From NCBI RefSeq assembly GCF_029910655.1, contig NZ_CP123897.1, forward strand, positions 5,073,547 through 5,137,546: a stretch of DNA of 64,000 nucleotides, read 5' to 3'. Positions within the stretch are counted from its first letter, which is position 1. Every line of letters begins with the position of its first letter. The notes beneath the pieces were generated by a model. It saw only the letters and a program-made list of their open reading frames with translations, made no database searches and was not told the DNA's origin. Made by a program: the position numbers and the translations under genes. Origin of the DNA: Methylomonas sp. UP202. GTDB lineage: Bacteria; Pseudomonadota; Gammaproteobacteria; Methylococcales; Methylomonadaceae. Positions 1 through 64,000 of the stretch are shown here, one piece after another.

Positions 1-891
1 GACCCGAACGATAGTTTGGCTTACGACATCAATAACCACGGCGTAATGACCGGTTATGCGAATGTCGATGCAAGCTACGAATCCTATTCGCCGATGCGCT
101 GGGAGGGCACCAGTGCCACTGTACTGAACCGTATACCGGATGACTGGTTTACCCCAGGCGTCGCCATTAACAATAACGGCCAAATCGCCGGCGTCGCGGA
201 AACCAATAGCAGTGGGTACCACCCTATCCGCTGGGATGGTACGGTCGCCACTGAAATGCAAACGCTGGGCGGAACCCGTACGTTCACGAACGACATCAAC
301 GATAAAGCCGAAATCGTCGGCGATACATACACCGCTAACGGCGACTTCGATGTGGCCGTCTATTGGGATACCAACGGCAATATCACCCAACTGCATAAAT
401 TGTCTGATACGGACACCGATAGTAATGCGGGGGGTATCAATGAAGCCGGCCGCATCGTCGGCACAGTATATGATCCTAATTATATTGGTCGCGCAGTCAT
501 CTGGGAAAACAGCAATGCGGATCCGATCGAACTGACAGGTTTACCCGGGTATACCTTCCTGCAAGCATCCGATATCAACGATTTGGACCAGATTGTTGGC
601 TGGGGCAAAGACGCTAACGATGTTTTTCACATCCTGCTTTGGGATCACGGCACCGTCACCGATTTGAATCAGTTTTTCTCGCCCGAACTAATCGCCGCCG
701 GCTGGACATTCAATACCAACCAACCCTTCATTAACAACCAAGGCATGATTGTTGGCCACATGTTCAACAGCGATTTCACGCAGTTGGCATCCTGGTCGCT
801 CACACCGACTTCTGTTCCGGTACCCGGCGCCGTCTGGCTGTTTGGTTCGGCACTGGTTGGCGTTGTAGGTCTACGTCGCAAGGCAGCCTAG
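1..891 (+). CDS. HAF-repeat protein with PEP-CTERM tail, 5' end outside window
   Basis: The frame is open from base 1 (DPNDS before the first possible TTG at 16), so the true start and signal peptide lie upstream. The protein is built of repeats of about 40-50 residues with the core INN/IND-x-G-x-I-x-G followed by a Trp-containing strand (RWDG, YWDT, IWEN, LWDH), which is the HAF extracellular-repeat family, probably a beta-propeller. It ends in VPVPGAVWLFGSALVG and an Arg/Lys-rich tail, a VPLPA/PEP-CTERM sorting signal: a recognition motif, one membrane helix and a basic end. Such tails are processed by an exosortase, and none is present in this window. Function unknown; probably secreted or envelope-bound. 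The next gene is a paralogue of the same architecture. Confidence 0.85.
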   Translation, partial: DPNDSLAYDINNHGVMTGYANVDASYESYSPMRWEGTSATVLNRIPDDWFTPGVAINNNGQIAGVAETNSSGYHPIRWDGTVATEMQTLGGTRTFTNDINDKAEIVGDTYTANGDFDVAVYWDTNGNITQLHKLSDTDTDSNAGGINEAGRIVGTVYDPNYIGRAVIWENSNADPIELTGLPGYTFLQASDINDLDQIVGWGKDANDVFHILLWDHGTVTDLNQFFSPELIAAGWTFNTNQPFINNQGMIVGHMFNSDFTQLASWSLTPTSVPVPGAVWLFGSALVGVVGLRRKAA

Positions 892-907
892 CGTTTTGGC
901 GTAAGCG

Positions 908-930
908 GGTGGGCAACAGCGTTGCCCACC
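908..930 (+). terminator. Perfect hairpin after first PEP-CTERM gene
   Basis: A 10-bp perfect stem, GGTGGGCAAC with GTTGCCCACC, closes a 3-base loop 17 bases after the stop codon. There is no T-tract, so it could be a weak terminator or an mRNA 3'-end stabiliser. Confidence 0.5.
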
Positions 931-1081
931 GTTGCGTGAATACCGGTTGAAACCGGAAATCGCCGAGAAAGAAATACTTTGTCGTAATGCTGGTGCTTGA
1001 AGTCGCAACTAAGCGCTATTTCCGATGCGCCGGCTCGAGATTTCGGCAGACGTTGCGTACCCAACCGTCAGGAGTTAACCA

Positions 1082-2257
1082 ATGAACTATAAATATCCAA
1101 CATCCAACGCTCGCAAACTGCGCTGCGCCGTTACGTTGGGCGTATTCGCTTGCGCTAGCAACGCGGCACAGGCCACCAATTACCAATTCAGTTGGGTAGG
1201 CAGTGGACCTATAAGCCCCTATACGTCATCCGAAAACATCACGCAGTTGAACAATACGGGACAAATACTGGGCTATCGGCTCGACGCCTCAATCATCGAT
1301 ACCGGAATCGGTTACCAAAGAACCAGCGGTCTCTTTAACGGCACGACATTTTCTCCTTTCGCCGGACTTTCCGGCGCTTCCAGCATCTCGGCGTTAAACA
1401 TGAACGACACCGGCCACGCCACCGGCCTGGTCTATCTGAGCGCGGAAGACATTAGACCTGCACGCTGGGATGATACCTCTACGATCACCGAGCTCTCGCG
1501 TTTGAACGGCTATTACGCCGAAGGCGCCGACATCAACAACGCCGGGCAGATCGCCGGTTCCAGCTGGGCGGATACCAATTTTCACGCGGTACGCTGGGAT
1601 GTGGATAACAGCATCCACGATCTGGGTAGCTTGGGCGGTTCGTTCAGTCGCGGCACCGGTATCAACGATCAGGGTTACGTGGTCGGCATCAGTTACACCG
1701 GTAACGACGATGCGGCTCATGCCACGTTGTGGACGCCCAACGGCACGGCGATAGACTTGGACACATCCGGCAGCGGTTATAGCTGGGCCGAAAAAATCAA
1801 CAACCACGGTCAAATCGTTGGCTTCACCACCAATGAAAACGGTTTGTGGGACACGACGCTGTGGAATGTCGACGGCAGCGCGCCGATCGATTTGACCGCG
1901 TCGCTAGCTGCCGATGTGGATACCTTCTTCGATCAAGGTCACAGCACTTCAATCAACGAGGCGGGACAAGTGGTATTCGACGCCTTTAATGCCGACGGCA
2001 GCCAGGCCGCTTATTTGTGGAGTAACGGCAACCTGACCGACATCGGCACCCTGCTGCCGGCCGGCGTCCTTGTGAACACGGTGACGGGCATTAACGACAA
2101 CGGCGTGATCTACGGCAGAGCGTCGATTAACGGCAATTGGGGCGGCTTCGTACTGGCGCCGGCGGCGGTACCGATACCCGGCGCGGCGTGGCTATTCGGT
2201 TCGGTTTTGGCCGGATTCGCGGGCGTCAAACGCCGCAAACGGTCGCCGACGGATTAG
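1082..2257 (+). CDS. HAF-repeat secreted protein with PEP-CTERM tail
   Basis: 391 residues. The ATG is preceded by CAGGAG with good spacing. An N-terminal signal peptide (basic MNYKYPTSNARKLR, hydrophobic core, cleavage near AAQA) is followed by HAF-type repeats such as INNAGQIAG, INDQGYVVG and INNHGQIVG, alternating with RWD or LWTP strands. The C-terminus has VPIPGAAWLFGSVLAG, then KRRKR, a VPLPA/PEP-CTERM sorting tail. It is a paralogue of the gene before it and is separated from it by about 190 bases containing a hairpin, so it probably has its own promoter. Expected to be exported and processed by an exosortase encoded elsewhere. The biological role cannot be read from the sequence. Confidence 0.88.
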   Translation: MNYKYPTSNARKLRCAVTLGVFACASNAAQATNYQFSWVGSGPISPYTSSENITQLNNTGQILGYRLDASIIDTGIGYQRTSGLFNGTTFSPFAGLSGASSISALNMNDTGHATGLVYLSAEDIRPARWDDTSTITELSRLNGYYAEGADINNAGQIAGSSWADTNFHAVRWDVDNSIHDLGSLGGSFSRGTGINDQGYVVGISYTGNDDAAHATLWTPNGTAIDLDTSGSGYSWAEKINNHGQIVGFTTNENGLWDTTLWNVDGSAPIDLTASLAADVDTFFDQGHSTSINEAGQVVFDAFNADGSQAAYLWSNGNLTDIGTLLPAGVLVNTVTGINDNGVIYGRASINGNWGGFVLAPAAVPIPGAAWLFGSVLAGFAGVKRRKRSPTD

Positions 2258-2431
2258 CGGACAACCTCTAGCGGTCTGGGGCGCAGGCGCGACTAACCTT
2301 GCCGATTCGCGGGCTGGAGCGCGGAACAAAACACCGCCACGATTTTTTGTTTCCACCGCTATTCCGACACCCCGCGATCGGAAATCCGCGCATCGCCATT
2401 TTTTATACTTTTGACTCAGCAGGATACATTC

Positions 2432-3592
2432 ATGACCATTTTCCTACACCCCAGCTTAAGACTGTCCCTAATCGGCGCGCTCGGCGTGATCGCTAGCGGC
2501 CACGTTCAAGCCCATGTCACCAATTGGAATTTACTGGACACCGCCACGACCGTGGTTGGAAGCGGCGTCAACAGCGACCCGTGCGCGGGTTTGACCTTGT
2601 GCCAAAGCTCGGCGAATTTCACCCGCTACTCGTGGTACGACGGCACCCAAGCACAGTTATCGGATAGCCACACGGTAACCACCAATGCCGAAGCATTTAC
2701 CTTTCATCTAACATCCGACGCCTACGTCACGATTACCGACGCGGCCTACGGCACCAACGCCAATAGACTGAACCCCGCATTCAGCGTCTATCGGGGGTTG
2801 TTGCCGGCCCTGTCCCATGACGGCGCGTCGCCCGACGAAAGCAACCCGGTCGATTTCAACAGCCCGCTGTTTGCCTCTAAAATGAGCTCGACCGATCATG
2901 CGCCCGGCGATCCCAATATTGCCCATTACATCGACGACGGCAGCGGTACGGGCCTGATCGAAAACCCGGCCTGGACTCAGCCCTTCGCCGGCTCCGGCGG
3001 CCTAACCGCCGAGCAATGGTACGCCGCGAATTACATTGCCCATAACGGCTACCGCGATACCTTGAACGGCACGACCACCGGCGGCATCGACACGGACCCC
3101 AGTTCGGGCAATTTCGCCGGCTTGCTCCACCCCTACCTCGGACAATTCGACGCTTTCGGTAACTGGAGCATGAACAACGCCAACGGAGAGTGGGGACAAA
3201 TCGATTACATTTCCTCGGTCAGCAGCACTGCCTGCAACGGCCAGAATTGCGGCGAAACGACGACCGGCGGCTTTACCAATCCCGGCCACTTTGAAGGCAA
3301 CAACGGCGCAATCGAATCGTTGATTCTGCATTTGGCCGCCGGCGATTACACGATTTGGGCGGGCGGCGAATCGGGCGACAGCCTGGATGGCATCGGCGGC
3401 GGCTGCATCGGCGTCAACGGCGGCATCAATCTGGGTTGCAGCGCCGGCGCGGGCAATTATCGAGCGGCCATCAGCCTACAAATCAACGAAGTCAGTTCGG
3501 TGCCGTTGCCGGCCAGCATCTGGTTGTTCGGCTCCGCGCTACTGGGCTTATTGGGTTTTCACCGCCGCGACGACCATCTTGAACGGGATTAA
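2432..3592 (+). CDS. Secreted PEP-CTERM protein, first of a tandem pair
   Basis: 386 residues from the ATG at 2432, which has AGGA upstream; an in-frame TTG 21 bases earlier is less likely. The signal peptide runs to HVQA. The mature part shares spaced motifs with the next protein: TQA-x-L-x-DSH-x-V near the start, FS-x-YRGL, YRDTLN, a Y-x-GQF-x-A-x-G-x-W-S segment and LHLAAGDYTI near the end. They are tandem duplicates. The tail VPLPASIWLFGSALLG followed by RR is a VPLPA/PEP-CTERM sorting signal. It contains four Cys-bearing stretches (CAGLTLC, CNGQNC and others) that could form disulfides, unlike its partner. No catalytic motif recognised; function unknown. Confidence 0.85.
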   Translation: MTIFLHPSLRLSLIGALGVIASGHVQAHVTNWNLLDTATTVVGSGVNSDPCAGLTLCQSSANFTRYSWYDGTQAQLSDSHTVTTNAEAFTFHLTSDAYVTITDAAYGTNANRLNPAFSVYRGLLPALSHDGASPDESNPVDFNSPLFASKMSSTDHAPGDPNIAHYIDDGSGTGLIENPAWTQPFAGSGGLTAEQWYAANYIAHNGYRDTLNGTTTGGIDTDPSSGNFAGLLHPYLGQFDAFGNWSMNNANGEWGQIDYISSVSSTACNGQNCGETTTGGFTNPGHFEGNNGAIESLILHLAAGDYTIWAGGESGDSLDGIGGGCIGVNGGINLGCSAGAGNYRAAISLQINEVSSVPLPASIWLFGSALLGLLGFHRRDDHLERD

Positions 3593-3594
3593 AC

Positions 3595-4602
3595 ATGCGA
3601 TATTCACTTCCGTCTCTTCGATGCAACACCCCCAGCGCTAAGGCCGGACAGACTTGGCTGGCGCTTTTGCTTGGCGGATTGGGCAGTGGTATCGCACCGG
3701 CCGCTTTCGCTCATGTCGAGTACTACGATCTGAATCAAGGCGTACAAATCGCCGACCTCACCGCCAGCGGGAAACTCGCCGCTCAAGCGCAATACGCCGC
3801 GTCAGCACCCCAAGATCTGGCTTTGAACAATCCGGCTTACTGGACAGCCGACTACGAGACCTTCACGACCGGCGGCGCGTTCAGCGGAACCCAATACGGC
3901 GAATTTAAAGGCGGCTCCACAGTCGCGGTTAGCGACGTGACCGATTTCGGCTGGGGCGCGGGCACCCAAGCGACGCTCGGAGACAGTCACAAGGTGGATT
4001 TTTTCAACTTTAGACTTCAACACGCTTCGCAAGTCAGCATAAGCTGGCTGGTCAGTGCCGGCAGCAGCTTTATCGACGGTGGATTCTCGCTGTATCGCGG
4101 ACTGGCGGTGTATCAAGGCCACGATGATACGTCGGTTGATAAGTTGAACCCGCTGGGTCCCGGTTTCGTTAAAATTCAAAGTACGATCGACAACGGCACC
4201 CAGAGAGACGCTCAGGGCAATTTGTCTCCGTATCGCGACACGCTAAACAACTCGGCCGATTACATCGGCCAGTTCAATGCGTTGGGAGATTGGAGTCAGG
4301 CTAACGCGGCAGGCAACTGGAGCGCGCTAGAATTGGTGGAAGCCGCGAATGCGCTACACATCCGCAATAGCGCCAACAGCGCCAGGACTGTCGAAAATCT
4401 GTCCATCCTTCTCGCCGCCGGCGACTACACGATCGCCGCCAGCGGCGCGCTAACGCCGGGCGGCAACTCGCTGGGCTTGACCAATCTCGACGGCCAGTTG
4501 ACGTTTAGCTATGCCGCCGTGCCGCTACCCGGCGCGGCGTTGCTCTTCGGTTCCGCTTTGTTGGGTGGCTTGAGGCTTACCCGCCGCATGACGGCGATTT
4601 GA
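3595..4602 (+). CDS. Secreted PEP-CTERM protein, second of a tandem pair
   Basis: 335 residues, starting only two bases after the previous stop, so the two genes are co-transcribed and probably coupled. Signal peptide with hydrophobic stretch TWLALLLGGLGSGIAPAAFA, then a mature protein beginning HVEYYDLN, like the HVTNWNLL of its neighbour. Shared motifs include GTQATLGDSH, FSLYRGL, YRDTLN, IGQFNALGDWS and ILLAAGDYTI. The C-terminus VPLPGAALLFGSALLGG plus RR is the exosortase sorting tail. The shared AAGDYTI element resembles the beta-sandwich of pre-peptidase-like domains, but this is only a suggestion. Unknown function. Confidence 0.85.
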   Translation: MRYSLPSLRCNTPSAKAGQTWLALLLGGLGSGIAPAAFAHVEYYDLNQGVQIADLTASGKLAAQAQYAASAPQDLALNNPAYWTADYETFTTGGAFSGTQYGEFKGGSTVAVSDVTDFGWGAGTQATLGDSHKVDFFNFRLQHASQVSISWLVSAGSSFIDGGFSLYRGLAVYQGHDDTSVDKLNPLGPGFVKIQSTIDNGTQRDAQGNLSPYRDTLNNSADYIGQFNALGDWSQANAAGNWSALELVEAANALHIRNSANSARTVENLSILLAAGDYTIAASGALTPGGNSLGLTNLDGQLTFSYAAVPLPGAALLFGSALLGGLRLTRRMTAI

Positions 4603-4616
4603 CCCCGCGAAAGGAC

Positions 4617-4638
4617 TTCGGGGCAGGGACGCCCCGAA
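4617..4638 (+). terminator. Hairpin after PEP-CTERM pair
   Basis: An 8-bp stem TTCGGGGC/GCCCCGAA with a 6-base loop, 14 bases after the stop. It lies between convergent genes (the FecR gene ends at 4688). No clear T-run on either side. Confidence 0.45.
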
Positions 4639-4687
4639 CCCAAATAACCGTCAACCCCTGGGAAGCCAACATCCTCGGACAATATCC

Positions 4688-5638
4688 CTACCCCAAAACT
4701 ACCGCGCCATCATTAAGCCGTCGAATCGCTATGCCGAGCGTCGATGCTATCGCATCCAAGCCACTATCGAAGCGATCGATACGAAATCTGCCGCTGAATT
4801 TAAGCGCCGCCACAGTCTGATTTGCCAAACGCAGTTCGATGTTTCGATAGCGCCGCAATTCGATCAGCACGTCATCCAGGCGGCGATTGTCGAACACGAC
4901 GTAGCCATCCCGCCACGCGGTTAACGCTTCCGGATTCGTGGAGGCCACCGGCTCGAAATCACCGTTGCGGTGATACGCGGCCATTTGTTTCGCGGTCAAC
5001 TCCCGAGTCTGGCCGGTTCCGATTTTAACCTTGCCTTCGGCGACCGCGACCCGCACGCTATCATCCGTCAGGTAAACCGAGAACGCCGTACCGATGTCCT
5101 CGATACGCCCATTGGCAGCGGTCACGACGAACGGCCGATCGGCATCGTGAACCACCGTAAAAAAAACCTCGCCTTTCAATAACGCCACGGTTCGGCGCCG
5201 CTCGTCGATCCTAACGCGAATATCGGTGTCGCTATTAAGTTCCAAGCGCGATCCGTCGCTCAATACCATGGTTTCCAAGCCACCGATTGCCGTTCGATAA
5301 TGCCCGGACCGAGTGTTCCAATACGCGAGAGACAGACTGGCAATCCCGACCGCCAACAACGTCGCGGCCGCAACGGCCAAGTGCGGACGCCAAGCCTGCT
5401 TGGCGCGGGCGGGTCGGTAACTTAATACCCGGCGCCGCAGCGCGGAGTCCCTGCCCTTGAAACGGTCCAAGCCCTCCCAGTGCGCGTTCATCCGGTCGTA
5501 GACCGTTTGGTTGTCAGGATGCCGCGCCAACCAAGCATTGAAATTTCGCCGGTCGGCTTGGCTGCATTCCGGCGAACGAAGCTTCAATAACCAATCTATC
5601 GCTTCTTTCTTGCGGGTATCCGGAGGGGTTTGGGACAT
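4688..5638 (-). CDS. FecR family anti-sigma factor
   Basis: 316 residues. N-terminal cytoplasmic region of the DUF4880 type (EAIDWLLKLRSP...FNAWLARHPDNQ...W), one membrane helix (HLAVAAATLLAVGIASLSLAYW), the periplasmic FecR domain (YRTAIGGLETMVLSDGSRLELN, ...GEVFFTV) and a C-terminal STN-like/DUF4974 segment (RLDDVLIELRRYRNIELRLA). FecR proteins relay a signal from a TonB receptor to a partner ECF sigma factor; the sigma gene lies directly upstream. I chose the ATG at 5638, which matches family N-termini; a GTG at 5671 would add 11 residues. Unusually, no TonB receptor follows. The neighbours are convergent PEP-CTERM genes. Confidence 0.85.
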   Translation of the reverse strand: MSQTPPDTRKKEAIDWLLKLRSPECSQADRRNFNAWLARHPDNQTVYDRMNAHWEGLDRFKGRDSALRRRVLSYRPARAKQAWRPHLAVAAATLLAVGIASLSLAYWNTRSGHYRTAIGGLETMVLSDGSRLELNSDTDIRVRIDERRRTVALLKGEVFFTVVHDADRPFVVTAANGRIEDIGTAFSVYLTDDSVRVAVAEGKVKIGTGQTRELTAKQMAAYHRNGDFEPVASTNPEALTAWRDGYVVFDNRRLDDVLIELRRYRNIELRLANQTVAALKFSGRFRIDRFDSGLDAIASTLGIAIRRLNDGAVVLG

Positions 5639-5768
5639 GAAGTAATCAGGCGTACGCGGGGTTGAAATCACCCGTTCAGTATATCGTCGGACGAAAATGG
5701 TAGAAAATAATTAGGCGGTTTTGCAGGCAACATCAAACCAGCTTGGGAGAAGCGGCGACTCCCTTCAC

Positions 5769-6284
5769 TTAAGCGCTATCGAGTTTGGTAAGCAAATAAT
5801 GGGTCGCATCGGCTACATGACGTTCGGAATTGCGCACCGACAGCGTAAGCCGCTTGGCAATTTCCTTATGCGAAAGCCCCTCCAAGCGATGCAGATAAAA
5901 CACATTCCGAGTGATTTCCGGCAATTCCATCAGAATGGTATTGAGTTTCTCGAACTCCTGATCCAAAGCCGCATCCGCTTCCGGACCCGGCGCGGGATCG
6001 ACGGCCAGAGCTGTTTCCAATTCGAAATCACTAACCGGGCAATAAACCCGATCCAAGACGGTTTGATGCCGATGTTGATCAATACTCAGGTTGCTGCCGG
6101 TCTGATACAAAAACGCTCTAGGGTTCTCAATTCCTTGCGGGTCGCTATGCTGCAACAAGCGTAGGTAAGTATCCTGCAGCAAATCTTCGGCTTGATCTTG
6201 ACCGGAGCGTTGCGCGATAAAACTAAACAACTCCCTGTTATGCTTTCGAAACAAGCTATCGAAAAATTGCACCCGACTTAACAT
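5769..6284 (-). CDS. FecI-like ECF RNA polymerase sigma factor
   Basis: 171 residues, the usual ECF length. Sigma region 2 is seen at the N-terminus (FFDSLFRKHNRELFSFI...QDQAEDLLQDTYLRLLQ) and region 4 at the C-terminus (LPEITRNVFYLHRLEGLSHK followed by EIAKRLTLSVRNSERHVA, a helix-turn-helix). AGGA precedes the ATG with suitable spacing. It forms an operon with the FecR-type anti-sigma gene 130 bases downstream, as in iron and other metal-complex surface signalling. Its target promoters cannot be told from the window, but no receptor gene is adjacent. Confidence 0.9.
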   Translation of the reverse strand: MLSRVQFFDSLFRKHNRELFSFIAQRSGQDQAEDLLQDTYLRLLQHSDPQGIENPRAFLYQTGSNLSIDQHRHQTVLDRVYCPVSDFELETALAVDPAPGPEADAALDQEFEKLNTILMELPEITRNVFYLHRLEGLSHKEIAKRLTLSVRNSERHVADATHYLLTKLDSA

Positions 6285-6733
6285 GTTCCTGGACCGTATA
6301 AAAACGCCGCGTTCCGAGCTGCTTTCGATGTCACGAACAACTCTGGTGTAATGAAATTAGACTAGGCCCCCGCCACCGAAGCGCTTGAACCGCTAACTTA
6401 GCAGTCCTTCAGGAAACATAAAGTCCGCTGGAACTCTTGCAGGGAACCAACACTAGCATGGCGGTAACCGTTCCCACCGTGGTGAATTTTAATTTTCGGG
6501 CGAACCGGCGATTACCATTCTCTAGCTGAGCGCGGAACGTATTCCCCAGTCATTGTCAGCAAATTTTAAGCCTGGATTGGTTGGCTCCCGAATTCCGCCC
6601 GCTACACGACGCTTTGGCTAACTCGCTTTGACTAGAATGGAGCAGCCAAGGGCATATGCCACGAACCTTGTGCGTCAAATAACAAAGTTCAATTCAACTT
6701 TAGGAAATCAGAATCTTGCTCAATGATGGAGTT
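6285..6733. other. Intergenic region, no gene seen
   Basis: About 450 bases between the sigma-factor gene and the HIT gene. It should contain the promoter of the FecI/FecR operon (minus strand). I see no ORF with a credible start, no RNA gene and no strong hairpin. Confidence 0.5.
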
Positions 6734-7072
6734 CTAACCCGGCGGCCAATGCATTGCTCGGCCGGCCAGCAGGTGCAGGTGCAGGTGGAAAACGGTTTGG
6801 CCCCCGTCGGCGTTGCAGTTCAACACGGTGCGGTAACCGCTGTCGGCATAGCCCAGGTCCTTGGCGATTTTCGCGGCGGTTTGCAGCAGGTGCCCGCCCA
6901 ACTCGGCATCGTCCAGATCGTTTAAGTTAGCAATGTGCCGTTTCGGAATCACCAACACATGCAGTGGCGCTTGCGGGTGCAAATCGCGAAACGCCAACAC
7001 CTTATCGTCTTCGTAAACCACGTCCGGCTTGATCTCGCCGGCGACCATCTTGCAGAACAAACAATCGCTCAT
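6734..7072 (-). CDS. HIT family (HinT-like) nucleotide hydrolase
   Basis: 112 residues, a typical HinT length. It starts MSDCLFCKMVAGEI and carries the histidine triad FHLHLHLLAG near the C-terminus (H-x-H-x-H-x-x), the nucleophile motif of purine nucleoside phosphoramidases. RHIANL is the conserved mid-domain helix. GGAGG lies just before the ATG. It is the last gene of the dnaX-ebfC-recR run and starts 8 bases after recR ends. The C-terminal GRAMHWPPG is the common extension that closes over the active site in bacterial HinT. Confidence 0.93.
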   Translation of the reverse strand: MSDCLFCKMVAGEIKPDVVYEDDKVLAFRDLHPQAPLHVLVIPKRHIANLNDLDDAELGGHLLQTAAKIAKDLGYADSGYRTVLNCNADGGQTVFHLHLHLLAGRAMHWPPG

Positions 7073-7080
7073 CGTGCCTC

Positions 7081-7677
7081 CTAAAGTTCTCTACGCCCGT
7101 TAAAAGCCGCCGACAGCGTGCCGCTGTCGATGAATTCCAGCTCGCCGCCCATCGGTACGCCGTGGGCGATGCGGGTGGCTTGTATCCCATGTTTGGCGGC
7201 AACTTCGCCGATAAAATGCGCGGTGGCCTGGCCTTCCACCGTGGAATTGGTTGCCAGGATGATTTCCTTTAACGTGCCGGAGGCCATGCGCTGCTCGAGC
7301 AAGTCGAAACCGAGCTGGTCGGGCCCGATGCCGTCCAGCGGCGACAAGCGGCCGTGCAACACAAAGTATTTGCCCTTGAACGTGGTGGCCTGATCGACGA
7401 CCCAAACGTCGGCGGCGCTTTCGACGATACACAGCGTATCGTTCTCCCGTAGCGGATTGGCGCAGACTTCGCAAATCTCGGCTTCGGTCAGGGTGCGGCA
7501 GTCGCGGCAATAACCGATTTCGGCGACGGCCTTTTCCAGCACCTGACCGAGCTGGCGGGCGCCTTCGCGGTTGCGCAGCAGCAAATGAAACGCCATCCGC
7601 TGCGCCGACTTGGGTCCGACGCCGGGCAGACAGCACAGGCTCTGGATCAGTTCCTTCAGCAGCCCCTGATTAGCCAT
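7081..7677 (-). CDS. recR: Recombination mediator protein RecR
   Basis: 198 residues, full length. Order: N-terminal helix-hairpin-helix ([20 protein letters not shown]), a C4 zinc finger (C-x2-C...C-x2-C in [16 protein letters not shown]), a Toprim domain ([13 protein letters not shown]...) and the C-terminal Walker-B-like part ([14 protein letters not shown] pattern seen here as [14 protein letters not shown]). RecR works with RecF/RecO to load RecA on gapped DNA. It starts 3 bases after the ebfC stop, so it is translationally linked to ebfC and dnaX; this order is conserved across gammaproteobacteria. Confidence 0.97.
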
Positions 7678-7680
7678 GAT

Positions 7681-8004
7681 TTAGAACGGCATCTGAAAAC
7701 CGGGCGGAATCGGGATGCCGGCGGTGACGTCGGCCATTTTTTCTTTCTTCATTTTGCCAACCTTGTGGACGGCGTCGTTGATTGCCGCCGCCACCAAATC
7801 TTCCAGCATATCCTTGTCGTCGCCGACCAGCGACGGATCGATACTGACCTTACGCACTTCGCGCTTGCCGGTCATCAGTATCGTCACCAAGCCGCCGCCG
7901 GACTCGCCCAGCACCTCCATGTTTTCGAGTTCTTCCTGGGCCTTTTTCAAGTTTTCCTGCATTTTCTGGGCTTGTTGCATGATGCCCGCGAGTGCGTTTT
8001 TCAT
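7681..8004 (-). CDS. ebfC: YbaB/EbfC family nucleoid-associated protein
   Basis: 107 residues. The family pattern is clear: an N-terminal long helix [20 protein letters not shown], a central beta sheet ([20 protein letters not shown]) and a C-terminal helix ending in PGFQMPF. EbfC proteins are dimeric, pincer-like DNA binders. It sits between dnaX (13 bases upstream) and recR, the standard arrangement. Confidence 0.95.
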
Positions 8005-8017
8005 AGTGTCTCCGAAA

Positions 8018-9676
8018 TCAATTAATAGGCTCTATGCTGCCAGGCAACACCCTGGCGCCGAAGGTATCTTTTAAGGCCTGCACGGTAGGATCGGTCTGGA
8101 TGCTCTCCACCGCCGCCTGTTGGCGATCTTCCTTGGCTTTTTGCATCTGCAGCGCCGGCGTCATCAGGTCGCCGGCCCGAGCGGTGATCACCAGCTTGAT
8201 CGGCCGACCGAAGTACTGTTGCAGCGAGCTACGTAAGGTATCCTCGGCCCGAGTGCCGACTTGATGAAAACTCGGGTCCAGCAACAACCGGCAAGTGTGA
8301 TCGTCGATGCCTTCCAGCACGCAGTTGTTGGCCAACTCCCTGGCTCGGCCGCCGATGTTCAATGCGGCGATAATCTCCGGCCATTGTTCCGGTCGGAGCG
8401 AGTCCGGCGAAACCGAGCGCATCTCGGGCTTCGGCTCGACGGCGGCCGGTGGTTCCGCCGCAACCGGCGCCGCGGCGGGCGTCACGACAGCCGCCACCGG
8501 ATCGGAAACCGACCCAGTTTCCTTGGCGGGCGTTGACGGCCGACCAGCGCTTGCCGCCGAATCAAGCGGCGCCTCGGCTTGCCGCTGGTCGACCGTTTTC
8601 GGCCGGAAAGCCAGCATTCTCAGCATCGTCATTTCGAAGCCGGTACGCGGATCGGGCGCCAGCGGCAGATCGCGCTGGCCGAGCAAACCGATCTGATAGT
8701 ACAGTTGCACGTCCTCGGCGGTCAGCGTCCGCGCCAATAGACCGATCAATGCTTGATCGAACTCGGCGTCGACGAAATCGGGAATTTGCTGCACCAGCGC
8801 GACGCGGTGCAGGACCCTGAGCATTTGCTGCAAGATGTCGGCGAAATCCGGCGACAGTTCGGCGATATCGCCGATCTTGACCAGCAAGCCTTTGGCGTCG
8901 CCGGCCGCCAGAGCCTGCAACAAATCGTCGACCGGCTGTTGCGCCACCGTACCCAGCATGCCGGTTACCGCCGCATGTACCACGCTGCCGCCGCCGTAAA
9001 CGATGGCCTGGTCCAACAGGCTCAAGCCGTCGCGCAAACTGCCGTCGGCGGCGCGGGCCAGGATTTTCAAAGCCGGGATTTCGAAACCGATCTGTTCCTG
9101 CTCCAAAATGAATTGCATCTGCGCGGCGATTTGATCCGGCAGCAGACGCTTCAGATTGAACTGCAAGCAGCGAGACAATACCGTCACCGGAATTTTGTGG
9201 GGATCGGTGGTGGCCAGCAAAAACTTGACGTGAGGCGGCGGCTCTTCCAGCGTCTTCAACAGTGCATTGAAGCTGTGGCCGGACAGCATGTGGACTTCGT
9301 CGATCAAATAGACCTTGTAGCGGCCCTGATTCGGCGCGTATTGGACGTTGTCGAGCAAGTCGCGAGTGTCTTCGACCTTGGTGCGCGATGCCGCATCCAC
9401 TTCGATCATGTCCATGAAGCGGCCCTGCTCGAACGCCAGACAAACCGGGCATTCGCCGCAGGGGTTGAAATCCTGGAGGTTTTCGCAGTTTATGGCCTTG
9501 GCGAGAATTCGAGCCACCGTGGTTTTACCGACGCCGCGGGTACCGGTGAACAAATAAGCGTGATGCAGGCGGTCGTGGCGCAGGGCGTGTATCAGGGATT
9601 GGCTGACATGCTCCTGGCCGACAAGCTGGGAGAAGTTGCTGGGACGCCATTTTCTGGCGAGGACCTGATAAGCCAT
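8018..9676 (-). CDS. dnaX: DNA polymerase III subunit gamma/tau
   Basis: 552 residues. Clamp-loader AAA+ ATPase: [20 protein letters not shown] start, Walker [10 protein letters not shown] near residues 45-53, a zinc-binding C-x8-C-x2-C-x2-C cluster ([17 protein letters not shown]), Walker [10 protein letters not shown] and the SRC sensor. Domain III is followed by a Pro/Ala-rich linker (around 370-415) and a tau-specific C-terminal domain. The protein is a little shorter than E. coli tau. I see no slippery A-rich heptamer, so a frameshift-made gamma form is not evident. First protein gene of the dnaX-ebfC-recR-HIT operon, directly after the SRP RNA gene. Confidence 0.96.
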
Positions 9677-9703
9677 TGGCAGCGCGGGTAGGCTAGGTTT
9701 GGG

Positions 9704-9816
9704 CGGCTACCGTGCCAGCCGCATCCCGGCACACGAATCCGCTGCTACCGTTGCTTCCTTCCGGACCTGGCGGGGTTTACAGCGTATCGTTGCGAGAGGA
9801 CCGACACAGTAACCAT
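9704..9816 (-). ncRNA. ffs: 4.5S signal recognition particle RNA
   Basis: Read on the minus strand it contains the universal SRP-RNA core GTCCGGAAGGAAGCA and the distal GTGCCGGGATG element in the right order and spacing. The ends pair as a helix of about 12 bp (GGTTACTGTGTC with GGCACGGTAGCC). Total about 110 nt, the gammaproteobacterial size. It is upstream of and parallel to dnaX, a common arrangement. The ends are inferred from the closing helix, to within a few bases. It binds Ffh for co-translational membrane targeting. Confidence 0.93.
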
Positions 9817-9996
9817 AAAACATCAGCCGTGGGCTGAAGAGCTGCGCATTATCCTTAAAACCTCCGGCCAACGCAACACCCCGAACGATATTTTCCGGCA
9901 AGCCGAACCCGGCGACCGTCATTTGCAATTCAGGGACGGACGCGGTAGTGTTGGCCACCTAAACTTCGCGTTACCGCGTTCCGACCGAGGCCTCAC

Positions 9997-11103
9997 GTGA
10001 TAACTCCCGCCAGCACAGAACCCGCCACGATACTGATCGTCGACGACATGCCCGAGAACCTGCACATCCTCGGCACCTTGTTGCAGGGCGCCGGCTATCG
10101 GGTCAAGGCCGCCAATTCCGGCGCCGCCGCGCTACGCTATGCCAACCAAACCCCGAGCCCGGACTTGATCCTGCTGGACGTCATGATGCCGGAACTCGAC
10201 GGCTACCAAGTATTGACCCGTTTGAAGGCCGCACCCGGCAGCGCCGACATTCCGGTGATCTTCCTGACCGCGCTCGACGACGCCCGCGACGAACAGTACG
10301 GTCTGCAACTCGGGGCCGCCGACTACATCGCCAAGCCCATCCAGCCCGCCGTGGTGCTGACCAGGGTCGCGGCCCAGCTCGAAGCCAAACGAGCGCGCGA
10401 CTGGCTAGCCGATCAAAATGCCTTTCTGGAAAATGAAATCGGCAAGCGCATGGCGGAAAACGAACTGACCCAAAACGTCAGTATTCTGGCCTTGGCGCAT
10501 CTGGCTGAAACCCGCGACCCGGAAACCGGCCAACATCTATTGCGCACCCAAGGCTATGTTCGAACCTTGGCCGAATGCTTGCGGGATCATCCTCGCTTCA
10601 GCCAGACGCTGACCCCGAATTATATTAAATTGTTAACGCGTTCCGCCCCGCTGCACGACATCGGCAAAGTCGGCATTCCCGACTATATTCTTACCAAACC
10701 CGGCAAGCTGACCGCCGCCGAGTGGGAAATCATGAAAACCCACGCCAAGCTCGGCAGCGACGCCATCGAACGCGCCGAACGCGACGTTCGCGCCTCTGCG
10801 GCGTTTTTGGCGCTGGCCAAGGAAATCGCCCACTGGCATCATGAAAAATGGGACGGCAGCGGCTACCCCGAAGGCCTGCAAGGCGACGCAATACCGGTGT
10901 CGGCCCGCATTATGGCGTTGGCCGACGTCTTCGACGCGCTGATATCCCAACGCAGCTACAAACCGCCGATCGATTTCGGCGAAGCCGCCGACATCATCAT
11001 GGCCGGCCGGGGTCGGCATTTCGATCCCGATATTGCCGACGGCTTCGCGCACTGTCTGGAGAACTTCAAAATGATCGCAACCGAATTCCGGGACCCGCTT
11101 TAG
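9997..11103 (+). CDS. Response regulator with HD-GYP phosphodiesterase domain
   Basis: 368 residues, GTG start with GAGG upstream. Receiver domain at 10-130 (acidic DD at the start of [14 protein letters not shown], phospho-acceptor D61 in [13 protein letters not shown], Lys in AKP). After a coiled linker comes an HD-GYP domain with HD at 220-221 ([10 protein letters not shown]) and the GYP motif at 289-291 (DGSGYPEGL), both intact. HD-GYP proteins hydrolyse cyclic di-GMP, as in RpfG. The next gene, 35 bases on, is a hybrid sensor kinase that probably phosphorylates it. All metal-binding motifs are present, so an active phosphodiesterase is likely. Confidence 0.93.
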
Positions 11104-11138
11104 CGCCAACCGGCGGCCCAACCCAACCGGACAGCAGC

Positions 11139-14100
11139 ATGCCTCCCAACGCCGCCAGACCCTTCTCGCAAACCCAACCCGCAGTGTTGAGCCGGGGCCA
11201 GATCGGCAAAATCGTCAGTTTATACGCGCTGACCGGGTTCTTATGGATACTGTTCTCGGACGAAGCCATCGTCGCGCTATTTCCGGAGCCAGCGCGATTC
11301 GCCTTCGTCAGCACGGTAAAAGGCTGGATTTTCGTGGCCTTGACCACCTTGCTACTCTACCTGCTATTGACCCGTTACGGCCGCCACGCCGACGCTTTAG
11401 CCCCCGCGCCAGCCGAGGTTCGCCCTGGAGCGCTTCGCTTAGTACTGGCCGGTTTGTTACCGGCCCTGGCGGCCGGCGTCCAATGGAGCCTATGGAGCAT
11501 CGTTTCGCCCTATGTCTGGTTTCTGATGTTTCCGGCCGTTTTCTTTTCCGGCTGGCTGGGCGGCTGGCTCAGCGGCTTATTGGCGACGCTGCTCGCGATC
11601 GGGCTGGTCTGGTACATCTTCATCCCGCCGCCATTCTCGTTCGAATTGGCCGAGCCGGCCCAATTCGTATCGATGACCTTGTTTCTGACCATGGGTGTTT
11701 TATTCAGTTACTTCCACCATCGTCTACACCAGCTGATCGCCACCAACCGCCAATTGTTAAACGCCAGCGAATCCGGCTATCTGACGACCTTGCAAAGCAT
11801 CGGCGACGCGGTCGTCGCGGTCGACCCGGCCGGCCGCATCGAATTGCTGAACCCCGCCGCCGAGGCCCTAACCGGCTGGCGCGCGGCCGACGCCGTTGGC
11901 AAGCCGCTGGCGGCGATCATGACCATCGTCACCGAATCCGGCCGGAGCCCGCTGAATTTGACGCCGGTGTTGACCGGCAGTGGTTTCGTCTCCGACAGCG
12001 GCGACTGGCTGCTATTCCGTCCAAACGGCGCGGATCGGCCGGTTCGCCTGTGTTGCGCACCGATTCTCGGCACGAACGGAGAACGGCTGGGCGCGGTGTT
12101 GACGTTTTCCGATCAAAGCATTCAACGCGCGGCCGAACGCGAGCGCGAAGCCAAATTACGTTCTCTGCAATTGCTGGACGCGATCGCCAACGGCTCGAGC
12201 GACGCCATCTTTGCCAAAGACTCGGACGGCCGTTACCTGCTCTTCAACCGCGCGGCGGAAATCATTACCGGCAAAAGCGCGGCGGAAGTGATCGGCCGCG
12301 ACGACGCGTCGATTTTTCCCGCCGACCTGGTCGCCGAACTTAAATCCAACGACCGTTTAATTCTCGACGCCGGACAGCGGGTCACGGTTACCGAACACCT
12401 ACCCACCAATGACGGCGAAGCAATTTTCATGACGACCAAGGGGCCTTTGCTGGCCGACGACGGCCGAATCGTCGGCCTGTTCGGCATCGCCAGGGACATC
12501 ACCGAACTGAAGCGCAGCCAGGACGAACTGCGCCAAGTACACGACCGCAACCAACGTTATTTGGATACGGTGCAAACCTTGATGCTGGCGCTGGATATGG
12601 AAGGCCGCGTCAAGATGATTAACCGGGCCGGCTGTGCGCTGCTCGGCCGCGCCGACACCGACATGGCCGGCCGCGATTGGTTTTTGGACTGCGTCCCGCA
12701 ACCGCAAGGCCAACGCGATCTTTACCCGCGCTTTCGGAACGTATTGACCGGCGTGCAAGACGCGCGCTTGGACGACGAATACCCCATTCTGACCAAAACC
12801 GGCGAAACCCGGATGATACGTTGGCATCACAAACTATTGACCGACGCGGACGGCCGGGTAACCGGCCTGCTCAGTTCCGGCGAAGACTTAACCGAGCGCT
12901 TGCAAACTCAATCGACCCTCGACGAAAAAGAAACCTTGCTGCGCAGGCTCGGCGCGATGGCTAAAATTGGCGGCTGGCGCTATACGCCGGCTTCCGGCGC
13001 ATTGACCTGGACCGACGAAGTCGCCGACATCCTGGCCTTGGCGGCCGACGCAAAGCCCGAGCTGGATACCCTGTCGAGCCGTCTGGCACAGGCCGAACGG
13101 CACATCCTCGATCAAGCGCTGCGCGACGCGGCTCGGCACGATACCGCGTTCGATTTGGAGTTGGCCGCCACCGGCACCCACGGAAACACCCAATGGTTCC
13201 GAGTCACCGGCCAAGCGCTCCGCGACGGCACGCAAATCGACGGCACCCTGCAGGACATCACCGAACGCAAACACGCCGAACTACAGCTGCTCAAACTATC
13301 GCAAGCCGTCGAACAAAGTCCGGAAAGTATCGTCATCACCGACCTCAACGCCAACATCGAATACGTCAATCAAGCTTTCGTACAGGCCACCGGCTTCGAG
13401 CGCGCAGAAGTCCTCGGCAAAAACCCCAGGATTCTGCAATCCGGCAAGACCTCTCCAGCGGTATTTGGCGACCTGTGGCAGGCCCTGCAACAGGGGCTGA
13501 GTTGGCAGGGCGAATTCATCAATACCCGCAAGGACGGCAGCGAATACGTCGAGCTCGCCAGCATTAGCCCGATTCGCGACGCCAATGGTCGGATCAGTCA
13601 TTATCTGGCTATCAAGGAAGATATCAGCGACAAAAAACGCCTGTCGGAGGAATTGTCGCGCCACCGCCGCAACCTGGAAGAATTGGTCGCGGAACGCACC
13701 GCCGAACTGCGGCTGACCGGCAATTACCTGCAAGCGCTGATCGACAACATTCCGCAACTGGCTTGGCTGAAAGACATAGACGGTCATCTCCTGGCCGCCA
13801 ATCGCGCGTTGGCCGACTTCAGCGGCATGTCCATCGTCGACATACTCGGAAAAACCGATGCCGAACTGTACCCTCCCGAGATTGCCGAACGCAATCGCCA
13901 TATGGAACAGCGGGCCATCGAAACTCGCGCCCGGCAAACGATAGAAGAATATTTACCTTGGCAACCCGGCCGGATCCACGAAACCAGTCGAGCTCCGGTC
14001 ATCGATGCCGACGGCCGGGTCCTGGGTACAGTCGGATTTTCCCGGGACATCTCGTCCCAAAAAAACCTGGAACGCGAACGCGAGCGAGCACGCCTGGCCG

Positions 14101-15869
14101 CCGAGGCCGCCAACCGCGCCAAAACCGCGTTTCTGGCCAACATGAGCCATGAAATCCGCACGCCGATGAACGCCATCATCGGCTTGACCCACTTGTTACA
14201 AGCCGCCGAACCGACAACGAGCCAATCGGAACGGTTGACTAAGATCAACGCCGCCGCCGACCATCTGCTGAATATCGTTAACGACATTCTCGATCTGTCC
14301 AAGGTCGAATCCGGCCGGATGACGCTGGAACAAACCGAATTTTCGGCACACGCGCTGCTCGACCATGTCTATTCGTTGATTTACGACAAGGCCAAAACCA
14401 AGGGCTTGGCCGTTTACATCGAATGCGATCCCGTGCCGGCATCGCTGTCCGGCGACCCGACCCGGTTGCGCCAGGCCTTGCTGAACTACGCCGGCAATGC
14501 CGTCAAATTTACCGAGACCGGCCAAATTACCTTGCGTTGCCGGCTGTTGAAAACCGACGCCGACCGGGTTTTATTGCGTTTCGAAGTGGAAGACACCGGA
14601 ATCGGCATCGATAGCGCTAACCCCGGCAAGCTATTCGATGCATTCGAGCAGGCGGACGCCTCGACCACGCGCCGCTTCGGCGGTACGGGTCTGGGACTGA
14701 CCATTACCCGCCGCTTGGCCGAGCTGATGGGTGGCGAGGTCGGGGTCAATAGCCGGCCGGGCCTGGGCAGCCGATTTTGGTTTACGGCTTGGCTGAACCT
14801 GGGGCGCGGCGTTGTTCAGCAGGAGCCCGACCAACTCAATGGCGTTCAAACCCGCCAGAAGCTCAGCCAAGTCAACGCCCGCGTATTACTGGCCGAGGAC
14901 AACGCCATCAATCGCGAAGTCGCCGAGGACTTGTTGCGCGGCGCCGGACTAAGCGTCGACAGCGCGGAAGATGGCGAAGCGGTTGTCGCGAAATTCGCCG
15001 CCGCCGACTACGATTTGATCCTGATGGACATGCAAATGCCGAAAATGAACGGCCTGGAAGCCACCCGCATCATCCGCGCCAGCGACAAGGGCCACACGGT
15101 GCCCATCGTCGCCATGACCGCCAACGCGTTCAATGAAGATCGTCACACCTGTCTCGCCGCCGGTATGAACGATTTCATCGCCAAGCCGGTCGAGCCCGAC
15201 ACGCTGTATGCCACGCTGTCGCGCTGGCTGCGCGCGCCGCTGCCGCTACCCGACGCGACCAACGCGGAAGCGGCCGCCGACTTAGCGGTGCTTACCGACC
15301 TTGACTGGCAACGCGGCCTGGCTCTGTTGCACGGAAACCTGGAAAAATATCGGCGACTGCTGCGATTGTTCGCAGACAACCACCGCGCCGATCCAGCGGC
15401 TTTACTGGCTTGGCTGGAGGCCGGCGAAGTCGCCAAGATCGCCGATCTTGCCCATCTGTTGAAAGGCAGCGCCGGCTCTCTGGCGCTGATCGGAATCGCC
15501 GACCCGGCGGCCGACTTGCTGCGAGCGGCCAGAGCACGCGAACCGGCCGAAACCCTACTTGCGCGCATCGAAAGTTTGAACGCGGCCCTGCAGCGCTTCG
15601 TTGCCGAAGCCGACAGTCAGTTACCGCCGCCGGCCATCGAGCCGACGCCAAGCAGTATCTCGGCCGCCGACTTGTTGCCCCGCTTGCGGTCGCTGTTAGC
15701 GTCCGGCGACATCCAAGCCAACGAACTGGCTCTGGAGCACCGCGCGGAGTTAAGAACCGCGCTCGGCGATCAGGTCTTGCCGCTACTGCGCGCGATTGAA
15801 AACTTCGATTACGATGCGGCGTTGACACGGTTGGAAAGTTTCGACCAACCTCCGCGGGACCCGGATTAA
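11139..15869 (+). CDS. Hybrid sensor histidine kinase with six PAS domains, REC and HPt
   Basis: 1576 residues from the ATG at 11139. The frame is open upstream inside the previous gene, but that stretch has no family likeness. Order: an N-terminal region with about six membrane helices (a KdpD/DUF4118-like block [19 protein letters not shown]), then six PAS/PAC repeats from about 205 to 980 (for example [20 protein letters not shown] and [19 protein letters not shown]). Next are HisKA with H1004 ([11 protein letters not shown]), HATPase, a receiver with D1297 ([13 protein letters not shown]) and a C-terminal HPt with H1439 ([10 protein letters not shown]). It follows the HD-GYP regulator by 35 bases, so the pair probably sets cyclic di-GMP in answer to redox or small-molecule cues. 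PAS cofactors cannot be told from sequence alone. Confidence 0.92.
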
Positions 15870-16115
15870 ATCCCGGCATGACGCTAGATGCCGCGCGATT
15901 GTCGCGAACGTATGACTATAAGCTTAGCCGGAGTAGCGTCAAGGCCGACCTCAGGTGCGGCGCTCACTTTATGAGGCGATGCGACGACGCGATAATCGAT
16001 ACGCTAAACGCCGGCGAATCCGCGCCATGCCCAGTGGCGCGCCGACACGCCTGAAGCAAGCGCCGCGCTGAGATCAGTGATAGTCAGTCGCCATCGCCCG
16101 CCCGACGCGCAGCGA

Positions 16116-17084
16116 TCAACGCAGTTGCCCCAACCCCAGACTGGTCGCTATCGAATGGCCGAAATAAGCGCCCATCCGGCCGGCCAAGCGGTCTAGGAAA
16201 CGCTCTTGCGGCGTGAAGTTCAGCGTGTGCTCGGTATCCAGTTGATCGCGGGCAACCGAATCGACGTTGCCGAAGTCGTCCGCCAAACCCAGTCTGACGC
16301 CCTCGGCGCCGGTCCAGACCAGCCCTGAAAACATGTCCGCCGTTTCTTTCAGTCTGTCGCCCCGCCCTTTGCGGACCGCGTCGATAAATTGCTGGTGAAC
16401 CTGATCCAACATCGATTGCATGTGCTTGGTTTCCTGGCTGTTGGCCGGGGAAAACGGATCGAGCAAGGCTTTGTGCTCGCCGGCGGTCAAGGTCCGCCGT
16501 TCTATCCCCAGTCGATCGAGCACATTGGTGAAGCCGAAGTTATTCATGATGACGCCGATCGAGCCGATGATACTGGCTTGATTGACAAAAATCTTGTCGG
16601 CCGCGGCGGCAATGTAATAGCCGCCCGACGCGCAAACATCGCCGACCACCGCGTAAATCGGCAGATCGGGATGTTCGGCCTTGATCCGGCGAATCTCGTC
16701 GTAAATGTAACCGGCTTGCACCGGGGTGCCGCCGGGCGAATTGACGTTCAAAATAATGCCCTTGGTGTTTTTGTCTTCGGCCGCATCCTGCAAGCCTTCG
16801 ATGACTACGCTCGCCGAACTGGCCTCGCCGTCGGCAATCACGCCGACGATATCGACGACCGCCGCGTGCTGGCGATCGGAGCTCATTTTTTCCTCGAAGC
16901 TGGGATAGGTCGCGACCAGCAATACCGCCGACAAATACACAAAGGTCAAGGCCTTGAAAAAGATGCCCCAACGCCGCGCGATCTTCTGCTCGTTAATCGC
17001 GGCGAACGCCAGTTTCTCCAGCGTCTGCCGTTCCCAACCGCCTTCCTGGCCTTCCGGTTCCTGATTTTGATTTTGCGTGTCCAA
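16116..17084 (-). CDS. sppA: Signal peptide peptidase, S49 family (36-kDa SppA type)
   Basis: 322 residues. Start is a TTG with a strong AAGGAGG seven bases upstream. A membrane helix at about 43-60 (FFKALTFVYLSAVLLVATY) is followed by one ClpP-like S49 domain: VDIVGVIADG, ILNVNSPGGTPVQAGYIYDEI, catalytic Ser in DVCASGGYYIA and the partner Lys in AGEHKALLDPF. It degrades cleaved signal peptides in the inner membrane. The single-domain size matches the short SppA form rather than the 67-kDa E. coli protein. It follows the HAD and rluC genes on the same strand, an order also known from pseudomonads. Confidence 0.92.
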   Translation of the reverse strand: MDTQNQNQEPEGQEGGWERQTLEKLAFAAINEQKIARRWGIFFKALTFVYLSAVLLVATYPSFEEKMSSDRQHAAVVDIVGVIADGEASSASVVIEGLQDAAEDKNTKGIILNVNSPGGTPVQAGYIYDEIRRIKAEHPDLPIYAVVGDVCASGGYYIAAAADKIFVNQASIIGSIGVIMNNFGFTNVLDRLGIERRTLTAGEHKALLDPFSPANSQETKHMQSMLDQVHQQFIDAVRKGRGDRLKETADMFSGLVWTGAEGVRLGLADDFGNVDSVARDQLDTEHTLNFTPQERFLDRLAGRMGAYFGHSIATSLGLGQLR

Positions 17085-17096
17085 GGACCTGCCTCC

Positions 17097-17744
17097 TTAA
17101 AGTAGACCGAGCAACTCGGTCGGAAAATTCAAACAATACAACGGCGAATAGCGTTTTAGCGTCTCTGCCGGATGCGCGCCGCAAGTCACCGCCACCGACG
17201 CGACGCCGGCGTTCAACGCCATTTGCAAATCGTGCACCGAATCGCCGACCATCAAGGTTCTGTCCTTGGCAACGCCCAACTCGGCGACGATTTCGTCGAT
17301 CATCAGCGGATTCGGCTTGGACGCGGTCTGATCGGCGCTACGGGTCGTGCAAAAGCTGGCGGTCAAACCGGTACCGGCGATCACTTCCCGCAAGCCGGCG
17401 CTTTTCTTGCCGGTGGCCACCGCCAAACGGTAACCGGCGTCCCGAAAGCATGCCAACATTTCCGGCACGCCGGGAAACAAGTCGTCCCCGCTCATTTCCC
17501 TGGAAAAAAACGTTTGGGCGTAATCGCCGGCCAAGCGCCGGCCCGTTTCTTCGTCGAGTCCTGGAAACAACCGGGCCACGGCGTTTTCAATACTGAGCCC
17601 TATGATGTCCTTGACGGCTTGAGGTTCCGGTACCGGACAGCCCTGTCTGGCGGCGGCTTGGCGGATGCAGTGCACGATCCAGTCCACCGAGTCGGCCAAG
17701 GTGCCGTCCCAGTCGAAAATAATCAAATCAAAGCGTTTCTTCAT
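17097..17744 (-). CDS. HAD-IA family hydrolase (phosphoglycolate phosphatase-like)
   Basis: 215 residues from the ATG at 17744, chosen because the HAD motif I (FDLIIFDWDGTLADS) then starts within the first ten residues. Motif II lies in AVATGKKS, motif III Lys in ASKPNPLMI and motif IV in LMVGDSVHDLQMA. The cap domain is helical. Substrate cannot be fixed; relatives hydrolyse phosphoglycolate or nucleotide monophosphates. The gene overlaps the end of rluC by 17 bases and is followed by sppA 12 bases on, a conserved operon. Confidence 0.9.
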   Translation of the reverse strand: MKKRFDLIIFDWDGTLADSVDWIVHCIRQAAARQGCPVPEPQAVKDIIGLSIENAVARLFPGLDEETGRRLAGDYAQTFFSREMSGDDLFPGVPEMLACFRDAGYRLAVATGKKSAGLREVIAGTGLTASFCTTRSADQTASKPNPLMIDEIVAELGVAKDRTLMVGDSVHDLQMALNAGVASVAVTCGAHPAETLKRYSPLYCLNFPTELLGLL

Positions 17745-18687
17745 GCTCGAGCAAGGTTTGTAAATCGGCCGGCAGCGGCGCATTGAAATGCAGCGGGGCG
17801 CCGGTCAGCGGGTGGGCGAAACGCAGTTGCTCCGCGTGCAAGAATAAGCGCTTATAGCCGCGTTGCTTGAAAGCCTTGTTGACGTTGTCCTCGCCGTAGC
17901 GGTCGTCGCCGACGATGGGATGCCCGAGCCAGGCGGCATGCACCCGAATTTGATGGGTCCGGCCGGTCTTGGGCGCCGCATGCACCAGTGTCGCTTCCCG
18001 AAACGCCTTCAAGCGGGTAAACAAAGTCTCGGCCGGTTTGCCGGCCTGACTGACGACCACCATGCGTTCGCCACCTTGTGCGACGTTCTTCAGCAGCGGC
18101 ACATCGACACGCTGACTTTTTCGTTTGAATTGACCGGACAGCAGCGCCAAATAAGTCTTTTGGATGCCGTCACCGCGAAACATTTCGTGCAAAACCCGTA
18201 GCGCCGAGCGCTTCTTGGCGATCAATAAACAGCCCGAGGTTTCCTTGTCCAGCCGGTGCACCAGTTCCAGAAACTTCTGTTGCGGACGGATTTGCCGCAA
18301 CGCTTCGATGATGCCGCCGCTGACGCCGCTACCGCCGTGCACGGCGAAGCCGGACGGTTTGTTGAGGACGATGAAGCCGTCGTCCTCGTACAGAATTTGG
18401 TTTTCCAGGCTGAACTTCAAGGCCGGCTGCACGATGACCTCGTCGGCGGCTTCGGCCACCCTGACCGGCGGAATCCTGACGATGTCGCCAATGACCAGTT
18501 TGTAGCTGACGTCGACACGCCCCTTATTGACCCTGACTTCGCCCTTCCTAACCATCCGGTAGATGCGGGTCTTGGGCACACCCTTGAGAAAACCGATCAG
18601 GAAATTGTCCAACCGTTGTTCGCTGTTCGCGTCGGTGACTTCCAGCCATTGCACACTCGGGCGCGGCGTTTCGCTTACTTGATTCAT
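17728..18687 (-). CDS. rluC: 23S rRNA pseudouridine synthase RluC
   Basis: 319 residues from the ATG at 18687, the same length as E. coli RluC; an ATG at 18720 would add 11 residues. N-terminal S4 RNA-binding domain (QRLDNFLIGFLKGVPKTRIY, RKGEVRVNKGRV), then the RluA-family catalytic domain with the nucleophilic Asp in VHRLDKETSGCLL and the closing KTGRTHQIRVH motif. It modifies uridines in domain V/peptidyl-transferase region of 23S rRNA. Divergent from rne, as in many gammaproteobacteria. Confidence 0.94.
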   Translation of the reverse strand: MNQVSETPRPSVQWLEVTDANSEQRLDNFLIGFLKGVPKTRIYRMVRKGEVRVNKGRVDVSYKLVIGDIVRIPPVRVAEAADEVIVQPALKFSLENQILYEDDGFIVLNKPSGFAVHGGSGVSGGIIEALRQIRPQQKFLELVHRLDKETSGCLLIAKKRSALRVLHEMFRGDGIQKTYLALLSGQFKRKSQRVDVPLLKNVAQGGERMVVVSQAGKPAETLFTRLKAFREATLVHAAPKTGRTHQIRVHAAWLGHPIVGDDRYGEDNVNKAFKQRGYKRLFLHAEQLRFAHPLTGAPLHFNAPLPADLQTLLEHEETL

Positions 18688-19101
18688 GGCGGAAATAATA
18701 GCAACATCCAAGCCGGCCATGTTTAAAATTGCTGCCTCTGGTAAAGATTGCTATATTAGGCTAGTTTATCTATCGATAGACTGAGCGATGGAAATTGATT
18801 ATCGGGCCACGCGGCCGTTTTCCTCGCTAAAATTAATAACAAGAATTTTCGGGTTTTATCGCTCGACCCATGATGAGCGACTTGCATCCTAAAGCATAGA
18901 GTTCGGTATAACAGATTCCCCGCACGACAAGCGCCACCCTCGGTCCATCCGATATTCGCTGCTATAACTACTACTATTCATTGCAGTTTTCAGTCAGTCC
19001 GGCCGCTCACTTGGTAACGCATCGGGAACCCGCCGCCTTTATCCGCGACAAACCAGCCTGTTTAAACTCTAGGTGGGATACACAACAATAAGGATAATTT
19101 A
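18688..19101. promoter_or_regulatory. Divergent rluC/rne promoter region and rne leader
   Basis: A 414-base gap between divergent rluC and rne. RNase E genes usually have a long, autoregulated 5' leader, and this space fits one. AAGGA stands before the rne ATG. I could not pick individual promoter boxes or fold the leader with confidence. No other gene is visible. Confidence 0.5.
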
Positions 19102-21273
19102 ATGAAAAGAATGCTTATCAACGCCACGCAACCCGAAGAGTTGCGAGTGGCCTTGGTAGATGGTCAAAAACTCTATGATTTTGACATCGAAGTCCCTTCC
19201 AAAGAACAGAAAAAATCCAATATCTATAAAGGCATCATCACCCGGGTAGAACCCAGTCTCGAAGCCGCTTTCGTCAATTACGGCGCCGAAAAGCACGGCT
19301 TTCTGCCGTTTAAGGAAATCGCCCCGGAATACCGCACCGGCGACGACGGCGAAGGCAAGTCTTCGAAGTCGAATATTCGGGAAGGTCAGGAAATCGTCGT
19401 CCAGATCGAGAAAGAGGAGCGCGGCAACAAGGGCGCCGCGCTGACCACTTACATCAGTCTAGCCGGCACCTATCTGGTGCTGATGCCGAACAATCCCAAG
19501 GCTGGCGGCATCTCCCGACGCATCGAAGGCGATAATCGCAGCGAATTGCGCGAAACCATGGCGGCGCTGGAAATTCCGGACAGCATGGGCCTGATCATTC
19601 GTACCGCCGGTTCCGATAAAAACGTCGAAGAGCTGCAATGGGACTTGAATTACCTGATGCAACTTTGGGAAGCGATCGATCGCTCCAGCCAGGAACAAGC
19701 CGCCCCCTTTCTGATCTTCCAGGAAAGCAACGTCATCATCCGCGCGTTGCGCGACCACTTGCGCGGAGACATCGACGAAATCCTGATCGATCAGGAAGGC
19801 GCCTTTAAACTGGTGCAAAACTTCCTGAAGCAAGTGATGCCGCACAACCTGCATAAGGCCAAGCAATATCAGGACACCGTACCGCTGTTCAGCCGTTACC
19901 AAATCGAAACCCAGATCGAGATGGCCTACAAGCGCGAAGTCTCGTTGCCGTCCGGCGGCTCTATCGTCATCGACCATACCGAGGCGCTGACGTCTATCGA
20001 CATCAACTCGGCGCGCGCCACCAAAGGTAGCGACATCGAAGAAACCGCGCTGAATACCAACCTGGAAGCCGCCGACGAGATTGCCCGCCAACTGCGACTG
20101 CGCGATTTGGGCGGCCTGTTCGTGATCGACTTCATCGATATGATGTCGAACAAAAACCAACGCGAGGTCGAAAACCGCCTGCGCGATGCGTTGAAAATCG
20201 ACCGCGCCCGCATTCAGACCGGCCGTATTTCGCGCTTCGGTCTAATGGAAATGTCGCGGCAACGCTTGCGGCCGTCGCTGGGCGATTCCACCCAACTGAC
20301 CTGCCCCCGCTGCAAGGGCCAAGGCACGATCCGCAACGTGGAATCGGTGACCTTGTCGGTGTTGCGCCTGATCGAGGAAGAAGCGATGAAAAAAGGCACC
20401 GAGCGCGTCATCGCTCACCTGCCTATCGACTGCGCCACCTTCCTGCTCAACGAAAAACGCGCGGCGATTCAAGAAATCGAAGCCCGCCTGCATGTCGGCA
20501 TCATTGTATTGCCGAGCAAACACCTGGAAACGCCGGCCTACGATATCGAGCGGATTAAAACGGTGGAAGGCGACGACAAGGCCAGCCACCTGCAATTGAA
20601 GGAAGAGGAAATCGCGGTACCGGAATTCGCCAAACAAGCCGGCCCGAAATCGGAAAAGGCGGCGATCAAGGAATTCCTGCCCGACTCGCCGGCACCGGTA
20701 CAGAGCAAGAAAAATTCCGCCAGCCTGATCCAGCGCTTCTGGCAACGCTTGATCGGCAAGGACAAAATCGCCGAAACTCCGGAAGCCAGCGGCGAAGGCA
20801 AACCCGGCGAAGAAAGAAACCGGCCCAACCGCAACGTCCGCAAGGACCGCCCCGGTGCCGGCCGGAACGGTCGCCGCAACAACAACAATCGCCGCGGCGG
20901 TAGCCCGAATCCGCAAGCAGCGACGGACAATGCCGTAACCCAAACCGCCAGCCCGGTCGCGGAACAACCATTGCCGGCCACGCCCGGCGAACAGGAAGGC
21001 GAAGGCGCGCCGCGCCGTAACGGACAGGAGCGCAGCCGCCGCAACCGTAACCGTCGCCGTAACCCACGTAACTCGGCCGAGCGCAAAACCGAACAGAATT
21101 ACAACGGCGAATCAGATCAGTCGTCCGCCGAGGCGCCCAGCAACCGCTACGTCAGCAACGACTCGATCGCCCCGGCGAATTCATATGCCAGCGAGTTTGC
21201 CGAGCGCAGCAGCAACCGCTCTCAAGAAAGTGCCGAGCCGCAACCTCGCCCGCAAAGCTCGGCCGAGGAATAA
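19102..21273 (+). CDS. rne: Ribonuclease E
   Basis: 723 residues. Catalytic half is complete: [20 protein letters not shown] start, S1 domain at about 36-120 ([20 protein letters not shown]), 5'-sensor/RNase H parts, the two Mg-binding aspartates in [10 protein letters not shown] and FVIDFIDM, and the Zn-link CPRCKGQG that holds the tetramer. The C-terminal part from about 520 is low-complexity and basic ([31 protein letters not shown]), the RNA- and partner-binding scaffold, shorter than in E. coli. RNase E starts mRNA decay and processes rRNA and tRNA precursors. A strong terminator follows. Confidence 0.96.
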
Positions 21274-21274
21274 A

Positions 21275-21310
21275 AAAACGGAGGCCCGTCGCTTGCCGGG
21301 CCTCCGTTTT
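21275..21310 (+). terminator. Bidirectional intrinsic terminator after rne
   Basis: A 14-bp perfect stem, AAAACGGAGGCCCG paired with CGGGCCTCCGTTTT, with an 8-base loop, directly after the rne stop. A-run on one side and T-run on the other let it also serve convergent aguB on the minus strand. Confidence 0.93.
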
Positions 21311-21357
21311 CAACAGGCTAGCAGACCGATCCGCCTTAAAAACGGATCGAACCTCGA

Positions 21358-22242
21358 TCAATCGATGTAACGCCTCAAAATATCCCCGTAAGCATCGATG
21401 CGCCTATCCCGCAGAAACGGCCAAATCCGCCGCACATCCTCGCTCCGTTTGGGATCGAGTTCGGCGAACAGCAAGCAATCCTCAACGTCGTCGGCGCTCG
21501 CCAGCACTTCCCCCTGCGGTCCGGCGATGAAGCTGTTGCCCCAGAACTGAATACCCGGCGCTTGGTCCGGCGCGGCTTCGAAGCCGATCCGGTTGCAGGA
21601 AATCACCGGCAAGCCGTTGGCGACGGCGTGACCACGCTGCACAGTGATCCAAGCCTGCAGTTGACGCTGCTTTTCCGCCGCCTCATCTTCCGGGTTCCAG
21701 CCTATCGCGGTCGGATAGATCAACAGATCGGCGCCGGCCAGCGCCATCAGTCGCGCCGCTTCCGGATACCACTGGTCCCAGCAGATCAACACGCCCAATT
21801 TTCCCAGCGAAGTCTCGACAGGCTTGAAGCCTAGATCGCCTGGCGTGAAATAAAACTTCTCGTAAAAACCCGGATCGTCCGGGATATGCATTTTCCGAAA
21901 CGTACCGGCAATGCTGCCGTCCTTGTCGAACACGACGGCGGTATTGTGGTAAAGGCCGGGCGCGCGCTTTTCGAATATCGTCGAGACCACGACGACCTGA
22001 TTCTCTCGCGCCGCCTCCGCCAAAGGCTCGCAACTCGGACCGGGGATAGCCTGAGCCAGGTCGAAACACTCGGTGTCCTCGCTTTGGCAGAAATAATGGT
22101 CCAGATGCAGTTCCGGCAACACCACCAACTCGGCGCCCTGTTGGGCGGCGGCCTGGATTTGACTCAACGAATAGGCCAGATTGGTATCCCGGCCACGGTT
22201 GCAGGGCTGCTGAACGGCGCAGGCGATTATCGATTTTTTCAT
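21358..22242 (-). CDS. aguB: N-carbamoylputrescine amidase
   Basis: 294 residues, carbon-nitrogen hydrolase (nitrilase) fold. The catalytic triad is visible: Glu in VVLPELHLDHYF, Lys in FRKMHIPDDPGF and Cys in GVLICWDQWYPEAARL. The DPGFYEKFYFTPGDLGF segment is typical of AguB and separates it from other amidases. It converts N-carbamoylputrescine to putrescine, CO2 and ammonia. The gene lies 71 bases downstream of agmatine deiminase, giving the complete agmatine-to-putrescine pathway in one operon. Confidence 0.95.
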   Translation of the reverse strand: MKKSIIACAVQQPCNRGRDTNLAYSLSQIQAAAQQGAELVVLPELHLDHYFCQSEDTECFDLAQAIPGPSCEPLAEAARENQVVVVSTIFEKRAPGLYHNTAVVFDKDGSIAGTFRKMHIPDDPGFYEKFYFTPGDLGFKPVETSLGKLGVLICWDQWYPEAARLMALAGADLLIYPTAIGWNPEDEAAEKQRQLQAWITVQRGHAVANGLPVISCNRIGFEAAPDQAPGIQFWGNSFIAGPQGEVLASADDVEDCLLFAELDPKRSEDVRRIWPFLRDRRIDAYGDILRRYID

Positions 22243-22313
22243 GGCTGGCTAGGAATTTAAGGACTGTGGACAGTGTGCTCGCGACAATGGATTCGCCGCG
22301 CGGGTCGCCGAGT

Positions 22314-23348
22314 TTAAAAGTTCAGCTTAACGAAAGCCGGCACCTGCATGCTGGCGCAGTGCAGACTGCCGTATTGGTGTACCAAGGGGCGGCAAGGCAC
22401 CGCGACCGCTTTCCGATCCGGGAAACAGGCTGACAAACGCTCCAGCGCCAACGCGTCCATCGCATCGTCATAGACCGGCACCAACACCGCCCCGTTGATC
22501 AACAGGAAATTGGCATAATTAGCCGGCAAGCGTTGGCCATCCTCGTCGTAAATCGGTTTCGGCAACGGCAACGCCACCAATTTGTAAGGCTGGCCGGCTT
22601 CGGTACGGAAAGCCTGCAATTGCATTTCCATATTTTTCAGGCTGGCGTAGTGCGGATCTTCACTGTCGTCGCAACTGGTGTACGCAATGGTTCCGGCATC
22701 GCAAAAACGGGCCAGGGTGTCGATGTGAGCATCGGTATCGTCGCCCGCCAGATTAGTTTGTTCGACCCATAGAATTCGTTTGGCGCCCAGATAATTTTGC
22801 ACCTGCCCGGCAATCGCCGTTTCGCCTAGCTCGGGATTGCGGTTCGGATTGAACAAACAATTCTTGGTGGTCATCACGGTACCCTGCCCGTCCGACTCGA
22901 CGCTCCCCCCCTCCAGCACCAGATCGACTGTCGCGGTCGGAAAGCCCTTGAAGATCGGGTGAGCAAACAGCGCCAGATTCAACCCGTCGTCGTCAGCATG
23001 CGGGTATTTGTTGCCCCAACCGTTAAAGCGGAAATTCGCCAATTGCAATGCGGCCTTGGGGTGTTGCCATTCCAACGAGATGAACATGGTATCCCGCACC
23101 CAAATGTCGTTGTAAGCCGCTTGGACAAAATGCAAATGGGGATTAGGCGCCGTAAACTGCGCCTGAATGTGCTGCTGATGCTCGCCGTCCTTGCAAATAA
23201 TCACCAGCGGTTGATAGGCGCTGATCGTCGAAGCGATGAAGTGGTAGCTGTCCTCGACCGAAGACAAATTGCGAAAGTCGCCGCTAGCGTGCGGCCAGGC
23301 GATGATAACGGCCGATTGCGGCTCCCATTCGGCTGGAAAGCGAATCAT
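22314..23348 (-). CDS. aguA: Agmatine deiminase
   Basis: 344 residues, peptidyl-arginine-deiminase fold. MIRFPAEWEPQSAVIIAWPH start, DIWVRDTMFI, LVLEGGSVESDGQGT (substrate-binding Glu/Asp), GDDTDAHIDTLARF with the catalytic His, and the nucleophilic Cys near the C-terminus in GSLHCASMQVP (commonly GNIHCITQQ in relatives, so the loop differs a little). AGGGAG precedes the ATG. It turns agmatine into N-carbamoylputrescine, the substrate of the aguB product downstream. Confidence 0.94.
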   Translation of the reverse strand: MIRFPAEWEPQSAVIIAWPHASGDFRNLSSVEDSYHFIASTISAYQPLVIICKDGEHQQHIQAQFTAPNPHLHFVQAAYNDIWVRDTMFISLEWQHPKAALQLANFRFNGWGNKYPHADDDGLNLALFAHPIFKGFPTATVDLVLEGGSVESDGQGTVMTTKNCLFNPNRNPELGETAIAGQVQNYLGAKRILWVEQTNLAGDDTDAHIDTLARFCDAGTIAYTSCDDSEDPHYASLKNMEMQLQAFRTEAGQPYKLVALPLPKPIYDEDGQRLPANYANFLLINGAVLVPVYDDAMDALALERLSACFPDRKAVAVPCRPLVHQYGSLHCASMQVPAFVKLNF

Positions 23349-23628
23349 GAAATACTCCCTGGATGTGGTAGCGATTGATAGTATAGGTATGGCTTATTGT
23401 ATCAATGCTGACCGGATAAGACTTATCCGAGGGAAGATAATCCGGTACCGGCGACCCGGAACTGCCCAGACAGCCGGGCCAGGCCGGCGAACAATACAGG
23501 TCGCGGGGATAAGCGGACGCAATGGCTAAACTGGCGGCTTCCGAAAACGACTTCGCGCGCCCCGCCTGCTCGCCAAGCGGCGTTTCATCCCGTTCTATAT
23601 CAAGTTTCACGAACACCGACTCTTGCAT
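23284..23628 (-). CDS. Possible small protein upstream of aguA
   Basis: 114 residues from an ATG at 23628 preceded by a perfect AAGGAGG, which is the main support. The first 40 residues (MQESVFVKLDIERDETPLGE...) look like ordinary coding sequence. The rest is Ser/Pro/Tyr-rich and the last 65 bases overlap the start of aguA in another frame. No family recognised. The real product may be a short leader-type protein, or the Shine-Dalgarno match may be chance. Low confidence. Confidence 0.3.
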   Translation of the reverse strand: MQESVFVKLDIERDETPLGEQAGRAKSFSEAASLAIASAYPRDLYCSPAWPGCLGSSGSPVPDYLPSDKSYPVSIDTISHTYTINRYHIQGVFHDSLSSRMGAAIGRYHRLAAR

Positions 23629-24019
23629 AAGGCCTCCTTCGAATCGACGAAACAGAAATGCCGGACGACCGGCACGGCCAACTCCAGACATATTCTAACC
23701 TCTAATCTGACCTTCCTCGTTCGAAAAATTCAAAACTTTTGCTTGTTTTTTCGCTAGTTTTTCAAGAAATATCAACTAACACGCATCAGGGTCGGCGTAA
23801 TTTTAAAACCGTAACCCAGCCCCCGACAATGGTTCATTTTCTCCTTGCCTTGCTCGTCGAATTCGCGACATTTCCGATGATTTCCGGCTAAAAGATTGAT
23901 TTTTGGAAATTCTCGTCATACTTGTTGCGTTACGCGAATCTTTAATCAACACATTCGCCAACCGCAATCGCCGAAGCGACCAGCAGCGCTGGTCAGGCCA
24001 AAAAATAACAACAACGGAA

Positions 24020-26062
24020 ATGACCATGCCGTCCAATCGCCGGTTTCCTCTAACCGCCCGCCACGTTGTTGGCAACTTGTTCGTCCTGGCGGCGCTCGCG
24101 CCGTTGCAATCGCCCCAGGCAGCCGAGCCGCCGCCCAATCTGGAAGACTTTTCGATCAACGACTTGATGCAAATGGAAGTTTCGTCGGCATCCCGCAAAT
24201 CGGAAACGCTGTCCGATACCGCCGCCGCGGCCTTCATTATCAGCCAGGAAGACATACGCCGCTCCGGCGCGACCAGCATTCCCGAAGCGCTGCGGATGGC
24301 GCCCGGCATCGACGTGGCTAGAATCGACTCCAGTGCTTGGGCTATTACCGCGCGCGGCTTCAACGGACGATACGCCAACAAGCTGTTGGTCTTGATCGAC
24401 GGGCGCAGTATTTATACGCCACTGTTTTCCGGCGTGTTTTGGAACCTGCAGGACACCTTGATCGAAGATATCGATCGCATTGAAGTGATCCGCGGCCCCG
24501 GCGCGGTGATGTGGGGCGCCAACGCCGTCAACGGAGTGATCAACATCATCACCAAGAAAACCAAGGACACCCAAGGCAATCTATTCGCCGCGGGCGGCGG
24601 CAATCAGGAACGCGGTTTCGCCGGTTATCGCCACGGCGGCCAGTTCGGCGACGACGGCAATTACCGGGTCTACGCCAAAACCTTCGAACGGGAAAGCTTC
24701 GTCAACTCGGCCGGCGAGCGCATTCACGACGACTGGCGTTCGGTACAAGGCGGCTTTCGGATCGACGGCCGAATCTCCAACGACAACCGCTACACGCTGC
24801 AGGGCGACGTATATCGTAAAACCGTCGGCAACACCGTCGAACCGATTACCATCGCGCCGCCCTACAACACGCGGTTTTCCAACGACGACCACGCCAACGG
24901 CGCCAATCTGCTGGCGCGCTGGGAAGGTAACTTGGCCGACGGTTCCGAATTCAAATTGCAAACCTATTACGATAGGGTCGAATTCAATGCGGCTGAGCTT
25001 TCCGATTCCCAGGACATGTTCGACATCGACTTTCAGCACCGCCTACACCCTGCGGCCGACCACGATTTGATGTGGGGCCTCAACTATCGCTTCATTCATA
25101 GCGCCGTCACCAATACCGGCGCGATTTCGTACATCGATAGCGACCTTGGCTATCATAACGGCGGCGTATTCGCCCAAGACGACATCACGTTGATCGACGA
25201 CACGCTGCGCTTGACCCTAGGCACCAAACTGGAGGAAAGCCACTTCGGCAACACTCAAGTCCAACCGAATGCCCGCCTGCTGTGGACGCCTAGCGCGCAT
25301 CATTCGGTTTGGGCGTCGGTGTCGCGGGCGGCGCGCACCCCGTCCAGAGGCGAGGCTCAGGCCAATATCGCGCTGGGCACGACGCCGACCGGCTTGCCCG
25401 CCCCCTACGACCGCCTCCAGGTTCGCGGCCAGTACAATCCCAACCTACGCGCCGAAAAAGTCGTCGCGGCCGAAATCGGTTACCGCGCCCAATGGACGGC
25501 GCATTTCTCCACCGACGTCGCCGCGTTCAGCAACCACTACACCGACTTGATCATGTTTCGCAGAGGCAGCGTCAACCCGCTGGCCCCGCCGCCGCTGATC
25601 CTGCCGATGATCTGGTACAACAATAGCCGGGAAGTCACCACCCGCGGCATCGAGTTTTCGGCGGAATGGCAAGCGCTGGACTGGATGCGCTTTACCGGCA
25701 ATTACAGCCACATCAAAATCGAAATGCCGTTCGACGCCAACAATCCGGACACGGCCGGCCTGTCCCCCCGCCATCACGGTTCGTTGCGCTGGCAGATGGA
25801 TCTACCGGAAAACCTCAAACTCGATTTGACGCTACGTCATGTCAGCCGGCTAAACTCGGTCAGCCAGGCCATACCGGCCTACACCACCTTCGACGCCCGC
25901 TTGGCCTATCAGCCGGTGCCGGACATCGAACTGTCCTTTGTCGCGCAAAACCTGTTTTCGCCGCGCCACCCCGAATACCACGACTCATCGGCGATCTCCC
26001 TACCCGGCTCCGCGATGGAAATTCCCCGCTCGCTTTACGGCAAGATCGACTGGCGTTTTTGA
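24020..26062 (+). CDS. TonB-dependent outer-membrane receptor
   Basis: 680 residues from the ATG at 24020 (an ATG at 24026 is equally possible). Signal peptide ending SPQAAE, then a plug domain (FSINDLMQMEVSSASRKSET, AAAAFIISQEDIRRSGATSI, IRGPGAVMWGANAVNGVINI) and a 22-strand barrel with the closing aromatic residue (KIDWRF). The NDLMQMEV-SSASRK opening is typical of receptors found next to YfiR/DUF4154 genes, and such a gene lies two genes downstream. Substrate unknown. It probably starts a five-gene run that ends in a diguanylate cyclase. Confidence 0.92.
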   Translation: MTMPSNRRFPLTARHVVGNLFVLAALAPLQSPQAAEPPPNLEDFSINDLMQMEVSSASRKSETLSDTAAAAFIISQEDIRRSGATSIPEALRMAPGIDVARIDSSAWAITARGFNGRYANKLLVLIDGRSIYTPLFSGVFWNLQDTLIEDIDRIEVIRGPGAVMWGANAVNGVINIITKKTKDTQGNLFAAGGGNQERGFAGYRHGGQFGDDGNYRVYAKTFERESFVNSAGERIHDDWRSVQGGFRIDGRISNDNRYTLQGDVYRKTVGNTVEPITIAPPYNTRFSNDDHANGANLLARWEGNLADGSEFKLQTYYDRVEFNAAELSDSQDMFDIDFQHRLHPAADHDLMWGLNYRFIHSAVTNTGAISYIDSDLGYHNGGVFAQDDITLIDDTLRLTLGTKLEESHFGNTQVQPNARLLWTPSAHHSVWASVSRAARTPSRGEAQANIALGTTPTGLPAPYDRLQVRGQYNPNLRAEKVVAAEIGYRAQWTAHFSTDVAAFSNHYTDLIMFRRGSVNPLAPPPLILPMIWYNNSREVTTRGIEFSAEWQALDWMRFTGNYSHIKIEMPFDANNPDTAGLSPRHHGSLRWQMDLPENLKLDLTLRHVSRLNSVSQAIPAYTTFDARLAYQPVPDIELSFVAQNLFSPRHPEYHDSSAISLPGSAMEIPRSLYGKIDWRF

Positions 26063-26099
26063 TTTTTCAAACTTTTCAACCCCCATTGGAGTATCTAAG

Positions 26100-27191
26100 A
26101 TGAGTAAACACTGGAAAAAACTGCCCTGGATCATTGCCGGGATCCTGGTGCTGATAGGCCTGCTGAATCCGCCGTTGCTGCCTTGGATATTGTTGATCCT
26201 GGTCTCGGCCGCCTACTGGTTTTTGCCGCGCCGAGGCTTGATCGGCCCGGTAACCCTGCCGGCCGACGACGCGTTTTTGCCCAGCCAGCAAGTCCAGTGG
26301 TGGTATTGGACCGGTCATTTGTTCACCGACGACGGCCGCCGCTTCGGTTTCGAAGTGGTATTTTTCAGCTTCGACGCCTTCGTCATCATGCGCGACCAAC
26401 TGGTGCAGGCGGCCATTACCGATGTCAACGGCCAGCGTTTCGAATTCGAGGAGTTTCTGCGCCTGCATCTGCCCAAACGGGTCAAGGACGGCTTCGATCT
26501 CAGCTCCGGCGCCGGCAACCAAGTCACCGCGGTCGGCGGCGACGGCCACGACCGCCTGCACGCGCAAATCGGCAACTACACCTTGGACTTGAAACTGGAT
26601 TCGACCCAGCAGCCCGCTCTGCACTACGGCGGCGATGCCCATCCCTACCGGTTCGGCGGTTACACCTACTACTACTCGCGACCGAAAATGGCGACCACCG
26701 GCACCTTGACGATAGACGGCCAAACCTTCCAGGTCACCGGTAACAGTTGGTTCGACCGCCAATACGGCGAACTGTTTCAAGCGATTCGCCAAGGTTGGCA
26801 GTGGTTTGCGATCGAACTGGAAGACAACCGGCAGATCATGTTGTTCGATTTCAAGGGTAACGACTCCTCGGTCGAAAAATCCGGTTCGATCACAGACGCC
26901 AACGGCCTGACCACGACGTTGGCCGCCCACGAATTCGAAGTCACCGTCACCGGCGAGTGGACCAGCCCCAATACGGGCTGCACTTACCCGTCCGGCTGGG
27001 AAATCGTGGTTAAGGGCGAAAAATTCACGGTCGAACCCTTGGTCAAAGACCAGGAACTGCGCGCCAACCACGATCTGTGGATAGGCCCGGTCTATTGGGA
27101 AGGCGCGTGCGGCGTCGGCGGCGCGGTAGCGGGCCAAGCCTACGTAGAACTGAACGGCTATTGCAAATGCCTGGCCGCCAAATTACCCTAG
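26100..27191 (+). CDS. Membrane-anchored lipocalin-like (CrtC/COG5621-type) protein
   Basis: 363 residues, GGAG before the ATG. Two N-terminal membrane helices (PWIIAGILVLIGLLNPPLL, PWILLILVSAAYWFL) followed by a double lipocalin-like fold. Recognisable are WWYWTGHLFTDDGRRFGFEV, GNSWFDRQYGELFQ, WQWFAIELEDNRQIMLFDF and a C-terminal GPVYWEGACGVGGAVAGQAY-VELNGY, the pattern of predicted secreted hydrolases related to hydroxyneurosporene synthase CrtC/AttH. The reaction is unknown; a lipid or isoprenoid ligand is likely. It follows the TonB receptor by 37 bases and probably shares its transcript. Confidence 0.8.
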   Translation: MSKHWKKLPWIIAGILVLIGLLNPPLLPWILLILVSAAYWFLPRRGLIGPVTLPADDAFLPSQQVQWWYWTGHLFTDDGRRFGFEVVFFSFDAFVIMRDQLVQAAITDVNGQRFEFEEFLRLHLPKRVKDGFDLSSGAGNQVTAVGGDGHDRLHAQIGNYTLDLKLDSTQQPALHYGGDAHPYRFGGYTYYYSRPKMATTGTLTIDGQTFQVTGNSWFDRQYGELFQAIRQGWQWFAIELEDNRQIMLFDFKGNDSSVEKSGSITDANGLTTTLAAHEFEVTVTGEWTSPNTGCTYPSGWEIVVKGEKFTVEPLVKDQELRANHDLWIGPVYWEGACGVGGAVAGQAYVELNGYCKCLAAKLP

Positions 27192-27371
27192 GAAATTCGA
27201 CAAGAATGGATTTGGTGCCTAGACTACACGCCGACATTCCACATTACTAATCGTTATCACCGCCGCTTGGCCGCGACGGCGCCCGGCCGACACCGGGTCC
27301 GGCGCGAGCTGGCGGACTGCGGCTTACGCCGCGTTAAACCTTACGGAACCCGCGGCCCAAACCACTCCCCA

Positions 27372-28022
27372 ATGAAGGATCAAGGACTTAGAACCGCGAC
27401 TTACTGCGCCGGCCGGCCACGGCCGTGCCGCATTTTCGCCACCGGACCTTCCGCACGCCTCGCCGGCTGCGGCCGGCGTTTCTGGACCGGCCTGAGGACC
27501 GGCCTAATCGCGCTGACATTGCTGACATTTCCGGTCGTGCCGACACCGAAGGCCGAAGGCCTATCCGAAGCCCAAATCAAGGCCGCGTATCTCTACAACT
27601 TCGCCAAGTTCATCGAATGGCCCGCCGACACCGTGGCGGCCGACGCGACGTTAACGCTGTGCGTGGTCGGCAACAACGTGTTGGAAGGGGCCTTGCAGGC
27701 CCTGGACGGACGTAAAGCCGGCGAGCACGATCTGCGCATCGAGGTCCGCGGCTTCGCCGATTTCAATCCGGCCGGCTGCCACCTGCTGTTCGTCGGCGCC
27801 ACCGAACAACCGCGCTTTTTGGTGACGCTGAAAGCCGTCGGCCGCGCCCCGGTATTAACCCTATCCGACATCGCCGATTTCGCCGAAAAAGGCGGCGGCA
27901 TCGCCCTATTGTTCCGCGACAACAAAGTGGTATTCGAAGTGAATTTGGAATCGATCCGAAACGCCGGTCTGCGCCTGCCGGGCCAGTTGTTGAACATCGC
28001 CACTTACGTTTACGGGAGATAA
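27372..28022 (+). CDS. YfiR family periplasmic protein (DUF4154)
   Basis: 216 residues from the ATG at 27372; the frame is open for another 35 codons upstream and the exact start is uncertain. A signal peptide ([21 protein letters not shown]) leads to the DUF4154 domain: [60 protein letters not shown] and [23 protein letters not shown]. In Pseudomonas YfiR is a periplasmic repressor that binds the CHASE8 domain of YfiN. Here the next gene, 4 bases on, is a kinase with a CHASE8-like sensor, so an analogous pairing is likely. Confidence 0.9.
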
Positions 28023-28026
28023 ACCG

Positions 28027-31000
28027 ATGCGTGTGTTACCCGACTTCGCGAACTGGTCGCTGCGACGCAAACTGGTCACCATCATCATGTTGAGCTGCGC
28101 GGCCTGCCTGCTGGTCAGCCTGTCGGTGATGGCAGTCAGCTCGGCGGTCAGCCGATACCGAAGCGCGTTGCAGCAAGTCTCTGGCCTGGCCGACGTGCTG
28201 GCGGAAAACGGCCAGGCCGCGCTGGTTTTTTCGGACCGGACCGAAGCCAAGCGCCTGTTGGCCTCTCTCAAGGATCACACCGAAATACTGTCGGCCTGGA
28301 TGATCGCCGCCGACGGCACGGTGCTGGCCAACTGGAATCCGCGCGGCGAAGTCACCGCGCCACCCGCCGACTACGGCGTCCCGACACAGGAAATGCGTAC
28401 CAACTTCTGGGAGAGACGCGCCGACCTGTATATTCCCGTCGTGCGCAAAAACGAACAGATCGGCTACCTGCTGCTGCAAGCCGATTTCACCCAGCAATGG
28501 AACGAACAACTGACCGATTTGGGCAAGGGTTTGGCCGGCGCCGCCCTGGCCTTGACCGTGGTGTCGCTGTTGGCGCTTCGCCTGCAACGGGTGATTTCCC
28601 GGCCGATCGAAGAGCTGGCGACCACGGCCCGATTGATCGCCCACGAAAAAAACTACAGCTTGCGCGTGCCGCGACACGGTCGCGACGACATCGGCGAGTT
28701 GGTATTGGCTTTCAACAGCATGCTGGAAGAAATCCAGTTACGCGACAAAACGCTGACCGACCATCGCGACCGCCTGGAAGAAGAAGTCGCCCAACGCACC
28801 GCCGAATTACTGCTGGCCAAGGATCAGGCGGAAGCCGCTTCGCGCTCCAAGGGACTATTCCTCGCCAATATGAGCCACGAGATCCGCACGCCGATGAACG
28901 CGATCATCGGCCTCTCCGATCTGGCCTTGAACAGCAATCCATCGACCAAACTGCGCGACTACCTGCACAAAATCCATACTTCGTCGCTGGCCCTGCTCTC
29001 GATCACCAACGACATCCTCGATTATTCGAAAATCGAGGCCGGCCGGATGGAACTGGTCGTCGAACCCTTTAATATCGAGGAAGTACTGGAAAACGTCCTG
29101 AATCTGTTCATCGTCCGCGCCGAGGAAAAAGAACTGGAAGTGGTGCTGGAACTCGACCCCGCCACGCCGCCTTACCTGAACGGCGACGCGCTGCGGCTCG
29201 GCCAAGTGTTAAACAATCTGGTCGGCAACGCGGTCAAGTTCACTCAACGCGGCGAAATACACATCAAGGTCACACTGGTCAGCGCTGAACCCGGCCGGGT
29301 CATGTTGAATTTCGCGGTACGCGATACCGGCATCGGCATGACCGAAGATCAGGCCGCCAACCTGTTTCAAGCCTTCACCCAGGCCGACGGCTCGATTACC
29401 CGCCGTTTCGGCGGTACCGGTCTGGGCCTAACCATCAGCAAACGCCTGGTCGAAATGATGGGCGGCGATCTGTCGGTACACAGCGAAATCGGCCGCGGCA
29501 GCCAATTCGAATTCTCGCTGTGCTTCGACTATCCGCGGGAACCCGGCGCCGCGGTGTTGTCCGGCAACCTGCACAGCATGCGGGTGTTGATCGTCGACGA
29601 CCTAGACATTTCCCGGCAAATGCTCAGAGAGATTCTGCAAGCCTGGGGTTTCGAGGCCGCCGAAGCCGCCAGCGGCGACGAGGCCTTGTTGTGCCTGCGC
29701 AAAGCCAACGACAGCGGCCGCGACTTCGAACTGGTGTTGCTGGACTGGAAAATGCCGGGACTGGACGGCGTTCAAGTCACCCGCGCGATCAAGGACATGG
29801 TGAAGCGTTCCGAAATCCGCCATGCGCCGGTGGTGATCATGGTTACCGCCTTCAGCCGCGAAAGCCTGTTGAACGCGGCCGGCGACGCGATACCCGACGA
29901 CATTCTGGTCAAACCGGTCATGCCTTCAATGTTGTTGGATGCCGTCACCCGCCTGCAAGGCGGCAAAGTCTTTCCGACCGCCGAGCAAGCCCGGCCGCAA
30001 TTGGCGACGCTGGCCGCGCCGATCCGCGGCGCCAAGCTCCTGTTGGTCGAAGACAACGAAATCAATCAGATCGTCACCTGCGAATATTTGCAAAACGCCG
30101 GCCTGGAAGTCGACGTCGCCAACAACGGCCGCGAAGGCGTCGCCGCGCTGAGCAACAAGCGCTACGACGCGGTACTAATGGATTTGCAGATGCCGGAGAT
30201 GAGCGGCATCGAAGCCACCCGGCTGATTCGCCAAAACCCGGCTTACGCCGACCTACCGATCATCGCGATGACGGCCGCGGTCCAGGAGCGCGAGCGCAAC
30301 GAGTGCTACGCGGCCGGCATGAACGATCACGTCGGCAAGCCGGTGCTGCCGCAGACGCTGATCGCCGCGCTATTGCGCAATATCAAGCCATCGGCGGCAT
30401 CGACGCAGCCCGACGCAAAGTCGCCGGACAACTGGCCGGACGACAACCTGGCCGCCGAATTGCCTGGTTTCGACCCGGAATACCTACACTTGGCCATCGG
30501 TAGCGACGCCAAGCTGCGCCGCTTGCTGGAGCACTTCGCATCGGCATTCGCCGGTGCGGCCGGCCAGTTCGATCCGCTCTGGCGGGATGACGCAACCGCC
30601 GCCGCGAATTGGTTACACCATTTGAAGGGCGCGGCCGGCGCGGTCGGCGCGATCGAATTGAGCCGCGCCGCCGGTCGGCTGGAATCCGATTTACAACAGG
30701 AAGTCAAGAGCGCCTCCGCCAAAGCGGAGTTCGAGCAAACCTTGGCCGCCACCTTACAAACCATTGCCGACTATCTCACCGACGAAAGCGATGTATCCAA
30801 CGCGAACGGCGATTACCCTACCGCCGCCACCCTGGCCGCCCGCTTACGGGCTTTGTTGGAGGGCAGCGATTACGTGCCGCGCGATTTGATCGAACACCTG
30901 CGCTACACGGTGCCTAGCGCCGACGGCCGCAGGCTATTGAAGCAAATCGAGAAACAAATCGAACTGATAGACTACCGGCAAGCGCTCGCCGCGCTGACCG

Positions 31001-31047
31001 ACCTAGAAACCCTGGTCCAGCGCCATTTGACCGGAGAACATCGATGA
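28027..31047 (+). CDS. CHASE8-HAMP hybrid sensor histidine kinase with two REC and HPt
   Basis: 1006 residues. N-terminal helix ([20 protein letters not shown]), a CHASE8-type periplasmic sensor (about 40-155; [20 protein letters not shown]), second helix, HAMP (about 180-235), a coiled coil, HisKA with H284 ([11 protein letters not shown]), HATPase ([26 protein letters not shown]), REC1 with D573, REC2 with D719 and HPt with H864 ([10 protein letters not shown]). The next gene starts inside its stop codon (ATGA) and encodes REC-GGDEF, the obvious phosphotransfer target. The CHASE8 domain next to YfiR suggests control by that periplasmic protein. Confidence 0.93.
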
Positions 31048-31964
31048 ACGCCGATACGCCCAAACCGCTAATTCTGATCGTCGACGACACCCCCACCAAC
31101 ATCCAGGTGCTGGCCGAAAACCTGATCGGCGATTATCGGATCAAGGTGGCGGCCAGCGGCGCGGCGGCGTTGGAAGCCGTCGCCAGCCAGGGACCGCCGG
31201 ACTTGATTTTGCTGGATGTCATGATGCCGGACATGGACGGCTACGAAGTCTGCCGCCATCTGAAAGCCAATCCGCACACCAGCCGAATTCCGGTGATCTT
31301 CGTCACGGCCTTGAACGGCGCGAACGACGAGGAACGCGGCCTGAACCTGGGGGCGCTGGATTACATCACCAAACCGTTTTATCTGCCGGTCGTCAAGGCT
31401 AGAATCCGCAACCACATCCGGTTGAAACAAGCCACCGACCTGCTGGAAACGATGGCCTGGATCGACGGCCTGACCGGAATACCCAATCGGCGCCGCTTCG
31501 ATCAAGCCTTGGAAAGCGAATGGAAACGCGCCCAACGCAACCAGACCCCATTGGCCGCCGTGTTGGTGGATGTGGACTTTTTCAAGGCTTATAACGATCA
31601 TCACGGCCACGGCGCCGGCGATTTGTGTCTGAAGCGGGTCGCCGGCGAACTGGCCGACGCCACCGGCCGCTCCGCCGATCTGGTCGCTCGCTACGGCGGC
31701 GAGGAATTCGTCGCGCTACTGCCGGAAACCGACGCCGACGGTGCTCGCGCCCTGGCCGAGCATTTTCGTCAGCGTATCGAAGCCCTGCACATCCCCCACG
31801 CGCAATCGGAAACCTCGCCGTGGATTACGATCAGCGCCGGCAGCGCCGCATTAATACCGCACACCGAGCAAGCCCCGTCCGAACTGTTGGACGAAGCCGA
31901 CCGCAGGCTCTACCAAGCCAAGGCCGCCGGCCGCAATCGGGCCGAGGGCGGCCCAGCGGCCTGA
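31044..31964 (+). CDS. Response regulator diguanylate cyclase (REC-GGDEF)
   Basis: 306 residues. Receiver with D58 ([13 protein letters not shown]) and Lys in ITKPFYLP, then a GGDEF domain with the active-site loop GGEEF at 218-222. The inhibitory I-site RxxD (RSAD, 209-212) sits exactly five residues before it, so feedback inhibition by cyclic di-GMP is expected. The start codon overlaps the stop of the hybrid kinase (ATGA), a sign of translational coupling and of a dedicated pair. It makes cyclic di-GMP when phosphorylated. Confidence 0.94.
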
Positions 31965-31970
31965 GTGCGA

Positions 31971-32819
31971 TCAAGCGGCCGCAGCCCCACGCCGAGCCAA
32001 TCCGCCCAACCAGGCTAGACCGACCAAGCACAGCCCGCCGGCCGCCGGCAACGGCACCGAACCGACGTAGTAATCGCGGTTGTGGTATGAATAGCCATAT
32101 TGGCCGTTATAGGTTGTGTTTTCCACGTACAACTCCCGCTGCATATCGTCGGCGGCAAATTGCAGCACCCAGTTCGCGCCGTCCCACGCATAATTAACAC
32201 CAACCAGATGCAAGGCTTGGTAAGTTCCGCATCCCTCGGATATGCAAACCAGAAGCGGCTCGTCGGCCACCAGATCGCCAGCTTCGACGCTACCTTCCGA
32301 ATTCAGCGCCACGCTCTGATAAGCCCCGCCGGCCGCCAATGCCTGATCGTTCAACTGAAAATTCAGCACATCCGGATAGGTCGTGTCGCCAAGATGCATC
32401 AACACGGACTTGTCCACGGGCGTCACGTGCTCAAAGTACAACGCCGCGTTCCCGCCGCCCGTGCCGTAGCGCGAAGCCAGCTTCAGCCAAACCGTCCCGG
32501 CCAATGGCGTGCTTTCGTTGATTTGCGCCTGGGCCGCGGCTTCTTGAAGATTCAACACCGGATAATCCGAAATATCGACTGCGGCGGACGGCGCGATCAG
32601 CGAATAGCGCAGCAAGTAACCGTCGAAGGTACCGGCCTGATAGCGAAACGCGGCGATCCCGGCCAAATCGAAATCGCTTTGGTCGGCGACGCTGCAATCG
32701 GCCTCATCCAGGCAGTCCTGGATAGCCGACGGCAACGACTGGAGGTCGCCGAGCGTGGCCGCTTGCAGCGGCGCGTGCAGCCAGCAAAATCCGGCGACAA
32801 TTGATAATTTCTTAAGCAT
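31971..32819 (-). CDS. Secreted PEP-CTERM protein
   Basis: 282 residues from the ATG at 32819, which has AGGAG at a good distance. Signal peptide LSIVAGFCWLHAPLQA, a mature part with a Cys pair in IQDCLDEADCSVAD and another in LLVCISEGCGTY, and a C-terminal VPLPAAGGLCLVGLAWLGG followed by RRG, a variant VPLPA sorting tail. It is convergent with the diguanylate cyclase and only 6 bases away. Nothing in the mature part is recognised. Confidence 0.8.
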   Translation of the reverse strand: MLKKLSIVAGFCWLHAPLQAATLGDLQSLPSAIQDCLDEADCSVADQSDFDLAGIAAFRYQAGTFDGYLLRYSLIAPSAAVDISDYPVLNLQEAAAQAQINESTPLAGTVWLKLASRYGTGGGNAALYFEHVTPVDKSVLMHLGDTTYPDVLNFQLNDQALAAGGAYQSVALNSEGSVEAGDLVADEPLLVCISEGCGTYQALHLVGVNYAWDGANWVLQFAADDMQRELYVENTTYNGQYGYSYHNRDYYVGSVPLPAAGGLCLVGLAWLGGLARRGAAAA

Positions 32820-33068
32820 GTTCCACTCCTGTTGATGTCCTTGTTCGAATCGGTATGCCCACCGCTGTGTTCGGCGCCCGCCGATCGCTCTAGCAGGCCA
32901 GACCAGTGTAGAGTCATTCCGGGCATTCCGCCAGCGCCCCGCGAACATCCGGTTCCATCAAGAATCGGCCACGATGAAAAACCGGGCAGGGAGGGAGTTT
33001 GGCCGGGATTATCGGCGTTCCGGCGCGGGGATATCCGCGCCATGTCCGACGCCGTCCATGACAAGGGC

Positions 33069-35099
33069 TTAGCCGCGATAGGTGGACGCGTGATTAAAGA
33101 AGTCGAAGCAGGTTTTCAAGCCGTTAACCGCCGCCGGCGATAGCGATTCCGGGAACTTGACGCCGTAATGATGTTCGTCGTCGACGACTTTATACCAGAC
33201 GATCCGGCAATCCAATTCCAGCGGCGCCTGGTGCGCGTACTGATCGATGTTGTCGTACGGAATACGCAACTGAACGGCGATGGTTTCATTCTCCCCGCAC
33301 GGCAGCGGCAGCGGTAAACGCAGACAAGCACCACTCATGCTGAAATCGGCGGTTACCCCGTCCAGACTTCTATTCTTCGCATCGATATGCGCCAGTAGAT
33401 AATGGCTGGTGCGAGGAAACCGGCGGTGTTCATTGGGGATGGGCGTCGTTTTCCTGTTGGCATCGAAACTGAAATGCTCCAGCATGGCCCGCAATTTTTC
33501 GGTGACCACATACAGGTCGTCGCTGACGGTCCGGGTGATATGTACTTTGGATTCGTTTTGACCCAAGGCTTCGAACAAAGCCTCGACACGGGTCTGCAAC
33601 CGGGACACGTTGTCCAGTTGATTGCGGGTGACGTCGGATATTTGTTGCGCGGTCGACGCGTTTTCCTCGATCTGGCCGACAATCCGGTGTATCACCACGC
33701 TGGTCGACTCGGCTTTTTCCATGCCTTGCTGAGTCGCCTGAATGATCGACGTCATCGCCAGCGTGTTTTCTTCGATGATCTGGGTCAGTTCGGCGATGAT
33801 GCCGGCGATTTCGGCGGTCGCGCCGGACGCGTTTTGCGCCAACTTCCGCACTTCGTCGGCGACGACGGCGAAACCGCGGCCGTACTCTCCGGCCCTGGCC
33901 GCTTCGATCGCGGCGTTGAGCGCCAACAGATTGGTTTGCTCGGTGATGTTGCGGATCGTCGTGGTAATGTCCTGAATTTGCCGATTAGCCTGACGCAACG
34001 CATTGGTTTTGGCCTCGGCGCTTTCCACTTCGCTCACGACCCGCCGCATCTCGTCGAGATTTTCGCTGACCGCCAATAGCCCTTGTTGCGCGGTGTCTTG
34101 GGTTTCCAAGGTGCGCTGGCGAATGGTAAGCGTAAAGCGCTCCACTTCCTCGGTGGAAGAGCGCAACGCATCGGTCGCCTGCCTTACTTCGGTGGAACGG
34201 GCCTGCTCGGAACGATTGGCGTTGGAAATATCGCCGGAGATGTTGGAAATCTGATAGGACGATTGGCCTATCTGCTTACTGGCCATGCTGATTTCCCGCA
34301 TGTGACTGGCCAGGGAGGCGCCCATCATCTTCATGACCGCCAACAAACTCGCGCTATCGTGTCGCGCGGTTCGCACCTCGATATCCAAATGGCCGCCGGC
34401 AATCGTCCGGGCAATGTCCGTCGCGTAGCTGGGTTCGCCGCCCAGCACCGCGAACAGTCTGCGCATCAGCCAATAATTGGCCAGTACGATCAGCAACAAG
34501 GCCAGTCCGGCCACCGTCGCGCTGACGGCGAACATGCGGCTTTGCATGTCCCGTTGCCGTACCGATGCGGCATTGACGCTTTGTTGCAAGCGCTCAGCCA
34601 ACTGGTCCAGACTCGTGGTCAAACTGGCCGAAGCGGCATCGAAGCCATCGTTCGGCGCTTTCATGATCAGATTGCCGGCTTCGCGGCCATCGCGAAAATA
34701 GGCATTGGCCATGCGTTCGCCGGTGGCATACAGATTTTCGACCGAGCGATCGGCATCGGCGATCGCCGCGCGCAACTCCGGCAGCATCGTCGATAACTCG
34801 GCAAGTTCGGCATGTGCGGCGGATTTTTCTTCCCGCGCTACGCCGTAATCGTCTTCACCGACCACCGACGCATCGGTCAGGAATTGTTGTATTTGCACGA
34901 CGTGGTAACGCACGTCCTTGAACGCCAACGACGCACGCATCAAGCGCTGGTTGTCGGTTTCGGCGCTTTGCAGTCCCTCGTGGGTGATCCAGACCACGGC
35001 ATTCCCAACGATTAGAATCAGCGCGACGCCGGCGGTCATCGCCACCAGCAGTTTGCGCAACGAAAAAGCTTCGGTCCCGGAATGGCCGTTCGCAGTCAT
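33069..35099 (-). CDS. Methyl-accepting chemotaxis protein with C-terminal PilZ domain
   Basis: 676 residues. Helix 1 at about 16-38, a four-helix-bundle periplasmic sensor, helix 2 at about 190-214, HAMP ([20 protein letters not shown]), and the MCP signalling domain whose tip reads [27 protein letters not shown]. After it, from about 563, comes a PilZ domain with the cyclic-di-GMP-binding residues RRFPR and DFSMSG. The fusion makes a receptor whose output can respond directly to cyclic di-GMP. No che genes are nearby. It lies downstream of the sigma54 activator on the same strand. Confidence 0.92.
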
Positions 35100-35234
35100 A
35101 GTGCAGAGCTCAATTAAAATGCGTCGAGAATATCAGCGAACAAGTGTAGTCCGAGAAATCCAAGTCGCTAAAGCGACCTGCCGACGCGCTAAGGGCTTAG
35201 CCCGCCGAACCGGGCTGCGCCTAGCCGATCACCG

Positions 35235-37022
35235 TTAACGCGGCAGCGGTTTAACGATACCGAGCTTTTCCATTCGCGAGCGCAGCGTCGTGGACGGCAC
35301 GCCGAGAATTTTGGCGGCGCCCTGATTGCCGGCGATCCGCCACGCGGTAGCGTCCAGCGCGCGCAGAATATGGGCGCGCTCGGCGTCGTCCAGCGTCGCG
35401 ATCGGCGCGTTGGCCTGCACCGCACCGCCGCTAGCGTGGACGCATTCGACGTTGGCCAGTTGCGAACCGTTGGTCAGGATGACCGCACGCTCGATGATGT
35501 GTTGCAATTCGCGGATATTGCCGGGCCAAATGTAGCTTTGCATATCCGACATCAACCGCTCCGGAATCGCGGTGATTTTCTTGCCGAATTTGGTGGCGTA
35601 TTTATTGATGAAATGCTTGACCAGCGGCGGAATGTCTTCCTTGCGTTCGCGCAATGGCGGTAAGTGCACCGGGAACACGTTCATGCGGTAATACAAGTCG
35701 GCGCGGAATTTTCCCTCCTGGGAGAACTGCGCTAGATCGCGGTGGGTCGCGGCAATCACCCGCACGTCGCACTTCAGGGTTTGAGTGCCGCCGACCCGCT
35801 CGAATTCGCCCTCCTGCAACACGCGCAGCAGTTTGGCCTGAATTTCCAGCGGCAATTCGCCGATCTCGTCCAAAAACAAGGTACCGCCGTTGGCCAGTTC
35901 GAAACGCCCCAATTTCCGGTTGATAGCGCCGGTAAACGCGCCTTTCTCATGGCCGAACAATTCGCTTTCGGCCAAATTTTCCGGAATGGTCGCGCAATTC
36001 AGTTTGACGAGGGTCTTGGATTTGCGACCGCTCAGATTATGAATGGCGCGAGCGATCAACTCCTTGCCGGTACCGGTTTCGCCGGTAATCAACACCGTCG
36101 CGTCGGTGGCGGCCACCTGCTTGACTAACGCCATCGCTTGGCGCAAACCGACCGAATTGCCGATCAACTCCTCGCCGTCACGGCTGGCCAGCACTTCTTC
36201 CTGCAGGTACAAATTGATGCCGCGCAAGGTGTTGCATTCGGCTTCGGCCTCCTCTCGAGCCTTGCGCTCGTTAATGTCGCGCAGAATCAGGATATACAAC
36301 TGCTGGCCGGCGGCTTCCACCCGCGATATCGTCGCTTCGATCGGGAAATTGCCGCCATCCGCTCTGACCGCCGCCATCCCTTCGGAAAGCCAGATGGCCT
36401 GTTTATCGGGTACGCCGTTACGAAAATTGGTGAGGGTTTTGTTCAATTCCGGCGCTAAAAACCGGTCGACCGAGCGGCCTATCGTATCGCCGGCCTGACA
36501 GCGAAACATTTGTTCGGCGGCCGCATTGAACAGCGTGATCCGGCCGGCCTGATCCAGCGTCAGAATGGCGTCCATCGCGTTTTCGAAGATGCGCGACAAC
36601 CGCTCTTCCTTTTCCTGCAACTCCAGTTTCAGTTTTTGCAACGTCAGATGGGTCCGCACCCTGGCCAGCACTTCTTCGTGCTGAAACGGTTTGGTGATGT
36701 AATCGACCGCGCCGACGTGAAAGCCCTTGACCTTGTCGGCGGTATCGGCCAGCGCGGTCATGAACAGCACCGGAATATCCCTGGTTGCCGGAATGGCCTT
36801 CAAGTTTTCGCAGGTGGTGAAGCCGTCGATGCCTGGCATCAACACGTCCAGCAGAATCAAATCTGGACGCTTGGCCACCGCCTGATCGACCGCCGCGTCG
36901 CCGGTTTCGGCGCTCAACACTTGGTAGCCGGCGTCCTCAAGCAATGCAGCCAATTCCACCAGATTGATCGGATTGTCGTCCACCAACAGCACGCAAGTGG
37001 CGGCCGCTAGATCGTTGTTCAT
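35235..37022 (-). CDS. Sigma54-dependent response regulator (REC-PAS-AAA-HTH)
   Basis: 595 residues from the ATG at 37022 (GGGGGA upstream). Receiver domain ([28 protein letters not shown]), a PAS domain ([20 protein letters not shown]), the AAA+ domain with Walker [12 protein letters not shown], the sigma54-contact loop GAFTGA, and a C-terminal Fis-type helix-turn-helix ([20 protein letters not shown]). It activates RNA polymerase carrying RpoN. The partner kinase is probably the hybrid kinase just upstream. A near-consensus sigma54 promoter lies about 5 kb away at 42065. Confidence 0.94.
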
Positions 37023-37119
37023 GTCAATCCCCCCTGCGCCCACCGTTTACCCGCCGGGCCGGCGGCTCGCCGAGGAATCGCTCGGCGCGTTTCGATGAGC
37101 TGATCTTCAAACGTAAGCC

Positions 37120-39764
<2,645 letters not shown>

Positions 39765-39786
<22 letters not shown>

Positions 39787-40229
39787 AGTACGTTAACGGA
39801 TTTGATGCGTTGGTTTGCCTTCACCTGATCTTCCCACAAATAAGTCACGGTGCCGGGGTGTTGTTGCAAAGCCTCGACCAGATGCTGGTAATCGTCGTAG
39901 CGCTCCGGCCGTTTGCCGCCCAGGCGGAACACCACCGAGATGGTTTGGTTTTCGTAGGCGGTCGCCGACATGAACGCGACTTTTTGCAGAAAGACTTGAT
40001 AAATCAAAGGATCGCTGGCGTTCACCAATGGCACCGGATGCTCGCCGTCTTTCTCCAACGGCACCCCTAGAAATAATTTACGCGCTTCCTGAACCGTCAG
40101 AGACGGCATCGCCGAATCGACGCTGGTCGCCAATACCAACGATTGCCGGCTGATCGCGCCGGACCGCGCAGCGCCGAACAGCAGCGCCGCCGCCAAACTC
40201 GACCAATATAAAGCGCGCCGGAGTCTCAT
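39765..40229 (-). CDS. Small periplasmic substrate-binding-like protein
   Basis: 154 residues from the ATG at 40229, which overlaps the stop of the upstream barrel gene (4 bases). Signal peptide [19 protein letters not shown]. The mature part ([76 protein letters not shown]) resembles the phosphate-binding PstS-like fold, but only one lobe in length. Its 3' end overlaps the hybrid-kinase start, so it may deliver a ligand signal to that sensor (inference). Confidence 0.75.
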
Positions 40230-41359
40230 GGGAATACCGCGCTCCACTGAAACATCACCTGGCCGTAACGGTCGTCGCGGATATGATCCTGCGAAGCTTC
40301 CACCTTCAGCGCCATATTGCTGTTGACCCGGTAGCGCAAGCCGCCCAGCAGCCTGTCCCGCACGTAGCGCGGAAACAGCGCCAAATAAGGATCGTTTTGA
40401 CCGCCGCGCGTGCCTTCGATCCGGCCGATCAAGGTCCAATCGTCGGCGAACGCCCATTCGGCTTGCGCGTAGGCGTTAAAGAAACTGCCGCCGTTACGCA
40501 AGCCGGCGTCGTGCTCCAGGCGGCTGTTGGCGTAGACCACTTCGCTCAACAGATGCACGCTGTCCTGTTGCCAGTTGGCATAAGCGCCGGCCACGAATTG
40601 CTTCACTTCTCGCACGTCGTTGAGGTCGGACGGAATCTCGGTATAGGCACCGGAAATACCGACCTCGTTGACGCCGAAACTGACCGGCTGATACCCCAAA
40701 CGGAAAGTAGCGCCCGGCCGATGCGAACCGCCCGGCTCGATCACGTTGAAGGCCGACAAACCGCGCTTCAGATACGGTCCGGCGCCGGCGCCGACCGAGT
40801 AATACAGGCCGGCTTCGTCGAATTGATGCACGCCTTCCCAGAACAAACCGGTCAAATGATTGGGAATCACGCCGCCCTGAGTTTCGAAGGCCATGATACC
40901 GGGCCGGCTGGCGGTGTTCTGCAGAAAAGCGCCGTGATGGTACTGCATGTTCCAATAGCCGATCGGGTTGTGAAAGCGGCCCAGCCACAAACTGGACTCG
41001 CCCAAGTGCAAACCGAACTGAATCCGCTCCAGGTTGTGAGTCTTGGTCGACACCAGCCACTCGCCCAGAAAGCGAAATTGCTGGTAATCGGCGGTGTAAA
41101 AGAAGTTCATCTCCGGGATCACTTCGCTGTTGGCCGGTTTCTTTTTCGGGCCTTGGTCGTAGCGATCGATTACAGTCACGGCCGGAAATAACAGCATCTC
41201 GCCCCGAAAATCGCTGGAATCCGGAATCGCCAACTGGTCGGCGTGGCTGTGCCCGGCGGCCGGTGCTGTCGGCGAAACCGCGCTCAGGCCGACCAACAGC
41301 AGAGGCCAGGCGTAATACCTGGCGCGGCGGATTCGAGTCATGAACGGTCGGTTTCGCAT
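40226..41359 (-). CDS. Outer-membrane beta-barrel (porin-like) protein
   Basis: 377 residues, with a signal peptide (ARYYAWPLLLVGLSAVSPTA followed by PAAG) and then alternating hydrophobic and polar strands with many aromatic residues: FRFLGEWLVS, SLWLGRFHNPIGYWNMQYHH, EWAFADDWTLIGRIEG, LLGGLRYRVNSNMALKVEAS. It ends [13 protein letters not shown], close to but not exactly the usual terminal Phe. A His-rich start of the mature protein (AGHSHADQLAIP) is notable. No receptor plug, so it is a porin-like or structural barrel. First gene of the run with the binding protein, kinase and sigma54 regulator. Confidence 0.75.
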   Translation of the reverse strand: MRNRPFMTRIRRARYYAWPLLLVGLSAVSPTAPAAGHSHADQLAIPDSSDFRGEMLLFPAVTVIDRYDQGPKKKPANSEVIPEMNFFYTADYQQFRFLGEWLVSTKTHNLERIQFGLHLGESSLWLGRFHNPIGYWNMQYHHGAFLQNTASRPGIMAFETQGGVIPNHLTGLFWEGVHQFDEAGLYYSVGAGAGPYLKRGLSAFNVIEPGGSHRPGATFRLGYQPVSFGVNEVGISGAYTEIPSDLNDVREVKQFVAGAYANWQQDSVHLLSEVVYANSRLEHDAGLRNGGSFFNAYAQAEWAFADDWTLIGRIEGTRGGQNDPYLALFPRYVRDRLLGGLRYRVNSNMALKVEASQDHIRDDRYGQVMFQWSAVFP

Positions 41360-42064
41360 GCGTTTTTATTATTAGGCGGGTAATCCGGCATTCCGTTGCT
41401 GGCGTTCTGTACGACACCTGATTTCAAAGTCAATAGAATTTATCACAATTCGCCAATAACTCGACGATATTTCGTAGCTAGCCGAGCCAATATCCTAACG
41501 AGCACGCTCTCTTTTCGTCCCGAAACTCAACCTCAAGGTGAAGGGAATCGCTTTAGCCGCGATAGCCGGCGTTGCGAAATCGAAGTATCGGTACCAAGTC
41601 CACCGACTTTCAGCGTAAAGTGGGCGATGGATTTCGCCGAATCGCGTTGGCTGAGCGGAGTCGCGTTGGCAGCTGCGTTGGCCTAGGCCGAATCGCATTG
41701 GCTGAGCGGAGCCACGTTGACTGAGCCGAATCGCGTTGGTTCAGCGGAGCTGCGTTGGCCGAGGCCGAACCGCGTTGGCTGAGCGGAGTCGAAGCCCACG
41801 CATTCACGATCGAGCGGTTTCAGCGACCCTCGGCCGCAACCCAGTCGAACCCGACGACTTCATAGCCCGGACCGGAGCAGGTCACCCTCCGGCGAAAATT
41901 CGGCGCAATCGGCATCGACGGGACACGATATTTCGTATGCGTTACGAAATCCGGTAACCCGTTTCTCCGCCGACAAGCGTTTTCATCTAACCCGGCCACC
42001 CACACAAACACACAAAATACAAAAATATCAAACAGTTAAAAAATACCCAGCATTTCGGTCAAAT
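41360..42064. other. Long intergenic region upstream of the sigma54 promoter
   Basis: About 700 bases without a convincing gene. It holds the minus-strand promoter of the barrel operon, the degenerate tandem repeat at 41641-41797 and an A/T-rich stretch (about 42000-42060) just ahead of the sigma54 site, as is common where activators and bending proteins bind. Confidence 0.5.
41641..41797. repeat. Degenerate tandem repeat, core GTTGGCTGAGCGGAGTC
   Basis: The core is repeated several times with changes (at about 41645, 41697, 41736 and 41774), separated by GCGTTGGCC-type pieces. The last copy ends in GGCTGAGCGGAGTCGAAGCC at 41777-41796, the same 20-mer as at 53655-53674. It is non-coding and its function is unknown. 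Confidence 0.75.
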
Positions 42065-42080
42065 TTGGCACTCGTCTTGC
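42065..42080 (+). promoter_or_regulatory. Sigma54 (RpoN) promoter
   Basis: TTGGCAC-N5-TTGC, with GG and GC exactly ten bases apart, is a near-perfect -24/-12 element. Transcription would start near 42092 and run into the two small genes at 42151 and 42381. An RpoN activator gene lies at 35235-37022. Confidence 0.85.
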
Positions 42081-42150
42081 GATAACAGTACCGACAGACT
42101 TAACCAGTCTTCCAGACTATCGACAAACCGACATCGAGAGAGAAACCGCC

Positions 42151-42330
42151 ATGAAAACCCAAGCCAAAACCAAATGCTGCCGCCGTTGCGGCACCCGTTT
42201 ATCCCGCTGCGAACAAATCTACCTGGAAGGCGATCTGTGCGCGCTGTGCGACCAAATTCTCAGCGAAGCCATGGACATCTTCACCGCGCCGCGTCCCAAA
42301 ACCAAGGGCATGCCGCTACGCCACCTGTAA
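42151..42330 (+). CDS. Small zinc-ribbon-like protein behind a sigma54 promoter
   Basis: 59 residues, starting MKTQAKTKCCRRCGTRLS. Cysteines C10-x2-C13 and C30-x2-C33 (with C9 and C20 nearby) make a compact zinc-ribbon pattern. The basic C-terminus ends KTKGMPLRHL. A purine-rich GAGAGAGAAA lies before the ATG, about 60 bases after the predicted transcription start. Not a family I can name. Its size, charge and Cys pattern suggest a small nucleic-acid- or protein-binding regulator (inference). Confidence 0.7.
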   Translation: MKTQAKTKCCRRCGTRLSRCEQIYLEGDLCALCDQILSEAMDIFTAPRPKTKGMPLRHL

Positions 42331-42380
42331 CGCGCCCTATCCGGCGCTCGCTGCCACCAAACCATTTTCGGAGAACAACC

Positions 42381-42542
42381 ATGCCGCTCGACAAAATAGC
42401 CAAGACCGCCGCTCTTGCATTCAAACGCTACGGGATTACCGCCATCATGATCGTGATCGGCGTGTTTCTGGCGACAATGAACGCCCCGGCCGCCACGGCA
42501 GACCAACCGACTGGCCAGAAGAATGTGAAAACCAGCACATAA
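42381..42542 (+). CDS. Small single-pass membrane protein
   Basis: 53 residues from the ATG at 42381 with GGAGA upstream: MPLDKIAKTAALAFKRYG, then one hydrophobic helix (ITAIMIVIGVFLATMNAPAA) and a short polar tail. It lies 50 bases after the zinc-ribbon gene and probably shares its sigma54 transcript. The helix could also be a signal peptide with cleavage after PAATA. Function unknown. Confidence 0.65.
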   Translation: MPLDKIAKTAALAFKRYGITAIMIVIGVFLATMNAPAATADQPTGQKNVKTST

Positions 42543-42697
42543 ACCGGCAAAATTTAACGAATTCAAGCGAGTAGACCTAACGATTGAAACGGGTCCGGCT
42601 ACACTCCTAACTTAAGAACGGCACATCGCTCCGGCCCAGGTCGAAGCGTCACCGGCCCGAGGCAACATCCACCGATTCATCCAAGGACGACAGCCTT

Positions 42698-42730
42698 AAG
42701 GCGACCACCCACCGGCGGCCGCCTTTTTTT
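42698..42730 (+). terminator. Probable terminator of the small-gene transcript
   Basis: AAGGCG at 42698 can pair with CGCCTT at 42720, enclosing GC-rich sequence and followed by a T-run. It is in the right place to end the sigma54 transcript. The inner stem is irregular. Confidence 0.4.
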
Positions 42731-42743
42731 TGCGCCCGGTTCT

Positions 42744-42948
42744 CCTGGGCCGGTAACCAGCCCCATCGCACGACAACCATCCCCCACGCGTGGTCGGAGT
42801 ACAAACCTAGGTTTGTACTCCAGTGCGCCAAACCGGTCAGCGCGTCTAAACCTCGGGGCTCGCTCCGCTCGCCCGGCCCGGCGATCCCGCCGGGCTACCC
42901 GCTGCCGGACCCGGCCGGATGGACCTCGGACCAAGCGGAACGCCTGGT
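42744..42948. repeat. Direct repeat, distal copy, with palindrome
   Basis: About 205 bases that match 42995-43200 with substitutions; copies are about 252 bases apart. Each carries a perfect 26-bp palindrome (half-site GGAGTACAAACCT; here 42796-42821), the 8-bp hairpin described below and a piece of FGE-gene 3' end. The arrangement suggests duplication of the 3' end of a target gene. Confidence 0.85.
42876..42895 (-). repeat. 8-bp stem, 4-base loop hairpin, copy 3
   Basis: GCCCGGCG-GGAT-CGCCGGGC on the minus strand, identical to the hairpins following both variable regions at 43128 and 44360. Confidence 0.85.
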
Positions 42949-42982
42949 TGCTCCTAACATAGGCGGGGTGAACACCACGGAA
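42876..42982 (-). pseudogene. Remnant of a third FGE-fold gene 3' end
   Basis: On the minus strand this reads P-AYVRSNQ-AFRLVRGP, aligning residue for residue in spacing with the ends of the two intact FGE proteins (P-x7-GFRL). A one-base indel then shifts frame relative to them, while the following bases stay close to identical through the hairpin. No upstream FGE domain is attached. It is a degraded copy of the same target-gene end. Confidence 0.6.
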
Positions 42983-42994
42983 GCCGCCTTTTTG

Positions 42995-43200
42995 CCTGGG
43001 CCGGTCGCCATCCCACAGCGCACGACAGCCATTCGCCACGCGTGGTCGGAGTACAAACCTAGGTTTGTACTCCAGTGCGCCAAACCGGTCAGCGCGTCTA
43101 AACCTCGGGGCTCGCTCCGCTCGCCCGGCCCGGCGATCCCGCCGGGCCACCCGCTGCCTGACCGGGCCCGATGGACCTCAGGCAAAGCCGAAAGCCCAGG
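42995..43200. repeat. Direct repeat, proximal copy, with palindrome
   Basis: Partner of 42744-42948. Its palindrome lies at 43048-43073, just beyond the stop codon of the FGE gene that ends at 43098. The GC-rich right half is the end of that gene. Confidence 0.85.
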
Positions 43201-43988
43201 CCGTCGCCGGCGAGGTCGGGCTGGATCGCGTGGCGGAGGGCCGAGCGAGTCCTCCAGGCGCCGTTGATCCAGGAGCCGCCGCGAATCACACGGGATTGGT
43301 CTTGGCCTGTCGGCCCGAGCGGATCGCTTTGCGCCTGCGCGCCGTATTCGCGCCATCCATCCTTACACCATTCGTAGACATTGCCATGCATTTCGTACAA
43401 GCCCCACGGGTTGGCCGGCAGGCTCTTGACCGGTACGGTCCGTTCCCGGTACTCGCCTGGCTCGCCGCCGGCATACGGATAATGGCCGGCGTAGTTGACT
43501 TGCGCCGGCGTGATGTTGGCGCCGAAACTAAACGGCGTCGTGGTGCCGGCCCTGCAGGCGTATTCCCATTCCGCTTCGCTGGGTAGTTCGACCTGGCAAC
43601 CGGGCAGTAAAACTTGTAGCTTTTCCAGAAACTGTTGCACGTCCAGCCAACTGACCTGTTCCACCGGCCGGTCGGGATCATCGTTGAACGCACTGGGGTT
43701 ATTGCCCATCACCGCCAGCCACAAGGCTTGGGTACAAGCCGTGTCTGCAAGCCAGAAACCCCGGCTAATCGTCACCGGATGTTGCGGGCCCTCGTCGCTA
43801 GACCGGTCCGGCTCGCCCTCCGGCGAGCCCATCCAGAAGCTGCCGGGTTCGATCCAACGCAGGATTTGCGTCAGCACCTCGGCCCCACCATCAACCGCGA
43901 TGGCCGCCCAAAGCCCATAGCGATCATCCCCCCAGGCATTGGCGAACGGCGGCGGAAACGGGTCGGGGAAGCGGGCGGGGTCTATCAT
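43098..43988 (-). CDS. FGE/SUMF1-fold protein, predicted DGR variable protein B
   Basis: 296 residues. After an N-terminal stretch (PPPFANAWGDDRYGLWAAIA) comes a complete FGE-sulfatase/SUMF1 domain: WIEPGSFWMGSPEGEPDRSS, DEGPQHPVTISRGFWLADTA, LPSEAEWEYACRAGTTTPFS, GLYEMHGNVYEWCKDGW and VIRGGSW, ending LGFRLCLRS. The two active-site cysteines of true formylglycine enzymes would lie just after GGS-Y/W and are absent, so it is a binding scaffold, not an enzyme (inference). Residues about 240-263 form the variable region described separately. The stop is followed by a palindrome. It is the last gene of the TIR-MoxR-vWA operon, 6 bases after the small ORF, and a recent paralogue of the FGE domain of the 926-residue protein. 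Confidence 0.88.
   Translation of the reverse strand: MIDPARFPDPFPPPFANAWGDDRYGLWAAIAVDGGAEVLTQILRWIEPGSFWMGSPEGEPDRSSDEGPQHPVTISRGFWLADTACTQALWLAVMGNNPSAFNDDPDRPVEQVSWLDVQQFLEKLQVLLPGCQVELPSEAEWEYACRAGTTTPFSFGANITPAQVNYAGHYPYAGGEPGEYRERTVPVKSLPANPWGLYEMHGNVYEWCKDGWREYGAQAQSDPLGPTGQDQSRVIRGGSWINGAWRTRSALRHAIQPDLAGDGLGFRLCLRSIGPGQAAGGPAGSPGRASGASPEV
43128..43147 (-). repeat. 8-bp stem, 4-base loop hairpin after variable region B
   Basis: GCCCGGCG-GGAT-CGCCGGGC, about 55 bases beyond the last variable site. Known DGR targets often carry a short-stem, 4-base-loop cruciform just downstream of the variable region; this matches in stem and loop length but not in the known loop sequence. Confidence 0.75.
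43201..43268 (-). other. Variable region B (DGR-like)
   Basis: Aligned without gaps to 44433-44500, it differs at 20 of 68 positions. Nineteen are first or second codon bases, one is a third base. All 14 changed codons change the residue (for example Tyr/Ile, Asp/Gly, Phe/Asp). At 14 sites one copy has A on the coding strand; the other six never conflict with an A template. Flanks are identical for 26 and 95 bases. Confidence 0.85.
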
Positions 43989-43994
43989 CGCAAA

Positions 43995-44246
43995 TTACCG
44001 GGCTGGAAAATTGGTCGGTGACCCATGCAAAACGGAAGAGGCTTCAGTCGCCGCTAAAGCGCCTCCTACGGGGGCCGGCGACCCATGCAACGCGGAAGAG
44101 GCGCCTGCTAAAGTCGGCGGCGGCCATTGAGTTTTGCCGGCCGGCAGCGGATAGGCAAAAACCGGGGGTGCATCGATCGCAGTTGCGCGGGGGTTAAACT
44201 CGTCTTGCGGCTGCAGGGCCGGTATCGCGAAAAAGTGCAGGGTCAT
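43995..44246 (-). CDS. Small ORF coupled to the vWA-FGE gene; possible truncated DGR accessory
   Basis: 83 residues. The ATG overlaps the stop of the vWA-FGE gene as ATGA, and the stop lies 6 bases before the next FGE gene, so position argues for a real, coupled gene. The N-terminus MTLHFFAIPALQPQDEFN resembles, from memory, the opening of small HRDC-type accessory proteins found between target gene and reverse transcriptase in some DGRs. The rest is Pro/Ala-rich and contains two near-identical SS-A/V-LHGSP segments made by a direct repeat in the DNA (about 44013-44042 and 44076-44105). It is probably a truncated relic that remains translated. Confidence 0.55.
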   Translation of the reverse strand: MTLHFFAIPALQPQDEFNPRATAIDAPPVFAYPLPAGKTQWPPPTLAGASSALHGSPAPVGGALAATEASSVLHGSPTNFPAR

Positions 44247-47023
44247 GATCGGCGTTTCGGTTTGGGGTCCGGTTTGAAAATCGCGGCCAGTTTGTCGGCA
44301 AGCCCGTCCCGCTCGGTGTCGGCCTCCCCTGGCGCGTCGGGGCTCGCTCCGCTCGCCCGGCCCGGCGATCCCGCCGGGCCACCCGCTGCCTGACCGGGCC
44401 CGATGGACCTCAGGCAAAGCCGAAAGCCCAGGATGAAGAGGGCGCTGACGGGCAGGTTCGCGTGGCGGTGGGCCGAGCGCGACCACCTGGCGTCGCTGTA
44501 CCAGGAGCCGCCGCGAATCACACGGGGCCGATCTTGGCCGCTCGGCCCAAGCGGGTCGATTTGCGCCGCCGCGCCGTATTCGCGACGCCCATCCTTGCAC
44601 CATTCGCCCACATTGCCATGCATTTCGTACAAGCCCCACGGATTGGCCGGCAGGGTTTTGACCGGCACGGTCCGATGCCGGTACTCGCCTGGCTCGCCGC
44701 CGGCATACGGCAATTCGCCCTGGTAGTTGACTTGCGCCGGGGCGATGTTGGCGCCGAAACTGAACGGAGTGGTGGTGCCGGCCCGGCAGGCGTATTCCCA
44801 TTCGGCCTCTGAGGGTAAATCGGCCTCATCACCGGGCAACAACATTTGCAGTTTTTCCAGAAATGCTTGCACATCATTCCAACTGACTCTTTCCACCGGC
44901 CGATTGGGTTCGTCATTGAACTTGCTAGGGTTATTGCCCATCACCGCCAGCCACAAGGCTTGAGTACAGGCGGTGTCGGCCAACCAGAATCCCCGACTTA
45001 TGGTAACTAGATGTTGTGGACCCTCATTTTCACGTCGTTCCGGTTCATCCTCCGGCGAGCCCACCAAAAAAGTCCCCGGCTCTATCCAGCGGAAGGATTG
45101 CGCTGCGGTGCAATTCTCCGTAGTCAGCAACAATTCGGCGAAGATTCCGCAACGATCGCGACCGAATCGCCCAGCCCAGGCGGGACGCTGTAAATGGCTC
45201 AAGTGATAGCGTTTTCCATCATGAATCAAATCGCAAGTTTGATCCGCTACCTGTTCGAGTATTGGTAAACGCTCGCCGTTTGGCTGGAATCGCCGGCGGC
45301 TAAATGGCGCATTGGTGGCAACCTCGACGGACTTAAATATCCGCGGCACATTCAACATCGACACGGCAAGGTTCGGTAACGGTTCGGTTTCCGGCCACAA
45401 CCACAAGCGGGAGCCGACCTGTACCAGCCGGTAAGATTGCCGCCCATCGTCTGAAACACCGACCCGGTCCAAATCCGAAGACAGAAGTCCCACCGGTATC
45501 TCGGTCAGACCGCTCGAAGCCCACAATTCGCTCAGCCACGGCGATTGCAGTTTCTGAAACACGGCATCCCCCCAGTTTCGGGACAACACGTCTTGGGCAA
45601 ACTCGGCCAGTTCTCTAGTATTGCCTTGCGCTCGCCGAGCCGCACGGAAAGCGGCTATCCAAGCTCTCGCGTCCACCACTCGCTCACGTCTGGAATTTGC
45701 CGCGATACCATTAACGTGACTTTCCCAAATCAAGGTTTCCAACACGCCGGTCGAACGGCCTTGCCAGTCGTGGATATTTAGAACGCAATCCAATGCGGCT
45801 TGCTGTTCTTCAACCGGCAAGCCACGAAAAAGAGCCCGATAGCCAGCTTGGTAATCAGCGGCCAAAGGCCGAGAAACCTCGCTGGCTCTGACAACCGGCC
45901 GATAACTCCAGACCAACCCTTCCAATCCGGGTTCGACGGCGGTATCGGGCCGTAAAACCCGGACGGCACGCAATAACGGCATCTCCACTCGCACACAAAA
46001 AGCCGTCCTGACAAGTAATTGTTCGCGCAGATGGCACATGCGCCTGTGCTCGGTCTCGCGTTGCTCGACCGTTCGCAAGCGGCCGGTTTGCGGTTGCAGA
46101 TTTCCCACCGAGTCTAAGCAATAAATTTTTATCAATCGCGCGGTCTCGGCCTCGACTTGGCGCGGAGAATGCGGTACCCAGGCGACGACCCGCCCGCCCG
46201 CCCGCCGAATGCTTCGTGCATATGCCTGCCATTGCCGAGCGGCGTGCGAAGACGCGCTTAACGCCCCCAAATCCGACAGAATCAGAACGTTACCGCCGCC
46301 AGCCGCTGGCTTGGCGGCTTGGCTAACGCTCCCCCCGGTTTTGGGCGGCCGACATCCCATCACCTGGCCAGGCACGCTATCAACGTTTAAAAGGGTCAGG
46401 CCATCGCTGCCGCGACCAGTCAACAATTGATTCAGTAAGGCTTGGTAGTCCGCGAAATACGGCGCCATCCGCTCGCTTCCGTCCCAAACGACGGTTAGAC
46501 ATCCACTCCAATAATAACGCCGCATGGCCGGTAAGCAACGCACGGGTTCCGCTCGGGCAATTCGTGAGGCCAGCGTACTTATATCCACGCCATGGGCGCG
46601 TTTCACCACCAACGACCGCTTGACCGCCGGCCAGAGTTTTTGCCGACGCACCAAAGGCATCACCGGCGGATAACCGGATTTAAGCGGCTGACAATCCTTC
46701 GGCGTCAGAGGTGCGTCGGCAATCGGTTGCGACACGGTTCGGCTATCGGATTCCAGAGCTTCGCAAGCGGTGACGGTCAACAGTTTGCAGGTCAAGGCAC
46801 TTTTGTGCTCGGACTGCAAAACGGTTTGTTGCTGTAACGGCGGTGGGCTGGCCTCGTCTTCCCGCGCGCGGATAAGAATGTCTGGTTGGCTCTGGTCTTC
46901 TTTGGGTTTTGGATAAAAACGCAGGCTCGCCGCCAACCGGTCTGCCATGTCTGAATCACTTTCCGCTAGGCTTAAAGCAAGCAGTAAGTCGGCGCTTGAC
47001 ACGTAGGTGGTCGGCCCTCGCAT
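44243..47023 (-). CDS. Degenerate vWA domain fused to FGE fold, predicted DGR variable protein A
   Basis: 926 residues. N-terminal part (1-160) is unassigned. Residues about 172-290 look like a von Willebrand A domain: CLTVVWDGSERM (a DxSxxM remnant of the metal site), then VLILSDLGAL and GRVVAWVP as later strands. A long middle region (300-640) is helical and unrecognised, with SAV_2336-like character (tentative). From about 645 an FGE/SUMF1 domain follows (FRWIEPGTFLVGSPEDEPER, LPSEAEWEYACRAGTTTPFS, GLYEMHGNVGEWCKD, VIRGGSWYSDARW, LGFRLCLRS), with the variable region at 841-864 and a low-complexity tail to KRRS. It lacks FGE catalytic cysteines. It begins 4 bases after the MoxR gene. MoxR and vWA proteins act in pairs, so this is the likely client or partner carrying a changeable binding face. 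Confidence 0.85.
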   Translation of the reverse strand: MRGPTTYVSSADLLLALSLAESDSDMADRLAASLRFYPKPKEDQSQPDILIRAREDEASPPPLQQQTVLQSEHKSALTCKLLTVTACEALESDSRTVSQPIADAPLTPKDCQPLKSGYPPVMPLVRRQKLWPAVKRSLVVKRAHGVDISTLASRIARAEPVRCLPAMRRYYWSGCLTVVWDGSERMAPYFADYQALLNQLLTGRGSDGLTLLNVDSVPGQVMGCRPPKTGGSVSQAAKPAAGGGNVLILSDLGALSASSHAARQWQAYARSIRRAGGRVVAWVPHSPRQVEAETARLIKIYCLDSVGNLQPQTGRLRTVEQRETEHRRMCHLREQLLVRTAFCVRVEMPLLRAVRVLRPDTAVEPGLEGLVWSYRPVVRASEVSRPLAADYQAGYRALFRGLPVEEQQAALDCVLNIHDWQGRSTGVLETLIWESHVNGIAANSRRERVVDARAWIAAFRAARRAQGNTRELAEFAQDVLSRNWGDAVFQKLQSPWLSELWASSGLTEIPVGLLSSDLDRVGVSDDGRQSYRLVQVGSRLWLWPETEPLPNLAVSMLNVPRIFKSVEVATNAPFSRRRFQPNGERLPILEQVADQTCDLIHDGKRYHLSHLQRPAWAGRFGRDRCGIFAELLLTTENCTAAQSFRWIEPGTFLVGSPEDEPERRENEGPQHLVTISRGFWLADTACTQALWLAVMGNNPSKFNDEPNRPVERVSWNDVQAFLEKLQMLLPGDEADLPSEAEWEYACRAGTTTPFSFGANIAPAQVNYQGELPYAGGEPGEYRHRTVPVKTLPANPWGLYEMHGNVGEWCKDGRREYGAAAQIDPLGPSGQDRPRVIRGGSWYSDARWSRSAHRHANLPVSALFILGFRLCLRSIGPGQAAGGPAGSPGRASGASPDAPGEADTERDGLADKLAAIFKPDPKPKRRS
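44360..44379 (-). repeat. 8-bp stem, 4-base loop hairpin after variable region A
   Basis: Same sequence and same distance from the variable region as the copy at 43128-43147; it lies inside the coding sequence (Gly/Pro-rich tail). Confidence 0.75.
44433..44500 (-). other. Variable region A (DGR-like)
   Basis: Counterpart of 43201-43268. It sits between GGSW and LGFRL at the C-terminal surface loops of the FGE fold, the place where known DGR variable proteins present their changeable residues. The 95 bases to its 3' side (44337-44431) are identical to those of copy B (43105-43199), and 26 bases to its 5' side are too, whereas the rest of the two domains differs in the ordinary way, including synonymous sites. 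Confidence 0.85.
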
Positions 47024-47027
47024 CGCA

Positions 47028-48056
47028 TCAATCCGTTAGCCCACTATCGAACGGCCGTTGCTGTTGAGTCCCTTTCACCCCCTCCACCGGGCGGTGTTTG
47101 ATAAAGGCATAGCCACTAAGCCTTTTTAACCAACGTTCTTGAAGAATCGCGTCGTCCGGCGCCAGTTGAACCAAGGCCGATAGCAAATCGATGAACTCGG
47201 CCAATCCGGGGGGCGGTAACGCGGCTTGTTCGGCGTTGTTGCGGTCTTCCACCAAACGTTTGGCCGCCAACCGAATAATTTCAACGGGAACGCCAGTCCG
47301 TCCGGCATCGCGACCCTCGGCAAAATGCGCTAATCCGCGCTTTGCCAACCATTCCTCGTATCCAAGCTCGGGATCGTGGGACAGATTCAACACTATGCAG
47401 CGCCGGATAAAGGCCGCCGGCAGTTCGCGTTCTTCATTGGTTGTTATCAAGATCAAGGGCAATTGTCGCGACGGCGCGCCAAAGCGCAAATTCAACGCCG
47501 GAATTTCAAACGCGCGTTGACCCAACACGTCGAGCAAACTATTCGGCAAGTCGCTATCAGCCTTATCGATTTCATCCAATAACACCACATGTCCCTCGGG
47601 TTCTGTTTGCGGATCGTCACCGAGCTTTGGCCGGCAACTGCCATACTCGCAGGCTAGTTGCCAATCGTAAGCCTTCCATAACGGCCCCGGCTCCCAATAG
47701 TTATGTTCGATCAAATGGGGTTCGCGCGCCTGGGCATCCGCCAGCCGCTTAACGGCATCGAAGCGATACAGCAAATCCGACGCCTCGAATCGCGGATGTA
47801 TCGTTGTGGCGTGCAGAACCCACCCCAGTTGCTGGGCCACCGCCCGAGCCAACTGGGTTTTTCCGGTGCCGGGTTCTCCGCGGACCAACAGAGGACGGCG
47901 GGCACTGATCGCCAACGTCAGAGCGTCGATTTCCGCTTGAGACCATTGGTGGACAGTAGCATCCAGGTGATTTGTGGCGGGTATGCGTTGCACGAAGCCG
48001 TCTGTCAGCTGGCGTAGGGTCTCTATGGGTGAAAGCTTGTTTTTACAGTCGATCAT
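47028..48056 (-). CDS. MoxR-family AAA+ ATPase
   Basis: 342 residues. Walker A RGEPGTGKTQLAR (about 59-71), Walker B GHVVLLDEIDKAD (156-168), sensor 1 LILITTNEERELP, and an arginine finger region AAFIRRCIVLNL; the DSDLPNSLLDVLGQRAFEIP segment is typical of MoxR/AAA_5. MoxR proteins act as chaperones for vWA-domain partners; here the downstream gene, 4 bases on, encodes a vWA-like protein. It follows the TIR gene by 22 bases. Predicted NTP-driven switch of the operon. Confidence 0.92.
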   Translation of the reverse strand: MIDCKNKLSPIETLRQLTDGFVQRIPATNHLDATVHQWSQAEIDALTLAISARRPLLVRGEPGTGKTQLARAVAQQLGWVLHATTIHPRFEASDLLYRFDAVKRLADAQAREPHLIEHNYWEPGPLWKAYDWQLACEYGSCRPKLGDDPQTEPEGHVVLLDEIDKADSDLPNSLLDVLGQRAFEIPALNLRFGAPSRQLPLILITTNEERELPAAFIRRCIVLNLSHDPELGYEEWLAKRGLAHFAEGRDAGRTGVPVEIIRLAAKRLVEDRNNAEQAALPPPGLAEFIDLLSALVQLAPDDAILQERWLKRLSGYAFIKHRPVEGVKGTQQQRPFDSGLTD

Positions 48057-48078
48057 TTGGCGGATTCCGGATGTATGG

Positions 48079-49968
48079 TCATTGACACAGGTTTGTAATT
48101 TCCAGCGCCACGTCGGCTAATTGCTGGTCGCGATCGAACTGGACATCCGCTAACGGCTGAGCTTCCGACGGACGCATTTGCATCGCGCTTAGCCAAGGTA
48201 CCAGTTGCCAAGTGCAAGCTCGTACCAACAGAGGCACGATACGCATCCCCTGACTTTGATGTCTATTCAACAGCGTCGGCACTTCGACGGACGTAATAAA
48301 TTTAGATCCTAAGAACGCCGGAGAGATCAAAATAACCGCCACCTTACAGCTTTGTAACTGCCGGTCGATTTCGGCATACCAGTCCTGCCCCGCGCCAATG
48401 CCGCGATCATCCCAAATATCGAGCAAACCCTGGTTTTCCGCGACTTTTAGATGTTCAACCAAATACTCGCGAAACTTATCATCCTTGTGGGCGTAGCTGA
48501 TAAACACTTTATTGCGCGTAACCATCGATTCTCCCGTAGTAGGTACTGTCACAAAAGGAATGAGTATGTTCTTGAAATGATTTGTCAGGGAACTTTGAAT
48601 CCGCAACCATTCGTCAACCAGTTCATCCACATTGGAATGATCATTCCCACCGTATAAAAACATTTCAATTCCCCAACGCTGTTTTACACGCTTGAACAAG
48701 TTACTATCCACGCCTTTGAGCGGAACCGCTCCTGGCAAACCAACCATCAAACTCGCCCCAATTGCGTCTTCGTACATTTTTAATCCGGCTTTGAGGTCAT
48801 CGTCATGCGGTGAATCGATTCCTACCAAACTACCAACTGTTAATTCGCGTTGTAATCGCGCATAAATTTCGTCACCTATGGTTTGCTCAAAGGTTTTGAC
48901 GCCAAACTGGGTCTCGGCGTGATCACAAATCAAGTTCGCCGCCTTGATGCCACCATCCTGATCGACTCGTAACTTTATGCCTAAATCAAACCAAGCCGCC
49001 GCCACTATGGTGGCGGTTAGTTCTTCGGTCATAGCGATGCTCGGCATGCCATTGAGCCAATGAACGCGGCCGATTTGCTTCTGGGCAATCCAACGCGCAC
49101 CGGCCAACAAACATATATGCGCTACCAAATCGAATACCCGATCGACACCGGACTCGGCCAAGGGAATATTGGCCCGTTTGATGGCGTTCGCGATTTCCCA
49201 CAACAAGAGGTTTGGATCGGCATCGCAACAATATTGATATATTTCGGTTACGCCGCCTGAAGGATTACTTTTAAGTAAAACCTGTAAAATCGGATGCGAA
49301 TGCAAAGCCGGTAAACTGGCAACTTCTCTCACCAAGTTCTCCAACTGGCGGTATAAACGCGACAACGGCACCGGATTGGAGAATTCAAATTCCAGAGCAT
49401 TCACAGGCTCCATGGTTAGCACGTTATTTCCGTCTGTATCAGATAATTCCGAATCTATGTGCCCGATAAGTTCTTTTCCAATGTTTTGCTTCGCTTCGGA
49501 TCGGATTTTCAGATAATAATCCTTGGACAAGCCTTCGTTAAGTGCCAAACGCTGCAGTATCAACGTCGCGAACTGGTCCGGCGTTTTTGGATCCAGTTCG
49601 ATGAAACCCGCCGCATCGCTCAACCCGTCAGCATCGGCATAATCAAATCGACTAGGCATCACGCGGTGCCCGTCGGCTTTGGTCAGCAGACTGTAGATAT
49701 GCACCCACTCCCAGCCGGTCCAGCGTTTCTGGTCGTAGTTTTGACACAGAACCGGCACGATCAATTCGGACTGTTCGCCGTAGAGCTTCGGCAAATAAAT
49801 ACCCAAATTAAAGCGGGCAAATTCCGCCTCGTGGTATTTGTCGTACAGTATTTTCTCTTTGCCAAATATTTCCGCTAATAGCTGCGCGGTCTGTTCAACG
49901 AAAGGTCGCTTTTCGCCGGCGAACGAAAAGGCGATGCGAAAACGTTTGGGAGGGGTGTCGGTGACCAT
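48079..49968 (-). CDS. Protein with TIR-like domains at both ends
   Basis: 629 residues. The N-terminus (about 9-150) has a TIR/SEFIR-type pattern: FRIAFSFAGEKRPFVEQTAQ, ILYDKYHEAEF, LIVPVLCQNY and RWTGWEW. The middle (150-480) is unrecognised. The C-terminus from about 487 is a clear TIR domain: KVFISYAHKDDKFREYLVEH, LDIWDDRGIGAG, VAVILISPAFLGSKFITSVE with the candidate catalytic Glu near 562, then IVPLLVRAC. TIR domains cleave NAD or act as assembly modules in bacterial immunity. The base composition is visibly more A/T-rich than its neighbours, which suggests transfer. First gene of the island operon; a short spacing to MoxR supports co-expression. Confidence 0.87.
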   Translation of the reverse strand: MVTDTPPKRFRIAFSFAGEKRPFVEQTAQLLAEIFGKEKILYDKYHEAEFARFNLGIYLPKLYGEQSELIVPVLCQNYDQKRWTGWEWVHIYSLLTKADGHRVMPSRFDYADADGLSDAAGFIELDPKTPDQFATLILQRLALNEGLSKDYYLKIRSEAKQNIGKELIGHIDSELSDTDGNNVLTMEPVNALEFEFSNPVPLSRLYRQLENLVREVASLPALHSHPILQVLLKSNPSGGVTEIYQYCCDADPNLLLWEIANAIKRANIPLAESGVDRVFDLVAHICLLAGARWIAQKQIGRVHWLNGMPSIAMTEELTATIVAAAWFDLGIKLRVDQDGGIKAANLICDHAETQFGVKTFEQTIGDEIYARLQRELTVGSLVGIDSPHDDDLKAGLKMYEDAIGASLMVGLPGAVPLKGVDSNLFKRVKQRWGIEMFLYGGNDHSNVDELVDEWLRIQSSLTNHFKNILIPFVTVPTTGESMVTRNKVFISYAHKDDKFREYLVEHLKVAENQGLLDIWDDRGIGAGQDWYAEIDRQLQSCKVAVILISPAFLGSKFITSVEVPTLLNRHQSQGMRIVPLLVRACTWQLVPWLSAMQMRPSEAQPLADVQFDRDQQLADVALEITNLCQ

Positions 49969-50306
49969 GACGCTGAAATTTCCTGGATTCGAATGGGCCG
50001 CATTCTAGCTCAAGTCTAGCCAGCCCGATCGGTTTACAGCCCGGCCTAAGCTCAACCTCCTCCGCGCTTTTTTTAACAGACTACGGAGAGGTTTACGGCA
50101 GCGCTCACGCGGCCAAAATCCAAGCGCCGCAACAGCCGATCGCGTGAATATTTCACAGACAGTATCGGACTTCGGCCTATACCCTAAGTTGCGAGGCTAG
50201 GCCGTCGCGTTGGCGAGTTTAGTTTCCGTTGCTCGAATCTTACCGACGCGATGCAACGCTCATCACGCCCTGAAAACCCAAATTTTGCTTTTGACGAGGT
50301 ATCACG
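49969..50306. other. Intergenic region between the island and the Gly-rich gene
   Basis: 338 bases between divergent genes. It should hold the promoter of the TIR-MoxR operon and that of the Gly-rich secreted protein. GACGAGG stands before the latter. No attachment site, tRNA or integrase trace is visible. Confidence 0.5.
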
Positions 50307-50735
50307 ATGAACAGATTAATAGGCGGAATATTGTCCTTACTCTTGATTAGTCCGGTGGGCATGGCCATGGAAAGCAATGGATGGTGTGCGCCGGAATTCG
50401 CTAGCTGCGACGGCGGCGGAGACTTTGGCGGCTGGAGCAGCGGCGGTGGTGATTTCGGTGGCTGGGGCGGAGGTGGTGGTATTGGCGGTGGCTGGGGGGA
50501 CGGTGGCGCTTCTTGGTTACCCGGTTGCCGCGATTCCGCCGATTACAATCTGGCTCGCGCCGCCAAGTATGTCGCGACCCGTTGCCAAAACGACGGCGGC
50601 GAGGTGTATCTCGATGGGGCTAACGGCTGGATATACGGCGTGGAGTGCACGATCGACGGGGTGTCGGACTACACCAGCCTGGGCACGCCGGCCGAATGCT
50701 ATATCTCGTGCGCCTATGACGGCAGCTGTCAATAA
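50307..50735 (+). CDS. Secreted Gly-rich, Cys-containing protein
   Basis: 142 residues. Signal peptide MNRLIGGILSLLLISPVGMA, then a Gly/Trp/Asp-rich low-complexity segment (DFGGW and GGWGD units, about 35-69) and a C-terminal domain with six cysteines (PGCRD, TRCQN, GVECT, AECYISC, SCQ) that probably form disulfides. GAGG before the ATG. No family recognised. It probably acts at the cell surface or outside the cell. Confidence 0.75.
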   Translation: MNRLIGGILSLLLISPVGMAMESNGWCAPEFASCDGGGDFGGWSSGGGDFGGWGGGGGIGGGWGDGGASWLPGCRDSADYNLARAAKYVATRCQNDGGEVYLDGANGWIYGVECTIDGVSDYTSLGTPAECYISCAYDGSCQ

Positions 50736-50811
50736 CGAGTCTAAGCAGCCGTTCGACGTAAACCTAGGCTAGGCGAACGGCTGGTCCTAAAAAAAACCGC
50801 TCGAACGCGTC

Positions 50812-50850
50812 AATCCGTTCGTGCCGAGCTCGTCGAAGCACGAACGGATT
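50812..50850. repeat. Inverted repeat, 13-bp perfect stem
   Basis: AATCCGTTCGTGC pairs with GCACGAACGGATT around a 13-base loop. It resembles the dispersed TTCGTGC...GCACGAA elements common between genes in many gammaproteobacteria. Confidence 0.8.
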
Positions 50851-50869
50851 TTAAACCTCACCCACTTGC

Positions 50870-50929
50870 CGAGCATTCCAAATCCCGCCTACCCATCGAC
50901 TGGGCTCGGAACGGGGTTTGGAATGCTCG
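50870..50929. repeat. Inverted repeat, 18-bp stem with one wobble
   Basis: CGAGCATTCCAAATCCCG faces CGGGGTTTGGAATGCTCG around a 24-base loop, 20 bases after the previous inverted repeat. It lies just beyond the 3' end of the minus-strand gene at 50954 and may act as its terminator or be a mobile small repeat. Confidence 0.8.
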
Positions 50930-50953
50930 ACTGATTTTTCTAGGCTGATCCAC

Positions 50954-52807
50954 TCACTCCGCCGCCGCGTCGGCGAGCGTGTCGGCGTCCGGTAACAAAC
51001 CGGGAAACGAGCCTTTGCGGATGTTGAAAAACACCAGTTCGGGCAGGCTGACGGCGGCGCCCTTGAGGCCGTTGAGTAGATTTCGGCCGCTGTCCCAGGG
51101 CCAACTCAACAAGCCGAGCGCCGCCTGTCCGCCGGCGGCGGCCAGATTGAAGCCGGCTTGCAAGGGGCGGGGCCAGACCGCATCCTGGGTGAAAAACACG
51201 AAGACCGCGTCGTTGCCATGCCAAGCGTACACCGTCGAAGTCAGCGCATTGGATTCGCGTAACGCCACCCGCCAGACCGGCTCGGTTTGGTATTGGCGGT
51301 TCAGTTGGCGTTCGCGATACGGCGGCAGGCGCTCGCTGGCAACTACCCGGTAGCTGGCGCCAACGCTGTCGTAAGCCGCGAACGGAATCCGGTTGGCGCC
51401 GCTGTCGTTCAGATAGCCGCCCAGCAGCGTCCGCGAGGCATCGGCCAGCGCCTCGATCGATCCGGCGCCACTGCTTCGGCCAACCGTGGCGTTGAGCATC
51501 CGAAACAACTCGGTCACGCAATTACGGCCGAGCAGGTCGTAACGGTACAGCTCGGTCAGTTGCGCGCGGTATTCGTTCAAACCCCGCTCGGCCAGCGCCA
51601 GCTCCGCCGCCAGCGTCTCCGGCGCCAGCGGCAAGCTGAGCAATTCGGCGGCGGCGGGCTTGGACGGCGTGGCTGTCAGTACCGCCAACGGTTTGGGCGG
51701 TGTTTGCCGCAGCGGCTCCGCGACTTGCAGCAGCGCGGTGGCGCCGCGTTCGATTTCGGCGTAACCGCGTTCGTCCAGCGCCTCGCCGTCCGTCAAACGG
51801 CGGCTAGCGGCGGCGAGCAAGGCCCGGCCGTATTGCAACGCCGCCGGTAAATCCGCTTCGGCCAAGGCCGGCGCGGATTCCCGCTGAAGGCTGCGATCCA
51901 ACACGGTCAGTTCGCCGGACGCGATGCTGGCATCCAACGCGTGCAGTCTGGCCATGCCGACCAGCAGCGGATAGCCCCAATCCGGCCGCCGGCTGTCGAG
52001 CAAGGTCAACAGATCGGCGATCAAGTTTTCCCGAAAGCTCGCCAAGGTCCGAATTTGCGCCGGGTTTAAGGCCAGCTCGGGCAAACGCGCTTGCAACAGC
52101 GTCTCCGGGCGCGGCGACAGGCCGGCTTGCAACACGTCGAGCGCGGCCAGATTCAGCAGTTGGTGCGCGTAACGTTGCCCGAAACTCAGTTCGCCGACCT
52201 CGAAGCGTTCGGCGGAGATCGGCGGATTTTGCGCGGACCGGGCCGGCGTCAGTGCATGCAGTTGTTCGCGAATCCGCCGCCGTTTGGCCGCTAAAAAGTC
52301 CGCGCCGTAACTGTCCGCCGCGCGTTGCCGCAACTCGGCCAGACGCGGACTGGGCCGATCCGCCGGCATCGCCTGGGCTGGCCGGTAGCGTTCCAGAAAA
52401 TAGCCCAAGGCCTTCAAAGCCAAACTCGGCCGGACCTCCTCCGGTTCGAGCAATCCTTGCAGCAAATCGCGGTCGGCCGCCAGCGCGCGCAAGCGGTCGA
52501 AATGCTGAGTCTGTATCAATTGCGTGCGGTTGAAGACTTGTTGCAAGTCCTGGAAAAACCCTTCGGATACGGCTATGCGGCGGCTGTGTATGGCGCGGTT
52601 TTCTTGAAAGCCGTAGGCAAAACGGAAGGCGGCGAAATCGTCGCGGTACAGGCGCAGCCAGCCCGGTTCGACATGCTGAAAGTGATAGACCGCGTCGTCC
52701 AGGCGAATCGCGGCGTGACCGCCGCTGGCGCTGCCTTCGTTGGCTTCGATGTACAGAAACTCGAACTCGCGGGCCGGTGTCGGCACGGCGATTGCCAAGC
52801 AGATCAA
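50954..52807 (-). CDS. DUF4105-like protein, permuted papain-like fold
   Basis: 617 residues from a TTG. The frame upstream (RRRRSWAAALICLAIAVPTP when read through) looks like a fuller signal peptide but offers no ordinary start, so the N-terminus is uncertain. After export (PTPARE), FLYIEANEGSASGGHAAIRL supplies a candidate catalytic His and YDLLGRNCVTELFRMLN a candidate Cys, in the His-then-Cys order of permuted NlpC/P60-like enzymes and of Lnb/DUF4105 proteins. The middle is a long helical Ala/Leu-rich region. The C-terminus holds weak hydrophobic segments. Possible lipoprotein acyltransferase or amidase; unproven. It follows a lipoprotein gene by 47 bases. Confidence 0.6.
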   Translation of the reverse strand: MICLAIAVPTPAREFEFLYIEANEGSASGGHAAIRLDDAVYHFQHVEPGWLRLYRDDFAAFRFAYGFQENRAIHSRRIAVSEGFFQDLQQVFNRTQLIQTQHFDRLRALAADRDLLQGLLEPEEVRPSLALKALGYFLERYRPAQAMPADRPSPRLAELRQRAADSYGADFLAAKRRRIREQLHALTPARSAQNPPISAERFEVGELSFGQRYAHQLLNLAALDVLQAGLSPRPETLLQARLPELALNPAQIRTLASFRENLIADLLTLLDSRRPDWGYPLLVGMARLHALDASIASGELTVLDRSLQRESAPALAEADLPAALQYGRALLAAASRRLTDGEALDERGYAEIERGATALLQVAEPLRQTPPKPLAVLTATPSKPAAAELLSLPLAPETLAAELALAERGLNEYRAQLTELYRYDLLGRNCVTELFRMLNATVGRSSGAGSIEALADASRTLLGGYLNDSGANRIPFAAYDSVGASYRVVASERLPPYRERQLNRQYQTEPVWRVALRESNALTSTVYAWHGNDAVFVFFTQDAVWPRPLQAGFNLAAAGGQAALGLLSWPWDSGRNLLNGLKGAAVSLPELVFFNIRKGSFPGLLPDADTLADAAAE

Positions 52808-52854
52808 TGCCGCCGCCCAGCTTCGGCGGCGTCTTAAGCCAACGTCGCGGCGAT

Positions 52855-53289
52855 TTATTTTTTCAGCCCGTCTTCGATCGCCTGTTTCTTCATCGGGTCC
52901 TTGCCGCTCAGGCTTTCGGTGAAGGCGGAGATTTGCGGCTTGCCGAGATCGGCTTTTTTCAAGCCGCGGCCTATGCCCAGATAACTATGACGGTCGGCTT
53001 CCCAGTTGCTGATGCCGTATTTGTCGGCCAGTTCGCCGACGTGGGCGCGGAAGGTATCCAGCGAGCCGGACGAGCCGACCACGAATTCGGCGGTGTAGTC
53101 GGCGACCGAGTCTTCGAACTTTTCCTGGTCGGTGCGAGACGAGTCGGAACTGGAGCTGATCGGGCTGGACGCCATATCGGATACGCTGCCGGAGCTGTCC
53201 GACGAGCTTTTCGAACTGTCGGAGAACGAACAGGCCGCCAACAGGCAGGCGGTCAGGCTGGACAAAATCAATGCTTTTACGGGTGTCAT
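52855..53289 (-). CDS. Putative lipoprotein with Ser-rich linker
   Basis: 144 residues. A lipobox at LLAACSF gives an N-terminal lipidated Cys, followed by a Ser/Asp-rich flexible linker (residues about 22-52) and a compact helical domain (KFEDSVADYTAEFVVGSSGS, LDTFRAHVGELADKYGISNW, ...YLGIGRGLKKADL). Related lipoproteins of unknown function often lie beside the DUF4105-like gene, as here. Location: outer or inner membrane, periplasmic face. Confidence 0.75.
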   Translation of the reverse strand: MTPVKALILSSLTACLLAACSFSDSSKSSSDSSGSVSDMASSPISSSSDSSRTDQEKFEDSVADYTAEFVVGSSGSLDTFRAHVGELADKYGISNWEADRHSYLGIGRGLKKADLGKPQISAFTESLSGKDPMKKQAIEDGLKK

Positions 53290-53781
53290 TTGCGGGTCAT
53301 CCCAGATTGCCGGAGTGGCCGCCAGTATACCGGTTGGCTCGGCGGGATTTAAGCCCTCTGGTGAAAGTCGCGGGAGCCGGAATCAATACAGGCCGTAGGG
53401 CAAGACCGGGTTTTCGCTACCCTCGCCCCATCCGTGCATGTTACGCAAGAACGCTCCGGAAAGGCGTCGAGGAGCGATAGGTCCTTGACCCGGAGGCAAT
53501 GCCGTTAAATTAAGCGCGGTTCCAGCCAATGCAAGCGGCTGGCTGAACCGCATGCCTCTCGCTGAACCGTAAACTGCAAGCTGAACCGCAAGCCGCTGGC
53601 TCAACCGTAAGTCGCTGACTCAACCATAAGCCGCTGACTCAACCATAAGCCGCTGGCTGAGCGGAGTCGAAGCCAGCCGTTCACTTCGACTCCACTCAGC
53701 GAACGGCTTAAAACTGAACGACATTGCTCCCGGAGGGGCTATTCGAACTGTTACGGCAACTAAAAAAGAGTGTCGCCGGCC
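53290..53781. other. Intergenic region rich in short repeats
   Basis: About 490 bases between the lipoprotein start and the copper-receptor stop. It holds the tandem repeat at 53565-53659 and a small inverted repeat at 53675-53708 (AGCCGTTC/GAACGGCT). No gene seen. Confidence 0.6.
53565..53659. repeat. Five 19-bp tandem repeats
   Basis: Consensus AACCATAAGCCGCTGACTC, five units in exact 19-base register, diverging toward the left end. The last unit runs into GGCTGAGCGGAGTCGAAGCC (53655-53674), the same 20-mer found at 41777-41796. Spacers are absent, so this is not a CRISPR array. Confidence 0.85.
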
Positions 53782-56169
53782 TTAGTATCGGATCGTGACG
53801 CCGACGTAAGCCGAGCGGCCCAGGCCGGCCACGTTGCGGCCCCACGGCACGGTGACGTTGGATGCGGCGGTCGGGTTCATGCCGTAACGGTCTCCCAAAT
53901 AGCTGCCGGCCAGCGGTTGGTAGTATTGCTTATCCAGCACGTTATCCAGACCGATGTCGAAGCGGACCTTGCCCCATTCGTAACCGGTGCGGGCGTTCAA
54001 CAGGATGTAGGACGGCGTGGTGGTTTCGTTGCGGATGGCCTGCACATCGTCCTTGCCGTCGACAAACTGCATTTCGATCGCGCTTTGCCAGCTTTGCAAA
54101 CGGTGATCCAGGCTCAACTTCATGTTGAACGGCATGATGTGATAGAGATTGCCGCCGTCCATGCGTTCGCCGCGCACATAACTCATCGTGGTGTGAGTAG
54201 CGAATTCGCCCACGTTATTGTCTTTATACAAGCGGGTCCGGCCTGAGACATCCACGCCCCACAAGCGAGCATCGTGGTTGGCGAACTTCAGGTAGACGAA
54301 GCTATTGGTCGCGGTTTGCGGGGCCGTACCGCAACCGGCCGCGGTACCCGGCGTGCCGGAGCAGCGGTCGGCGTCTATAAAGTTATTGACGTAGCTGATG
54401 TACGGCGTGGCGCTGATTTCCCACAAGTTATTGGCCGGTTCGTGAAAGGCGGCGGTCAGGCTGACGGTATGGGCGGTTTCCTCGGTCAGATTCAGATTGC
54501 CGGTGTAGCCGTTGCCGTCGCCGAACCAGCCTATCATTGCCATGTCCATTTTGCGCGGCCCCCAAGTGTAAAGCTCGTACATGTTCGGCATCCGATTTTT
54601 GCGGGCGTAACCGAATTCGAACTGACTCATATCGTTGTGGGTGTATTGCAATAGGGCCGTGATGTCGTAGGTGTCGAAATTGCGCTCCTTGTCGCGGGCA
54701 TTGAAGGCATTCGCGGCGTTCAGCGCGGTGATCGCGCCGGCCCGGTCTATCGAGAACGTCGGCCCGGTATTCAACAGGTCGGGATTATAAGGGTGGACGT
54801 TTTCGGCATTCATGTTGGTGTGGTCGTAACGCAAGCCCAGCAAGCTCTTCCAATGCTCGTCCCAACGCGCTTCCCATTCGCCGAAAAAACCGACTCGGTC
54901 GCGCACGCCGTTGTGAATGTTCAACATCGCTTCCGGCGCCATCATCCAGTAAGCGCTACGGGCATCGTTGTTGTTGACCGCGATGGCGGTATCGCCGTGC
55001 ACCGCCGGCCAGTAATCGTTGATTTTATTGCCGTGAAATTCGTTGCCGACCCGGAAGGTATCCCGCTTGTTGAACGGAATCTCGGCCATGATCTTATAGC
55101 CCAGATTGCGACCGCGAGTTTCCATCGGCATCCGGTCGTTGGGTGGTGCGAAGGCGCCGCCGGAGACGCTGCCGTCCAGGAAGTGATTGTGCTTGTCCTC
55201 GCCGATGTCCATGCTGTGCTGGGTGCTTTCGTAGTAAAACCGGCTTTCCAGCGTGCCCCAGTCGAATTCGCCCTTGTGGCTGATATTGCCGAAGATGCTG
55301 TCGTTATTGGTCAAGTCCATCCGTTGATTGGGAAAGCCCTGAAACGGAATATGCTGCTGGCCGCCGCGTATCACCAGCAAATGCTTGTCGAATTTGAACG
55401 ACAGCGCCGCCGAGTGGTTTTGGTTTTCGTAGGCGGTGGAACTGACGATGTTGCCGTTACCGTCGTTGTAATTCATGCTCTCGGTGTGCGAACCGGTGTA
55501 TTCCAGCCGAGCGTATTGGTTGGCCACCGCGGCGGCGATGCTGCCGCCGAACGCGTCGCCGTTGCTGCGGTAAAACGCCGAGGCACTCCCTTCCAGCAGT
55601 ATGTCCTTGCCCGGTTCGGCAAACACCGGGTCCGGGGTTTTCACCGAGATAGTCCCGCCCAAACTGTCGCCGCCGAGGCTGACCGGCGCAATCCCGGTCA
55701 GGATTGTGATTTTGCCGATATTGCTGCGGTCGATGTAGGACAGCGGCGGGTTCATGTGGTTGGCGCAGGCGGCGGTCAAGGTCATGCCGTTGATGTCGAT
55801 CTTGACCCGGTCGTCGTTCAAGCCGTGAATCGCCGGCAGGCTGGACACGCCCCCGGCGCCGTACAGACTGACGCCGGGCGTGTCTTCCAACAGTTTGGCG
55901 GTATCGCTGATCGCGGCGCGCTTGCTGGTGACGATGTCGGCTTCCATTTCCGAGGCGTTCAAGGCTTTGACGCTGGGGAATTTGTCGGTGACGATAACTT
56001 GTTCGAGCACGGTCTCGCCTGGCATTACCGGTTCGGCGACGGTTTCCGCGGCCGTCGCGACTAGCGGTAACAAGCCGAGTGAGATACCCAGTGCGGACGG
56101 GAATAATCTCCGTGAGGTTTTACGTTGCGAATCACAATGAACGGGAGATGGATAAGCTGGAATGTTCAT
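53782..56169 (-). CDS. TonB-dependent copper receptor (OprC/NosA-like)
   Basis: 795 residues; AAGGA precedes the ATG. Signal peptide to VATAAE, a TonB box region (LEQVIVTD), plug domain (KLLEDTPGVSLYGAGGVSSL, LAGGTIS-like GGDSLGGTISVKTPD) and a barrel ending YVGVTIRY. In the plug, C135-x3-M139 (CANHM) and in an extracellular loop H318-x-M320 (HSM) reproduce the CXXXM-HXM copper site known from Pseudomonas OprC, at closely similar spacing. Import of copper through the outer membrane is therefore likely, useful to an organism with particulate methane monooxygenase. Regulation by copper is expected but no operator was recognised. Confidence 0.88.
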   Translation of the reverse strand: MNIPAYPSPVHCDSQRKTSRRLFPSALGISLGLLPLVATAAETVAEPVMPGETVLEQVIVTDKFPSVKALNASEMEADIVTSKRAAISDTAKLLEDTPGVSLYGAGGVSSLPAIHGLNDDRVKIDINGMTLTAACANHMNPPLSYIDRSNIGKITILTGIAPVSLGGDSLGGTISVKTPDPVFAEPGKDILLEGSASAFYRSNGDAFGGSIAAAVANQYARLEYTGSHTESMNYNDGNGNIVSSTAYENQNHSAALSFKFDKHLLVIRGGQQHIPFQGFPNQRMDLTNNDSIFGNISHKGEFDWGTLESRFYYESTQHSMDIGEDKHNHFLDGSVSGGAFAPPNDRMPMETRGRNLGYKIMAEIPFNKRDTFRVGNEFHGNKINDYWPAVHGDTAIAVNNNDARSAYWMMAPEAMLNIHNGVRDRVGFFGEWEARWDEHWKSLLGLRYDHTNMNAENVHPYNPDLLNTGPTFSIDRAGAITALNAANAFNARDKERNFDTYDITALLQYTHNDMSQFEFGYARKNRMPNMYELYTWGPRKMDMAMIGWFGDGNGYTGNLNLTEETAHTVSLTAAFHEPANNLWEISATPYISYVNNFIDADRCSGTPGTAAGCGTAPQTATNSFVYLKFANHDARLWGVDVSGRTRLYKDNNVGEFATHTTMSYVRGERMDGGNLYHIMPFNMKLSLDHRLQSWQSAIEMQFVDGKDDVQAIRNETTTPSYILLNARTGYEWGKVRFDIGLDNVLDKQYYQPLAGSYLGDRYGMNPTAASNVTVPWGRNVAGLGRSAYVGVTIRY

Positions 56170-56770
56170 GATCTGGTCCTTGTCTCGGGGCTTGGAAACA
56201 GCGGCTGTCTCGCGTCAAATCGCGACGGAATCCACGTCTAATGATGAGTTTTGGATGACGCGTCCGCGTGGTTCCCAAACGATTGGCATAAAGCGGTCTC
56301 CACTTGCCGCCGGGCGGGGTGAAGACAATCGGACAGCTAAAGCTGCCTTAAACTAACGTTAGCCGATTACTGGCGAATTTCCACACGTTTTTAACGTAAT
56401 TTCATTCAAAAACCTCCTCCTGCGACAATAAGACACACTAACGCTATAAATAGGCCGACAGCTTGCCTAGCGTCGCGTCGCCGACGACTAGCCGCTGGTT
56501 GCAATAATGCAACGGCAGGAACGTATCGCTATATTTGTATATTAATATTTTCTAATATTAAACCAATATGCCGCATGTCGCCACCCTGAAGAAACAAAAA
56601 GTCTGGCTACCTTGTGATTGTCAGACGAAGCGCGTTGCACAACCCGAATCGACGAGACCGATGGACCGCCGACAAGCCGAAGCTAGGCTAGGCCATGCCA
56701 CTTCCGCCTGGCTTCCGCCCGCTACAGCCCTTAAAATAGGCCGGTCTTCAACCGCCCTGGCTATTTACCG
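56170..56770. other. Intergenic region between copper receptor and xthA
   Basis: About 600 bases with the promoters of two divergent genes. Visible are a 10-bp palindrome CTAACGTTAG (56353-56362) and an A/T-rich inverted repeat TTAATATT-TTCT-AATATTAA (56542-56561), both possible protein-binding sites. No gene or riboswitch recognised. Confidence 0.5.
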
Positions 56771-57538
56771 ATGAAAATCGTCTCCTGGAACGTCAACGGC
56801 ATCCGTGCCGTGCAAGGCAAAGGTTTTGCCGAAACCCTGGCTCGAATCGACGCCGATTGCCTATTGCTCCAAGAAACCAAGGCCCAGGAAGACCAGGTCG
56901 CCCAAGCCTTGGCCGGCATAGCCGGTTACCACGTTCACGCCAACTCGGCCGAACGCAAGGGCTATTCCGGCGTCGCGCTGCTATGCCGACGGGAGCCGTT
57001 GCAGATTCTGCGCGACATCGGCCAAGCCGAGCACGACCTGGAAGGCCGGGTCATCGCCGCAGAGTACGAAGGCTTTTATTTGGTCAACGTCTACGTACCC
57101 AATTCCGGCGACGGGCTGTCCCGGCTGGAATACCGGCAAACCTGGGACCAGGCCTTCGGCGATTATCTGGCCGATCTGCAAAGCCGCAAGCCGGTCATCG
57201 TCGGCGGCGACTTCAACGTTGCTCACCAAGCCATCGACATCGCCCGGCCCAAAGCCAATTACAATAAATCGGCCGGCTACACCCAGGCCGAGATCGACGG
57301 CTTCGGCGGCATTCTGGCGCGCGGCTTGGTCGACAGCTTCCGCCATTTCCATCCGGACGAAGTAGCTTACAGTTGGTGGAGTTACCGCGCCAACGCCCGC
57401 GAAAAGAACATCGGTTGGCGGATCGATTACCTGTTGGCCAGCGAGCCGTTGCTGCCCGGTATCCAAAGTGCTTTCATTCTGCCGGAGATTACCGGCTCCG
57501 ACCACTGTCCGGTCGGCATCGACCTTCAACTGGCTTGA
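56771..57538 (+). CDS. xthA: Exodeoxyribonuclease III
   Basis: 255 residues, endonuclease/exonuclease/phosphatase fold. MKIVSWNVNGIRA start, LLLQETKAQE (catalytic Glu), YPN-type loop in YVPNSGDGLSRLEYR, GGDFNVAHQAIDIARP (Asp/Asn), SWWSYRANAREKNIGWRIDY and the final SDHCPVGIDL (Asp-His). AP endonuclease and 3'-repair activity in base excision repair. The ExoA-like length is normal. The next gene overlaps its stop codon and encodes a uracil-DNA-glycosylase-family protein, so both serve the same repair pathway. Confidence 0.95.
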   Translation: MKIVSWNVNGIRAVQGKGFAETLARIDADCLLLQETKAQEDQVAQALAGIAGYHVHANSAERKGYSGVALLCRREPLQILRDIGQAEHDLEGRVIAAEYEGFYLVNVYVPNSGDGLSRLEYRQTWDQAFGDYLADLQSRKPVIVGGDFNVAHQAIDIARPKANYNKSAGYTQAEIDGFGGILARGLVDSFRHFHPDEVAYSWWSYRANAREKNIGWRIDYLLASEPLLPGIQSAFILPEITGSDHCPVGIDLQLA

Positions 57539-58140
57539 GCGCGCTGCACGAGCATAGGGCAGCCTTATTGGCGTGCCGGCGCTGTGCGGACATGGTCGGC
57601 CCGGTGGTTTGTTGTCAGCCGGTGATGTCGAAGGTGATGCTGATCGGCCAAGCGCCGGGCGGTAAGGAAGGCCAGTTCGGCAAGCCCTTCGCCTGGACCG
57701 CCGGCAAAACCTTATTCGGCTGGTTCGGCCGGCTGGGGTTAAGCGAAGAGCAGGTTCGGCAACGGGTGTACATGGCGGCGGTGTGCCGCTGCTTCCCCGG
57801 CAAACAGGCCGGCGGCGGCGACCGGGTGCCGAGCCCCGCCGAAATCGACCATTGCTCAACGTGGCTACGCGCCGAAATCGAATTATTGCAGCCACAATTG
57901 ATTATTCCGGTCGGCAAACTGGCGATCCGGCAATGGCTGAAGGCGGACAAGCTCAGTGCGATCATCGGCGAACAATATCGGATCGAAGCCTTCGGCCACG
58001 CCGCCGACCTGATCCCGCTACCGCATCCCTCCGGCGCCTCGACCTGGCACCGGACCGAGCCGGGCATCGGCCTGTTGACGAAGGCGTTGGCGGCGATCGA
58101 GCGCCATCCGGCCTGGCAAGCTATCCGACCAAACGATTGA
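57535..58140 (+). CDS. Uracil-DNA glycosylase superfamily protein (family 4-like)
   Basis: 201 residues from a TTG at 57535 that overlaps the xthA stop (TTGA). This start is chosen because it puts C14-x2-C17 (CRRC) at the N-terminus as in iron-sulfur family-4 enzymes; further Cys at 84/86 and 107 complete a possible 4Fe-4S site. Motif 1 GQAPGGKEGQFGKPFAWTAG and motif 2 PLPHPSGAS are present. Probable removal of uracil or a related lesion. The last 20 bases overlap the end of convergent leuA. Confidence 0.82.
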   Translation: MSALHEHRAALLACRRCADMVGPVVCCQPVMSKVMLIGQAPGGKEGQFGKPFAWTAGKTLFGWFGRLGLSEEQVRQRVYMAAVCRCFPGKQAGGGDRVPSPAEIDHCSTWLRAEIELLQPQLIIPVGKLAIRQWLKADKLSAIIGEQYRIEAFGHAADLIPLPHPSGASTWHRTEPGIGLLTKALAAIERHPAWQAIRPND

Positions 58141-59683
58141 TACCGCTGACCAGCGCCTTGAGCGAGGCCGTGACCAAGTTGTCGTCCATGCCGACGCCGT
58201 AGCCAGTGCGCGAGTCCGGCCCGGCCAGTTCGACGAAGGCGCAAGCGCGGGCGTCGCCGCCGTGCCGGCTGACGCCTAGCGAACGTTCCTCGTAACTACG
58301 CACAGTGAGCGTGTAGCCCAGCACCGCCACCGCCGCAACCGCCGCATCCAGAGGGCCGTTACCCTCGCCGGTCAAATGGCGATCTTCCCCGTGCCATCGT
58401 ACACCCAGTTCGACCCGCTGGCCGTCGGCGGTATCGGTCAAACGATGCCCGACATATTGCAACGGTTCGCTCGCCTCTAAATACGCCTCGCGCAACAAGC
58501 GCCAAACTAACTCGTGGCCGATTTCGCCGCCGGCAACGTCGGCGTGTTGCTGTACGATTTGAGCGAATTCAACCAGCAAGCGGCGCGGCAAAACGACGCC
58601 GTAATGGCGTTCCAGTAAATGGGCAACGCCGCCCTTGCCGGACTGACTATTGACCCGGATCACCGCGTCGTAGCCACGGCCGACGTCGGCCGGATCGAAC
58701 GGCAGATACGGCACGTTCCAGTAAGCATCCGCCGTTCGCGCGGCAAAGCCCTTGTTGATCGCGTCCTGATGCGAACCGGAAAACGCCGTGAACACCAAGT
58801 CGCCGGCGTAAGGCTGGCGCGGCGGCACCGTCAAACCGGTACAAGCTTCGAAACTACGCGCGACGGCGTCGATGTCGGAAAAATCCAGGCCCGGCGCGAT
58901 GCCCTGGGTGTACAAATTCAAGGCCAAGGTCACCAAGTCGACGTTGCCGGTACGCTCGCCGTTGCCGAACAAGCAGCCTTCGACCCGTTCGGCGCCGGCC
59001 ATCAAGGCCAGTTCGGCGGCGGCCACCGCAGTACCTCGGTCGTTGTGCGGATGCACGCTCAGCACCACGCTGTCGCGACGGGCGATGCGGCGGTGCATCC
59101 ATTCGATCTGGTCGGCGTAGACGTTCGGCGTTGCGTTTTCCACTGAAGACGGCAGGTTCAAAATGATCTGGTTATCCGGCGTCGCGCCCCAGGCTTCGAC
59201 GACGGCGTCGGCCACCGCCAGCGCGTAATCCAGTTCGGTCGCGGTGAAGGTCTCCAGGCTATATTGCAAGCGCCAGTCGGTGTCGGGTTGCGCGGCGGTC
59301 AACTCCTTGACCAAGTGAACCGAATCGACCGCCATCGCCAGCACTTGGGCCTTGCTCATGCCCAATACCAGCTCGCGGAACGGTTGCGAGGTGGCGTTAA
59401 CGATATGCACGATGGCGCTGCGAGCGCCGTGCAAGCTTTCGACGGTGCGGCGCAACAGCGGCGCGCGGGCGTGACTGAGCACTTCTATCGTCACGTCGTC
59501 CGGGATTCGGTTTTCGGTAATCAGTTGGCGGACGAAGTCGAAATCGGTCTGCGACGCCGACGGGAACGCCACTTCGATTTGCTTGAAGCCGATACCGCAC
59601 AAGGTCTCGAACAATCGCAGCTTACGTTCGGCGTTCATCGGCTCGAACAAGGCTTGGTTGCCGTCGCGCAAGTCAGTGCTCAT
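58121..59683 (-). CDS. leuA: 2-isopropylmalate synthase, N-terminus cut off by in-frame TGA
   Basis: As an open frame it gives 520 residues starting MSTDLRDGNQALFEP. Catalytic features are present: the RDGNQ metal-binding start, HPHNDRGTAVA, GNGERTGNVDLV and the C-terminal LeuA allosteric domain. The family N-terminus (MLSNPSLKYRPFPPVVLPDR-Q, then PDRVITRPPIW) is present in the same frame from 59782 but is interrupted by TGA at 59717-59719, exactly where relatives have Trp (QWP). With TGG the protein would be 553 residues, the normal size. An AGGAG stands before the upstream ATG, so this is the native start. The gene may be inactive, restart at 59683, or contain a sequencing error. It catalyses the first step of leucine synthesis. 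Divergent from an Lrp-type regulator. Confidence 0.9.
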   Translation of the reverse strand: MSTDLRDGNQALFEPMNAERKLRLFETLCGIGFKQIEVAFPSASQTDFDFVRQLITENRIPDDVTIEVLSHARAPLLRRTVESLHGARSAIVHIVNATSQPFRELVLGMSKAQVLAMAVDSVHLVKELTAAQPDTDWRLQYSLETFTATELDYALAVADAVVEAWGATPDNQIILNLPSSVENATPNVYADQIEWMHRRIARRDSVVLSVHPHNDRGTAVAAAELALMAGAERVEGCLFGNGERTGNVDLVTLALNLYTQGIAPGLDFSDIDAVARSFEACTGLTVPPRQPYAGDLVFTAFSGSHQDAINKGFAARTADAYWNVPYLPFDPADVGRGYDAVIRVNSQSGKGGVAHLLERHYGVVLPRRLLVEFAQIVQQHADVAGGEIGHELVWRLLREAYLEASEPLQYVGHRLTDTADGQRVELGVRWHGEDRHLTGEGNGPLDAAVAAVAVLGYTLTVRSYEERSLGVSRHGGDARACAFVELAGPDSRTGYGVGMDDNLVTASLKALVSGINRLVG

Positions 59684-59782
59684 CCAAATCGGCGGCCGGG
59701 TAATGACGCGGTCGGGTCATTGCCGGTCCGGCAAGACTACCGGCGGGAAGGGTCGGTACTTTAAAGAAGGGTTGCTTAGCAT
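59684..59782 (-). other. leuA: Displaced 5' end of leuA, 21 codons then TGA
   Basis: ATG at 59782 with AGGAG eight bases upstream, 21 sense codons of typical LeuA N-terminal sequence, a TGA at 59717-59719, then 11 more in-frame codons joining the main open frame. Confidence 0.85.
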
Positions 59783-59941
59783 CGCTGGTCTCCTGTGTTT
59801 CGGTTGGCGATACGATAGGCCAAGCCGACGCGCAGGCGATTGCGTTGTTAGTCTTGACTAAACGATAAATTGGAGGAATATTGCCAATTTAGTTTCATAT
59901 GTTTAAATTAATTGCGCACTTTTAATGCTGAGCGGAATTTC

Positions 59942-60415
59942 ATGGAATTGGATCGTTACGACCGACAAATATTGACCATCCTGCAAAGCGATGGCCGGAT
60001 CAGCAATCAGGAATTGGCCGACCGCATCGGCCTATCGCCGTCGCCGTGTCTGCGCCGGGTGCGGGTGCTGGAAGAAGCGGGGCTAATCCTAGGCTACCGG
60101 GCGATTTTGGACGCGAAGGCCTTGGGCTTGAGTCTGACCGTCTTGGTCCAGATTTCGATGGACCGACATACCCCGGAGCGATTCGCCACCTTCGAGGCGG
60201 CGGTCGCCGAGATCCCGGAAGTCATGGAATGCCTGCTGATTACCGGCCAGGCCGCCGATTACCAGCTCAAGGTCGCGGTCAAGGACTTGGACGCTTACCA
60301 GGAGTTGCTGCTGAAACGCATCACCGGCATTCCCGGCGTCAGCGGCGTGCATTCCAGTTTCGTGTTGCGCCGGGTGGTGGACAAAACCGCGTTTGCGTTG
60401 AGTCCAGCGGCTTAA
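59942..60415 (+). CDS. Lrp/AsnC family transcriptional regulator
   Basis: 157 residues from the ATG at 59942. N-terminal helix-turn-helix (LDRYDRQILTILQSDGRISN, QELADRIGLSPSPCLRRV) and a C-terminal RAM ligand-binding domain (ECLLITGQAADYQLKVAVKD, ITGIPGVSGVHSSFVLRRVV). Divergent from leuA across 159 bases. Control of leuA or of itself by an amino acid, probably leucine, is likely (inference). Confidence 0.93.
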   Translation: MELDRYDRQILTILQSDGRISNQELADRIGLSPSPCLRRVRVLEEAGLILGYRAILDAKALGLSLTVLVQISMDRHTPERFATFEAAVAEIPEVMECLLITGQAADYQLKVAVKDLDAYQELLLKRITGIPGVSGVHSSFVLRRVVDKTAFALSPAA

Positions 60416-60432
60416 AACGACCGGCTCGGCCG

Positions 60433-61305
60433 CTAATCCGCGCGTTCCGAACTCGTTGCAAGCGGATGGGCGACTATTTTCGCTTCGTAGCGGTGGGCGA
60501 TGTTTTGCATCGTCAAAATCAACACCACGCCGGCCAGGATGAAGCCGATTTGCTGCAGCGATGCCTTGCTGTCGGTCTTGCGATGCAGCGACGGAATCAG
60601 ATCGGCCACCGCAATGTAGATGAAACTGGAGGCCGCCAGGGTTAGGAAATACGGCAGGATGTGATGCAGATCGCCCAGGCTGAAATAGGCCAATATCCCG
60701 CCGATTACGGTAGTCAGGCTGGCCAGCATGTTGTAGAACAAGGCTTTGCGGCGGGTGTAGCCGCTGTGCAGCAGGATGGCGAAGTCGCCGACTTCCTGCG
60801 GAATTTCATGAGCGGCCACGGCCAGACTGGTAACGATGCCCAGTTGGGGATCGGTCAGAAACGCCGCGCCGATCAGTACGCCGTCGACGAAATTGTGGAT
60901 GCCGTCGCCCAGGATGATGAACATCCCGGCGACGCGACGGCCGTGGTCTTCGCCGGCCGGATGACCGTGTTCGTGGTGGTCGTGCGAATCTTCGCCGTGC
61001 GCTTCGCATGCATGGGAATGACAGTGGCGCCACACCAACAGCTTTTCCAACGTAAAAAAGCCGAGGATGCCGGCCAGAATGGTGGCGGACAATCCGGCAA
61101 TGTCTTGCCGCGCCACGTCCTCGAAGGCGTGCGGAATCAATCCGCAAAACGCGCCGGTCAGTAAAGCGCCGATCGCGAAACTGATGCCGTGCGGCAGCAC
61201 TTGCTGACGCGCGCGTTCCGGCAACAGCAAGAACACGCTGGCCGCCAACACGCTGAGCACGCCGCCGATGGCGGTAAAAATCACGATCAACAGCAGCGTG
61301 TTCAA
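60433..61305 (-). CDS. ZIP-family metal transporter
   Basis: 290 residues from a TTG at 61305 with GGAGAG upstream; it overlaps the stop of pgeF (TTGA). Eight hydrophobic segments. A His/Asp-rich cytoplasmic loop (CHSHACEAHGEDSHDHHEHG) lies between helices 3 and 4. The metal path is given by GDGIHNFVDGVLIGAAF and AVAAHEIPQEVGDFAILLHS, the HNxxDG and HExPxExGD signatures of ZIP transporters. Divalent metal, probably zinc, uptake or release across the inner membrane. Confidence 0.9.
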   Translation of the reverse strand: MNTLLLIVIFTAIGGVLSVLAASVFLLLPERARQQVLPHGISFAIGALLTGAFCGLIPHAFEDVARQDIAGLSATILAGILGFFTLEKLLVWRHCHSHACEAHGEDSHDHHEHGHPAGEDHGRRVAGMFIILGDGIHNFVDGVLIGAAFLTDPQLGIVTSLAVAAHEIPQEVGDFAILLHSGYTRRKALFYNMLASLTTVIGGILAYFSLGDLHHILPYFLTLAASSFIYIAVADLIPSLHRKTDSKASLQQIGFILAGVVLILTMQNIAHRYEAKIVAHPLATSSERAD

Positions 61306-62030
61306 ACTTCTCTCCAAATCAGACTGGCCATCCGGCCGGTCGCGGCGCCGTCGCGGCGGTAGGAATAAAACCGGCCTGCATCGGCGTAGGTACAATAATC
61401 GCCGCCGTAGACTCGGCCGACACCCAGCGCCGCCAGTTGCCGGCGAGCCAGTTGGTAAATATCCGCCAACCATTTGCCGGTGCCGCATTCGGCAAAGGCC
61501 ACGGCGCTGCCGTTGTCTTCAGCTAAAAAGGCGTCGCGGACGTCGTTGCCGACCTCGAAATGCGCCGGCCCGATCGCCGGACCCAGCCAAACCGTGACGT
61601 CCGAGCAGTCCATCGCCGCCAGCGTTTGTTTGACGACGCCGGCCCGCAGCCCCCGCCAGCCGGCATGGGCGGCGGCAACGACCCGGCCGCCGTCGCCGCA
61701 AAACAACACCGGCAGACAGTCGGCGGTCAACACCGCGCAGACAGTGTCGCCACGGTCGGTGAAGCTGGCGTCGGCTTCCGGCACGCCATTGACTTGATCG
61801 GCCTTGACCACGGCCACGCCGTGAACCTGTTGCAACCAGACCGGCTCGGCCGGCAAGGCCAACATATCGCGGATGATCGCGCGATTAGCGGCGACCGCGC
61901 CCTGATCGTCGCCGACATGACTGGCCGGATTCAAGCTGGCATAACCGCCGACACTGACCCCGCCGCTCCGCAGCGTAACGGCGGCGCGTACGCCGACGGG
62001 CATCGGCCAATCAGGCTTGATCCAGCTCAT
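61302..62030 (-). CDS. pgeF: Purine nucleoside phosphorylase/laccase-domain protein (YfiH/PgeF)
   Basis: 242 residues. The family pattern is complete: GGVSVGGYASLNPASHVGDD, WLQQVHGVAVV (His), VLTADCLPVLFC (Cys), VVAAAHAGWRGL (His) and the C-terminal CTYADAGRFYSYRRDG. Members act as purine nucleoside phosphorylases or peptidoglycan-editing factors. It starts inside the end of rluD (20-base overlap) and ends overlapping the ZIP gene. The rluD-pgeF order is conserved. Confidence 0.93.
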   Translation of the reverse strand: MSWIKPDWPMPVGVRAAVTLRSGGVSVGGYASLNPASHVGDDQGAVAANRAIIRDMLALPAEPVWLQQVHGVAVVKADQVNGVPEADASFTDRGDTVCAVLTADCLPVLFCGDGGRVVAAAHAGWRGLRAGVVKQTLAAMDCSDVTVWLGPAIGPAHFEVGNDVRDAFLAEDNGSAVAFAECGTGKWLADIYQLARRQLAALGVGRVYGGDYCTYADAGRFYSYRRDGAATGRMASLIWREV

Positions 62031-62961
62031 TCTCGGCCAATAGCTTCAGCAGATTTTGCATATCGTCCGGCATCGCCACGGACCATTCGCAATACTCGCC
62101 GGTTTCCGGATGTTCCAGACCCAGCTTGGCGGCGTGCAAGGCTTGGCGCTTGAAGCGGCGCAGCGCTTCGGCCAAGTCCGGATTGCATTCGGCCGGCATT
62201 TGGAAGCGGCCGCCGTAAATTTGGTCGCCGACCAACGGATAATTGATGTGCGCCATGTGTACCCGAATCTGATGGGTGCGGCCGGTTTCCAGTTTGACCC
62301 GAATCAACGTGTGGCGCTTGAATCGCTGCTCGAGACGGTAATGCGTGATCGCTTCCTTGCCGTCGCGCCGCACCGCGTTGCGCTTGCGCTCGACCGGATG
62401 ACGCCCGATCGGTTCGTCGACGGTGCCGCCGGCGGTCATCCAGCCCTTCACCAACGCCAGATACTCGCGCTCTATGCTGCGTTCCTGCAATTGCTCGACC
62501 AGACTGTTATGGGCTTGCAAGGTTTTGGCGATCATCAGCAAGCCGCTGGTGTCCTTGTCGATGCGATGCACGATGCCGGCGCGCGGCAGCACGGCCAGAT
62601 TCGGTTCGTGGTGCAGCAAGGCATTGACCAGCGTGCCGCTCCAGTTGCCGACCGCCGGATGCACGACCAGTCCCGCCGGCTTGTTGACGATCAGCAACGA
62701 GTCGTCTTCGTGAACGATGTCCAACGGAATGTCTTCGGCGTTGTCTTCGATGACGATCTCGGCTTCGGCATCCAGCTCGACTTCCTCGCCGCCGTCCAGC
62801 TTTTCCCGCCCCTTCAGCACCTCGCCGTCCACCAGCACCCGGCCGGCCTTGATCCAGGTTTGCAATTTGCTGCGCGAGTAATCCGGAAAAATCTCCGCCA
62901 GACACTGGTCCAAGCGCATACCCGCCAGTTCTTCGGGAACTCTAGCCGTCAATATCGTCAT
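62011..62961 (-). CDS. rluD: 23S rRNA pseudouridine synthase RluD
   Basis: 316 residues. S4 domain (MRLDQCLAEIFPDYSRSKLQ, KAGRVLVDGE), catalytic Asp in IVHRIDKDTSGLLMI, and the RluA-family closing motif ETGRTHQIRVHM. It modifies uridines in helix 69 of 23S rRNA, important for ribosome assembly. Divergent from bamD, as in E. coli and many relatives. Confidence 0.95.
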   Translation of the reverse strand: MTILTARVPEELAGMRLDQCLAEIFPDYSRSKLQTWIKAGRVLVDGEVLKGREKLDGGEEVELDAEAEIVIEDNAEDIPLDIVHEDDSLLIVNKPAGLVVHPAVGNWSGTLVNALLHHEPNLAVLPRAGIVHRIDKDTSGLLMIAKTLQAHNSLVEQLQERSIEREYLALVKGWMTAGGTVDEPIGRHPVERKRNAVRRDGKEAITHYRLEQRFKRHTLIRVKLETGRTHQIRVHMAHINYPLVGDQIYGGRFQMPAECNPDLAEALRRFKRQALHAAKLGLEHPETGEYCEWSVAMPDDMQNLLKLLAENELDQA

Positions 62962-63043
62962 AGTCGTTTTTAAGTTATACTCGCGGCATTAGGCCGCCAA
63001 AAGCTGCAAAAAACCTGCAATATTACAACGTGTTGATAAACGC

Positions 63044-63886
63044 ATGCGACTTCTTTTAGTAAAAACCGTTTTTGTCGCCGCCCTGGTCGGTTCGCTGCCG
63101 GGCTGCGAGACGCTGGAAGCCTTCTCGAGTAACAAGGATAAATCGCAGGAAGAAGAATACGCCGGCTGGGACGACAAAACCTTCCACGAAAAAGCCAAGG
63201 AAGCGCTGGACAACAAGAATTACCAAAAAGCCGTCACCTTGTACGAGGCACTGGAAGCCCGTTATCCGTTCGGCGATTACGCGGCGCAAGCCCAGCTCAA
63301 CGTCGCTTACGCCTATTACAAGAACGACGATCCGGAAGCGGCGATCGCGGCGGCGGACCGCTTCATCAAGATACACCCGCGCAATCCGCATGTCGATTAC
63401 GCCTATTATCTGAAAGGCCTGATCAACTATAACCGGGGGATCGGCTTCATCGACCGCTTTTTGCCGACCGATTCGTCGCAGCGCGATCCCGGCAACGCCA
63501 AGGATGCCTACGATAATTTTCAGGAATTGATCCGCCGCTTTCCCAACAGTCAATATGTCGATGACGCCAAACTGCGGATGGTGGCATTGCGCAACAACAT
63601 GGCGATGTACGAAATTCACGTCGCCGACTTTTACATGCGCCGCAAGGCTTACGTCGCCGCGGTCAATCGCGCCAACCACGTCGTCAAGGAATTCCAACGC
63701 ACGCCGGCGGTACCGTTCGCGCTGCAGATCATGCAGGACGGCTACCGGAAACTCGGCATGGACGATCTGGCTGCCGACGCCGAACGCGTGTACCAAATGA
63801 ACTATCCCAACGGCGCGCCGGTCGCCAATTACAAGGAGTTGAGCACGATGGAACAAGTCTGGGACTCGTTGGGCTTGGACAAGTAA
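63044..63886 (+). CDS. bamD: Outer membrane assembly lipoprotein BamD
   Basis: 280 residues. Lipobox VGSLPGC with Cys21, then five TPR-like repeats (AKEALDNKNYQKAVTLYEAL, GDYAAQAQLNVAYAYYKNDD, ...), RYPFGDYA and IKIHPRNPHVDYAYYLKGL being diagnostic. It is part of the BAM complex for beta-barrel insertion, periplasmic face of the outer membrane. Divergent from rluD with about 80 bases between. Confidence 0.96.
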   Translation: MRLLLVKTVFVAALVGSLPGCETLEAFSSNKDKSQEEEYAGWDDKTFHEKAKEALDNKNYQKAVTLYEALEARYPFGDYAAQAQLNVAYAYYKNDDPEAAIAAADRFIKIHPRNPHVDYAYYLKGLINYNRGIGFIDRFLPTDSSQRDPGNAKDAYDNFQELIRRFPNSQYVDDAKLRMVALRNNMAMYEIHVADFYMRRKAYVAAVNRANHVVKEFQRTPAVPFALQIMQDGYRKLGMDDLAADAERVYQMNYPNGAPVANYKELSTMEQVWDSLGLDK

Positions 63887-63890
63887 GCGA

Positions 63891-64000
63891 TTGGCCCGCT
63901 TACCGAAAACTACCCTCTCCGTTCTGCTCTGGCTCGGTTGCTGTCACACGGCCGCATTGGCCGCTCAGCCGCTGTTTCAAAACCGTTTCTTCACGCTGTC
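63891..64000 (+). CDS. Start of a secreted protein, 3' end outside window
   Basis: Open frame from a TTG 4 bases after the bamD stop. It encodes a convincing signal peptide (ARLPKTTLSVLLWLGCCHTA, then ALAAQP) and QNRFFTL before the window ends. No clear Shine-Dalgarno, so the start could differ. Too short to assign a family. Confidence 0.45.
   Translation, partial: MARLPKTTLSVLLWLGCCHTAALAAQPLFQNRFFTL

What the first reader, a model, noticed from the sequence alone, without database searches (positions are those of the whole stretch)
43201..44500. Two FGE-fold genes carry DGR-like variable regions
Seen directly: 43201-43268 and 44433-44500 align without gaps and differ at 20 of 68 positions; 19 are codon positions 1 or 2, all 14 affected codons change the amino acid, and there is only one third-base change. 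At 14 sites one copy has A on the coding strand and the other six are compatible with an A in a shared template. Many codons end in C, as AAC-derived codons would. Flanks are identical over 26 and 95 bases, although the rest of the two domains differs normally. Known: diversity-generating retroelements copy a template RNA with adenine-specific errors into the 3' end of C-type-lectin/FGE-fold genes, at this same GGSW...GFRL position. Inference: both genes are targets of one DGR whose reverse transcriptase lies elsewhere.
Basis: partly seen in the sequence, partly recalled or inferred. Interest (0 to 1): 0.95.

Follow-up and report, generated by a model that had tools for sequence, protein, structure and literature searches.

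The report
Hypermutated sensor genes, mutator excised
In a methane-eating Methylomonas bacterium, two neighbouring genes predicted to encode recognition proteins carry matching scrambled patches that were likely written by a targeted-mutation retroelement; no such reverse transcriptase or template was found in the genome, and a stub resembling the element's helper gene sits between the two genes.

Summary
In detail: the two patches differ at 20 of 68 sites, 19 at codon positions 1 or 2, and all 14 affected codons change residue. A DGR origin is strongly supported. Methylomonas lenta (G009) keeps a complete cassette in the same gene order. Its template has A at 21 of the 24 sites that vary among the window's two patches and one from a second strain, against 2 of 68 other sites. 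Between the genes lies an 83-aa ORF that begins like the accessory gene and has no HRDC domain; the cassette was likely excised. M. koyamae R-45383 has the same scar, yet its patch differs at 18 sites between 190 and 147 identical bases. Three more family loci lack the cassette, with other junctions. DGR relics are already described in print.

The parts
43201..43268 (-). Variable region VR1 of the short target gene
   Evidence: 20 of 68 differences to VR2, 19 at codon positions 1 or 2; variable sites are A in relatives' templates
44433..44500 (-). Variable region VR2 of the long target gene
   Evidence: 18 differences to the same patch of strain G005 inside 190 and 147 identical bases, 17 of the 18 on G009-template A
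43098..43988 (-). Short target gene, 296 aa, FGE-fold domain only
   Evidence: PF03781, 152 bits; best solved relative TvpA 2y3c, E 3.9e-24
44243..47023 (-). Long target gene, 926 aa: N-terminal extension without a Pfam match, C-terminal FGE-fold domain
   Evidence: PF03781, 134 bits at residues 646-869
43177..43200 (-). 24 bases after VR1 at the place where template and target are shared in M. lenta (IMH-like stretch)
   Evidence: Position taken by analogy with L045, where VR and template stop matching after ...GCCTGAG; identical to the stretch after VR2
44409..44432 (-). 24 bases after VR2, IMH-like stretch
   Evidence: As for 43177-43200
43127..43148 (-). Hairpin after VR1: 9-bp stem, loop GGAT
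   Evidence: 28 bases after the IMH-like stretch
44359..44380 (-). Hairpin after VR2: 9-bp stem, loop GGAT
43995..44246 (-). 83-aa ORF in the gap: about the first 18 codons resemble the HRDC accessory gene, the rest does not; likely scar of the lost accessory-RT-template cassette
   Evidence: tblastn E 1.9e-7 (G104 accessory) and 3.4e-6 (G009 accessory) against the small set of gaps; no Pfam match at E <= 0.01; dN/dS 1.28 between two strains
47028..48056 (-). MoxR-type AAA ATPase gene, 342 aa, next to the long target
   Evidence: PF07728 57 bits; PF20030 bpMoxR 36.8 bits, cut-off 27
48079..49968 (-). TIR-domain gene, 629 aa
   Evidence: PF13676 81 bits; PADLOC ThsB-type TIR E 1.2e-25
42853..42944 (-). 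Third copy of the stretch downstream of a VR, without a target gene body; likely remnant of a further target
   Evidence: 90% identity to the VR1 downstream stretch; aligns to the end of a VR of L045

Best explanation
The genes at 43098-43988 and 44243-47023 carry 68-bp patches that were likely written by adenine-mutating retrohoming from one diversity-generating retroelement (DGR), whose reverse transcriptase and template were not found anywhere in this genome and were likely excised from between the two genes. In the known DGR cycle, an RNA of the template is copied with errors at A and the cDNA replaces the C-terminal patch of each target, guided by the shared 3' stretch and the hairpin after it. 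Shown here: the patch pattern; relatives' templates with A at those sites; an intact cassette of M. lenta in the same gene order; the accessory-gene stub in the gap; no DGR-type reverse transcriptase and no template in this genome. Inferred: that the cassette once stood in this gap and was deleted, that the patches are now fixed in this strain, and that the proteins are recognition parts of a MoxR/TIR conflict module.
For: Patch pattern. Whole-genome searches: one RT, group II intron type (TIGR04416, 422 bits, cut-off 300), no template. The same kind of query finds DGR-type RTs in G005 and G009 (E 3.7e-41, 1.5e-34), so the method can see them. M. lenta order MoxR, long target, HRDC accessory, RT, template, short target. 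G009 template: A at 21 of 24 variable and 2 of 68 invariant sites, Fisher p 1.6e-15; the other six templates 19 to 23 of 24. Six complete cassettes: 162 of 163 template/target differences on A. Accessory stub in the gap, same in M. koyamae R-45383 and in a third sequence from a source labelled gem. Codon entropy. Top solved relative is TvpA.
Against: No template of this species has been seen; each patch still has 7 or 8 non-A differences to the nearest template, M. lenta's. The right edge of the scar does not align to relatives' template flank. VR2 differs between two strains that share the scar, so a simple order 'deleted first, frozen since' does not fit without recombination or a later spread of the deletion. 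The hairpin loop is GGAT, not GRNA, the 101-nt stretches fold only moderately better than shuffles (z -2.30 and -1.55), and many family VRs lack such a hairpin in my scan.
Confidence: 0.88

Rival explanations
1. The patches are still diversified in trans by a reverse transcriptase and template elsewhere in this genome, or by one carried on a plasmid or phage that comes and goes.
For: VR2 differs at A-type sites between two strains that both lack the cassette at this locus. Strain G005 does hold another DGR on contig C204. Trans action is reported for Thiohalocapsa (PMC10907252, Results part 2).
Against: No DGR-type RT and no template in this genome. The C204 template differs from the G005 patch at 20 non-A sites. 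In plasmids, phages and viral contigs the RTs listed reach at most about 36% identity (capped lists).
Confidence: 0.05
2. Mixed origin: the patches were made by a DGR, but since its loss the differences between strains come from recombination that swaps ready-made patches among alleles and related targets.
For: Identity between the two strains is a mosaic: 0 mismatches over about 1,060 bases, then 79 in 480 bases of the FGE domain, then 0 in 120, then the patch. VR1 and VR2 share identical flanks.
Against: VR2 differs inside 190 and 147 identical bases, so a swapped tract would have to be very short or come from a donor identical in the flanks.
Confidence: 0.35
3. No DGR was involved: ordinary mutation under diversifying selection with gene conversion of the flanks.
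For: Other positions of the domain are variable too: 14 of the 25 most variable positions are not predicted DGR codons.
Against: Variable sites coincide with template A in seven templates from other genomes. Among the window's VR1, VR2 and the G005 VR2, the 68 other positions of the 92-base core are identical. The accessory-gene stub lies in the gap.
Confidence: 0.02

Closest known systems
Complete DGR of Methylomonas lenta (G009:C101, locus L045)
   Same: Same gene order around the gap; paired long and short FGE-fold targets; MoxR gene; same patch position, IMH-like stretch and hairpin after the VRs
   Different: Has accessory gene, reverse transcriptase and template; the window has a stub instead. 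The N-terminal part of the long target is only 27% identical
Clade 5A DGRs with MoxR ATPase, described by Dore et al. 2024 (PMC10907252; MoxR section read)
   Different: Those loci were found by their RT; the window has none. RT phylogeny was not tested here
TvpA and RT-less DGR relics of Treponema denticola (PMC4891356, passages; PDB 2y3c)
   Same: FGE/C-type-lectin target with a C-terminal variable region, HRDC accessory gene, targets left behind in isolates without RT and template
   Different: Another phylum; no MoxR/TIR context was compared; the window pair keeps two targets side by side with a stub between them
BPP-1 phage DGR (PMC3240598, passages; record fetched)
   Same: RT type of the relatives; GC-rich hairpin with 4-nt loop downstream of the VR
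   Different: Phage receptor target, loop consensus GRNA, complete cassette

Membership tests
Active diversity-generating retroelement | DGR-type reverse transcriptase in the genome | tested here: not met
   One RT only, group II intron type
Active diversity-generating retroelement | Template repeat in the genome | tested here: not met
   DNA search finds VR1, VR2 and a tail copy; pattern with 3 mismatches finds VR1 and VR2 only
Active diversity-generating retroelement | Accessory protein (HRDC or Avd) present | tested here: not met
   At this locus only a stub without HRDC; the rest of the genome was not searched for it
DGR target gene | Sites that vary among targets are adenines of the template | tested here: met
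   On relatives' templates only: 21 of 24 (G009), 24 of 24 in at least one of seven
DGR target gene | C-type-lectin/FGE fold with the variable region at its C-terminal end | tested here: met
   PF03781; TvpA alignment through the same stretch; by sequence, no structure was predicted
DGR target gene | IMH stretch and hairpin downstream of the VR | tested here: inconclusive
   9-bp stem, 4-nt loop GGAT, 28 bases after the IMH-like stretch; published loop consensus is GRNA; not present in all family cassettes
Clade 5A MoxR-associated DGR module | MoxR gene next to a long target and a short CLec-only target, TIR nearby | tested here: met
Clade 5A MoxR-associated DGR module | Reverse transcriptase belongs to clade 5A | not tested
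   No RT in the window's genome; no tree was built for the relatives' RTs
Clade 5A MoxR-associated DGR module | Antigen sensing or defence function | not testable with these tools
   Proposed by Dore et al. and by them called untested

The most novel reading that the evidence does not exclude
Excision of the mutator is a recurrent step in the life of these sensors: a lineage diversifies a long/short sensor pair, then loses accessory gene, reverse transcriptase and template by short-repeat deletion and keeps the pair as fixed, inherited receptors. Short homology between the accessory gene and the template's 3' end makes the cut easy, and recombination between strains then shuffles the frozen patches.
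Probability: 0.12. Interest if true: 0.7.

Novelty: new member of a known kind. Interest (0 to 1): 0.46.

Why it matters
It shows how a DGR can be recognised after its machinery is gone: paired targets, A-type patches and an accessory-gene stub. Several loci of one bacterial family are in this state with different junctions, which makes it testable whether losing the mutator is decay or a way to fix a good receptor. It also places DGR-made recognition proteins in Methylomonas, a free-living methane oxidiser in which they could be studied.

Tried and rejected
A remote reverse transcriptase in this genome: rejected. The 19 kb around the only RT (L005) were scanned for a template; the best ungapped matches kept 17 or 18 unexplained mismatches of 68. 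A plasmid copy of the patch: no match. A phage, plasmid or viral source: RTs listed there reach at most about 36% identity (the lists show 20 of 3084 plasmid records, 20 of 124 phage records and 80 of 170 viral loci). The C204 DGR of G005 as a trans source: 20 non-A mismatches to the G005 patch. A selected small protein in the scar: 20 nonsynonymous and 6 synonymous changes, dN/dS 1.28, no sign of constraint. A template remnant in the scar: only 10 bases (44153-44162) are shared with the M. lenta template end, too short to count. A flank of the C204 locus was sought in this genome without a match, which shows little. No structure was predicted and no RT tree was built.

Limits. Loci with and without RT were collected by different queries (RT protein, or VR DNA), and I fetched only part of the hits, so 5 with RT against 4 without is not a rate. 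Most relatives are draft genomes; G094 is 74% complete and G108 has 7% contamination; in G094, G107 and G108 the cassette is missing between the targets, not proven missing from the genome (G108 and G094 hold other RT hits). Templates were named by their place beside an RT and their A-rich core. The entropy test used 108 of the 120 listed relatives (those under 340 aa) with two window sequences, and the 120 are the best of 3736 hits.
Full report
Observation. The genes run on the minus strand: a 296-aa protein (43098-43988) and a 926-aa protein (44243-47023), both with an FGE-sulfatase domain. The patches at 43201-43268 and 44433-44500 differ at 20 of 68 positions; 19 differences are at codon positions 1 or 2, all 14 affected codons change residue, and at 14 sites one copy has A. 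Identical flanks are 26 and 96 bases. The aligned 136 bases upstream hold 18 differences, 9 at third positions.

Is there a DGR in this genome? The genome is held as 5.68 Mb in 2 contigs, listed as 100% complete. The RVT_1 profile finds one RT; the RTs of phage BPP-1 and of M. lenta find the same place (E 1.1e-11; E 2.3e-22, 31% identity). It is a group II intron type: TIGR04416 at 422 bits, cut-off 300, with GVPQGGPLSP where the RTs of G009, G104, G005 and BPP-1 have G(L/I)PIGSLTSQ (that this motif marks DGR RTs is recalled). A DNA search with the VR1 region finds VR1, VR2 and a tail copy only. A pattern with N at the variable sites and up to 3 mismatches finds VR1 and VR2 only in this genome.

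Relatives. Of 37 genomes of the genus, 23 match the BPP-1 RT at E <= 0.001, many of them at places with group II-like scores; the two best are G005 (same species, 3.7e-41) and G009 (1.5e-34). G005 is Methylomonas koyamae R-45383: the contig of 4,387 bases is named. G009 is Methylomonas lenta: the 80,766-base contig carries a protein so named. In G009 the order is a neighbour with the same kind of N-terminal stretch as the window's TIR gene, MoxR, long target (1005 aa), HRDC accessory protein (170 aa), RT (350 aa), template, short target. Of 237 family genomes, 15 have such an RT at E <= 1e-30.

The adenine rule. Seven templates were identified beside RTs; the core compared is 92 bases. In the six cassettes that also hold targets, 11 VRs differ from their own template at 163 sites, 162 of them template A. 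The window's VR1, VR2 and the G005 VR2 vary at 24 sites. The G009 template has A at 21 of these and at 2 of the 68 invariant sites (Fisher p 1.6e-15); the other six templates have A at 19 to 23 of the 24 and at 3 to 9 of the 68. All 24 sites are A in at least one template, against 13 of 68 invariant sites. Against this: the patches also have 7 or 8 non-A differences to the G009 template and more to the others, as expected if the species had its own template, which has not been seen.

Protein level. In an alignment of 110 sequences the 15 touched codons average 3.0 bits of entropy against 1.0 for the other residues 61-275; 11 of the 15 are among the 25 most variable positions and 0 of 20000 random draws reached their mean. 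The best solved relative is TvpA of Treponema denticola (2y3c, E 3.9e-24), aligned through the same C-terminal stretch.

The gap. The window has 254 bases between the two genes; M. lenta has about 1.86 kb. The window's gap holds an 83-aa ORF (43995-44246) whose first ~18 codons match the accessory gene (E 1.9e-7 and 3.4e-6 in a search of five short gaps); it has no Pfam match, while two intact accessory proteins match HRDC. Its right edge does not align to the relatives' template flank. M. koyamae R-45383 has an ORF of the same length (80% identical), and so has a protein from a source labelled gem (88%). Window against R-45383 the ORF has 20 nonsynonymous and 6 synonymous changes, dN/dS 1.28, as expected of a relic.

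Strain comparison. Window against R-45383: 0 mismatches over about 1,060 bases of the long target, 79 in the next 480 (FGE domain), 0 in 120, then VR2 with 18, then near identity for 180 bases, then 29 mismatches in 240 bases of the gap. VR2 lies between identical runs of 190 and 147 bases. 17 of its 18 differences are on G009-template A; the remaining site is A in four other templates. So VR2 was likely rewritten not long ago, although both strains lack the cassette here. Either rewriting went on after the split and the deletion spread later, or ready patches are exchanged by recombination; this is unresolved. The short target of R-45383 is another lineage (47 differences to its closest template, 25 of them non-A).

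Other losses. Three further loci have two targets and no RT between them. In G107 the join lies at TTTTGCCTGA, which in the intact relative G104 occurs in the accessory gene and at the template's 3' end, 1597 bases apart. In G094 the long target runs straight into the start of the short one. In G108 the accessory gene stops at about codon 114-124 and unrelated sequence follows. Among the loci I fetched, those with two targets that keep RT and template are G009, G104:C282, G104:C151, G100:C52 and G005:C204. The junctions differ, which suggests separate losses; the sampling does not allow a rate.

Hairpin. Both VRs are followed by a hairpin with a 9-bp stem and loop GGAT, 28 bases after the IMH-like stretch. 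M. lenta has one after its two VRs and none after its template. Published elements have 7-10 bp GC-rich stems with loop GRNA, 4-34 bases after the VR (PMC3240598, passages). The loop here differs in its last base. In my scan (stem of at least 7, loop 3-5, 130 bases) no hairpin was found after many other family VRs, for example those of G226, G100, G104:C151, G107 and G108, and one of seven templates had one. The 101-nt stretches fold only moderately better than shuffles. It is supporting evidence only.

Setting. Next to the targets lie a MoxR-type ATPase and a TIR protein (PADLOC gives a ThsB-type TIR at 1.2e-25 and no match for the two targets at E <= 0.01). Dore et al. [quoted passage not shown] Kaur et al. 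link MoxR conflict systems to FGE-domain DGR targets (PMC7159879, passages). The role in the window is a prediction from these.

Novelty. RT-less DGR relics are in print for Treponema denticola (PMC4891356, passages) and degenerate loci for Thiohalocapsa (PMC10907252). Searches of open-access PMC for DGR with Methylomonas gave 0 papers, and with methanotroph 6 papers, none on Methylomonas by title and start of abstract; a search on DGR-loss terms is. I rate it a new member of a known kind; the repeated loss is the most interesting part.

Noticed in passing
window 42796-42821 and 43048-43073: Two copies of a perfect 26-base palindrome, GGAGTACAAACCTAGGTTTGTACTCC, inside a 184-base tandem-like duplication (42761-42944, 43013-43196). 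With up to 2 mismatches it occurs at 16 places in this genome, 12 in G005, 15 in G009, 0 in G016 and G001; likely a small dispersed element.
   Followed up: partly
window 42853-42944: A third copy of the VR downstream stretch with hairpin but no target gene body, likely the end of a lost third target.
   Followed up: partly
L102 4244-4333, G104:C183:11298-11387, G105:C225:3842-3931: Similar stand-alone copies of the VR downstream stretch in other genera. In L102 and L106 my scan found no VR core beside them; the G104 contig was not fetched.
   Followed up: no
L043 9917-15649 (G005:C204): M. koyamae R-45383 has a second, complete DGR of another lineage with two FGE targets, HRDC gene, RT and template; no such RT was found in the window's genome.
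   Followed up: partly
L045 10130-11845: The short target of M. lenta reads on in frame into a second, unrelated-looking C-terminal part (571 aa in all) that resembles a pseudouridine synthase by eye (recalled, not tested).
   Followed up: no
window 44641-45120: Within one species the FGE domain of the long target differs at 79 of 480 bases while the preceding 1,060 bases are identical, a sign of recombination between alleles or targets.
   Followed up: partly
L101 7035-7763 (G107): One VR of the RT-less G107 pair has a 3-base deletion inside the patch.
   Followed up: no
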